Shown here one piece after another: positions 1 through 27,102 of a stretch of DNA of 27,102 nt. The notes under the pieces were generated by a model, which saw nothing but the letters and a program-made list of their open reading frames with translations, was not told where the DNA came from and made no database searches. Numbering within the stretch: the first letter of the stretch is position 1; the number at the start of each line of letters is the position of its first letter. Location of the stretch: IMG/VR virus record IMGVR_UViG_3300032288_001376, positions 1-27,102 of that record; one strand, 5' to 3'. Position numbers and translations under genes: made by a program. The stretch is from a virus.

Positions 1-96
1 CAGTTCTCACGCAGTCCTTTTATTTATTCCAATGAATTGACGGATGAGGAGATCATCCAAGACATCAGCGAAACAGAGTATAAAAAATATCTCTAA
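1..96 (+). CDS. C-terminal end of a truncated protein
   Basis: Frame 1 is open from the window edge and ends at a TAA at 94-96, giving a 31-residue tail ending KKYL. The visible part is acidic in the middle (ELTDEEIIQDISETE). Its stop overlaps the next ATG by one base (TAATG), so it is co-translated with the structural-looking gene that follows. Too little is present to name a family. A virion or tail protein is a guess from position only. Confidence 0.6.
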   Translation, partial: QFSRSPFIYSNELTDEEIIQDISETEYKKYL

Positions 97-818
97 TGCC
101 CACCTTCTTTGGAGCCACAAGTGTACCAGTAGACGGAGCCGCTGCAACCAACGCAACGACTACGATCACTTTGACTCCTCCGGCAAGTATGGTGACAAAT
201 GATTTAGTAGTGGTTTATTTAACTCAGAGAGGAACTGCTACTTTTTCCGTTGGTATTGACGGAGGACAGACGTGGACTTCAATTGGTAGAAACGTAGCAA
301 CTGCCAACGTAGCGTTGGAGACTTACTGGGCTACTTATAACGGAACGTGGGCTGCCAATCCAAGGTTTGATTTTTCTGCTGGCACAAATACGACCGGAGT
401 AATGATTGTCTTTAGGCCAGATAATAATACCAAGGTCTGGGCTACTGAACAGATAGCAACAACGGCAGCAGCGGCAGCGGCTACGATTACGGTCACAGGA
501 ATAACTCCGAACTTCGCACCTAATGTCACGGTGGCAAACTGGAATACGGCTGATGACAATACTTGGGGAACATTAACAGGAACAGGATGGAGCCAAACCG
601 GTCTTAGCGCACAATATCGGAACACGGCAGGAACTGATGCTTCGAGTGCGTTTGCTTACAGATTACAATCCACCGCAGCCGCAACTAACAACGTATCGTT
701 AACTCAGTTGACATTAGGTAACGATGCGACCACGTGGAGAAGGATAACCTTTTACGAAACTGACGCATTTACCGGAGGATTTGACCCATTTGGACAACAG
801 GGAATATTTGGACTATGA
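96..818 (+). CDS. Beta-rich, Ala/Thr-rich phage surface protein
   Basis: The 240-residue product has no signal peptide or membrane segment and is very rich in Thr, Ala, Asn and Gly with alternating hydrophobic residues, as in beta-sandwich virion proteins. It follows a pattern known from phage jelly-roll or carbohydrate-binding-like proteins: a DLVVVYL strand near residues 36-42, a QTWTSIGR turn, and a paired YWATYNGTW strand near 77-85. The C-terminus ends in FGQQGIFGL, possibly an assembly peptide. It lies just upstream of the lysis genes, where receptor-binding or tail-tip accessory proteins often sit. The fold and receptor-binding role are inferred. The start at 96 overlaps the preceding stop. 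Confidence 0.7.
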   Translation: MPTFFGATSVPVDGAAATNATTTITLTPPASMVTNDLVVVYLTQRGTATFSVGIDGGQTWTSIGRNVATANVALETYWATYNGTWAANPRFDFSAGTNTTGVMIVFRPDNNTKVWATEQIATTAAAAAATITVTGITPNFAPNVTVANWNTADDNTWGTLTGTGWSQTGLSAQYRNTAGTDASSAFAYRLQSTAAATNNVSLTQLTLGNDATTWRRITFYETDAFTGGFDPFGQQGIFGL

Positions 819-1057
819 CACACGATGAACTATTAGCGAGAGTTGACGAACGTCAACAGGCGATGGATGATAAACTCGATGCCATCTTAGAGCAGACCAA
901 GAAAACCAATGGACGGTTGGACCGTGCGGAGGATAAGATAAGGGATCTGATATTATGGAAAGAAGTCAGGAATGGACAATTAAAGATAATTTGGGTCGTG
1001 GTGCTTGGAATCGTATCTTTAATCGGATGGATAATCAGCGTGATATCAGGATCATAA
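815..1057 (+). CDS. XhlA-like coiled-coil membrane protein (lysis)
   Basis: The 80-residue protein has a soluble coiled-coil half (about residues 4-50, heptad-like ELLARVDERQQAMDDKLDAI followed by NGRLDRAEDKI). A single C-terminal membrane helix follows (about 58-77, IIWVVVLGIVSLIGWIISV). This is the layout of the haemolysin XhlA family, which assists holins in phage lysis. It starts by ATGA overlap with the previous stop and is followed by other small membrane proteins, which supports a lysis role. A structural coiled-coil anchor is the alternative. Confidence 0.7.
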   Translation: MTHDELLARVDERQQAMDDKLDAILEQTKKTNGRLDRAEDKIRDLILWKEVRNGQLKIIWVVVLGIVSLIGWIISVISGS

Positions 1058-1278
1058 CACGGAAACTCGGAAGAGAGAAAGCCTATGGACTCGCACACAT
1101 CGAGGAAAAAGTCATCGAAATCGATCCCAGACAAAAGCCGAAAACATTACTGGACACCGAACTTCACGAGTTCTTCCATATCCGTCACCCCGAATGGTCA
1201 GAATCTAAAGTATGCAGAGAAGCAAGAGCAGCCACAAAGTTCCTCTGGTCACTCAAGTATAGGAAGATCAATGAATAA
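1027..1278 (+). CDS. Mini HExxH metallopeptidase-like protein
   Basis: An 83-residue protein with HEFFH near residues 47-51, the zinc-binding signature of zincin peptidases. It is followed by PEWSESKV and a charged helix, resembling the short ImmA/SprT-like proteins of phages. The frame is open back to an ATG at 955, but that would overlap the XhlA-like gene by 103 bases. The ATG at 1027 leaves a 31-base overlap and starts just before the first convincing strand (DIRIITRKLG), so it is preferred. It sits between two membrane proteins of the lysis cassette. Peptidase activity is inferred from the motif alone; the third zinc ligand may be a Glu in the following helix. Confidence 0.6.
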   Translation: MDNQRDIRIITRKLGREKAYGLAHIEEKVIEIDPRQKPKTLLDTELHEFFHIRHPEWSESKVCREARAATKFLWSLKYRKINE

Positions 1279-1486
1279 ACTAATTAAAGACACCTTGATG
1301 AATCCTAACACGGGGCAATGGTCAAGGAAGAATATCACTTGTTTTGTTTCTTTCATGTGGGCTATAATCTATTCAGGTTATGGACTTTATTCTGAAAAGG
1401 ATATACAAGAGTTCGTGGTTATTGGGTTCCTGTCACTAAGTGCAGGACTGTTGGGGATTAGTTCATGGGAAAAGAAAAACTTATAA
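1271..1486 (+). CDS. Two-helix membrane protein, holin candidate
   Basis: The 71-residue product starts at the ATG at 1271, overlapping the previous stop by eight bases. An in-frame extension back to 1085 reads a low-complexity Ser/Lys stretch antisense to nothing conserved and is rejected. Two hydrophobic segments are visible, ITCFVSFMWAIIYSGYGLY (about 19-37) and FVVIGFLSLSAGLLGISSW (about 48-66), separated by a short charged loop, with a basic C-terminus WEKKNL. Size and two-helix topology fit a class II holin. The lysis setting supports this, but no holin family is recognised by sequence. Confidence 0.65.
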   Translation: MNKLIKDTLMNPNTGQWSRKNITCFVSFMWAIIYSGYGLYSEKDIQEFVVIGFLSLSAGLLGISSWEKKNL

Positions 1487-1488
1487 AA

Positions 1489-1770
1489 ATGAAAAACTAT
1501 TTTGTCGCTGGATTGATCGGGTTGTCTGTTGGGTTTGCCGGTGCGCTTTCCTTTTACAGATACACGGAAAAGCCTTGTCCGATTCCTGTTATTCCTACTT
1601 GTCCTAAGTGTCCTCCCAATTCGATTGATATTAACAAACTGAAAGACTTCAGGGGTAAGTTTATAATCAATCAAACCTACGAGGTTAACAGTGACTCAGT
1701 AAGCAGGGAACTAATAAAGAAGGATTTTGAAGATGCTTTGAAGAACTTAAAAATTTCAAGGTGCAAGTAA
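1489..1770 (+). CDS. Cys/Pro-rich single-helix membrane protein, spanin-like
   Basis: The chosen start is the ATG at 1489, three bases after the previous stop; an in-frame ATG at 1465 would add eight residues inside the upstream gene. The 93-residue product has an N-terminal membrane helix (FVAGLIGLSVGFAGALSF). A Cys/Pro linker follows (CPIPVIPTCPKCPP), then a hydrophilic charged C-terminal half. This resembles inner-membrane spanin or Rz-like proteins and similar small anchored proteins near phage lysis genes. No partner outer-membrane lipoprotein was seen, although a nested one is possible. Function is inferred from layout and position. Confidence 0.6.
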   Translation: MKNYFVAGLIGLSVGFAGALSFYRYTEKPCPIPVIPTCPKCPPNSIDINKLKDFRGKFIINQTYEVNSDSVSRELIKKDFEDALKNLKISRCK

Positions 1771-2732
1771 ATGTAAGGGCTAATTTGGTTCGGAGTTACA
1801 TACTTGAAAATAACAAGTCAAAGAATCCGCTATCCAAAAAGAAACTGTCTGAATTGATTTCATATAAATACCCTGACTTAGGTGATCCGGAAGCCATTAG
1901 AAGTACGCTTAGGGCTCTGACTGGAAGTCACGGAGACTATAAAAGAAGTAAATTAAAGACTATTGAATGGATCACAATTCCTGATCCTGAAGTAGAGGAT
2001 TATTCCAAAGTTGAGGTTAACGATAAAAGAATAGGAATTCTCTCGGATATTCATCTGCCTTATTACGATAAGAAGGCATTAGTATCTGCGGTTAATTCAA
2101 TCAAGAATTTTGATGCCACTACGATTATTCTGAACGGGGATATAATCGACTGCTATCATCTTTCTAACTTCGATAAGGACCCCAGGAACAGGTCCTTTAA
2201 GTACGAGTTGGATATGCTCAAGAATTTCTTTGAGGATATCAGGAAAGCATTTCCGAAAGCAAGAATTCTTTATAAAATAGGGAACCACGAAGAGAGATAC
2301 GAGAGGGCTATTCTTCAGAGGCTACCGGCTTTGATTGACCTGGATTTGGTGAGTTTTGAAAATGTGATTAAAGCCAAGGAGTTCGGGATAGAAGTTATTA
2401 AGAATAAACGAGTAATCAAGATCGGCAAGTTAAACGTGATTCACGGCCATGAGATAAGGGCAGGGATTATCAGTCCGGTGAATATCGCCAGAGGTTTCTT
2501 TTTAAAGACCAAGGCTTCGACATTAGGCGGTCATCATCACAGAACATCTGAGCATATCGAACACGATCTTAACGGAGATTTTATTGGATGTTTTTCGACT
2601 GGATGTCTATGTGGGCTGACTCCTGGGTATATGCCCATTAACTCATGGAACCACGGCTTCGCTCTGATGGAGAATTACGGGAATGACTTCCACGTTAGGA
2701 ATCTCAAGATCATTAACGGGAAGGTCCTATAA
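1761..2732 (+). CDS. Calcineurin-like metallophosphoesterase with N-terminal helical domain
   Basis: The 323-residue protein carries the metallophosphoesterase motif series: SDIHLPY with D96 and H98, NGDIID with D127, IGNHEERY with N175 and H176, VIHGHE near 227-231 and LGGHHHR near 255-261. These residues bind the two catalytic metals. The first 60 or so residues are helical and lysine-rich and could be a winged-helix or DNA-contacting domain. The start is GTG at 1761, overlapping the preceding stop by ten bases. It is the last rightward gene before the convergent endolysin. Family assignment is firm; the substrate (nucleic acid end, nucleotide or protein phosphate) cannot be read from sequence. 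Confidence 0.88.
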   Translation: MQVNVRANLVRSYILENNKSKNPLSKKKLSELISYKYPDLGDPEAIRSTLRALTGSHGDYKRSKLKTIEWITIPDPEVEDYSKVEVNDKRIGILSDIHLPYYDKKALVSAVNSIKNFDATTIILNGDIIDCYHLSNFDKDPRNRSFKYELDMLKNFFEDIRKAFPKARILYKIGNHEERYERAILQRLPALIDLDLVSFENVIKAKEFGIEVIKNKRVIKIGKLNVIHGHEIRAGIISPVNIARGFFLKTKASTLGGHHHRTSEHIEHDLNGDFIGCFSTGCLCGLTPGYMPINSWNHGFALMENYGNDFHVRNLKIINGKVL

Positions 2733-2751
2733 GGTAAATCGTAGAGGCTCC

Positions 2752-2779
2752 GACTTTTTTAATAGTTAAGGTAAAAGTC
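2752..2779. terminator. Weak inverted repeat between convergent genes
   Basis: GACTTTT at 2752-2758 pairs with AAAAGTC at 2773-2779, with a 14-base loop. It lies exactly between the metallophosphoesterase stop and the endolysin stop, where a bidirectional terminator is expected. The stem is short and AT-rich and the tract after it is poor, so this is a tentative call. Confidence 0.35.
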
Positions 2780-3259
2780 TTAAACGAATAAGAGGTACTT
2801 GGTCTTTCCGTTTTGTCTGACGGCTTTGGTGATTTGTTTTCTGTTTTTTCCTTTGACATAAGATACGTGAACCCAGTCCGGTTCTTTATCGTTTCCAAAT
2901 TCCCAGATTAACTGGTCAAATTCTAAGTTCTCTTTGATGTAATTAAATATCTCCGAGTTCTTACCTTTTCCGCAGACTTCGTTATCAATATCAGCCGCTT
3001 CGCCCCTTGTGTGCTGGGATCCGTTTGCACCTCCCATAAGCGTGTTATAAGCCTTTTCTCGATAGACTGATGTCAGACCTATCGGATAGCCCAAAGCCTC
3101 TCTGAGGGGGTCTAAAACGCTTGTACAGAGGTCCTTTATTCTTTGCAGTTCAAAGTGACCTGGTTTATTGGATACGCCTAATCTTTTAAGAAGATCCGGA
3201 TTTGCCTTCGTTACCTCACCATAAGTGAAATATTTGGATATTTTCTCGTTGCCGTTCAT
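2780..3259 (-). CDS. Peptidase M15A-type endolysin
   Basis: A 159-residue D-Ala-D-Ala carboxypeptidase-like enzyme that would cleave peptidoglycan cross-links during lysis. The zinc and catalytic signature is complete: SQHTRGEAADID (H83, D90), IWEFG (E120, the probable catalytic base) and DWVHVSY (H131). The N-terminal part (YFTYGEVTKA, then an LREALGYPIGLTSVYR segment) is typical of M15_3 proteins, and the length fits a single-domain lysin. There is no signal peptide, so export would need a holin. The ATG at 3259 is preferred over an in-frame GTG one codon upstream. This is the only minus-strand gene in the window and is convergent with the lysis operon. Confidence 0.9.
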   Translation of the reverse strand: MNGNEKISKYFTYGEVTKANPDLLKRLGVSNKPGHFELQRIKDLCTSVLDPLREALGYPIGLTSVYREKAYNTLMGGANGSQHTRGEAADIDNEVCGKGKNSEIFNYIKENLEFDQLIWEFGNDKEPDWVHVSYVKGKNRKQITKAVRQNGKTKYLLFV

Positions 3260-3272
3260 CACTTTTTTTCGC

Positions 3273-3303
3273 CTAAAATATGCGTTTATAGCCTGAAATC
3301 AAA
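3273..3303 (-). promoter_or_regulatory. Bacteroidota-type promoter for the endolysin
   Basis: On the minus strand, TTTG (plus-strand 3300-3303) is followed by a 19-base spacer and TATTTTAG (plus-strand 3273-3280), close to the -33 TTTG / -7 TAnnTTTG consensus of Bacteroidota with one mismatch. The -7 box ends 13 bases before the endolysin ATG. No equally good plus-strand promoter was found in the 123-base divergent gap. Confidence 0.55.
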
Positions 3304-3385
3304 GATTAAAATAATTCTTTCCTATTTCTTGCAAGTGATTAAAGAAATACCGTGCTTTACATCATCAAACAATAACCCAAACAAA

Positions 3386-3613
3386 ATGAAAATCAAGGCC
3401 AACACCACCCTTAAGACTCGTTCAATCGGAGACTATAATTGTATTTACTCTGCATTTGTTCATTCACGGACCGAAAAATCTTGCGTAGTTACTATCATGG
3501 GCAACACTAAGCGCACTAAGATATTCACCGACCGTGACGGTGTTGAATACTTGATGCCTGAGAAATTCTCAATGGCTCCAGTTTACAGGGCCGATGATAA
3601 ACTGAACTTCTAA
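3386..3613 (+). CDS. Small unknown protein, first gene of rightward early block
   Basis: A 75-residue basic protein beginning MKIKANTTLK with two or three beta strands (CVVTIMGNT, TKIFTDRDG) and ending DKLNF. The frame is open to a TTG at 3329, but the ATG at 3386 is preceded by an A/C-rich leader (CCCAAACAAA) like that before the gene at 8322, and no extra conserved sequence lies upstream. It opens the rightward early region after the divergent gap. No family is recognised; the Cys pair (C16, C31) is not an obvious zinc site. Confidence 0.65.
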   Translation: MKIKANTTLKTRSIGDYNCIYSAFVHSRTEKSCVVTIMGNTKRTKIFTDRDGVEYLMPEKFSMAPVYRADDKLNF

Positions 3614-3624
3614 AACCAATCGAT

Positions 3625-3894
3625 GTGCAGCAGAGAACCATCGACAAAGTCCTCAAACTTCTAAACGAGGACTCACGGACAAGAGACAATGACGAACTTC
3701 TCACCGCTCTTATCTGGTACAAGGAATGTCATGGGGATACCTCTGACTTCCTTAAACGATACGCACAAAGAGAATTCACTTCCGCTGAATCCATTAGAAG
3801 ATGCCGACAGAAATTACAGGAAGAGTTTCCAGGTCTAAGAGGGAAGACCTATTCAATCAGACACAAATCAAACCATAAACAATTGTTTCAATGA
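3625..3894 (+). CDS. Small helical phage protein, HTH-like C-terminus
   Basis: An 89-residue, strongly helical and charged protein with a GTG start at 3625. Residues about 51-75 (TSAESIRRCRQKLQEEFPGL) look like a helix-turn-helix. They are followed by a basic tail (IRHKSNHKQ), a pattern common in short early proteins of Bacteroidota phages. It is separated from the upstream gene by 11 bases and overlaps the next start by an ATGA. Nucleic-acid binding is a reasonable guess, not shown. Confidence 0.65.
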   Translation: MQQRTIDKVLKLLNEDSRTRDNDELLTALIWYKECHGDTSDFLKRYAQREFTSAESIRRCRQKLQEEFPGLRGKTYSIRHKSNHKQLFQ

Positions 3895-4037
3895 AAAACT
3901 ACCGAATCGAGTACATCAACAAACCGACAGGCGAATGGAGACACGTGATCTTCCGTGGTATTAATCCGAAAATGGCCCTTTCTTTCTTCACCTCCATCTA
4001 CGGCTATCGGGATGTGATTAACGTGACTGAGTTATGA
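3891..4037 (+). CDS. 48-residue unknown protein
   Basis: An ATG at 3891 overlaps the preceding stop (ATGA) and the frame runs to a TGA at 4035-4037. The product begins MKNYRIEYINKPTGEWRHV and has a strand-strand-helix pattern (RIEYINK, WRHVIF, PKMALSFFTSIYG). It is coupled by overlaps on both sides, which supports it as a real gene despite its size. No family is recognised. Confidence 0.55.
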   Translation: MKNYRIEYINKPTGEWRHVIFRGINPKMALSFFTSIYGYRDVINVTEL

Positions 4038-4177
4038 TCTGGATTTATTTAAACCTAAAGTGGGTATATCCACTTCTAAACCAGCGACACCGTGACCGGA
4101 TGCGCTTTGTACGGAAAAACTACGGAATGCTCGGAGATTACGCAGCGGAATTTTTTGACAAAACCTATAATCTATAA
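4034..4177 (+). CDS. 47-residue basic unknown protein
   Basis: An ATG at 4034 overlaps the previous stop (ATGATC) and runs to a TAA at 4175-4177. The product opens with an amphipathic Trp/Tyr-rich stretch (MIWIYLNLKWVYPLL), then a very basic segment (QRHRDRMRFVRKNYG) and an acidic tail. It sits directly upstream of the ERF gene. Membrane-peripheral or nucleic-acid binding are both possible; function is unknown. Confidence 0.5.
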   Translation: MIWIYLNLKWVYPLLNQRHRDRMRFVRKNYGMLGDYAAEFFDKTYNL

Positions 4178-4180
4178 ACC

Positions 4181-4732
4181 ATGAAACAACTAACAGAAAA
4201 CGAAATGACACCAGCAAGTACCCTCGCTCACATCCAGGCGCAGATTAAAGTGCCTAAGTCACAGGTTAATCAGTTCGGAGGATACAAGTACCGGAAGGCT
4301 GAAGACATCCTTGAAGCGGTAAAGCCTATTATCAATCCTTTGGGGTACTGGCTAACCTTGACAGATGAGGTCGTGATGATCGGGACACGGTTCTACGTTA
4401 AGGCTACGGCCATCCTGACTAATGGTATCAATACGTATAAATCCGAATCATTAGCACGTGAAGAAGAAAGCAAGAAGGGAATGGACGGCTCCCAGATTAC
4501 CGGGGCTGCTTCTTCCTATGCTCGTAAATACGCCCTGAATGGCCTGCTGGCGATTGATGACACTAAAGATGCAGATGCTACCAATACGCATGAAGACACG
4601 TGGGAGACTGAAATAAACGGATGCAAGACGATGGCTGAGTTGACCGAATTGTATAATCAAAACAAAGCCCAGGTCGACCGGGATGAGAGGATCAAGAAAC
4701 TATTCGCAAATCGCAAAACGCAAATCAAATGA
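4181..4732 (+). CDS. erf: ERF-family single-strand annealing recombinase
   Basis: A 183-residue member of the ERF superfamily, which anneals complementary single strands during phage recombination and concatemer formation. Two family hallmarks are visible. One is FGGYKYRKAEDI near residues 32-43. The other is the Gly-rich block GAASSYARKYALNGLLAIDD near 108-127, preceded by KKGMDGSQIT. The C-terminal 45 residues are a charged helix. The gene is followed within an overlapping small ORF by a YqaJ-type exonuclease, forming a classic exonuclease plus annealing pair. Confidence 0.9.
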   Translation: MKQLTENEMTPASTLAHIQAQIKVPKSQVNQFGGYKYRKAEDILEAVKPIINPLGYWLTLTDEVVMIGTRFYVKATAILTNGINTYKSESLAREEESKKGMDGSQITGAASSYARKYALNGLLAIDDTKDADATNTHEDTWETEINGCKTMAELTELYNQNKAQVDRDERIKKLFANRKTQIK

Positions 4733-4806
4733 TAGAAACGATATATCTTTTAACTGTCATCTTTTGTCTTTATCTCTTAAACAAATACAGAAATGAGAAC
4801 CGGTAA
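4729..4806 (+). CDS. 25-residue single-helix membrane microprotein
   Basis: An ATGA overlap with the ERF stop starts a 25-residue ORF ending at a TAA at 4804-4806. It consists of one hydrophobic helix (IYLLTVIFCLYLL) and a charged tail (NKYRNENR). It overlaps the exonuclease start by 14 bases. Its shape closely matches the 27-residue ORF at 13969, which argues it is more than chance. Function is unknown. Confidence 0.4.
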   Translation: MIETIYLLTVIFCLYLLNKYRNENR

Positions 4807-5425
4807 ATTCACCGCAAGCGAGGTCTGGAAACTATTTGTCGAAGGCCGAAAGGGAATGTCAGAAACTGCGAAGAGTTACATATTTGAAAAGGCAGTAGAA
4901 GAGATGACCGGCTTTAGAAAGAGGTTCACTTCTAAAGAGATGGAACACGGCATAATCCACGAAAGGGATGCGTTCGAGGCTTTTAAGAACATTACAAAGC
5001 AGGACTGGATCCACACGGGGGATACTTACATCCCCATAAATGAGTACTCAGGGGCTTCGCCAGATGCTATCCTAATGGACGGATTAGAAACGATCGCAGT
5101 AGCGGACTTTAAATGTCCCCAACCTTTAACATTTTTTGAGCGAAAGAAAGACTGGATAGACGGTGATCCGGTGGATAAAAACTACTACTACCAGGTCCAG
5201 ATGCAGATGATGGCTGCTAATTGTGAAGTTGGGTTTCTTGTTTATTATCTCGCTGAAGAGTTTGGGAATACTTACACCGGAGAGGTTGAGTTCAGATTTG
5301 AACTACCGCTTGAGCAGAGGATCTTTATCATTCAGATAAATAAGAACCAAGAGATATGGGACAAGATCAAAGAGAAAACCTTTCAGGCCAACGAGTTTAA
5401 AAACCAAATCATTAAAACTATATGA
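4793..5425 (+). CDS. YqaJ / lambda-exonuclease-like recombination nuclease
   Basis: A 210-residue PD-(D/E)xK nuclease expected to resect double-strand ends 5' to 3' for the ERF annealing protein. Motifs in order are FTASEV near the N-terminus (residues 6-11), the helix GIIHERDAFEAF with E57, GASPDAI with D91, and VADFKCP with D105-x-K107. YYYQVQMQMMAA follows, with Q134 and Q136. The metal-site acid in the xK motif is Asp rather than the commoner Glu, which is tolerated in this fold. Length and motif spacing fit the family. Confidence 0.88.
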   Translation: MRTGKFTASEVWKLFVEGRKGMSETAKSYIFEKAVEEMTGFRKRFTSKEMEHGIIHERDAFEAFKNITKQDWIHTGDTYIPINEYSGASPDAILMDGLETIAVADFKCPQPLTFFERKKDWIDGDPVDKNYYYQVQMQMMAANCEVGFLVYYLAEEFGNTYTGEVEFRFELPLEQRIFIIQINKNQEIWDKIKEKTFQANEFKNQIIKTI

Positions 5426-5604
5426 AATCACTACGCTATCGTGAGGACCTACACTACCTGAAGGATTCCAGGTGGCTCTCTGGGGAACTGTGCTACTGGA
5501 GGGGGAATGCGAATTACTCCGAAGAAACAAAGAAGAAACTTGAGAAACGACTTAAAAACATGATCTCTAAATCAAAAACCCTAAAAAATGGAAACCTTGC
5601 TTAA
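5422..5604 (+). CDS. 60-residue basic unknown protein
   Basis: It starts by ATGA overlap with the exonuclease stop. The product is basic and helical, with an aromatic N-terminal half (YREDLHYLKDSRWLSGELCYW) and a lysine-rich C-terminal helix (EETKKKLEKRLKNMISKSK). Co-translation with the recombination genes suggests an accessory DNA-binding role, but no family is recognised. Confidence 0.6.
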   Translation: MKSLRYREDLHYLKDSRWLSGELCYWRGNANYSEETKKKLEKRLKNMISKSKTLKNGNLA

Positions 5605-5782
5605 ATACATTAAACCTACAATCTACTGGGCGATAGTCTCAGCAGCAACACTTTTTGTGGTCTTGATTTTAATTGGAACGCCAAAGGATACGGTTATCAC
5701 GCTTTCAATTACGAGAATGTTCTTTGCGCTTATCGGGACCCAGTTTGTTTTAACCGCAGTTCTAATCTTTCTAAACCGATGA
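5588..5782 (+). CDS. Two-helix membrane protein
   Basis: A 64-residue protein with two clear membrane segments (about 11-30, TIYWAIVSAATLFVVLILIG, and about 44-62, MFFALIGTQFVLTAVLIF). A short polar loop joins them and a basic N-terminus precedes. The ATG at 5588 lies inside the previous gene (17-base overlap) and the stop overlaps the next start (ATGA). It is unusual in an early DNA-metabolism block; superinfection exclusion or membrane targeting is possible, without direct evidence. Confidence 0.6.
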   Translation: METLLKYIKPTIYWAIVSAATLFVVLILIGTPKDTVITLSITRMFFALIGTQFVLTAVLIFLNR

Positions 5783-5979
5783 AGAAGATCATTAAAAAAG
5801 AAGATGCGGTCCGTCATTTGGCGATGACCATCTTAATGGGTGTTTCCTTTCTTCAAAAGAGGGACAGGGGACTCGCTACCTACTTTGTCAAGAGTTTACT
5901 ACAGGTTTTGGACGATGAGGACGAGGTGATTAATCGGAGGTTAGTAAACGAGATGGACCGCTTAGATATCAAGTTATGA
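5779..5979 (+). CDS. 66-residue helical unknown protein
   Basis: Coupled at both ends by ATGA overlaps. The product is all-helical: a basic N-terminus, an amphipathic helix (VRHLAMTILMGVSFLQK), then an acidic-basic helix (DDEDEVINRRLVNEMDRLD). No family recognised. Position before the HTH regulator suggests an early regulatory or accessory role only by association. Confidence 0.55.
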   Translation: MKKIIKKEDAVRHLAMTILMGVSFLQKRDRGLATYFVKSLLQVLDDEDEVINRRLVNEMDRLDIKL

Positions 5980-6263
5980 ATTACGAACTAAAGCCTTTAA
6001 AGAATAAGCCTAAAGGCCCAAAGTACACCCACCACAGATGGATTTTTAACCACGAAAAAAAGTTAAAAAAGTCCTACGTTGAACTGGTTAAATACATGGC
6101 GCAGGATAAAACCTACAAGGAAATAGCAGAAATCAAAAAGACTCATTTAGGCAGGATATTCGGGATGGTTGAGAATTTAATGAACCATCTGGGGTTGAGG
6201 AAAAGAACCTCATTGGTCATCTGGGCTTTAAAGAATAACTATTTAAAACTTGAGGATCTTTGA
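5976..6263 (+). CDS. LuxR/GerE-type helix-turn-helix protein
   Basis: A 95-residue protein whose C-terminal half (about 42-90) follows the LuxR-type HTH pattern: DKTYKEIAE as scaffold helix, a recognition helix KKTHLGRIFGMVENLM, and LGLRKRTSLVIWALKNNYL at the end. The N-terminal 40 residues are basic and lack a receiver or ligand domain, so it looks like a stand-alone DNA-binding protein, possibly an early or replication regulator. Its stop is directly followed by a -7-like box and two short palindromes, candidate operators. A sigma-70 region-4-like protein is the alternative. Confidence 0.7.
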   Translation: MNYELKPLKNKPKGPKYTHHRWIFNHEKKLKKSYVELVKYMAQDKTYKEIAEIKKTHLGRIFGMVENLMNHLGLRKRTSLVIWALKNNYLKLEDL

Positions 6264-6271
6264 TATATTTG
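6264..6271 (+). promoter_or_regulatory. Candidate Bacteroidota -7 box (TATATTTG)
   Basis: TATATTTG matches TAnnTTTG exactly and begins on the first base after the HTH gene stop. The expected -33 TTTG about 19-21 bases upstream is not evident (ATTT is there), so strength is uncertain. A transcript from here would carry a leader of roughly 100 bases with three hairpins before the ATG at 6380. Confidence 0.45.
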
Positions 6272-6275
6272 CTGA

Positions 6276-6304
6276 CCGATTTATCGGGCGTCTGTACAGA
6301 GGCG
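6276..6304. promoter_or_regulatory. Paired palindromes, candidate operator or leader hairpins
   Basis: CCGAT (6276-6280) and ATCGG (6283-6287) form a dyad around TT. TCTGTACAGA (6291-6300) is a perfect 10-base palindrome. The latter can also fold as CGTCT/AGGCG (6289-6293 with 6300-6304) in RNA. Both lie just downstream of the -7 box and of the LuxR-type gene, so they could be its binding site. Short palindromes arise by chance, so only the position makes them interesting. Confidence 0.35.
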
Positions 6305-6323
6305 TAATAATAAACATTTTTTG

Positions 6324-6379
6324 ACCCTTGGTGGGGAGTACCGGCTGTACCTGGGAAACCTACCAAGGGTTCTTTTTTT
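6324..6379 (+). terminator. Terminator-like hairpin abutting the next ATG
   Basis: ACCCTTGGT (6324-6332) pairs perfectly with ACCAAGGGT (6362-6370), extendable to about 12 pairs through a G-U and two G-C pairs. It is followed by TC and seven T (6373-6379). The ATG of the replication gene begins at 6380, so the T tract serves as its immediate upstream sequence. The loop holds a smaller GTAC/GTAC hairpin. It could end the upstream operon or act as an attenuator for the replication gene. A second element of the same design is at 11694-11725. Confidence 0.65.
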
Positions 6380-7066
6380 ATGAATACAGGACAGATAATT
6401 AAATCAAAAACAACTGAAAGGTTTACTACCTTACCTAATGATGTGATAAGGTCTAAAGATTTAACGCTGGAGGAAAAGGGATTCTTGGCTTTTCTTTTAA
6501 GCCTACCGAGTGACTGGGTGCTTTACAAATCAAATCTTTACAAGGAACTCCCAGACGCTAAAGGAACCATTGACCGGGTATTTAGAAACCTTCAGGATAA
6601 GGGATATATTCTATCCGTTAGGGTTCACGATAAAACAGGCCAGTTTGTTGGATGGAATCATATCGTTTACGATTACCCATATCAGGTTGAGCCGAGTTCG
6701 ACAAATGCCGAGGTCGGTCAAAGTGCCCCTATACTAAAGACTAATTCCATACAAAAGACTGATATTAAACAAAAGACTGAGGCAGAACTTTTGCCATTCG
6801 ATGACGACCTGTCAAACCAAGCATGGAAAGAATGGACACAATACCGCAAAGAGATACGCAAACCACTTTCGCCTTCGACTACCAAAAGCCAACTTGAAAA
6901 ACTTAATACGGTGGCTCCGCACACCAGGGCCGGGATGATCCGACAAAGTATCCAGAACGGATGGCAGGGACTTTTTGAGGTTAAAGAAATAAAAACCAAA
7001 GGAAATGGAATCAATTATAAGGACGAACTCACAAGAATTTATTCGGGACTTGAACAACCCAAATAA
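6380..7066 (+). CDS. Replication initiator-like HTH protein
   Basis: A 228-residue protein with an N-terminal winged-helix region typical of phage replication initiators. Residues about 8-50 contain ERFTTLPNDVIRSKDLTLEEKG and a LLSLPSDWVLYKSNLYKELP stretch. A second helical part follows (GTIDRVFRNLQDKGYILSVRV). A polar linker near 110-150 leads to a C-terminal conserved-looking segment (WKEWTQYRKEIRKPL). The usual family N-terminus is close to residue 8, which supports the ATG at 6380 despite its unusual upstream hairpin. It probably binds the origin and recruits replication proteins; it overlaps the next gene by 62 bases. Confidence 0.75.
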   Translation: MNTGQIIKSKTTERFTTLPNDVIRSKDLTLEEKGFLAFLLSLPSDWVLYKSNLYKELPDAKGTIDRVFRNLQDKGYILSVRVHDKTGQFVGWNHIVYDYPYQVEPSSTNAEVGQSAPILKTNSIQKTDIKQKTEAELLPFDDDLSNQAWKEWTQYRKEIRKPLSPSTTKSQLEKLNTVAPHTRAGMIRQSIQNGWQGLFEVKEIKTKGNGINYKDELTRIYSGLEQPK

Positions 7067-7742
7067 TCACGGAGCGATTTTAAGGCGATTTAAGACCACT
7101 TTGTCTGAGGTAAGGGAATCATACCCAACGAAAGAGTTAATCAATCTGGGGGCAAATAAAAGCCATTTAGAGGCCATTGTTTCTGTACTTGTGATGAAGG
7201 CAGCAAGTTTGGTGACTTCTCAAGGCAATCTAAGAGAGGGCCACGCCTTGGAAATAGCGAAAAACATCCTATCGGATTATCCGCTATTAAGTCTGGAGGA
7301 CATCAATCTTCTTTTAATGAACGGAGTTAAAGGAAAGTACGGTCAGATCTTCAGAATTGATATCTCAGTTATATACGACTGGATAAGAAATTACGAGGAA
7401 ATGAAAGCACAGGATCGGGAGATTCATTTAAAGAAAACCACACCGGAGACAGAGTTTAACTCTATAAGTCCAGAGACAGAGCAGTTAATTAACAACTTTG
7501 TAAAGAATCTAAAAGGACCGCAGTCTGTCCCGAATGTCTCAAGGTTAGAGATAGCCAACGCCAACGAGCCTTTAAAGCCTAAAAGCCTATCTGCTAATTA
7601 CATCTATAATCCAGAGGCTGACCGGCTACAAGAACTTAAAAGGGAATATGGAAGGATCCACGCTGATCCTTATACAGGTAGAACTAAGCCGAACCATCCG
7701 ACATTTCAGGAGTTTTTGGCCGAAAAGAACAAAAATCTTTAA
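7005..7742 (+). CDS. DUF6633-like protein, replication-associated
   Basis: A 245-residue protein with a core segment YPLLSLEDINLLLMNGVKGK followed by YGQIFRIDISVIYDWIRNY. This matches the pattern of DUF6633-like proteins found beside replication initiators in Bacteroidota phages and plasmids. The C-terminal third is charged and linker-like, ending in EFLAEKNKNL. The ATG at 7005 overlaps the upstream gene by 62 bases; a TTG at 7050 would reduce the overlap. A helicase-loader-like role is a guess from the neighbourhood. The family name is from memory of the pattern, not a search. Confidence 0.65.
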   Translation: MESIIRTNSQEFIRDLNNPNNHGAILRRFKTTLSEVRESYPTKELINLGANKSHLEAIVSVLVMKAASLVTSQGNLREGHALEIAKNILSDYPLLSLEDINLLLMNGVKGKYGQIFRIDISVIYDWIRNYEEMKAQDREIHLKKTTPETEFNSISPETEQLINNFVKNLKGPQSVPNVSRLEIANANEPLKPKSLSANYIYNPEADRLQELKREYGRIHADPYTGRTKPNHPTFQEFLAEKNKNL

Positions 7743-7868
7743 AATATTTTTAGCCTAAAAACCGCTTAAATAGGCTGATTTTGGGTTTTCTGAAATTTTT
7801 TATAAAATATTAAAAAATAGTTAAAAATTGGATGTATCTTTAATGCAACGATATTAAAAGTATAAGAT
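7743..7868. other. AT-rich intergenic region
   Basis: A 126-base gap, very AT-rich in its second half (runs such as TATAAAATATTAAAAAATAG). It holds a short stem, AGCCTA (7752-7757) with TAGGCT (7771-7776), followed by GATTTTGGGTTTT, a weak terminator for the replication genes. A near-consensus -7 box TATCTTTA at 7835-7842 could drive the GIY-YIG gene. It could also be a melting region near the replication genes, but no iterated binding sites were seen. Confidence 0.4.
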
Positions 7869-8303
7869 ATGAAATATGTTTACATACATAGAAATAGGCA
7901 CTCATTAGAGCCATTTTATATTGGAATTGGTAATAAAAAAAGAGCATATGATTTTAATAGTAGATCTAATGCTTGGAAAAATTATATTCAATTGAATGGA
8001 AAGCCAATTGTTGAAATTTTTTGCGCAACAGAAACAATAAAAGATGCAGAAAAAATTGAAATTGATTTAATCAAAAAATATGGTAGGAAAGATCTCAATA
8101 ATGGTAATTTAATAAATGGCAATAATGGAGGTATTGGTGGTAGCAAAAATCCAAGAATTGTATCTAAAATGATTTTAGATACTGAAACTGGTATTTATTA
8201 TGATTCAATAAAGGAAGCATTTCATGCTAAATGTTGCAGCACATATGTAATGCAAATGCTACATGGATTTGTAAAAAATAGAACATCATTAATTTTAATC
8301 TAA
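7869..8303 (+). CDS. GIY-YIG homing endonuclease with NUMOD-like domain
   Basis: A 144-residue protein with a GIY-YIG nuclease start: YVY at residues 3-5, FYIGIG at 16-21, KKRAYDF with R25, an acidic helix EKIEIDLIKKYG near 61-72, and NGNNGGIGG near 83-91. Residues about 98-140 (KMILDTETGIYYDSIKEAF, then a short helical part) look like a NUMOD1 DNA-binding module. Together these are typical of free-standing homing endonucleases of phages. The gene is only about 25% GC by hand count over three lines, against about 45% just downstream, and uses AT-rich codons, consistent with recent arrival. Confidence 0.85.
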   Translation: MKYVYIHRNRHSLEPFYIGIGNKKRAYDFNSRSNAWKNYIQLNGKPIVEIFCATETIKDAEKIEIDLIKKYGRKDLNNGNLINGNNGGIGGSKNPRIVSKMILDTETGIYYDSIKEAFHAKCCSTYVMQMLHGFVKNRTSLILI

Positions 8304-8321
8304 TCAAACCAAACCCAAAAA

Positions 8322-8516
8322 ATGACATACGACATCTACTTCCACAACTCAGAGAACTCCAACAACAAGGGGTTCCGAATGACTTGGTCTGAAATCATCA
8401 GATACATCAGAACCGCTGACCGGTCAGAATCTTACTGGGCAGACTATATCGGAGGCATCTTCCAGATTGTATGCAATGAAACGCAAGAGGTAATCTTTGA
8501 ATCCACAATAAAATGA
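8322..8516 (+). CDS. 64-residue acidic unknown protein
   Basis: Starts MTYDIYFHNSENSNNKGFRM after an A/C-rich leader (CCAAACCCAAAAA). It has a strand, a helix (TWSEIIRYIRTA) and two further strands (GGIFQIVCN, EVIFEST), a small alpha/beta fold. Its stop overlaps the next start by four bases. It is the first of three coupled tiny genes with no recognised family. Confidence 0.6.
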   Translation: MTYDIYFHNSENSNNKGFRMTWSEIIRYIRTADRSESYWADYIGGIFQIVCNETQEVIFESTIK

Positions 8517-8716
8517 GAAACAATTACTCAGAGGTCATGGACAAGGTTCTGACCTTCACCAGCCCACAGGGAGACAAGATGAACGTGAACATAGTCTTTA
8601 ATTACGACTACGACTCAGTGACCGGCAGGGAGGCGATAGGCATCTGGTCCATCACCCCAGAGTATGACTGGGTAACTACCGACATGATCATCGAATCAAT
8701 CTTTGAAGCCATATGA
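8513..8716 (+). CDS. 67-residue acidic unknown protein
   Basis: Coupled by ATGA on both sides. It is beta-rich (KVLTFTSPQGDKMNVNIVF, GIWSITPEYDW) and ends in a short amphipathic helix (DMIIESIFEAI). It is acidic with many Asp and Tyr. No family recognised; likely an accessory early protein. Confidence 0.6.
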   Translation: MRNNYSEVMDKVLTFTSPQGDKMNVNIVFNYDYDSVTGREAIGIWSITPEYDWVTTDMIIESIFEAI

Positions 8717-8949
8717 TATACGAATTCAGGGAAACAATAAACCACCCAACAGACAACGGTCGCTGGGTAGAGATTGACTACACCGCTGATATCGTGAATT
8801 ACGATGAACGAGATAATAGCGCAACCGCTTACCTTGAGTCCTTTACAATCATTGACCAATCATTGAAAGAAGAGGATCTAAGCGATGGATGGGACGATAC
8901 ATCCTGGGTGACGTGGGAACTTGTTAAAGCAGAAACCAGAACAGAATAA
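8713..8949 (+). CDS. 78-residue highly acidic unknown protein
   Basis: Third gene of the coupled set. The product has strands (RWVEIDYTADIVNYDERD, TAYLESFTIID) and a very acidic C-terminal half (KEEDLSDGWDDTSW). The dense negative charge is reminiscent of DNA-mimic inhibitors, but nothing in the sequence proves that. One base separates its stop from the next ATG. Confidence 0.6.
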   Translation: MIYEFRETINHPTDNGRWVEIDYTADIVNYDERDNSATAYLESFTIIDQSLKEEDLSDGWDDTSWVTWELVKAETRTE

Positions 8950-8950
8950 T

Positions 8951-9163
8951 ATGCCTGACATCGCAATGTGTACCGGGGAACGGTGTCACCTAAAAGAGAC
9001 CTGTTATCGATATTTAGCCAAGCCTGATATAGAGCAGTCTTGGTTCGCTGAATCGCCAATTGAAAAACACAAATGCAATTATTACTGGAAATATGAGAAA
9101 AATGTACACACTAAAACTACTTCCGGAACTCATCGAGGAACTCCGGCAAGAAGCAAAAAATGA
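8951..9163 (+). CDS. Small Cys-cluster protein
   Basis: A 70-residue protein beginning MPDIAMCTGERCHLKETCYR, followed by YLAKPDIEQSWF and a later HKCNYYW. The four cysteines (7, 12, 18, 42) and the aromatic spacing fit a small zinc-binding fold recurrent in Bacteroidota phages. The ATG at 8951 is preferred over an in-frame upstream ATG at 8921, because the conserved part starts here. The last 23 residues are shared in another frame with the next gene and look unconstrained. Confidence 0.65.
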   Translation: MPDIAMCTGERCHLKETCYRYLAKPDIEQSWFAESPIEKHKCNYYWKYEKNVHTKTTSGTHRGTPARSKK

Positions 9164-9254
9164 GAATAGGTCCATGAATAACTACGTGGAACATCTACTA
9201 ATCACTCATCCAGAAAGGAAGAAAGGAATCATTATAAAGAATCCAAAGAAATGA
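9093..9254 (+). CDS. Ribbon-helix-helix (Arc-like) protein
   Basis: A 53-residue protein with a strand MYTLKLLPELIEELRQEA leading into helix 1, a turn KNENRSMN and helix 2 NNYVEHLLITHP: the Arc/CopG ribbon-helix-helix pattern, which binds DNA as dimers. The likely start is the ATG at 9093, or that at 9102. The frame is open to 9060, but the added residues are not typical. The gene overlaps the Cys-cluster gene by 71 bases. It may be a small phage repressor; no partner toxin is adjacent. Confidence 0.6.
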   Translation: MRKMYTLKLLPELIEELRQEAKNENRSMNNYVEHLLITHPERKKGIIIKNPKK

Positions 9255-9481
9255 CTGAGGAGATAAACGAGGAAATCGATCCCTCCAAATACTACTTCCA
9301 TCTGAGGTTTTCAATCAAAGGAAAAATGATGATTGATGAGAAATACGAAGATATTGATCAGGCGGTAAGAAGGATGAACAATTTGGGGTCAGAGTGGAAC
9401 ATCCAAACACAGGTGGTCCCACTATACGCCAGCGGAGAGAGGAACGAAATGAGACTGGAACTTAAAGGATTGCCGAAATGA
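9251..9481 (+). CDS. 76-residue acidic unknown protein
   Basis: Coupled by ATGA at both ends. After an acidic start (MTEEINEEIDPSK) the sequence alternates strands and one helix (YYFHLRFSIKGK, EDIDQAVRRMNNL, WNIQTQVVPLY, EMRLELKGL), a ferredoxin-like or small alpha/beta fold. No family recognised. It precedes the DNA methyltransferase. Confidence 0.6.
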   Translation: MTEEINEEIDPSKYYFHLRFSIKGKMMIDEKYEDIDQAVRRMNNLGSEWNIQTQVVPLYASGERNEMRLELKGLPK

Positions 9482-10347
9482 TTGAACCGAATAAAATATA
9501 CAACGAGTCTTGCTTAGATACATTAAAGAAAATGCCTGACAATTATATTGATTCTGTTGTCACCTCTCCTCCTTATTGGCAATTAAGAGATTATGGATAT
9601 GATGGTCAATGGGGATTAGAGCCAACATTTCAAGAATACCTCGAGCATTTATGGCAAATGATGGATGAGATTTATAGAATATTAAAACCTCAAGGTACTT
9701 GTTGGATTAATTTAGGTGATTCATATTCTACTCAATCAGGAACAAATGCAGCTTTAGCAAGAGGTAAAAATTATCAATCAGATTCAACATACATAGTTAA
9801 TCGTGGTGAAAGTGGTAAATTAATAAAACCAAAAAATTTGCCTAACAAATGTCTTTTATTAATTCCGCACCGTTTTGCTATTGGATGTATTGATAGGAAA
9901 TGGATAGTAAGGAATGACATAATTTGGGCTAAAAGAAATGGTATACCTGAGTCTGTTTCTGATAGATTTACAAAAAAGCACGAATATTTCTTTTTTATGG
10001 TTAAGTCTGAAAAGTATTATTTTGATTTAGATTCAATAAAAAATAAAACATCTGATAATAATGGATTTAAAAATCCTGGTGATGTGTCAGATTTTTGGGA
10101 TGTTCCAACAAAACCAAATAGTGAATCTCATTACGCTCAGTATTCTGATAATCTAATAATGAAACCGATATTATCAGGATGTCCAAAAGGAGGTATAATT
10201 TATGATCCATTTATGGGAAGTGGTAGTACGGCAGAGGCAGCATTAAGAGCGGAAAGGAAATTTATCGGCTCTGAGATGAGTAATGAATACATAAAAATTG
10301 CAAACCAAAGACTTCACCCATTACTAACTCAATATTCCTTATTCTAA
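9478..10347 (+). CDS. Orphan DNA methyltransferase, SPPY class
   Basis: A 289-residue amino-methyltransferase acting on DNA, probably N4-cytosine or N6-adenine. The catalytic motif TSPPYW is at 29-34. The SAM-binding motif DPFMGSGSTAEAA is at 243-255, followed by RKFIGSEMSNEY, giving the beta-class order (catalytic motif first). NLGDSY (78-83) and the GCPKGGIIYDPF approach are family-typical. No restriction enzyme is adjacent, so it is likely an anti-restriction or self-marking enzyme. It is AT-rich (about 20-33% GC in lines counted) but joined to both neighbours by exact stop/start overlaps. Confidence 0.9.
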   Translation: MIEPNKIYNESCLDTLKKMPDNYIDSVVTSPPYWQLRDYGYDGQWGLEPTFQEYLEHLWQMMDEIYRILKPQGTCWINLGDSYSTQSGTNAALARGKNYQSDSTYIVNRGESGKLIKPKNLPNKCLLLIPHRFAIGCIDRKWIVRNDIIWAKRNGIPESVSDRFTKKHEYFFFMVKSEKYYFDLDSIKNKTSDNNGFKNPGDVSDFWDVPTKPNSESHYAQYSDNLIMKPILSGCPKGGIIYDPFMGSGSTAEAALRAERKFIGSEMSNEYIKIANQRLHPLLTQYSLF

Positions 10348-10577
10348 TGAATCAAGACCATATTGTTAACGCCAACAAAATGGCAGTAAACTGGTTGGTT
10401 TCTCAAGTAGAGGACCACATCGGACTAATCCCAGTGGATATTATTGAGAAAGCCAGACAGATGGAGAAGGAGCAGATAATGTCCGCATGGCTTGCTGGAT
10501 TTGAAGAGACCAGACCTTACGTAGATCACTCAGAAGATTACTATAAACAAACCTATGAAAGCAACACTAACCTTTAA
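10347..10577 (+). CDS. 76-residue helical protein, common in Bacteroidota phages
   Basis: It starts inside the methyltransferase stop (TAATGA). The pattern is MAVNWLVSQVEDHIG, then IEKARQMEKEQIMSAWLAGF and a Tyr-rich end HSEDYYKQTYES. I recognise this as a recurring small-protein pattern beside replication or methyltransferase genes in this phage group, but no function is known. GC content returns to the local norm here. It overlaps the next gene by 23 bases. Confidence 0.65.
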   Translation: MNQDHIVNANKMAVNWLVSQVEDHIGLIPVDIIEKARQMEKEQIMSAWLAGFEETRPYVDHSEDYYKQTYESNTNL

Positions 10578-10797
10578 CCTTGACGATCCGGATGACAGAG
10601 TCGCTCATCTGCGAGCGGTTAAATCTTTAGACCTGGCTTCCGCTCTGTGGACTCTACACCACAACACCGCAAGAAGACTATTGGATGGGTATGAGACGGT
10701 CACTCCAGAGATGTATGATGTCCACGAAAGGTGGATAGAGACCATTAAAGATATACTTGACCAGCACGGGATCAACATAGACGAGTTGATTGTTTAA
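10555..10797 (+). CDS. 80-residue conserved phage protein of unknown function
   Basis: Begins MKATLTFNLDDPDDRVAHLR, with two helices (KSLDLASALWTLHHNTARR, YDVHERWIETIKDILDQHG). The FNLDDPDD start followed by a single-domain helical body is a common pattern in Bacteroidota phage proteins of this size. The function is unknown. The gene ends before an 86-base gap that carries a candidate promoter. Confidence 0.65.
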   Translation: MKATLTFNLDDPDDRVAHLRAVKSLDLASALWTLHHNTARRLLDGYETVTPEMYDVHERWIETIKDILDQHGINIDELIV

Positions 10798-10851
10798 GGG
10801 CTTATAAAGGACTCAAAGGCATCATTTTGGGTATTATTTAACTCATTATTA

Positions 10852-10880
10852 TTGCTTTTATTTTTATTTACTTATCTTTG
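10852..10880 (+). promoter_or_regulatory. Bacteroidota-type promoter, possibly leaderless
   Basis: TTG (10852-10854) lies 18 bases upstream of TATCTTTG (10873-10880), an exact TAnnTTTG match. The -7 box ends only three bases before the ATG at 10884, so transcription would be expected to start at or near that ATG. The preceding gap is T-rich. Confidence 0.5.
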
Positions 10881-10883
10881 GGC

Positions 10884-11078
10884 ATGGAGCAAAAAGAAAA
10901 CTCTGGCGTTCTTTTCAAGGCAGAAAAGAAAACCGAAAAACATCCTGACTACACAGGATCATTGAAAACGGAATCCGGGGACTATATGATGTCAGCCTGG
11001 GTAAAGCAAGGAAAGAAAGGAGCATTCCTTTCTGTATCGATTAAAAAGAAAGAAATTAAAACAGACATCCCATTCTAA
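10884..11078 (+). CDS. Small DUF736-like protein
   Basis: A 64-residue basic protein: SGVLFKAEKKTEKHPDYTGS, then DYMMSAWVKQGKKGAFLSVS, ending in a lysine-rich strand. The pDYtG ... aWvk ... G.flSvs pattern resembles short DUF736-like beta proteins found near DNA-metabolism genes. The ATG at 10884 is used rather than an in-frame TTG at 10878, because the TTG is part of the -7 box. The stop overlaps the next start (TAATG). Function unknown. Confidence 0.65.
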   Translation: MEQKENSGVLFKAEKKTEKHPDYTGSLKTESGDYMMSAWVKQGKKGAFLSVSIKKKEIKTDIPF

Positions 11079-11272
11079 TGCTACCAGTAACAAAGGGCCG
11101 AAAGCCCAAATACGACTTCTCTGCTCTGCTTACTGAAGAGTTCGCAGAATACGACTTCACCACCTCTCTCAGGGTTTGCGTGATTAACTACGCTAAAAAG
11201 AACAATCTGAAAATCTCCACAAGGAGGATCGGTGACAAACTAAGGGTTTATAGTGAAAGACAGGCTGGATAA
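11078..11272 (+). CDS. 64-residue basic protein, possible DNA-binding
   Basis: Begins MLPVTKGRKPKYDFSALL and has a basic second half (NYAKKNNLKISTRRIGDKLRV) compatible with a small winged or helix-turn-helix fold. It overlaps the preceding stop by one base and the NinG-like start by 20 bases. This order, small DNA-binding protein then NinG, suggests recombination or late regulation. No family assigned. Confidence 0.55.
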   Translation: MLPVTKGRKPKYDFSALLTEEFAEYDFTTSLRVCVINYAKKNNLKISTRRIGDKLRVYSERQAG

Positions 11273-11681
11273 GATATTCAGCCTTTTTATCCGATTGAGG
11301 GATTCCGATGAGTTCGGATATGGGAACTGCGTTACTTGTAATAAAAAAGTCTACTACAAGGAAGCCCATTGCGGACACTTCATGTCCCGAAGACATCTAA
11401 GTACCAGGTGGGATGAGGATAACTGCGCTCTTCAATGTGTCGCTTGCAATTTGTTTAACCAAGGCAGGCAGTATGAGTTTTCGCTTTATTTAGGACAGAA
11501 GAGAGCCGAACACTTATTAAACAAATCCCGACAGACAGTAAAGTTTACTAAATCCGACTACTTGGAACTAATAAATAAATATAAGTTAAAGGTAAAGCAA
11601 TTGGAAAACAAAGTATCTTTAACGCAGATCTCTGATGGCACTCAGTCAGGCCCCCAGACGAATAGGGTAAAAAATCGTTGA
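11253..11681 (+). CDS. ninG: NinG/Rap-like recombination protein
   Basis: A 142-residue protein with paired Cys motifs and a characteristic core. CVTCNKKVYYKEAHCGHFMS (about 26-45) is followed by RRHLSTRWDEDNCALQCVAC and N. A QGRQYEFSLYL segment follows. This matches NinG of lambda-like phages, a zinc-binding HNH-type structure-selective nuclease or helper that stimulates recombination. The C-terminal 45 residues are a lysine-rich helix and tail. The start is GTG at 11253. It fits functionally with the ERF and YqaJ genes upstream. Confidence 0.85.
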   Translation: MKDRLDKIFSLFIRLRDSDEFGYGNCVTCNKKVYYKEAHCGHFMSRRHLSTRWDEDNCALQCVACNLFNQGRQYEFSLYLGQKRAEHLLNKSRQTVKFTKSDYLELINKYKLKVKQLENKVSLTQISDGTQSGPQTNRVKNR

Positions 11682-11693
11682 TAATTTGGGTTG

Positions 11694-11725
11694 ACCCGGA
11701 GGGATAAGACTCTCCGGGTTTTTTT
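11694..11725 (+). terminator. Terminator hairpin abutting the next ATG
   Basis: ACCCGGAG (11694-11701) pairs perfectly with CTCCGGGT (11712-11719), a GC-rich stem with a ten-base loop, followed by a seven-T tract (11719-11725). The glycosyltransferase ATG is the very next base. As at 6324-6379, the stem is preceded by TTGACCC and the T tract runs straight into ATGAA. It is a convincing terminator for the early operon, yet leaves no room for a separate ribosome entry site. Confidence 0.75.
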
Positions 11726-12676
11726 ATGAAAGTATTCATCACAACACCAGCACTAACTCCGAACGGAGGGATCAGGGTAATCTTAGAAGTCGCACATAGA
11801 CTATCTAAGTTCCACGAAGTCACCTTGTTAAATCAATCACCAGATAACTCATGCCATTGGTATCCGATTGAATGCAACATCGTAAACAACATAAACGAAC
11901 TGGCGAAGGCTGATGTATTAATCATCTCATCTCCTCATGCAGTTGATTTGACTAAATTAAAAATCAAAGCAAGGATATTCGCTTTCACTCAGATGATTGA
12001 GCATTTATTCCAACCTTGGAATAGAGCCTTTAAACAAAAGTGCTTAGAGTTTTATAAGTTAGAAACGATTACCATTTCAGAGTGGGGGATTAAAGAACTG
12101 AGAGGATACGGCAACATGAAGCCGATTCATTACTTAGGGAACGGAGTTAACTTGGAACACTTTCCTATTTACTCCAATAAGAAGGACGGCAAGACAATCC
12201 TATTAGAAAGCCCAGAGCCAATCAATCCAACCAAAGATCGGGACAGATTAGCCATTAAAGTAGCCAAGAGATTAGAGAGCGAAGGATATAGAATTATCGG
12301 CTTTGGGACTATAAAACCAAAAGAGATAAGCAGTTTCTACGTTAATCCGAACCTTGAGACCTTGAACGCTTTGTACAAAGAAGCAACGATAATGATCAAG
12401 GCAACTATCTGTGATTTCAGAAGTACTGCACCAATGGAAGCCGGGACAAAGGGAACGGTAACCGCCAGAGCAATAACTCAGGGAGATGATGACCTCGTTA
12501 ACGAGTACAATTGTTTAAAAGTGAATTATTCAGAGGATGAACTTTACTTTGCATCAAAGAGACTTTTAGAAGATTCTAAACTCAGAGCGAGGCTTGCAAA
12601 GAATATGGTTAATCATATCAAGGAACATTCTTGGGACAAGTACATAGACCAGTTCAATAAAATCATCTCTGAATGA
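11726..12676 (+). CDS. GT4-like glycosyltransferase
   Basis: A 316-residue glycosyltransferase of GT-B type. The N-terminal Rossmann half begins MKVFITTPALTPNGGIRVIL with a Gly-rich donor-side loop (NGGIRV) and contains ADVLIISSPHAV. The interdomain segment YLGNGVNLEHFP is the classical GT4 hinge signature. The second half has LLESPEPINPTKDRDR and APMEAGTKGTVTAR in place of the usual acidic donor motif. It probably moves a sugar from a nucleotide donor onto a cell, virion or nucleic-acid acceptor. It opens the modification cassette and is coupled to the next gene by an ATGA overlap. Confidence 0.8.
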   Translation: MKVFITTPALTPNGGIRVILEVAHRLSKFHEVTLLNQSPDNSCHWYPIECNIVNNINELAKADVLIISSPHAVDLTKLKIKARIFAFTQMIEHLFQPWNRAFKQKCLEFYKLETITISEWGIKELRGYGNMKPIHYLGNGVNLEHFPIYSNKKDGKTILLESPEPINPTKDRDRLAIKVAKRLESEGYRIIGFGTIKPKEISSFYVNPNLETLNALYKEATIMIKATICDFRSTAPMEAGTKGTVTARAITQGDDDLVNEYNCLKVNYSEDELYFASKRLLEDSKLRARLAKNMVNHIKEHSWDKYIDQFNKIISE

Positions 12677-13485
12677 AATCGGTCCATTCCTTATCTGGCG
12701 GCAAGACATCATCTTATATGGCAATTCATTATCCGGCTGATTATAATGTATTTGCACTTGTAACGATAGATGATAAGAACTGCTCACCAAATGATAAAGG
12801 ATTAATTAAAAAGGTAAGTGATAAAATAGGAAAGGAATTTATTGCAACTGCTGAGGATGATTCCACATTAATTGCAATGTTGGATTTAGAGCAATTGTTA
12901 GGAAGGGAAATAATTTGGTTAACAGGTCTTTCCTTTGATATTGTTGTAAAAACAAAAGGCGGATGGCTTCCGTCAAAATTAAGAAGATACTGTACTACTG
13001 AAATGAAAATCAGACCTATATGGGATTGGTGGTATAAAACAATCGGAGAAAAGATAAAGATGGGTATTGGTTATAGATTTGATGAAATTGAAAGGGCTGA
13101 AAGATTCAGTACATCTTTTAAAGGCGTAACAGGAAAAAGAGGAACGAGAAATAAATGGGAAGAGATAGAATGGAGAGAAGGATGGTTCCCTCTTATAGAT
13201 GATAAAATAGGACATTATACTGTTTATCAATGGGCGCAAAAATCAGGAATTAAGTTCCCAAAAGATTCAAATTGTGTAGGATGTTTTCATAAACCAAATC
13301 AACAATTGAGAAAAAATTGGGATGATAATCCTAATAAAATTCAATGGTTTGCAAACCAAGAAAAAATTGGTAAAGGAACGTGGAAAGAGGAAATATCATA
13401 TGAACAAATTAAGAAAATAGGACTGCAACAAGATTTCTTTTTTGGAACAGGATCAGGATGTCAGGCTGGATTTTGTACGGATTAA
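12673..13485 (+). CDS. PAPS-reductase-like PP-loop ATPase with Cys motifs
   Basis: A 270-residue adenine nucleotide alpha-hydrolase family protein. The PP-loop SGGKTSS is at 8-14. The RRYCTTEMKIRP segment (104-115) and two later cysteine pairs, CVGC (201-204) and C263/C268 near the end, recall PAPS reductase and DndC-type sulfur-transfer enzymes, where cysteines hold an iron-sulfur cluster. It could reduce activated sulfate or activate a base or sugar for sulfur chemistry; which one cannot be decided. GC is about 28-33% in counted lines, lower than the flanking glycosyltransferase. It starts by ATGA overlap. Confidence 0.82.
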   Translation: MKSVHSLSGGKTSSYMAIHYPADYNVFALVTIDDKNCSPNDKGLIKKVSDKIGKEFIATAEDDSTLIAMLDLEQLLGREIIWLTGLSFDIVVKTKGGWLPSKLRRYCTTEMKIRPIWDWWYKTIGEKIKMGIGYRFDEIERAERFSTSFKGVTGKRGTRNKWEEIEWREGWFPLIDDKIGHYTVYQWAQKSGIKFPKDSNCVGCFHKPNQQLRKNWDDNPNKIQWFANQEKIGKGTWKEEISYEQIKKIGLQQDFFFGTGSGCQAGFCTD

Positions 13486-13486
13486 T

Positions 13487-13972
13487 ATGCACGATCATTA
13501 CGAAAATACTTTAGAAAAAGCAGAAAGAATTAAAAATATGCGAATAATCTTAGGAGCCGGACAATTCCAAAGAGAGCCTAATTACGAACATCAAGACCAA
13601 TGGGCTTTTCCAGGAATAGACCATGTATTTAATCTCAACGAAAAGTGGCCACTTGAAGACAATTCCTATATCTCAATAATCGCCTGCCATGTGGTGGAAC
13701 ATTTAAAAGACTTCCTCCACTTTCATAATGAAGCCCACAGGATCCTTAAACCCGGTGGAACGCTTTACTTAGAAACCCCCAGCGCACACGCAAGCCCAGA
13801 CCTTATCTGGTCGGATCCGACACACGTAAGACCTTATACTCCTCATTCGTGGATTAATTACTTAACCATCGAAGGGATTAATAAATTCGGATACACGGAT
13901 AAATGCTGGGGATCTTTGCATATCGAAACCAGACAAGGGAATCTTATCGTTCACGCAATGCCAATCAAATGA
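13487..13972 (+). CDS. SAM-dependent methyltransferase (class I)
   Basis: A 161-residue short class I methyltransferase. IILGAGQ (about 19-25) takes the place of the SAM-binding motif I. The segment SIIACHVVEHLKDFLHF then leads into EAHRILKPGGTLYLETPS, highly typical of Methyltransf_11 enzymes. The late WSDPTHVRPYTPHSW stretch is seen in sugar or lipid-sugar methyltransferases. The start could be ATG 13487 (one base after the previous stop) or 13538 (MRIILGAG). The context between glycosyltransferases suggests O-methylation of a glycan. Confidence 0.78.
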   Translation: MHDHYENTLEKAERIKNMRIILGAGQFQREPNYEHQDQWAFPGIDHVFNLNEKWPLEDNSYISIIACHVVEHLKDFLHFHNEAHRILKPGGTLYLETPSAHASPDLIWSDPTHVRPYTPHSWINYLTIEGINKFGYTDKCWGSLHIETRQGNLIVHAMPIK

Positions 13973-14052
13973 CTTATATAATAATTTTCACACTACTTGC
14001 AGTAGTTGTCTTTTTGAGAATCTATAACGAGTACAGAGATTATAATTCGTGA
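13969..14052 (+). CDS. 27-residue single-helix membrane microprotein
   Basis: It is coupled by ATGA to the methyltransferase stop, and its own stop overlaps the GTG of the next gene. One hydrophobic helix (IIIFTLLAVVVFL) is followed by a polar tail (RIYNEYRDYNS). It fills exactly the gap between two genes and mirrors the 25-residue ORF at 4729. Function unknown; it might anchor cassette enzymes at the membrane. Confidence 0.45.
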   Translation: MTYIIIFTLLAVVVFLRIYNEYRDYNS

Positions 14053-14639
14053 TCACAATCGTAGCCGTTCAATACTTAGAGCCTGACTATAATCAGACCT
14101 TGGACTGTCTGAAGAGACTTTCTTTGCCGGTTATTTTCGTTGACAGAAAAGGAATAGGTTCTTTAGCGGAAGCCTATAACAGAGGTTTCAAAAAGGTCCA
14201 AACTGAATACACCTGGTTTATTTCTAACATCACATTTAAACCAGACGTACCTATTAAGTTACTTTCAAGCATTCATAATTACGGAGGAGTAAGCCCTAAG
14301 TTCGCTTCTCATCATAAGTTTATAAGAATCGGGAAAGGAGTGCAGGAATCCAAGTTCGTAGAATTCACCGCTCCGCTTATAAGGTCGGAAGTTTATAAAG
14401 AAATCCAATTAGACGAGAATCTGCCTTATTGGGGACATGATATCGTTTTTGGGATAGAGTGCGAAAAGCGAGGAATCAAATTAGCAATAGACCACACGGC
14501 AGAGATAGAACATACTTATATCTGGGACTCCAAACCAAACCCAATAACTGAGAAAAGAAAGAAACTCAGATTAGCACAAGACAAGCCAACGGAGGAATAT
14601 TTAAACTTAAATTATCCGAATTGGAAACAATACTTATAG
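14049..14639 (+). CDS. GT2/GT-A-like glycosyltransferase
   Basis: A 196-residue protein starting at a GTG. The opening MITIVAVQYLEPDYNQTLD and the segment GSLAEAYNRGFKKVQTEYTW match the nucleotide-binding start of GT2 enzymes. FISNITFKPD replaces the usual D-x-D, so catalysis may be altered or the metal site atypical. YWGHDIVFGIECEKRGIKL near 144-162 corresponds to the acceptor-side ED motif region. It is shorter than many GT2 proteins but complete in core. It lies between the microprotein and the KdsC-like phosphatase in the cassette. Confidence 0.72.
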   Translation: MITIVAVQYLEPDYNQTLDCLKRLSLPVIFVDRKGIGSLAEAYNRGFKKVQTEYTWFISNITFKPDVPIKLLSSIHNYGGVSPKFASHHKFIRIGKGVQESKFVEFTAPLIRSEVYKEIQLDENLPYWGHDIVFGIECEKRGIKLAIDHTAEIEHTYIWDSKPNPITEKRKKLRLAQDKPTEEYLNLNYPNWKQYL

Positions 14640-15022
14640 ACTTTGACGGAGTTTTAACAGACGGCAAGAAATATATCGGTTCGATAGGGTCTTTTTATTC
14701 TGTACACACAAGAGACAACGTGGCCATCGCTGAACTGATAAGCATGGGTTACGAAGTGATAATCGTGACCGCTAACGGGGATCCGGTGATAGAAGAATAT
14801 GCAAGAAAAAGAAAGTGTAAACACATCTGGTCAAGAGAAAAGAATATAGAAGCGGAAATCGCAATAGGGGATTCAACCTTTGACATTCCTATGCTAACGA
14901 AAGCCAAGAAGAAGTTCTGCCCTAAAGATGCCCATCCGGATGTAAAGAAAATACCAGGCATAATAGTTTTAAACGTAAACGGAGGAGAGGGAGTGATTGA
15001 GAATCTTTTATTTTACTTATGA
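14621..15022 (+). CDS. KdsC-like HAD phosphatase
   Basis: A 133-residue HAD phosphatase without a cap domain. Motif I DFDGVLTDGK carries the nucleophile and acid-base Asp (D7, D9). VTANGD is motif II and IGDSTFDIPML is motif IV. The C-terminal NGGEGVIENL resembles the GGxGAVRE end of KdsC, which removes phosphate from KDO-8-phosphate. It likely dephosphorylates a sugar phosphate made for the cassette. The start is TTG at 14621, 19 bases inside the upstream gene; no in-frame ATG precedes motif I, so the rare start is well supported. Confidence 0.82.
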   Translation: METILIDFDGVLTDGKKYIGSIGSFYSVHTRDNVAIAELISMGYEVIIVTANGDPVIEEYARKRKCKHIWSREKNIEAEIAIGDSTFDIPMLTKAKKKFCPKDAHPDVKKIPGIIVLNVNGGEGVIENLLFYL

Positions 15023-15639
15023 TACAGGCAATAGCGCACGAATTAAAGTTCTGGAAGGAGTTTGTAAAAACCGCAAGATTTCTGAACGGATGGGTAGCGA
15101 ATATCAAAACGCCTGAACTCCATCAGCCGGTCTATGATATGTTAAAGAAAAAAGACCTCAAAGTATTAGACCTTGGAAGCGGAGTAGTTTCTATCCTTAA
15201 TGGAACCGTTAAAGATTTAACACCATGCGATCCTTTGGGTGAACTTTACGAATGTATTTTCGATTACAAGAAACACAAACTGCCACCACCTCTACCGATA
15301 GCAGCAGAGGATTTAGAATTTAAAGAAGAGTTCGATGTGGTGCATATCTCTAACGCTTTAGATCACTCCCAGAATCCAAGGAAGGCTTTTGAAAAAATGC
15401 TCCAAGCATCAAAGGAATATGTAATCGTTCAGGGATTTGAAAACGAAGCCATCTTTGAGAACTGGCAAGGCTTCCACCAATGGAACATGACCTTAGACGA
15501 ACATTTAAAGATATCCGGAAAGAACGGCATTAATTTAAACTCAAAAGAATTCAACCTTGAAATCATATTAAAACAAGTCATACCTTTGGACAACAAAAAC
15601 TGGATAATCTTTATCGCAAAGAAGAATGCCAATACCTAA
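15019..15639 (+). CDS. Class I SAM methyltransferase
   Basis: A 206-residue methyltransferase coupled by ATGA to the phosphatase. Motif I is KVLDLGSGVVS near 48-58; the acidic strand-2 end is CDPLGE near 70-75. FDVVHISNALDHSQNPRKAF near 109-128 is the post-I/motif II region of Methyltransf_11-like enzymes. The N-terminal helix WKEFVKTARFLNGWV may bind acceptor. It closes the modification cassette and overlaps the next gene by 14 bases. The substrate is unknown; the neighbours suggest a glycan. Confidence 0.78.
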   Translation: MIQAIAHELKFWKEFVKTARFLNGWVANIKTPELHQPVYDMLKKKDLKVLDLGSGVVSILNGTVKDLTPCDPLGELYECIFDYKKHKLPPPLPIAAEDLEFKEEFDVVHISNALDHSQNPRKAFEKMLQASKEYVIVQGFENEAIFENWQGFHQWNMTLDEHLKISGKNGINLNSKEFNLEIILKQVIPLDNKNWIIFIAKKNANT

Positions 15640-16114
15640 GCCAAGCCCTGGGGAATCAGAACAAGAATTTGTTTCACGTTGTATAAGTGAAATATCAAAC
15701 GAGTACGACCAGCAACAAGCGGCCGCTATTTGTTATAATACTTTCAGAACCGAAGCAATCAAAGCACAGGTAAAAGAATTCCTCCAGCCCAAAAACGAAT
15801 CTTACTCTGACTACCCAGACGGAGTAAAGAACAACGCTAAACGGGTTTTAGACTGGACAGAAAAGAACGGATGGGGATCATGCGGAACTCCAGTAGGGAA
15901 GCAACGAGCAAACCAATTAGCCAAAGGAGAACCCATCTCAGTTGAAACAATTAAAAGAATGTACTCGTATCTCTCAAGGCACGAAGTAGACCTGGAAACC
16001 TCAACATCCTACGGGGACGGATGCGGGAAACTCATGTACGACTCATGGGGAGGAAAAGCCGCTTTAGGATGGTCAAGAAACAAACTAAGAGAATTAGGAC
16101 TATTAAATGAATGA
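15626..16114 (+). CDS. Phage DUF protein of prohead-protease-associated type
   Basis: A 162-residue protein in two parts. The first (about 1-40) has EQEFVSRCISEI and QQQAAAICYNTF, a Cys-containing pattern recurrent at the ends of phage prohead proteases and portal-region proteins. The second (about 58-160) has DYPDGVKNNAKRVLDWTEKN, VGKQRANQLAKGEPIS, ETIKRMYSYLSRHEV and WGGKAALGWSRNKL, also seen fused to head-maturation proteases. Here both are stand-alone, just before the terminase genes. A head-assembly or packaging role is inferred. Confidence 0.65.
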   Translation: MPIPKPSPGESEQEFVSRCISEISNEYDQQQAAAICYNTFRTEAIKAQVKEFLQPKNESYSDYPDGVKNNAKRVLDWTEKNGWGSCGTPVGKQRANQLAKGEPISVETIKRMYSYLSRHEVDLETSTSYGDGCGKLMYDSWGGKAALGWSRNKLRELGLLNE

Positions 16115-16457
16115 CATGGCAAGACCTCTAATCTTCAAGACTCCAGAAGAACTGGACAAAGCCATTGATAAATACATCAAGCAAGAAGAGAAGCCAACCC
16201 TCGCAGGATTAGCCTATCACCTTGGTATTGACCGACATACGCTCTATAATTACAAAGAAAGAGAGGAGTTTTTCCACATAATTAAAAAAGCGACAGACTA
16301 CATCGAAAGCCAATACGAACAAAGGCTCATCTACGGAAACAATCCGACCGGTCTCATCTTCGCATTAAAGAATATGGGATGGACCGATAAACAGAAAATC
16401 GAACAACAAACAGAACACTCTGGTGGCATCAGTATTAACTGGTCGGATCCAGTATAA
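16107..16457 (+). CDS. terS: Terminase small subunit
   Basis: A 116-residue DNA-recognition subunit of the packaging motor. The HTH is visible in PTLAGLAYHLGIDRHTLYNY (about 30-49). It is followed by the helical oligomerisation part and the characteristic FALKNMGWTDKQKIE end. The ATG at 16107 overlaps the previous stop; ATG 16116 gives MARPLIFKTPEEL, the usual family N-terminus, and is an equally good start. It overlaps the large subunit by 35 bases, a common terS-terL arrangement. Confidence 0.85.
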   Translation: MNDMARPLIFKTPEELDKAIDKYIKQEEKPTLAGLAYHLGIDRHTLYNYKEREEFFHIIKKATDYIESQYEQRLIYGNNPTGLIFALKNMGWTDKQKIEQQTEHSGGISINWSDPV

Positions 16458-17595
16458 CATAGCAAAGACCAAGGTCGCTCTACAATCTTTCAAGGCTTAC
16501 AAGTCAGGAAAGAGGTTTATCGTCAATCAAGGAGGGTCAAGATCGGGGAAGACTTATTCATTAGTTCAACTATTAGTCGGGTTAGCGTTAAAGGAAAAGG
16601 TCAGCATCTCAGTCTGTTCGATTGCTTATCCTCATCTAAGGAAAGGCGTAATAAGGGACTGGATTGAGATTATGGAGAACTCAGGGATGTATGACCCTAA
16701 TTCCCACTCACTAACAGAAAGCCTTTACAGGTATCCAAATGGGTCTTATATCGAATTCTTCTCAGTAGATAACTCGTTAAAAGTACGGGGACCAGGCAGG
16801 GATATTCTTTTCGTAAACGAGGCTAACCTAATCCAAAAGGAAACCTTTGAGCAGTTAAACATGAGAACCAAAAAAGCGGTTTTCATTGACTACAACCCAG
16901 CAGATGAGAACCATTGGATATACGACCGGCTCCTACCGTTACCGGATACAGAATTTATCCAAACGACCTTTTTAGACAATCCATTTCTTCCTGAAATCCA
17001 AAAGAAGCAAATCGAAAGCCTGAAGGATGCTGATCCGAATCTTTGGAAAGTTTACGGACTCGGAGAGAGGGGGACCACACAGAACACCATATACCACAAA
17101 TTCGACCTCTACGATGACGTACAAGGCGACTTCTGCTACGGGCTGGACTTTGGCTTCAACCATCCTAATGCGCTCGTAAAAGTCACCAGAATCGAAAATA
17201 ACCTATACGCAGAGCAGAAACTTTATCAGTCGCACTTAACCACAAGCGACCTTATTAAACAAGTGAAAGAAATAGTAGGTAATTCGCTCGTTTACTGCGA
17301 CACGGCACGACCTGAGATTATCCAGGAACTAATCCTAAACGGAGTCAATGCATACCCAGCAGACAAGAGCGTAAAAGAAGGAATAGACTTCATCAGAAGC
17401 CATAAACTCTTTATCCACAGGGAATCCACAGACCTTCAGAAGGAACTTAGATCGTACAAGTGGAAGCAGAAACCTACTGGGGAGATATTAGACGAGCCGG
17501 TAAAGATGTTCGATGATCTCTGTGACTCCTTCAGGTACGGGGCTATTTCATTTAAAAATAACTACACATCACCAATCTTAATGGGTTTCAGATGA
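16423..17595 (+). CDS. terL: Terminase large subunit
   Basis: A 390-residue ATPase-nuclease that drives DNA into the prohead. The Walker A is GGSRSGKT (37-44) and the Walker B region is ILFVNEAN with catalytic Glu 133. The coupling segment FIDYNPADENHW follows. The RNase H-like nuclease has YGLDFGFNHP (D242), VYCDTARPE (D293) and FDDLCDSFRYG (D364-D368 region). Length is slightly short but all motifs are present, fitting Terminase_3-type enzymes. The start is GTG at 16423, within terS. Confidence 0.95.
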   Translation: MASVLTGRIQYNIAKTKVALQSFKAYKSGKRFIVNQGGSRSGKTYSLVQLLVGLALKEKVSISVCSIAYPHLRKGVIRDWIEIMENSGMYDPNSHSLTESLYRYPNGSYIEFFSVDNSLKVRGPGRDILFVNEANLIQKETFEQLNMRTKKAVFIDYNPADENHWIYDRLLPLPDTEFIQTTFLDNPFLPEIQKKQIESLKDADPNLWKVYGLGERGTTQNTIYHKFDLYDDVQGDFCYGLDFGFNHPNALVKVTRIENNLYAEQKLYQSHLTTSDLIKQVKEIVGNSLVYCDTARPEIIQELILNGVNAYPADKSVKEGIDFIRSHKLFIHRESTDLQKELRSYKWKQKPTGEILDEPVKMFDDLCDSFRYGAISFKNNYTSPILMGFR

Positions 17596-18236
17596 AGATA
17601 ACAATCGAACTAAACGGGGTAAAAGTCGAGAAAGACATCCCCACAATGTGGAAGGAAGTCACCTTTGGTCAGTTTCTTAAACTCTCCGAATGCGAGGATG
17701 ATATTTCTAAAATACTGTCATTGCTTACCGGAATAGAAGTAGAGACATTAAACAAAGCCAAGATTCAAAACTTAGAGAAGATAATTACTTTACTTTCATT
17801 CCTTAAAACAGAGATGACCTTAGAAGTCCCTAAGACTTGCATGGGATATGAGATACCTAAGAACCTGGAGTTTGAAACCATAGGACAATTTGAGGATTTA
17901 AAGTTAGAAGCACTCCAGATGAAGGATGTTAAATCATTTGAGAAGTACGCCTTATTCTGTGCGATATATGCCGTTAAAGAATATGATTATAAGAAAGCAG
18001 AGGAATTAGCACCTGTCTTTTTAAATGCGCCATGCGAGGAGGTCATGGCCATCGGAAATTTTACATTACTGAAATTAACAGAATTGACGAGCGGCATAGA
18101 AGTCAACTGGCCCCCTCGAAATACTCTAACGAGGAAGTTATGGCTGGCTTTCAACGCCTATCGGAGAAATTTGGCTTTTATAGTACGTTACTTTATCTGG
18201 AAAAAGAAACTCCGTTTACGAGAAAGGAGTTACTAA
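17592..18236 (+). CDS. Tail assembly chaperone, short (G-like) product
   Basis: A 214-residue protein, coupled by ATGA to terL. Residues about 1-155 (MWKEVTFGQFLKL, DDISKILSLLTGIEVE, a helical core, EVMAIGNFTLLKLTELTSG) resemble tail assembly chaperones of Bacteroidota siphophages. In this class the short product is made by normal reading and a longer G-T product by frameshift. The last 37 residues (from RNTLTRKLW, rich in Arg and aromatics) do not resemble the rest and lie over a well-formed ORF in the -1 frame. These proteins coat the tape measure during tail assembly and are absent from the virion. Chaperone assignment is inferred from layout plus pattern. Confidence 0.7.
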   Translation: MKITIELNGVKVEKDIPTMWKEVTFGQFLKLSECEDDISKILSLLTGIEVETLNKAKIQNLEKIITLLSFLKTEMTLEVPKTCMGYEIPKNLEFETIGQFEDLKLEALQMKDVKSFEKYALFCAIYAVKEYDYKKAEELAPVFLNAPCEEVMAIGNFTLLKLTELTSGIEVNWPPRNTLTRKLWLAFNAYRRNLAFIVRYFIWKKKLRLRERSY

Positions 18237-18343
18237 AATGGTCTGTGTCGGAGTTTAACTTTAACCTCATATATTTGTCTCACTATAACCACACGATAAA
18301 GAAATACCAGGAGATCCTGAACAATAAGCATGGCAACCTATAA
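18032..18343 (+). CDS. Tail chaperone T-like extension reached by -1 frameshift
   Basis: An ORF in the -1 frame relative to the chaperone gene, open from 18032 to a TAA at 18341-18343. From PSKYSNEEVMAGFQRLSEKF onward (about 18113) the sequence is protein-like: amphipathic helices, FGFYSTLLYLEK, FTRKELLKWSVSEFNF, HYNHTIKKYQEIL. It matches the AG..kl..fG...tl..La style of T-domain extensions. Fusion to the upstream frame would give 250 residues. Independent initiation at 18032 is unlikely, as its first residues (MRGGHGHRKF) are atypical. It overlaps the next gene by 14 bases. Confidence 0.7.
   Translation: MRGGHGHRKFYITEINRIDERHRSQLAPSKYSNEEVMAGFQRLSEKFGFYSTLLYLEKETPFTRKELLKWSVSEFNFNLIYLSHYNHTIKKYQEILNNKHGNL
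18056..18117 (+). other. Candidate frameshift signals in the chaperone overlap
   Basis: Two -1 slip sites fit the overlap. A AAT TTT at 18056-18062 is a canonical X XXY YYZ heptamer in the zero frame, with a Shine-Dalgarno-like GAGGAGGT at 18036-18043 some 12 bases upstream, as known for bacterial dnaX. The second, CCC CCT at 18111-18116 followed by CGA, keeps the more chaperone-like TLLKLTELTSG stretch in the zero frame, then continues PPSKYSNEE. Protein pattern favours the second; heptamer form favours the first. Confidence 0.5.
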
Positions 18344-18734
18344 CAAGTTCAATTCTTTCGTAGAAGCCGTCAATGAGAAGAAACACGACTTTTCAACTGA
18401 TGTTATTAAGGTTGCTTTAACGAATACCTCACCGAGTGCTTCCAATACGCAACTTTCAGACATCACCGAAATCAGTTATACCTATTGCTCAAGCAGGACG
18501 GTAACGATTTCCTCTTCTTCCCAGACTTCAGGAACTTATAAGGCGGTAGCGAATGATTTAGTTTTAACTGCTTCCGGTGGGGATGTTGGGCCGTTTAGAT
18601 ATGTGGTTTTTTATAACGACACCAGTACAAACGATCTGTTGATTTACTGGCTTGATTACGGGTCCTCGATTACGATAGCAGACGGAGGAACTTTAACGAT
18701 TGACTTTGGATTGCAAATGTTTTCGATGATATGA
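18330..18734 (+). CDS. Conserved phage structural (tail) protein
   Basis: A 134-residue beta-rich protein: MATYNKFNSFVEAVNEKKHD, VIKVALTNTSPSASNT, SYTYCSSRTVTI, VGPFRYVVFYNDTSTNDLLI and DYGSSITIADG. This order is recognisable as a widespread tailed-phage structural protein found around head-tail joining or tail genes. Its exact position in the virion is not established to my knowledge. It is coupled to the next gene by an ATGA. Confidence 0.78.
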   Translation: MATYNKFNSFVEAVNEKKHDFSTDVIKVALTNTSPSASNTQLSDITEISYTYCSSRTVTISSSSQTSGTYKAVANDLVLTASGGDVGPFRYVVFYNDTSTNDLLIYWLDYGSSITIADGGTLTIDFGLQMFSMI

Positions 18735-19162
18735 AACGGTCAGAGGTAAAAGACTTCATCCAAAGCGGAGCGGAACTGCTTAATATTCCTTTTGAAACGG
18801 GAAGGATCACGGAGTTTAACTCCTCAAGGTCTAACACGTATCCTTTTATCTTTTTAGAGTCTTTAAGCGTAAACACCGCTATTTCCTATTCTTTGCCTAC
18901 AGATACCTGGAGTATAAGGCTTCATATTGCTTTTAAAGATTCCATCGATTCAAAGATGGACCAGTATGAAGACTTGATAGACCAAGCGGATGACATTGGT
19001 AAGTCTTTGGTTAAAAGATATAACGATATTCTAACTAATTATAACCTTGTCACTATCTCAGGGATAACGAGGGTTCCGTTTATCAAAAGGCACGCTGACT
19101 GTCTTACGGGTGTTGTTTTGACATTTACATTGATTGCTCAAGATGTGAATGGTTGCGATTGA
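18731..19162 (+). CDS. Tail terminator/completion-like protein
   Basis: A 143-residue alpha/beta protein: an N-terminal helix, strands (YPFIFLESLSVN, DTWSIRLHIAFKD), a helix (YEDLIDQADDIGKSLVKRYN) and C-terminal strands (GVVLTFTLIAQDV). It resembles gpU-like tail terminator or minor tail proteins by size and order, and neighbours a gp10-like protein, which fits the head-tail joining set. The family is assigned by pattern, with moderate certainty. It overlaps the next gene by 14 bases. Confidence 0.6.
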   Translation: MKRSEVKDFIQSGAELLNIPFETGRITEFNSSRSNTYPFIFLESLSVNTAISYSLPTDTWSIRLHIAFKDSIDSKMDQYEDLIDQADDIGKSLVKRYNDILTNYNLVTISGITRVPFIKRHADCLTGVVLTFTLIAQDVNGCD

Positions 19163-19637
19163 CAACATATTAAATAAATACGGACAGGTCGGTGTTCAAC
19201 TATTAAAGAACGCTATATCAGGTCTTAAAGCGACCGGGAAGACTGAGCAGAGTTTAAGATATGAAGTCATCCAAGAACCAGGGGTTAGCACGTTAACAAT
19301 CTACGGACGGGAGTTTTTCAAAGCGTTAGAAACAGGACGGGGGCCGGCAGAAAGGAGCGGACCTCCTGGATTCCCTGAGAGACTTGAAGAGTATATGCAA
19401 GCGAGGGGGTTTCCTTCTAAGACATCAAAGAAAGGCGTAAAGTATTGGAGGATCGGGGATAACTGGTATTCAGGGAAGAGCCTTGCGTATAAAATCAACA
19501 CCCAAGGGGACAGAACGTATAGAACCGGAGGACGGCAAGTTTATAGCGATGACCTTAGTAAGTTTGTGGAGGAGTTGAAGCAAGTGGTAAAGGATACCGC
19601 TTTATTTGGCTTCAGGAAAATAAAGACGAATGAGTAA
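19149..19637 (+). CDS. HK97 gp10-like head-tail joining protein
   Basis: A 162-residue protein with an N-terminal helix, a strand pair (TLTIYGREFFKALETGRGPA), GPPGFPERLEEYMQARGF and a basic loop. A SLAYKINTQGDRTYRTGG segment and a C-terminal helix follow. The ExGR...p....i..w...rG organisation is that of HK97 gp10 and virion morphogenesis proteins, which help complete tails or the head-tail joint. Its location next to the terminator-like gene supports this. It overlaps the fibre gene by 8 bases. Confidence 0.7.
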   Translation: MVAIDNILNKYGQVGVQLLKNAISGLKATGKTEQSLRYEVIQEPGVSTLTIYGREFFKALETGRGPAERSGPPGFPERLEEYMQARGFPSKTSKKGVKYWRIGDNWYSGKSLAYKINTQGDRTYRTGGRQVYSDDLSKFVEELKQVVKDTALFGFRKIKTNE

Positions 19638-22587
19638 GATCACGAAGATAGGGTTACCTTCAGGTGGGACTACGGGTCAGGTCTTAAAGAAAAAGACCGG
19701 GACAAATTATGACGTAGAATGGGGAACAGGAGGCGGAGGAAGTGGTACTGTGACATCGGTGGCTACGACTGCACCTATTACAGGCGGGACTATTACGACT
19801 ACCGGAACGATAGGAATCACCCAGGCTACGACTTCCACGGATGGGTATCTTTCTTCGACTGATTGGAATACGTTTAATAATAAACAAAGTGCTTTAACCA
19901 ATCCCGTCACAGGAACAGGAACTACCAACTACCTTCCTAAGTTCACAGGGGCGAGTACGATAGGAGATTCTCAGGTAAGAGATAATGGAACAGGTGTAGC
20001 CATAGGAGGTGCGCCAAGTGCGTTTAAGTTTGATGTTACAGGCTTAGTCAACTTCACCGGAACAACTGCAAGTGACGGTGGACAGTTAGGGGCAGAACTT
20101 CTATCAGCGGCAGGATGGACGAGTACAGGATGGACAGGATCATTTGGAGCAGGATGGACACATACGGTAGGTAATACTACTGCTCTTACTAATACGTTAG
20201 CGGCGGTTAACGGTACTTACTATCAGATAGCCTACACAGTCACCGGAAGGACTGCTGGTACGTTTGTAATTGCTTTCGGAGGCTATACATCTGGTTCACT
20301 TAGTGCAACAGGAAACGTAGGACCACGTGCAACAAGTACAGGTACTCTTTCTATTACGCCTACTACGGATTTTGATGGGACGATTGTAATCTCTATCAAG
20401 GTAATTACGGCCGGTAGTGCTAATCTTACGATAAAAAATAGTTCAGGTACGGTAATTAATGAGATAAACGGATCATCATCGAATACAAATACTTTCATTG
20501 GGTTAGATGCTGGAATTAGAAATACTACTGGAGCAAATAATACATTTATTGGAAATAATGCTGGTCAAAATAATACTACCGGTGTAACTAATGTTTTTAT
20601 AGGAACATCAGCAGGAGGATCAAATACTATTGGATTTGGAAATTCCGCTTATGGAGTTAGTTCTTTACAATCTAACACAACTGGTTATTGGAATAGTTCA
20701 TACGGATACAATTCATTGTTGTCATCAACAACAGGATATTCAAATTCAGCATTCGGTGAAGGTAGTTTATTATCAAGCACCACTTCTGCTAACAATAGTG
20801 CATTTGGAAGATCTACTTTACGTTCATTAACTTCTGGTAGCAATAATGCAGTTTTTGGGGCCGCTTCTTTTTATTATTTATCAAGTGGAGATTCCAATAT
20901 TGCTATTGGCCAAGATGCAGGAACATATTTTGGAATTTCTTCAAGTACAACTACAACTTCAAATAATTCAATATTTATAGGTCGTGACTCAAGACCAAGC
21001 GCAGATTCAGAAACCAATCAATTAGTAATCGGTTACCAAGGTCGTGGCCTTGGCTCCAACACCACAGTAATAGGCAACTCTTCTACTACATACGGTAGAT
21101 GGTGGGGGAACTTGTTAGTAGGTTCTAATACAAACAGTGGAGAAGCATTACAGATAACAGGATTAGCATCGTTTACAGGTACCACTGCTTCAGACGGTGG
21201 ACAATTAGGTGCTGAATTACTGTCTACATCAGGTTGGACATCTACTGGCTGGACCGGTTCATTTGCTACTGGTTGGACACATACTACCGGAAACACCACT
21301 GCGTTAACCAATACACTTGCTGCGGTTAATGGTAACTACTATCAGATAACCTATACGGTCACCGGAAGGACTGCTGGATCATTTACTATCGCATTTGGTG
21401 GTTATTCAATTGCTGGAATTACGGCAACTGGTAATACAGGCCCACAGGCAATCTCTACTGGAACATTATCTATCACGCCTACTACGGATTTTGATGGCAC
21501 GATTGTAATCTCTATTAAGGTAATCACGGCTGGTAGTGCTAATCTTACGATAAAGAATAGTGCAGGTACCGTAATAAATGAGATAAATGGCTCATCATCG
21601 AATACCAATATTTTTGTTGGATTAGATGCTGGAAGTAGAAATACTACTGGACTTAACAATACATTTTTAGGGTCATCAAGTGGATTAAATAATACAAACG
21701 GAACTGATAATAGTTTTTTTGGATATATTTCTGGTCAATCAAATACGGTAGGATCTAATAATACATTTTTAGGCTCATTTGCAGGATGGTCTAATACTAT
21801 AGGAGGATTTAACACATTTGTCGGATCATCAGGTCGTGCTAATACTACTGGGAATTTTAATTGTTATTTTGGCGCAAGAGCAGGAATTTCAAGCACAACA
21901 ACATCAGGCAATTGTTTTTTTGGATATGAAGCAGGTAGGCAAACGACTGGATCAACTAATAGTTTTTATGGTTATCAAAGTGGAACTCTAACCACATCTG
22001 GATCAAATAACGTAGGATTTGGTCTTTTTTCTGGCCTAAATAACACAACAGGATCAAATAATAGTTTTTTTGGTAGTGAATCAGGTAGACGGATTTCATC
22101 TGGATCAAATCTTACCGTAGCAAACAATTCTATCTTCTTAGGCTACGACACTCGTGCAAACGCTGACTCCGAAACCAACCAATTAGTAATAGGCTACGCA
22201 GCAATCGGCCTCGGTTCTAACACAACAGTAATAGGCAATTCATCTACTACATACGGTAGATGGTGGGGGAACTTATTAGTAGGTACGAGTACTAATTCAG
22301 GCTATGCTTTGGATGTTAGTGGAACTGCGAGGATTCAGAACGACTTAACAATCTCAGATACAAGGAATATAATCCTAAGCACAACCACCGGAACCAAGAT
22401 AGGCACGGCTACCACGCAGAAACTTTCTTTTTGGAATGCCGCCCCAGTATCTCAACCTACGACTGCAGTAACATCAGCAACACGTGTAGGAGGCGGAGGA
22501 ACTACTTTAACAGATACGGATACATTTGACGGATATACTTTAGCGCAGATAGTAAAAGCCTTGAGAAATACAGGAATTTTAGCATAA
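19630..22587 (+). CDS. Large tail fibre with YadA-like roll repeats
   Basis: A 985-residue Gly/Ser/Thr/Asn-rich fibre. The N-terminus (KITKIGLPSGGTTGQVLKKK) and TDGYLSSTDWNTFNNKQ are typical fibre-start motifs. Two long blocks follow. Each has a beta domain (FTGTTASDGGQLGAELLS onward) and then many short repeats of the NTTG.NNTFIG..AG type, as in trimeric adhesin rolls. Each block ends in ETNQLVIGY and YGRWWGNLLVG. The C-terminus (SGTARIQND, KIGTATTQKLSFW, FDGYTLAQIVKALRN) is a common fibre end; no intramolecular chaperone is seen. It probably trimerises and binds the host surface. Confidence 0.85.
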   Translation: MSKITKIGLPSGGTTGQVLKKKTGTNYDVEWGTGGGGSGTVTSVATTAPITGGTITTTGTIGITQATTSTDGYLSSTDWNTFNNKQSALTNPVTGTGTTNYLPKFTGASTIGDSQVRDNGTGVAIGGAPSAFKFDVTGLVNFTGTTASDGGQLGAELLSAAGWTSTGWTGSFGAGWTHTVGNTTALTNTLAAVNGTYYQIAYTVTGRTAGTFVIAFGGYTSGSLSATGNVGPRATSTGTLSITPTTDFDGTIVISIKVITAGSANLTIKNSSGTVINEINGSSSNTNTFIGLDAGIRNTTGANNTFIGNNAGQNNTTGVTNVFIGTSAGGSNTIGFGNSAYGVSSLQSNTTGYWNSSYGYNSLLSSTTGYSNSAFGEGSLLSSTTSANNSAFGRSTLRSLTSGSNNAVFGAASFYYLSSGDSNIAIGQDAGTYFGISSSTTTTSNNSIFIGRDSRPSADSETNQLVIGYQGRGLGSNTTVIGNSSTTYGRWWGNLLVGSNTNSGEALQITGLASFTGTTASDGGQLGAELLSTSGWTSTGWTGSFATGWTHTTGNTTALTNTLAAVNGNYYQITYTVTGRTAGSFTIAFGGYSIAGITATGNTGPQAISTGTLSITPTTDFDGTIVISIKVITAGSANLTIKNSAGTVINEINGSSSNTNIFVGLDAGSRNTTGLNNTFLGSSSGLNNTNGTDNSFFGYISGQSNTVGSNNTFLGSFAGWSNTIGGFNTFVGSSGRANTTGNFNCYFGARAGISSTTTSGNCFFGYEAGRQTTGSTNSFYGYQSGTLTTSGSNNVGFGLFSGLNNTTGSNNSFFGSESGRRISSGSNLTVANNSIFLGYDTRANADSETNQLVIGYAAIGLGSNTTVIGNSSTTYGRWWGNLLVGTSTNSGYALDVSGTARIQNDLTISDTRNIILSTTTGTKIGTATTQKLSFWNAAPVSQPTTAVTSATRVGGGGTTLTDTDTFDGYTLAQIVKALRNTGILA
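20041..20520 (+). repeat. Fibre internal duplication, copy 1
   Basis: About 480 bases (fibre residues 138-297), matching 21160-21639 at a constant offset of 1119 bases, checked at two points. The proteins are nearly identical while many third codon positions differ. Confidence 0.8.
21160..21639 (+). repeat. Fibre internal duplication, copy 2
   Basis: Second copy of the 20041-20520 module (fibre residues 511-670), same frame and no net length change. A second matching pair follows the roll repeats: 21010 onward and 22171 onward (ETNQLVIGY to NLLVG), offset 1161, so the intervening repeat tract differs by 14 residues. Confidence 0.8.
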
Positions 22588-22871
22588 TGAAAACAATACA
22601 ACCAATTCAAATCTGGAAAAATGGAGGTCTCAAGGAGGCTTCTATTCTTAACTCTTACGTGGTCTCTGATAACATTAAAGACTCAGCGACCTTTTACTAC
22701 GCACTTCTAAACGAGAACAAAGAGAACCTCGCAGAAGGAAATCTTAATATGGGCGGAGATGCTTACCAAGGCTGGGAGCAGAACGAATATGCTTGGGACT
22801 GGATTGCCGGTCAATTGGGACTTGTAATTACCGGAGATTATGTAGAACCAACAGAAAATAAAGATATTTGA
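22587..22871 (+). CDS. Small fibre-associated protein
   Basis: A 94-residue acidic protein: MKTIQPIQIWKNGGLKEASI, then YYALLNENKENLAEGNLNMGG, YQGWEQNEYAWDWIAGQLGL and an acidic end. Proteins of this pattern often follow fibre genes in phages of this type. An accessory virion or fibre assembly role is inferred. The start overlaps the fibre stop (TAATGA) by one base. Confidence 0.65.
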   Translation: MKTIQPIQIWKNGGLKEASILNSYVVSDNIKDSATFYYALLNENKENLAEGNLNMGGDAYQGWEQNEYAWDWIAGQLGLVITGDYVEPTENKDI

Positions 22872-22874
22872 CAC

Positions 22875-23003
22875 ATGGAAGACATTAAAGAATTGAAAGC
22901 CCAGGCTTACGATGCGCTCGCTGCACTTGAGTTCTGGCAAAAGAAACTGGCTGAGATTAATCAAAAGATCGCTGAAGCCCAGCAGAAACTCAACGAGGAA
23001 TGA
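22875..23003 (+). CDS. 42-residue coiled-coil protein
   Basis: An ATG at 22875, three bases after the previous stop, opens a 42-residue ORF ending at 23001-23003. The product is one long helix (ALAALEFWQKKLAEINQKIA) with clear heptads. Its stop overlaps the next start (ATGA). This type of tiny helical protein recurs in tail-gene runs of Bacteroidota phages; function unknown. Confidence 0.6.
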   Translation: MEDIKELKAQAYDALAALEFWQKKLAEINQKIAEAQQKLNEE

Positions 23004-24388
23004 CAATCACACAGAGACCATCCGGCTTTAATTCGGTCCACTTGCCGATTATTTACAAGATCACCAACGACAGGTGGCCTGTTAACACCTTTGATACGGT
23101 GAGGACGGTCTCTTCATTCACAAATGATGCTGGCTATTGTAAACTCGCTCTTTCCGGGGATATTAAAACAAGCGGAACGGCTAACGAGTTAGAATTTGTC
23201 AAGGTAACGGTTGACGGAGTCGATGAAATAGTACAGATATACACTTACTATTCCGATACAAGCATCACGGTAGATATCCCTTATGATGCAGGGATTGTCT
23301 TTGGGAATATTCAGTATTACTACGCCAATTACCACAACAGGTTTAAAATCTACGCAGGGCTGAGGGGCGCACATACTTTAAATGCGAACAAGCCCTACCA
23401 ACTGCTGACATCAATCAAAGCCGTCCCGGATTCCACCGGGGAGACGGTTATAAACATCAACGAGATTTTAAAGTCCGATATTTCAATCTTAGATAACGAC
23501 ACCACCTATACACAGAACGACATTACCTCGTTTACTGAGTTTTACATCGAATACGCAGAGGCTTACGACTATTCAGCCGATGGATATACTTTAACTTCCT
23601 ATGTGAGTTCGTATTCTTCCGACTCAGCCAATTACGCAATAGCGGTAAATTCTAAACTTCCGTTTAAGAATGGCTATGGTGGAGTGATGACCGAATATGT
23701 GGGATCCTCTCAGAAGTTCCTTACTTTGTTTTCAAATCCTGTGCTTTTCAATGGGTTCTATTATGAACTCTGGTTTTTGAGACAGAGCGGAGACACTAAA
23801 GATCTAAGGGTCAGAAGGTACACTAATGGAGTATTAGGAGCCACAGATACGATAAACGTAGACAATAAAGACGAAGGTATTTATAGAGTTCAGATTACCA
23901 ATACAGGCCTTGAGGATACTTTATTGGTTGACCTGTACGAGTCAGGTGTACTGAGTGAAACCAAGACCATATCTGTCAATTCTGAATGTAATAACCAAGA
24001 CATATACCTGGCCTGGAAGAACTACTTAGGGGGAATGGATTATTGGTTGTTCACAGGCGAAAAAGATTACTCCATAGACATTGAGTCTACCAAAAGTTCA
24101 GAAAAGAACATATTTATAAACTGGCCAAACTCATGGGATGCGGATTCTGTCACTTACGAAACTCAAAGAAATTCAAGGGAGTCAATAGTGGTCAGGTCGC
24201 AGAATCTCACCTTGGATCAAGTGAATGCGATTAAATACATAAGGACCAGCCCATTAGTTCAAATCTACGGAGACCGGACGGTTATAGTAGATCAGGATTC
24301 CTTTATGGTTTATAGCGAAGCGGATAAGATTTACTCCATTTCTTTTAAGATAACCTACACTAACCAAATCCCTTCACAGAGTCTATGA
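23000..24388 (+). CDS. Tail-tip/distal tail structural protein
   Basis: A 462-residue beta-rich protein starting MTITQRPSGFNSVHLPIIYK, with strands throughout the first half and a CNNQDIYLAWKNYLGGMDYW segment near residues 328-347. Then come WLFTGEKDYS and a C-terminal part ending IPSQSL. The NYLGGMDYWLF-type core is recognisable in structural proteins of Bacteroidota siphophages located before the tail hub. It is likely part of the distal tail or baseplate. The exact role is inferred from neighbours; coupled to both neighbours by ATGA. Confidence 0.65.
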   Translation: MTITQRPSGFNSVHLPIIYKITNDRWPVNTFDTVRTVSSFTNDAGYCKLALSGDIKTSGTANELEFVKVTVDGVDEIVQIYTYYSDTSITVDIPYDAGIVFGNIQYYYANYHNRFKIYAGLRGAHTLNANKPYQLLTSIKAVPDSTGETVININEILKSDISILDNDTTYTQNDITSFTEFYIEYAEAYDYSADGYTLTSYVSSYSSDSANYAIAVNSKLPFKNGYGGVMTEYVGSSQKFLTLFSNPVLFNGFYYELWFLRQSGDTKDLRVRRYTNGVLGATDTINVDNKDEGIYRVQITNTGLEDTLLVDLYESGVLSETKTISVNSECNNQDIYLAWKNYLGGMDYWLFTGEKDYSIDIESTKSSEKNIFINWPNSWDADSVTYETQRNSRESIVVRSQNLTLDQVNAIKYIRTSPLVQIYGDRTVIVDQDSFMVYSEADKIYSISFKITYTNQIPSQSL

Positions 24389-26658
24389 CGAGTTTCATTA
24401 ACGATGAAGGGCAGGAGATTCAAATAGATGAAGATGTATTAATCACTCGTCAGGTCGCATCTATTAAGAACTTTAAGATAAAAGGAGACTTTAGCGTTTC
24501 TTTCAACGTACCTAATAACTCAGCCAACAGAAAGACTTTGGGTTATTATGGAATCAATCAGTTGAATAGTCCGGTATTTTCAGAGAATTACTTTAACCTC
24601 GTCAGGAATGGAAACATTATGATGAGGGGGCAGATGGTAATCGAAGAAGATACGGGAGATGAGATAAGTCTTTACTTTGTTAGTGGTAATGCGAATTGGT
24701 TTAATCTTTTCCAGTTCAATTGTCGGGATTTAAGGAACACGAATTACTCGACCAGGTGGGGAAGTAGTTCTATTCAGGATTCAGTCGGTAAGACTTCTGG
24801 GATTGTCTTTCCTCTTGTGGATTGGATGTACAAAGGCCAAAAGGGGGATATGTACTTTGACTACTCCACGCAGTCAGGATTAGACGGAGAGGTGTTTTAT
24901 TTATACGATTACTTCCCTTGTCTTTATGTCCACACGTTATTTGAAGAGATTGCCAAATTCTCTGGCGTTAAGATAGAAGGGAACTTACTTGCCGATAAGT
25001 TCTTCAAAACGCTGATACTCACACCGGATAGCCCGGATATTTATGATCCTGAAACCCAAAACCAGTTAAGGGTATCTGTTCCGGATGATGTTTATAATTT
25101 AATCACCGTTCAGGCGATTGCTCCTAATTTAAAAGCAATCGAAATGATCAAGTGGGCCTGTGTGACCTTTGGGGTGATTCCGCTTTACGATACCTTCTCG
25201 AATACTTTAACACTTGACGTATTAGATAAAAAAGTCCTTCAGGGTGATGATTGGAGTGCTTACGTTAAAGAGTACAACATTAAATATGACCAAGTTGAGA
25301 ATAACATCATACGTGTTGAAAGCCCTACGGATGACCTGTTAGATGCTTATAATTCAATAAACGATATCAAGTTCGGGGAGTTAAATATTCAAAGTTCAAA
25401 GCAAGACGGACAGGATAACGAACTCTACACTTCTCCTTTTCCTGTGTGTTTTGACACAAAGGATAACAGATATTCTATTGCTCTTCCTTACATTCCAATG
25501 TATGAATTGGAGGACGAGGATGGATTTGACTATACGGCAGTAAGTTCTGTCGGATTCGTAGGAACTGATTCTTATATCCAAGTTGACGGCATAGGTTTTC
25601 CTTTCGATAGCGACAAATTGGGTCAGTATATCGTCAGGATGAAGGACAATAACGGATACTATGACGGATACAGAAGGGTCTGGACTTATCTGACTAATTA
25701 CGGGTCTAATACATCATTTACCGCTTTTGGTCCTTATAATGTCCCTACTACCAGCACGGGGATAGTTTATACACAAAGCGTAAGCAAAGGAAGCCCAGGC
25801 ACGAGGGTTTTAAGTTTTATCCCTTCGATTCCTACTGATGGAATATCTACGCTTCCGTCTTTTGAGTCGGTTTTAAAAGTTGGGAATCCGGCAGTAAAGA
25901 CCAATTTAACAAACGCTCCTACTGCGTATTTCTATAAGCCTTATTATGGGTATGGTGATTTAGATCAATACAGGCAGGGTCTGTCTTATGGGTATATAGA
26001 CGGATACAACGACTTCGGGATTGAGGATAACTACTACAATTACATCAATGGGATGGTCACCGGTCCGACTATTAAGACCAAGATGCTCATTCCTGAAAAG
26101 GTGTTTAGTGAGTTTAACTTTGATTTCATCTACCTGAACACCGGAAGATTGAACGGCTATTACTTCGTTGATTCGATAGTTAATTACAAGGATGCGGTCA
26201 CTTTAGCGGAGGTTAATTTACTTTCTGTATTTAAAGAAAGAGTATCAACCCAGCAAGGAGAGATACCGGTAACGAATTATACTATCGTAAGCGATCCTGG
26301 AGTTTATACTTACACGGGAACAGATGTTACTTTAACTCCTTTGAAACTTGACATCCAAATAGACCTGTTTACAATTTACGGCAGCACGTTTAAGGCCACC
26401 TATACCAGCGTAGAGACTAAACAACTCTCAAGGACTAATACGGGTTCTACTTCCGGGCAGATTCTTTATAGTGGGTCTATTGATTGTACGGTTACTAAAA
26501 CCGGAAACACTTCAGGCGATACTTCGATTGTGTGGTATAAGAATCTCGTCATTCAAAACACGGTCAATCTTGGAACCGGAGTTAGCGTGAATGAAACTTA
26601 TACCTTTACAGGGTTGACAAGTACGGATGATCTAATGGTCGAGATTTACGAGGAATAA
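24385..26658 (+). CDS. Tail hub/baseplate-like structural protein
   Basis: A 757-residue protein. The N-terminal part (ITRQVASIKNFKIKGDFSVS, then FNVPNNSANRKTLGYYGI) and a middle part resembling tail-hub proteins (PNLKAIEMIKWACVTFGVIP, LYDTFSNTLTLDVLD) are followed by aromatic-rich beta sequence. The last 100 residues (GSTSGQILYSGSIDCTVTK, YKNLVIQNTVNLGTG) look like an added Ig-like or fibronectin-like domain. It is placed between the distal-tail protein and the tape measure. The hub role is inferred from size, order and pattern. Confidence 0.65.
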   Translation: MTSFINDEGQEIQIDEDVLITRQVASIKNFKIKGDFSVSFNVPNNSANRKTLGYYGINQLNSPVFSENYFNLVRNGNIMMRGQMVIEEDTGDEISLYFVSGNANWFNLFQFNCRDLRNTNYSTRWGSSSIQDSVGKTSGIVFPLVDWMYKGQKGDMYFDYSTQSGLDGEVFYLYDYFPCLYVHTLFEEIAKFSGVKIEGNLLADKFFKTLILTPDSPDIYDPETQNQLRVSVPDDVYNLITVQAIAPNLKAIEMIKWACVTFGVIPLYDTFSNTLTLDVLDKKVLQGDDWSAYVKEYNIKYDQVENNIIRVESPTDDLLDAYNSINDIKFGELNIQSSKQDGQDNELYTSPFPVCFDTKDNRYSIALPYIPMYELEDEDGFDYTAVSSVGFVGTDSYIQVDGIGFPFDSDKLGQYIVRMKDNNGYYDGYRRVWTYLTNYGSNTSFTAFGPYNVPTTSTGIVYTQSVSKGSPGTRVLSFIPSIPTDGISTLPSFESVLKVGNPAVKTNLTNAPTAYFYKPYYGYGDLDQYRQGLSYGYIDGYNDFGIEDNYYNYINGMVTGPTIKTKMLIPEKVFSEFNFDFIYLNTGRLNGYYFVDSIVNYKDAVTLAEVNLLSVFKERVSTQQGEIPVTNYTIVSDPGVYTYTGTDVTLTPLKLDIQIDLFTIYGSTFKATYTSVETKQLSRTNTGSTSGQILYSGSIDCTVTKTGNTSGDTSIVWYKNLVIQNTVNLGTGVSVNETYTFTGLTSTDDLMVEIYEE

Positions 26659-26659
26659 T

Positions 26660-27102
26660 ATGGAAAAAGAAGAAATCATATTGACGTTTGCAGTTGAGAC
26701 TCAGGATGCTGAGAACAAAATCAACGAACTTAAAAAGAACATCGAGGGTGTAAAAAATAGCCAAGATGATCTTAATCAAAAGTTTGCTGAGGGTACTGTA
26801 ACGCTTGAGGATTACAATAAAGAAACTGCTAAGAATAACAACGCTTTACGGGCGAATGAAAAAGCGGTTCAATCTTTAACGGATGCAATTACTGATGAGA
26901 CCGAATCCATTAATAGCCTTAGAAAGCAAAACTCAGAACTTACAAAAGAAAGGAATGCTTTAAATCTCAGAACCGCAGAGGGAAGGAAGAGGCTTGAAGA
27001 GATTAATAATCAGTTAGATGCGAATAATATTAAAATAAAGACGAATGTCGCACAACTTGAAAAACAAAAAATAAACATTGGTAATTATAGTTCCGCTCTT
27101 CA
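26660..27102 (+). CDS. Tape-measure protein, N-terminal part
   Basis: The ATG at 26660 follows the previous stop by one base and the frame stays open to the window edge (147 complete codons). The product is a continuous charged coiled coil (IILTFAVETQDAENKINELK, then LRKQNSELTKERNALNLRTA, later INNQLDANNIKIKTNVAQLE). This start is typical of tail tape-measure proteins, which set tail length and span the tail lumen. The rest lies beyond the window. A general coiled-coil structural protein is the alternative. Confidence 0.82.
   Translation, partial: MEKEEIILTFAVETQDAENKINELKKNIEGVKNSQDDLNQKFAEGTVTLEDYNKETAKNNNALRANEKAVQSLTDAITDETESINSLRKQNSELTKERNALNLRTAEGRKRLEEINNQLDANNIKIKTNVAQLEKQKINIGNYSSAL

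Follow-up and report, generated by a model that had tools for sequence, protein, structure and literature searches.

In a 27.1-kb virus record, analysed over its full length and called the window here, a strong hairpin at positions 11691-11730 (element 2) runs through seven T directly into the start codon of a glycosyltransferase-like (GT) gene, and another hairpin, in the segment 6264-6380 (element 1), does the same at a replication-initiator-like (Rep) gene. The question raised by this locus is whether the two elements are copies of one regulatory device or structures of different kinds. Element 2 by itself is ordinary; it was the comparison with element 1 that exposed a covarying leader missing from Rfam. 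The reading we prefer, with a probability of about 75%, is that element 2 is the terminator of a transcription unit ending in a NinG-like gene, and that element 1 belongs to a separate family of kissing-loop leaders, for which a role in attenuation is proposed.

Sequence and fold of element 2

The plus strand sequence TTGACCC at 11691-11697 forms the 5′ edge of element 2. The core of the stem pairs ACCCGGAG (11694-11701) with CTCCGGGT (11712-11719), 8 bp with no mismatch, and the stem extends to 11 bp if G-U pairs are counted; the fold has an energy of -20.8 kcal/mol and z = -3.3. Read as DNA, the element is GACCCGGAGGG-ATAAGA-CTCTCCGGGTT, with a loop of 6 nt, followed by T7 and then by ATGAAAGTA. 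The hairpin itself, GACCCGGAGGG-AUAAGA-CUCUCCGGGU(U) in RNA form, spans 11693-11719 and the T7 run spans 11719-11725, both on the plus strand, such that the T at 11719 is counted twice, as the final base of the stem and as the first of the T7. The ATGAA of the GT gene begins at 11726, with zero gap. The edge, the GC-rich 8-pair stem, the T7 run and the adjoining start codon are all in place as the original prediction described them. Element 2 is the top terminator-like site in a scan of the window, and its hairpin-T7 arrangement exceeds chance. Across the window there are 4 copies of TTGACCC vs 2.9 expected. A comparison with 4227 Rfam families gave no score at or near threshold over element 2 or element 1.

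Element 2 at the 3′ end of the NinG unit

Element 2 is found between a NinG-like gene on its 5′ side (11253-11681, plus strand; Pfam PF05766, E 2.7e-12), which is the last gene of its transcription unit, and the GT gene (11726-12676, plus strand; MKVFITTPALTPNGGIRVI...). The GT gene has no Pfam match, and its name comes from the look of the sequence and from the original prediction. Its start codon is backed by a homologue in contig L003, the one other GT homologue found, with 56% identity. The L003 locus is syntenic: a NinG gene (5479-5853) is followed by a terminator hairpin (GAGGGATGGGTGCGCCTGTCCCTC-T), by 36 nt and then by GT, and the stem of this terminator differs in sequence from that of element 2. 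Other viral contigs yielded 67 distinct NinG 3′ ends, and 29 of these have terminator-like hairpins with varied stems.

From its sequence and surroundings, element 2 is best read as an ordinary terminator of the intrinsic (Rho-independent) type, closing the transcription unit of NinG. It has a GC-rich stem that leads into a U-run, it stands at the 3′ end of the unit, and a terminator at the equivalent place is kept in relatives. The contact with the ATG appears to be a local accident of compaction, since the next ATG is 18-190 nt away from the NinG terminators of relatives, and contact is seen only in L251, which is the window's own virus. The original prediction would lead one to expect a third instance of the pattern and the same zero spacing in close homologues. 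A pattern search revealed no third instance elsewhere in the window and the spacing in L003 is an ordinary one, the two outcomes that the prediction itself had named as counting against it.

No TAnnTTTG promoter box is present between NinG and GT or within 200 nt of element 2, and none is visible in the NinG-GT spacer of L003; the plus strand box nearest to GT is at 10873. This suggests that GT is probably expressed by read-through, by antitermination or from a type of promoter that was not recognised. It is possible, if on the unlikely side, that element 2 acts as an early/late attenuator, with GT and later genes needing a Q-like phage factor to be transcribed past the NinG terminator. The lack of a box between terminator and GT in both genomes and the retention of a post-NinG terminator in many relatives are consistent with such an attenuator, but a gene for an antiterminator, or a site recognised by one, was not identified, and phage-specific promoters would escape detection.

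The box at 10873-10884 of the window (TATCTTTG), of the TAnnTTTG type, is 3 nt 5′ of an ATG (MEQKENSG...), and an mRNA started there would thus be leaderless or nearly so. A different arrangement is seen at L085:3756, L094:3718, L098:3060 and L102:2684 (- strand), where a TAnnTTTG-like box (TTTTTTTGTATTTTTG) is fused with the U-run of a terminator and an ATG follows at exactly 24 nt, as if the terminator and the next promoter overlapped.

Element 1 and its comparison with element 2

Element 1 has a more complex anatomy, all of it on the plus strand. A match to the Bacteroidota -7 box (TAnnTTTG; the promoter consensus is TTTG/TANNTTTG, PMC6847099) is found at 6264-6271 (TATATTTG), just 5′ of hairpin 1 (6288-6305; GCGTCT-GTACAG-AGGCGT), the position that defines the leaders described below. 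Hairpin 2 (6323-6371; GACCCTTGGTGGG...CCTACCAAGGGTT) is terminator-like and is followed by a T7 run (6373-6379) and by the Rep gene (6380-7066), which has the N-terminus MNTGQIIK and is a distant relative of phage Rep/DnaD-like proteins. The sequence GTACAG (6294-6299) makes up the entire loop of hairpin 1, and CTGTAC (6345-6350) makes up the entire apical loop of hairpin 2. Both loops are exactly 6 nt and are fully complementary, and they are the two putative arms of a kissing contact. Directly behind the replication genes, at 7869-8303, there is a gene that by eye is GIY-YIG endonuclease-like (YVYIHRN...FYIGIGN).

The original prediction took the two elements as copies of one genome-wide hairpin-T7-ATG device with a common frame. 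The resemblance is real in part: both have a strong hairpin, T7-ATGAA contact and GACCC/GGGT stem ends. However the T7-ATGAA of element 1 comes after GGGTTC, and relatives of either element do not conserve the common edges; in those of element 1 the stem edges vary. Element 2 also has no partner hairpin; in the 300 nt upstream of it the longest complement to its loop is 5 nt, which is at chance level. A scan of the window for the whole leader anatomy found element 1 only, with no second copy and no match at element 2. Covariance models of the leader never matched element 2, and their best matches are one copy per phage, 5′ of the replication operon; one model, R2, derived with RNAalifold, rests on a poor structure and its weak matches were disregarded. 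With no partner hairpin, no nearby promoter, no model match and a homologue that is not in contact with its ATG, element 2 was rejected as a second copy of element 1, and a single device repeated in this genome is very improbable.

A family of kissing-loop leaders

Relatives of element 1 were traced through 36 loci that code for relatives of its Rep protein, and a wider set of 80 viral and 6 bacterial loci was obtained from a protein-alignment search. In dozens of Bacteroidota phages the leader shows the same order of parts: a TAnnTTTG box is followed by hairpin 1, an A-rich linker connects this to hairpin 2, and behind hairpin 2 come a U-run and the start codon. A hairpin with a U-run near the ATG, together with an upstream hairpin of complementary loop, is found in nearly all leaders. 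Most leaders have the -7 box at -95 to -132, and in most families about 7-20 nt separate the end of hairpin 2 from the AUG. The spacing from arm to arm is 42-47 nt in most leaders, which suits a contact in cis, within one molecule. Some leader families have a longer linker with an extra hairpin. The U-run is kept across families that have little sequence in common and is weak in some leaders (L040).

The kissing contact comprises 6-8 bp and is formed by about 30 different arm pairs, a number that still includes L151, as does the total of 49 leaders, although L151 is rejected as a leader and regarded as a chance match. Of the 53 leaders in which a hairpin folds, 41 contain a complement of at least 6 nt to their own loop; when hairpins were set against the upstream regions of unrelated leaders, this was so in 83 of 2474 combinations (3.4%). 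The leader types are divergent, and alignments that mixed them were set aside. Across the type-D alignment (17 distinct leaders) no row breaks any of the 7 kissing pairs. Three of these pairs have changed at both of their bases, whereas a change of this kind is seen once among the 15 pairs of hairpin 2. A strict search for a box, hairpin 1, a 7-nt kiss and a terminator returned 38 distinct places, of which L151 is likely due to chance; the two controls gave 2 (reversed sequence) and 1 (block-shuffled sequence). An earlier detector, which accepted a kiss of 6 nt, let through too much (91 vs 91 in the reversed control). The kissing-loop structure of the leader is thus well supported as a prediction from comparative sequence.

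These results separate two further parts of the original prediction. A recurrent device at a module boundary was borne out in that a hairpin-U-run-ATG arrangement heads the replication module in dozens of phages; element 2, read as a plain terminator, is not an instance of it. The CCC-stem-GGGT frame is not the conserved part, which is instead the promoter with the two-hairpin kissing-loop leader.

The leader is missing at the same Rep gene in L053, L064, L073 and L079, and among the bacterial loci loop pairing is found only in L120 and L121. L077 and L078 have more elaborate leaders, which add an 18-bp stem and another long complement (CTATTACATT/AATGTAATAG). Near-threshold Rfam matches to RF02914 (DUF805b RNA) at L244:1-28 and L275:2744-2776 do not overlap the leader. 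No published description of phage kissing-loop leaders or of Bacteroidota phage RNA motifs was found in a literature search that reached few of the subscription papers.

Downstream genes and hosts

The leader is modular, in that with a common hairpin-2 frame it precedes first genes that are not homologous. It heads the MNTGQIIK Rep gene and other initiator-like genes (L140, L226). T5orf172-like genes, GIY-YIG related by eye, are found between leader and Rep in L160, L187, L198 and L227, where they supply the ATG beside the U-run. The leader also precedes the HNH endonuclease gene gp032 in phage tooticki6-1 and an HNH-like gene in L275. Its copies at L241:333-432 and L275:819-915 lie away from the replication operon, each immediately 5′ of an HNH-type endonuclease gene. 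It should be noted that T5orf172, HNH-like and DUF1376-like are names given by reading the sequence, and that an annotation exists for gp032 alone. Two leader copies are present in tooticki6-1, with the kissing pairs GTGAGACG/CGTCTCAC and GTCGTCG/CGACGAC. Among cultured Flavobacterium phages the leader is found in the tooticki, lillamy, morran, mumin, snusmum and elemo types. Phage-host pairs in culture (Flavobacterium sp. LMO6, LMO9, BAL314) thus contain the leader, which makes control of early expression directly testable.

Fast-changing loops

Over 170 nt, six positions set the leader of L077 apart from that of L078. All six are in the kissing arms and are exactly compensatory, such that 6 of 15 arm positions and 0 of 155 other positions have changed, with flanks that are 96-98.5% identical. 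The leaders of the cultured tooticki6-1 and mumin6-1 differ from each other at 4 of their 16 arm positions and at 10 of the remaining 109. Over 17 close pairs the arms show 24 changes in 240 positions vs 57 in 1405 for the rest (odds ratio 2.6, p = 3e-4), figures that include the hand-added L077/L078 pair and come from non-random pairs and from a leader list that contains the chance match L151. On these comparisons the kissing arms appear to diverge faster than the surrounding leader while their complementarity is kept.

One reading of this pattern, tentative and rather improbable in our estimate, is that the leader is a self-addressing RNA control, in which loop pairs would be selected to change in step and so give each phage or copy a private code. 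This resembles the incompatibility loops of plasmids, but here the carriers are strictly lytic Bacteroidota phages. A related proposal is that the leader works in trans, with a terminated RNA of about 100 nt pairing with the leaders of other copies as a copy-number or competitor control, and with the kiss as a tag. The rapid but complementary divergence of the arms (L077/L078 and the 17 pairs) and the different kissing sequences of the two tooticki6-1 copies point in this direction. However the narrow spacing of the arms fits a cis contact, which would outcompete pairing in trans, part of the rate signal is supplied by the one hand-added pair, and no opposite-strand -7 box of the consensus type is conserved among 62 leaders; action in trans is accordingly judged unlikely. 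The co-diversifying loops nevertheless pose the question of a cis fold vs specificity in trans.

Possible role of the leader

The most likely role of the leader is that of a cis-acting transcription attenuator on early operons. A putative promoter of the host type (TAnnTTTG) would start a leader of about 90-120 nt, at the 5′ end of which hairpin 1 would fold. Past the A-rich linker hairpin 2 would then fold, and its apical loop would kiss the loop of hairpin 1 in cis over 6-8 bp; next in line are the U-run and the operon's first start codon. Hairpin 2 and the U-run may terminate a fraction of the transcripts, and the kissing contact may set the frequency of this termination or the use of the adjacent AUG. 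In this way the leader would meter the early expression of the replication operon.

A role at the level of translation should also be considered, whereby the loop-loop fold at the AUG would limit access of the ribosome, as in the IncI repZ pseudoknot. Bacteroidota mRNAs have no SD (PMC6847099), so masking of an SD by the hairpin is not expected. Initiation in Flavobacterium is sensitive to structure near the start codon, and hairpins of 13-20 bp near the AUG would also hinder it (PMC6847099), which keeps this role in play together with the short distance from hairpin 2 to the AUG in most families. However the Moomin phages keep the leader and its T7 terminator with the ATG about 45 nt downstream, an arrangement that points to termination, more than translation, as the function that has been conserved, and the U-run is retained across dissimilar families. 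Translation control as the main role is rather unlikely, and attenuation and translation control may both apply.

Kissing loops are known from regulatory RNAs such as the purine and cobalamin riboswitches. The leader might be an RNA of this kind, a riboswitch or autoregulatory site that senses a ligand or protein, with the kiss merely structural. Hairpin 2 has conserved unpaired bases in types A and D, as a sensing RNA might, but these bases are not common to all types, there is no Rfam match, and the downstream genes share no metabolic theme. A sensing RNA is distinctly unlikely.

Comparison with known systems

Element 2 shares with intrinsic terminators the GC-rich stem, the 6-nt loop, the seven U and the place at a gene 3′ end, and is unusual only in its zero distance to a start codon, a distance that is not conserved.

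For the leader, one likeness is to the IncI-alpha/IncB repZ/repA pseudoknot (Asano and Mizobuchi 1998, cited in PMC10724649), in which a 5′ loop pairs in cis near the start of an initiator gene; the leader likewise shows cis loop-loop pairing 5′ of a replication gene. Loop bases define specificity, with five nucleotides of difference between the RNAI of IncK1 and that of IncK2 (PMC10724649). The leader departs from the repZ system in that its hairpin 2 is a terminator with a U-run, in that the opposite strand has no conserved consensus promoter, and in that it is found in phages whose hosts are SD-less Bacteroidota.

A second likeness is to the P4 CI RNA immunity system and Gifsy-1 IsrK (PMC4825925), where a phage leader has complementary segments and transcription ends early, 5′ of replication or regulatory genes, and where a short RNA and a read-through mRNA come from one promoter, as is proposed for the leader. 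Both P4 and Gifsy-1 are temperate, with an action in trans (PMC4825925), whereas muminphages are virulent (PMC7077304) and the leader contact has cis geometry. A P4-like lysogenic immunity was considered and is unlikely, in that muminphages carry no lysogeny genes (PMC7077304) and bacterial loci with the pairing are so few. Fast compensatory change of the loops makes a role in trans conceivable, with plasmid incompatibility (PMC10724649) and P4/IsrK (PMC4825925) as precedents.

The leader may also be set beside plasmid replication controls. In the pT181 countertranscript attenuator and in ColE1 RNA I/RNA II, fully complementary loops of about 7 nt control replication and have diversified. There the loops pair a sense with an antisense RNA, whereas both loops of the leader are on one transcript. 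On the sequence comparisons presented here, element 1 would thus stand for a new RNA family; as a device it is of a known kind, in which a structured leader heads a replication operon.

Follow-up and report, generated by a model that had tools for sequence, protein, structure and literature searches.

Two reading frames that overlap just downstream of the terminase genes of a viral contig raise the question of whether ribosomes pass from one frame into the other, at which of two proposed sites they would do so, and what could stimulate them in a group of phages whose gene starts make little use of Shine-Dalgarno (SD) sequences. The window analysed here is the whole of a 27,102-nucleotide stretch (IMG/VR record IMGVR_UViG_3300032288_001376, positions 1 to 27,102). 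Its initial annotation described a tail assembly chaperone gene, here G, followed by a -1 extension, here T, and left a canonical heptamer and a run of C residues as rival slip sites. Our analysis makes it highly probable that G/T is a -1 frameshift unit of a siphovirus-like Bacteroidota phage, in which the slip occurs at the heptamer with stimulation by an internal SD, and that G and the fusion GT are probably tail chaperones.

Architecture of the G/T unit

The overlap of about 205 bases that had been proposed between the chaperone gene and the -1 ORF is real and is kept as a gene pair in 24 homologous loci: the -1 frame is open from 17993 to 18343, and from its first ATG at 18032 it overlaps G by 205 nt (Table 1). 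The heptamer was correctly placed, in position and in frame, and its phase is that required for a -1 slip. The SD-like sequence reported some 12 bases upstream was likewise found, GAGGAGGT at 18036-18043 ending 12 nt before the heptamer. A slip at the heptamer gives a fusion in which EEVMAIGNF is followed by YITEINRIDERH, and recomputation returned the claimed 250 aa whether the slip is set at the heptamer or at the C-run. An AlphaFold2 model of residues 1-162 of G reaches a pLDDT of 92.5, and the large terminase adjoins G directly upstream. Current annotations of this large phage-metagenome G/GT family miss its long form.

Table 1. Features of the G/T region, in window coordinates.
Feature	Position	Strand	Remarks
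Small terminase-like gene (GP3_package)	16107..16457	+	Pfam PF16677, E 2e-21
Large terminase	16423..17595	+	Pfam Terminase_3, E 2e-18; nearest genome relatives three Bacteroidota
Gene G, 0-frame product, putative tail assembly chaperone	17592..18236	+	214-aa ORF; homologues in 24 contigs
First ATG in the -1 frame, rejected as a start	18032..18034	+	equivalent ATG in L005 followed directly by TGA; absent in others
Internal SD core GGAGGT	18038..18043	+	extended form GAGGAGGT, 18036-18043; 24/24 loci; strong predicted anti-SD pairing
SD-to-slip spacer, 12 nt	18044..18055	+	same length in all loci
Predicted slip heptamer A_AAT_TTT (X_XXY_YYZ)	18056..18062	+	23/24 loci; GAGTTTT in L147
Predicted T extension, -1 frame	18062..18343	+	93 aa plus stop; 250-aa GT fusion, junction AIGNF/YITEINR; conserved from codon 1
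Putative dual coding, 0-frame tail of G (57 codons) over T	18063..18236	+	frame 0 open beyond synonymous randomisation
G CCC CCT run, proposed rival slip site, rejected	18110..18116	+	run not conserved

Homologous loci and conservation of the motif

Relatives were gathered from IMG/VR by protein-only scans with G and then the -1 ORF as query, by a DNA-pattern search returning 14 contigs, all with the SD-heptamer pair and thus a set conditioned on the motif, and by motif-free profile scans with the T part (14 contigs), with G up to the slip (16 contigs) and with the N-terminal half of G (19 loci), this last profile having been built from eight closer members. The profile scans do not require the motif, yet the profiles themselves contain motif-selected members. 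A looser DNA pattern added L120, L121, L124 and L129; the pattern matches L122 and L131, near-identical to each other, were discarded as chance matches lacking a G/T pair. All heptamer-class members are metagenomic contigs: no cultured relative was found by tblastn with G, T and tail proteins, and no relative of G was found in bacterial genomes.

All 24 homologous pairs have GGAGGT and 23 have the heptamer, the spacing between the two being constant. The kin recovered by the G and -1-ORF protein scans, at 99, 67, 71 and 44% identity, all carry both elements; among ten non-redundant relatives from protein-only scans, GGAGGT-N12 is found in 10/10 and AAATTTT in 9/10. Both elements are likewise present in all 14 contigs recovered with the profile of the distant T part, and in all six loci that were new in the T-part and G-to-slip scans (L024, L028, L029, L047, L048 and L050). 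In the window the combination GGAGGT-N8..20-AAATTTT occurs once, against 0.02 expected from shuffles of the window. The one departure from the heptamer, in L147 (about 3400-3440), has GGAGGT-N12 and an intact -1 ORF with G_AGT_TTT in its place; here a single tRNA-Phe could possibly slip on U_UUU.

The alignment of 24 sequences also separates nucleotide from protein constraint. Over 155 pre-slip codon columns, a third base fixed to 95% or more is confined to one Trp codon, SD codons -8 and -7, and heptamer codons -2, -1 and 0. Codon -8 encodes nine different residues in these sequences yet always ends in G, and the Glu codon within the SD is always GAG. For nine relatives, with lineages treated as independent and with the codon usage of each contig, the probability of such conservation is about 10^-8.8 at the SD positions and 10^-8.5 at the heptamer. 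These alignments support selection acting on GGAGGT as nucleotides.

Position of the slip site

A programmed -1 frameshift, as the initial annotation had it, is supported by the 24 homologous loci with both the ORF pair and the signal, and an alignment of homologous pairs, the check it had proposed, shows that conservation changes frame at the heptamer, the first codon past it already being conserved in the -1 frame. Codon variability peaks at the 0-frame wobble 5' of the heptamer and at the -1 wobble right after it, where the -1 codons Y1, E4, R7 and I8 are nearly fixed; over the 16 codons between the heptamer and the C-run the -1 wobble is already the most variable position, by a small margin over the -1 first position. 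The heptamer as the site of slippage is thus comparatively well supported by the pattern of codon variability.

The C-run, in which CCC CCT CGA begins at 18111, was proposed as a true rival. It would yield a fusion of identical length, and some frame 0 codons past the heptamer are conserved; the frame 0 peptide TLLKLTELTSG that had been adduced in its favour is, however, explained by dual coding, frame 0 being translated as G too. Only the window, L004 and L006 have the run; it is absent from L005, L007 and most other relatives, and in L011, L018 and L024 the -1 peptide APSKY is encoded by codons that break it. Since -1 constraint begins 16 codons earlier, P-site re-pairing would be poor and most relatives dispense with the run while keeping the -1 peptide, the chance that ribosomes slip there is negligible. 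Hardly more credible is that T is a separate protein with an internal start for which GGAGGT serves as the signal. GGAGGT is a strong SD, and the window offers a -1-frame ATG, but this ATG sits 5' of GGAGGT, its counterpart in L005 reads ATG-TGA, and in L005, L006, L011, L018, L048 and others the first in-frame ATG, GTG or TTG lies 78-135 nt beyond the slip. Comparison across relatives found no conserved start codon for T, which speaks strongly against a separate start; the homologues do not show two ORFs each with a conserved start of its own, the pattern that had been named as contradicting a frameshift.

Slippage at the heptamer does not abolish selection on the frame left behind. Under synonymous randomisation that respects the T protein and codon usage, frame 0 would usually close within a few codons, whereas it runs on past the slip for 57, with its stop at codon 57 in 14/19. 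The open frame 0 tail of G looks selected, and its persistence would mean that both G and GT are maintained and that 57 codons are read in two frames.

The internal Shine-Dalgarno motif and its possible action

The predicted pairing of the GGAGGT region with the anti-SD core ranges from -10.5 to -14.4 kcal/mol in 19 loci; in the window it is -11.3 kcal/mol, within the strongest 0.2% of window segments. Downstream of the slip no conserved RNA structure was found, with 0 pairs predicted by RNAalifold and mean z from -0.6 to +0.1, and the internal SD is for this reason the only conserved candidate for a stimulator. At gene starts such pairing is rare: in 19 contigs of the group 3.4% of starts reach -6 kcal/mol or stronger, with a background mostly of 4-13% by contig, while the same method gives 42% SD starts against a background of 11% in lambda.

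The host is likely to belong to the Bacteroidota. The large terminase is nearest to those of phages of Bacteroides, Phocaeicola and Parabacteroides, besides one unassigned gut virus; its relatives in bacterial genomes are only Paraflavitalea, a Bacteroidetes MAG and Chishuiella; and the gene order (ERF, YqaJ, terminase, G, tail-completion-like gene) is like that of Nonlabens phage P12024S. The initial annotation's placing of an internal SD-like motif in an SD-sparing group is thus supported by the gene starts and by the terminase kinship. In Bacteroidia, bS21, bS18 and bS6 sequester the 16S tail, and SDs go unrecognised at initiation (PMC9976891; sequestration also in PMC8710568). A phage-encoded bS21 was sought as an explanation of SD use, and no Pfam match was found among 20 small or medium window ORFs.

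Under the mechanism that we propose, most ribosomes would terminate at the G stop codon at 18236, giving 214 aa, while a minority, with Asn-tRNA and Phe-tRNA on AAU UUU, would move back one base to AAA UUU and continue to 18343 as the 250-aa GT. The upstream GGAGGU would pair with the 16S anti-Shine-Dalgarno during elongation and stimulate the slip in the fashion of dnaX, with no conserved downstream hairpin. Both the action of GGAGGU through 16S pairing and GT as the minority product are to be read as features of this model.

It could be asked whether, with the slip still at the heptamer, GGAGGT acts in some other way than by anti-SD pairing, as the site of a phage or host factor or through a pause of other cause. 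This gains some weight from the SD-poor gene starts found here and from the fact that Bacteroidia are known to sequester their anti-SD (PMC9976891), and since the anti-SD is hidden in Bacteroidia and frameshifting at prfB of F. johnsoniae is reported to be inefficient despite a perfect SD (PMC12421855), GGAGGT may do little. We consider a non-pairing role unlikely, however: the conserved hexamer exactly complements the anti-SD, the 12-nt spacing fits stimulation of the dnaX type, and the prfB frameshift persists in 72% of 726 Bacteroidia genomes, F. johnsoniae having a perfect SD there (PMC8710568).

Escherichia coli dnaX shares with G/T an X_XXY_YYZ heptamer and an internal SD 10-12 nt upstream (PMC11162774, where the dnaX SD is located 10 nt upstream of its heptamer). 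It differs in having a downstream hairpin, whereas none is conserved here, where the gene is a phage gene and the host lineage hides its anti-SD; the G/T unit is dnaX-like in part and is not filed as dnaX-type. The prfB (RF2) gene of Bacteroidia, which belong to this same SD-averse lineage, has a perfect AGGAGGU SD where it is recoded (PMC8710568), but there the shift is +1, at a stop codon and with very short spacing, in contrast to the -1 shift and 12-nt spacing of G/T. The kind of frameshift is already known; what is unusual is that an SD has been conserved at a -1 slip within a lineage whose anti-SD is sequestered.

Probable assignment as tail chaperones

The name tail assembly chaperone stands on the architecture, a -1 overlapping pair, and from this G and GT would probably be the counterparts of lambda gpG/gpGT; no sequence family or solved structure backs it. 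G/T has no match in Pfam, PHROGs or PDB by sequence, G has neither a sequence nor a fold match in the PDB, and a fold search with the T part gave no match at E below 0.001. Known tail chaperone families are themselves highly diverse. In lambda-type pairs many G are made per GT, with G binding the tape measure and T the tail tube. As in lambda, a single mRNA would give a short 0-frame and a long -1 form, T lacks an independent start, and the genes lie near tail genes. The proteins are nonetheless unrelated by any search performed here, the heptamer differs (GGGAAAG in lambda), and the unit here departs from that of lambda in the 57-codon dual-coded tail, the upstream SD and a G directly after the large terminase.

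No tape measure gene was found in the window; P12024S has a weak tape-measure match (phrog_58, E 2e-4) some 7 kb downstream of G. That distance, the placement of G directly after the large terminase and the failure of Pfam, PHROGs and PDB to name the family could suit a frameshift pair encoding some other morphogenesis protein, which we regard as improbable in that a -1 overlap yielding a long form is what typifies tail chaperones and the pair has packaging genes on one side and tail genes on the other, one neighbour being tail-completion-like. Elsewhere in this neighbourhood, 19630-22871 of the window holds a 985-aa protein with weak tail-spike or structural matches and a 94-aa ORF amid conserved tail genes, both missing from most relatives, while 13442-15639, just 5' of the terminase genes, holds a HAD-hydrolase-like ORF between two weakly methyltransferase-like ORFs.

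A second slip class in the wider family

Fold matches of G in BFVD are unnamed phage proteins, one of them from P12024S (I6R9M9, 175 aa, the size of gp38), and the G profiles of the heptamer class and the P12024S class align (hhalign 91.6%, E 8e-7, 138 columns). The unit of this Nonlabens phage (PHROG 32199) resembles that of the window in having a homologous G after the terminase and a -1 extension, and differs in slipping at T9 without an SD. P12024S and its relatives have a run of T at the slip position, followed by the -1 extension; the run is T9 in all those read except L068 (T10), and 0/57 scored T9-class homologues have an SD within 30 nt upstream of it. The slip region of the window reads AAATTTTAC, without T9. 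At T9 it could be either the ribosome, on U_UUU_UUU, or RNA polymerase that slips. T9 units were observed in P12024S (L055:23136-23900) and in L057-L118; for P12024S, GenBank annotates G (gp38) and not the long form.

It appears from these alignments that one gene pair has been furnished with two slip modules, a heptamer plus SD and T9 alone. The N-terminal scan also returned four very divergent G/GT units (L148-L151) with AAT and then T9 and no GGAGGT. L148, L149, L150 and L151 are possible intermediates between both slip types. The T profiles of the two classes compare weakly (20.8%), being bridged by eye alone through L148. The tree splits the two main slip groups (100/100), with L148 and L150 on very long branches, and because of these branches independent switches of slip type cannot be counted reliably; the contrast between T9 without SD and heptamer with SD, which may reflect very few evolutionary switches, is suggestive and is not a counted correlation.

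Significance for frameshifting in probable Bacteroidota phages

Phages that start their genes without SDs retain, over deep divergence, one perfect SD within a coding region, 12 nt before a heptamer. This is natural evidence that SD pairing, or some other reader of those six bases, plays a part in elongation in this lineage. A more speculative and rather doubtful extension is that the internal SD ties the G:GT ratio to host ribosome state, such that Bacteroidota ribosomes poor in bS21 or remodelled by the phage, their anti-SD being free, would frameshift more; if this were true, tail assembly would be tied to late infection. The relatives with T9 and no SD allow two means of driving the one frameshift to be compared as they occur in nature. 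G/T stands beside prfB, where the use of the SD is debated, as a compact and testable second case, and offers a direct test of whether Bacteroidota-type ribosomes read SD motifs while elongating.
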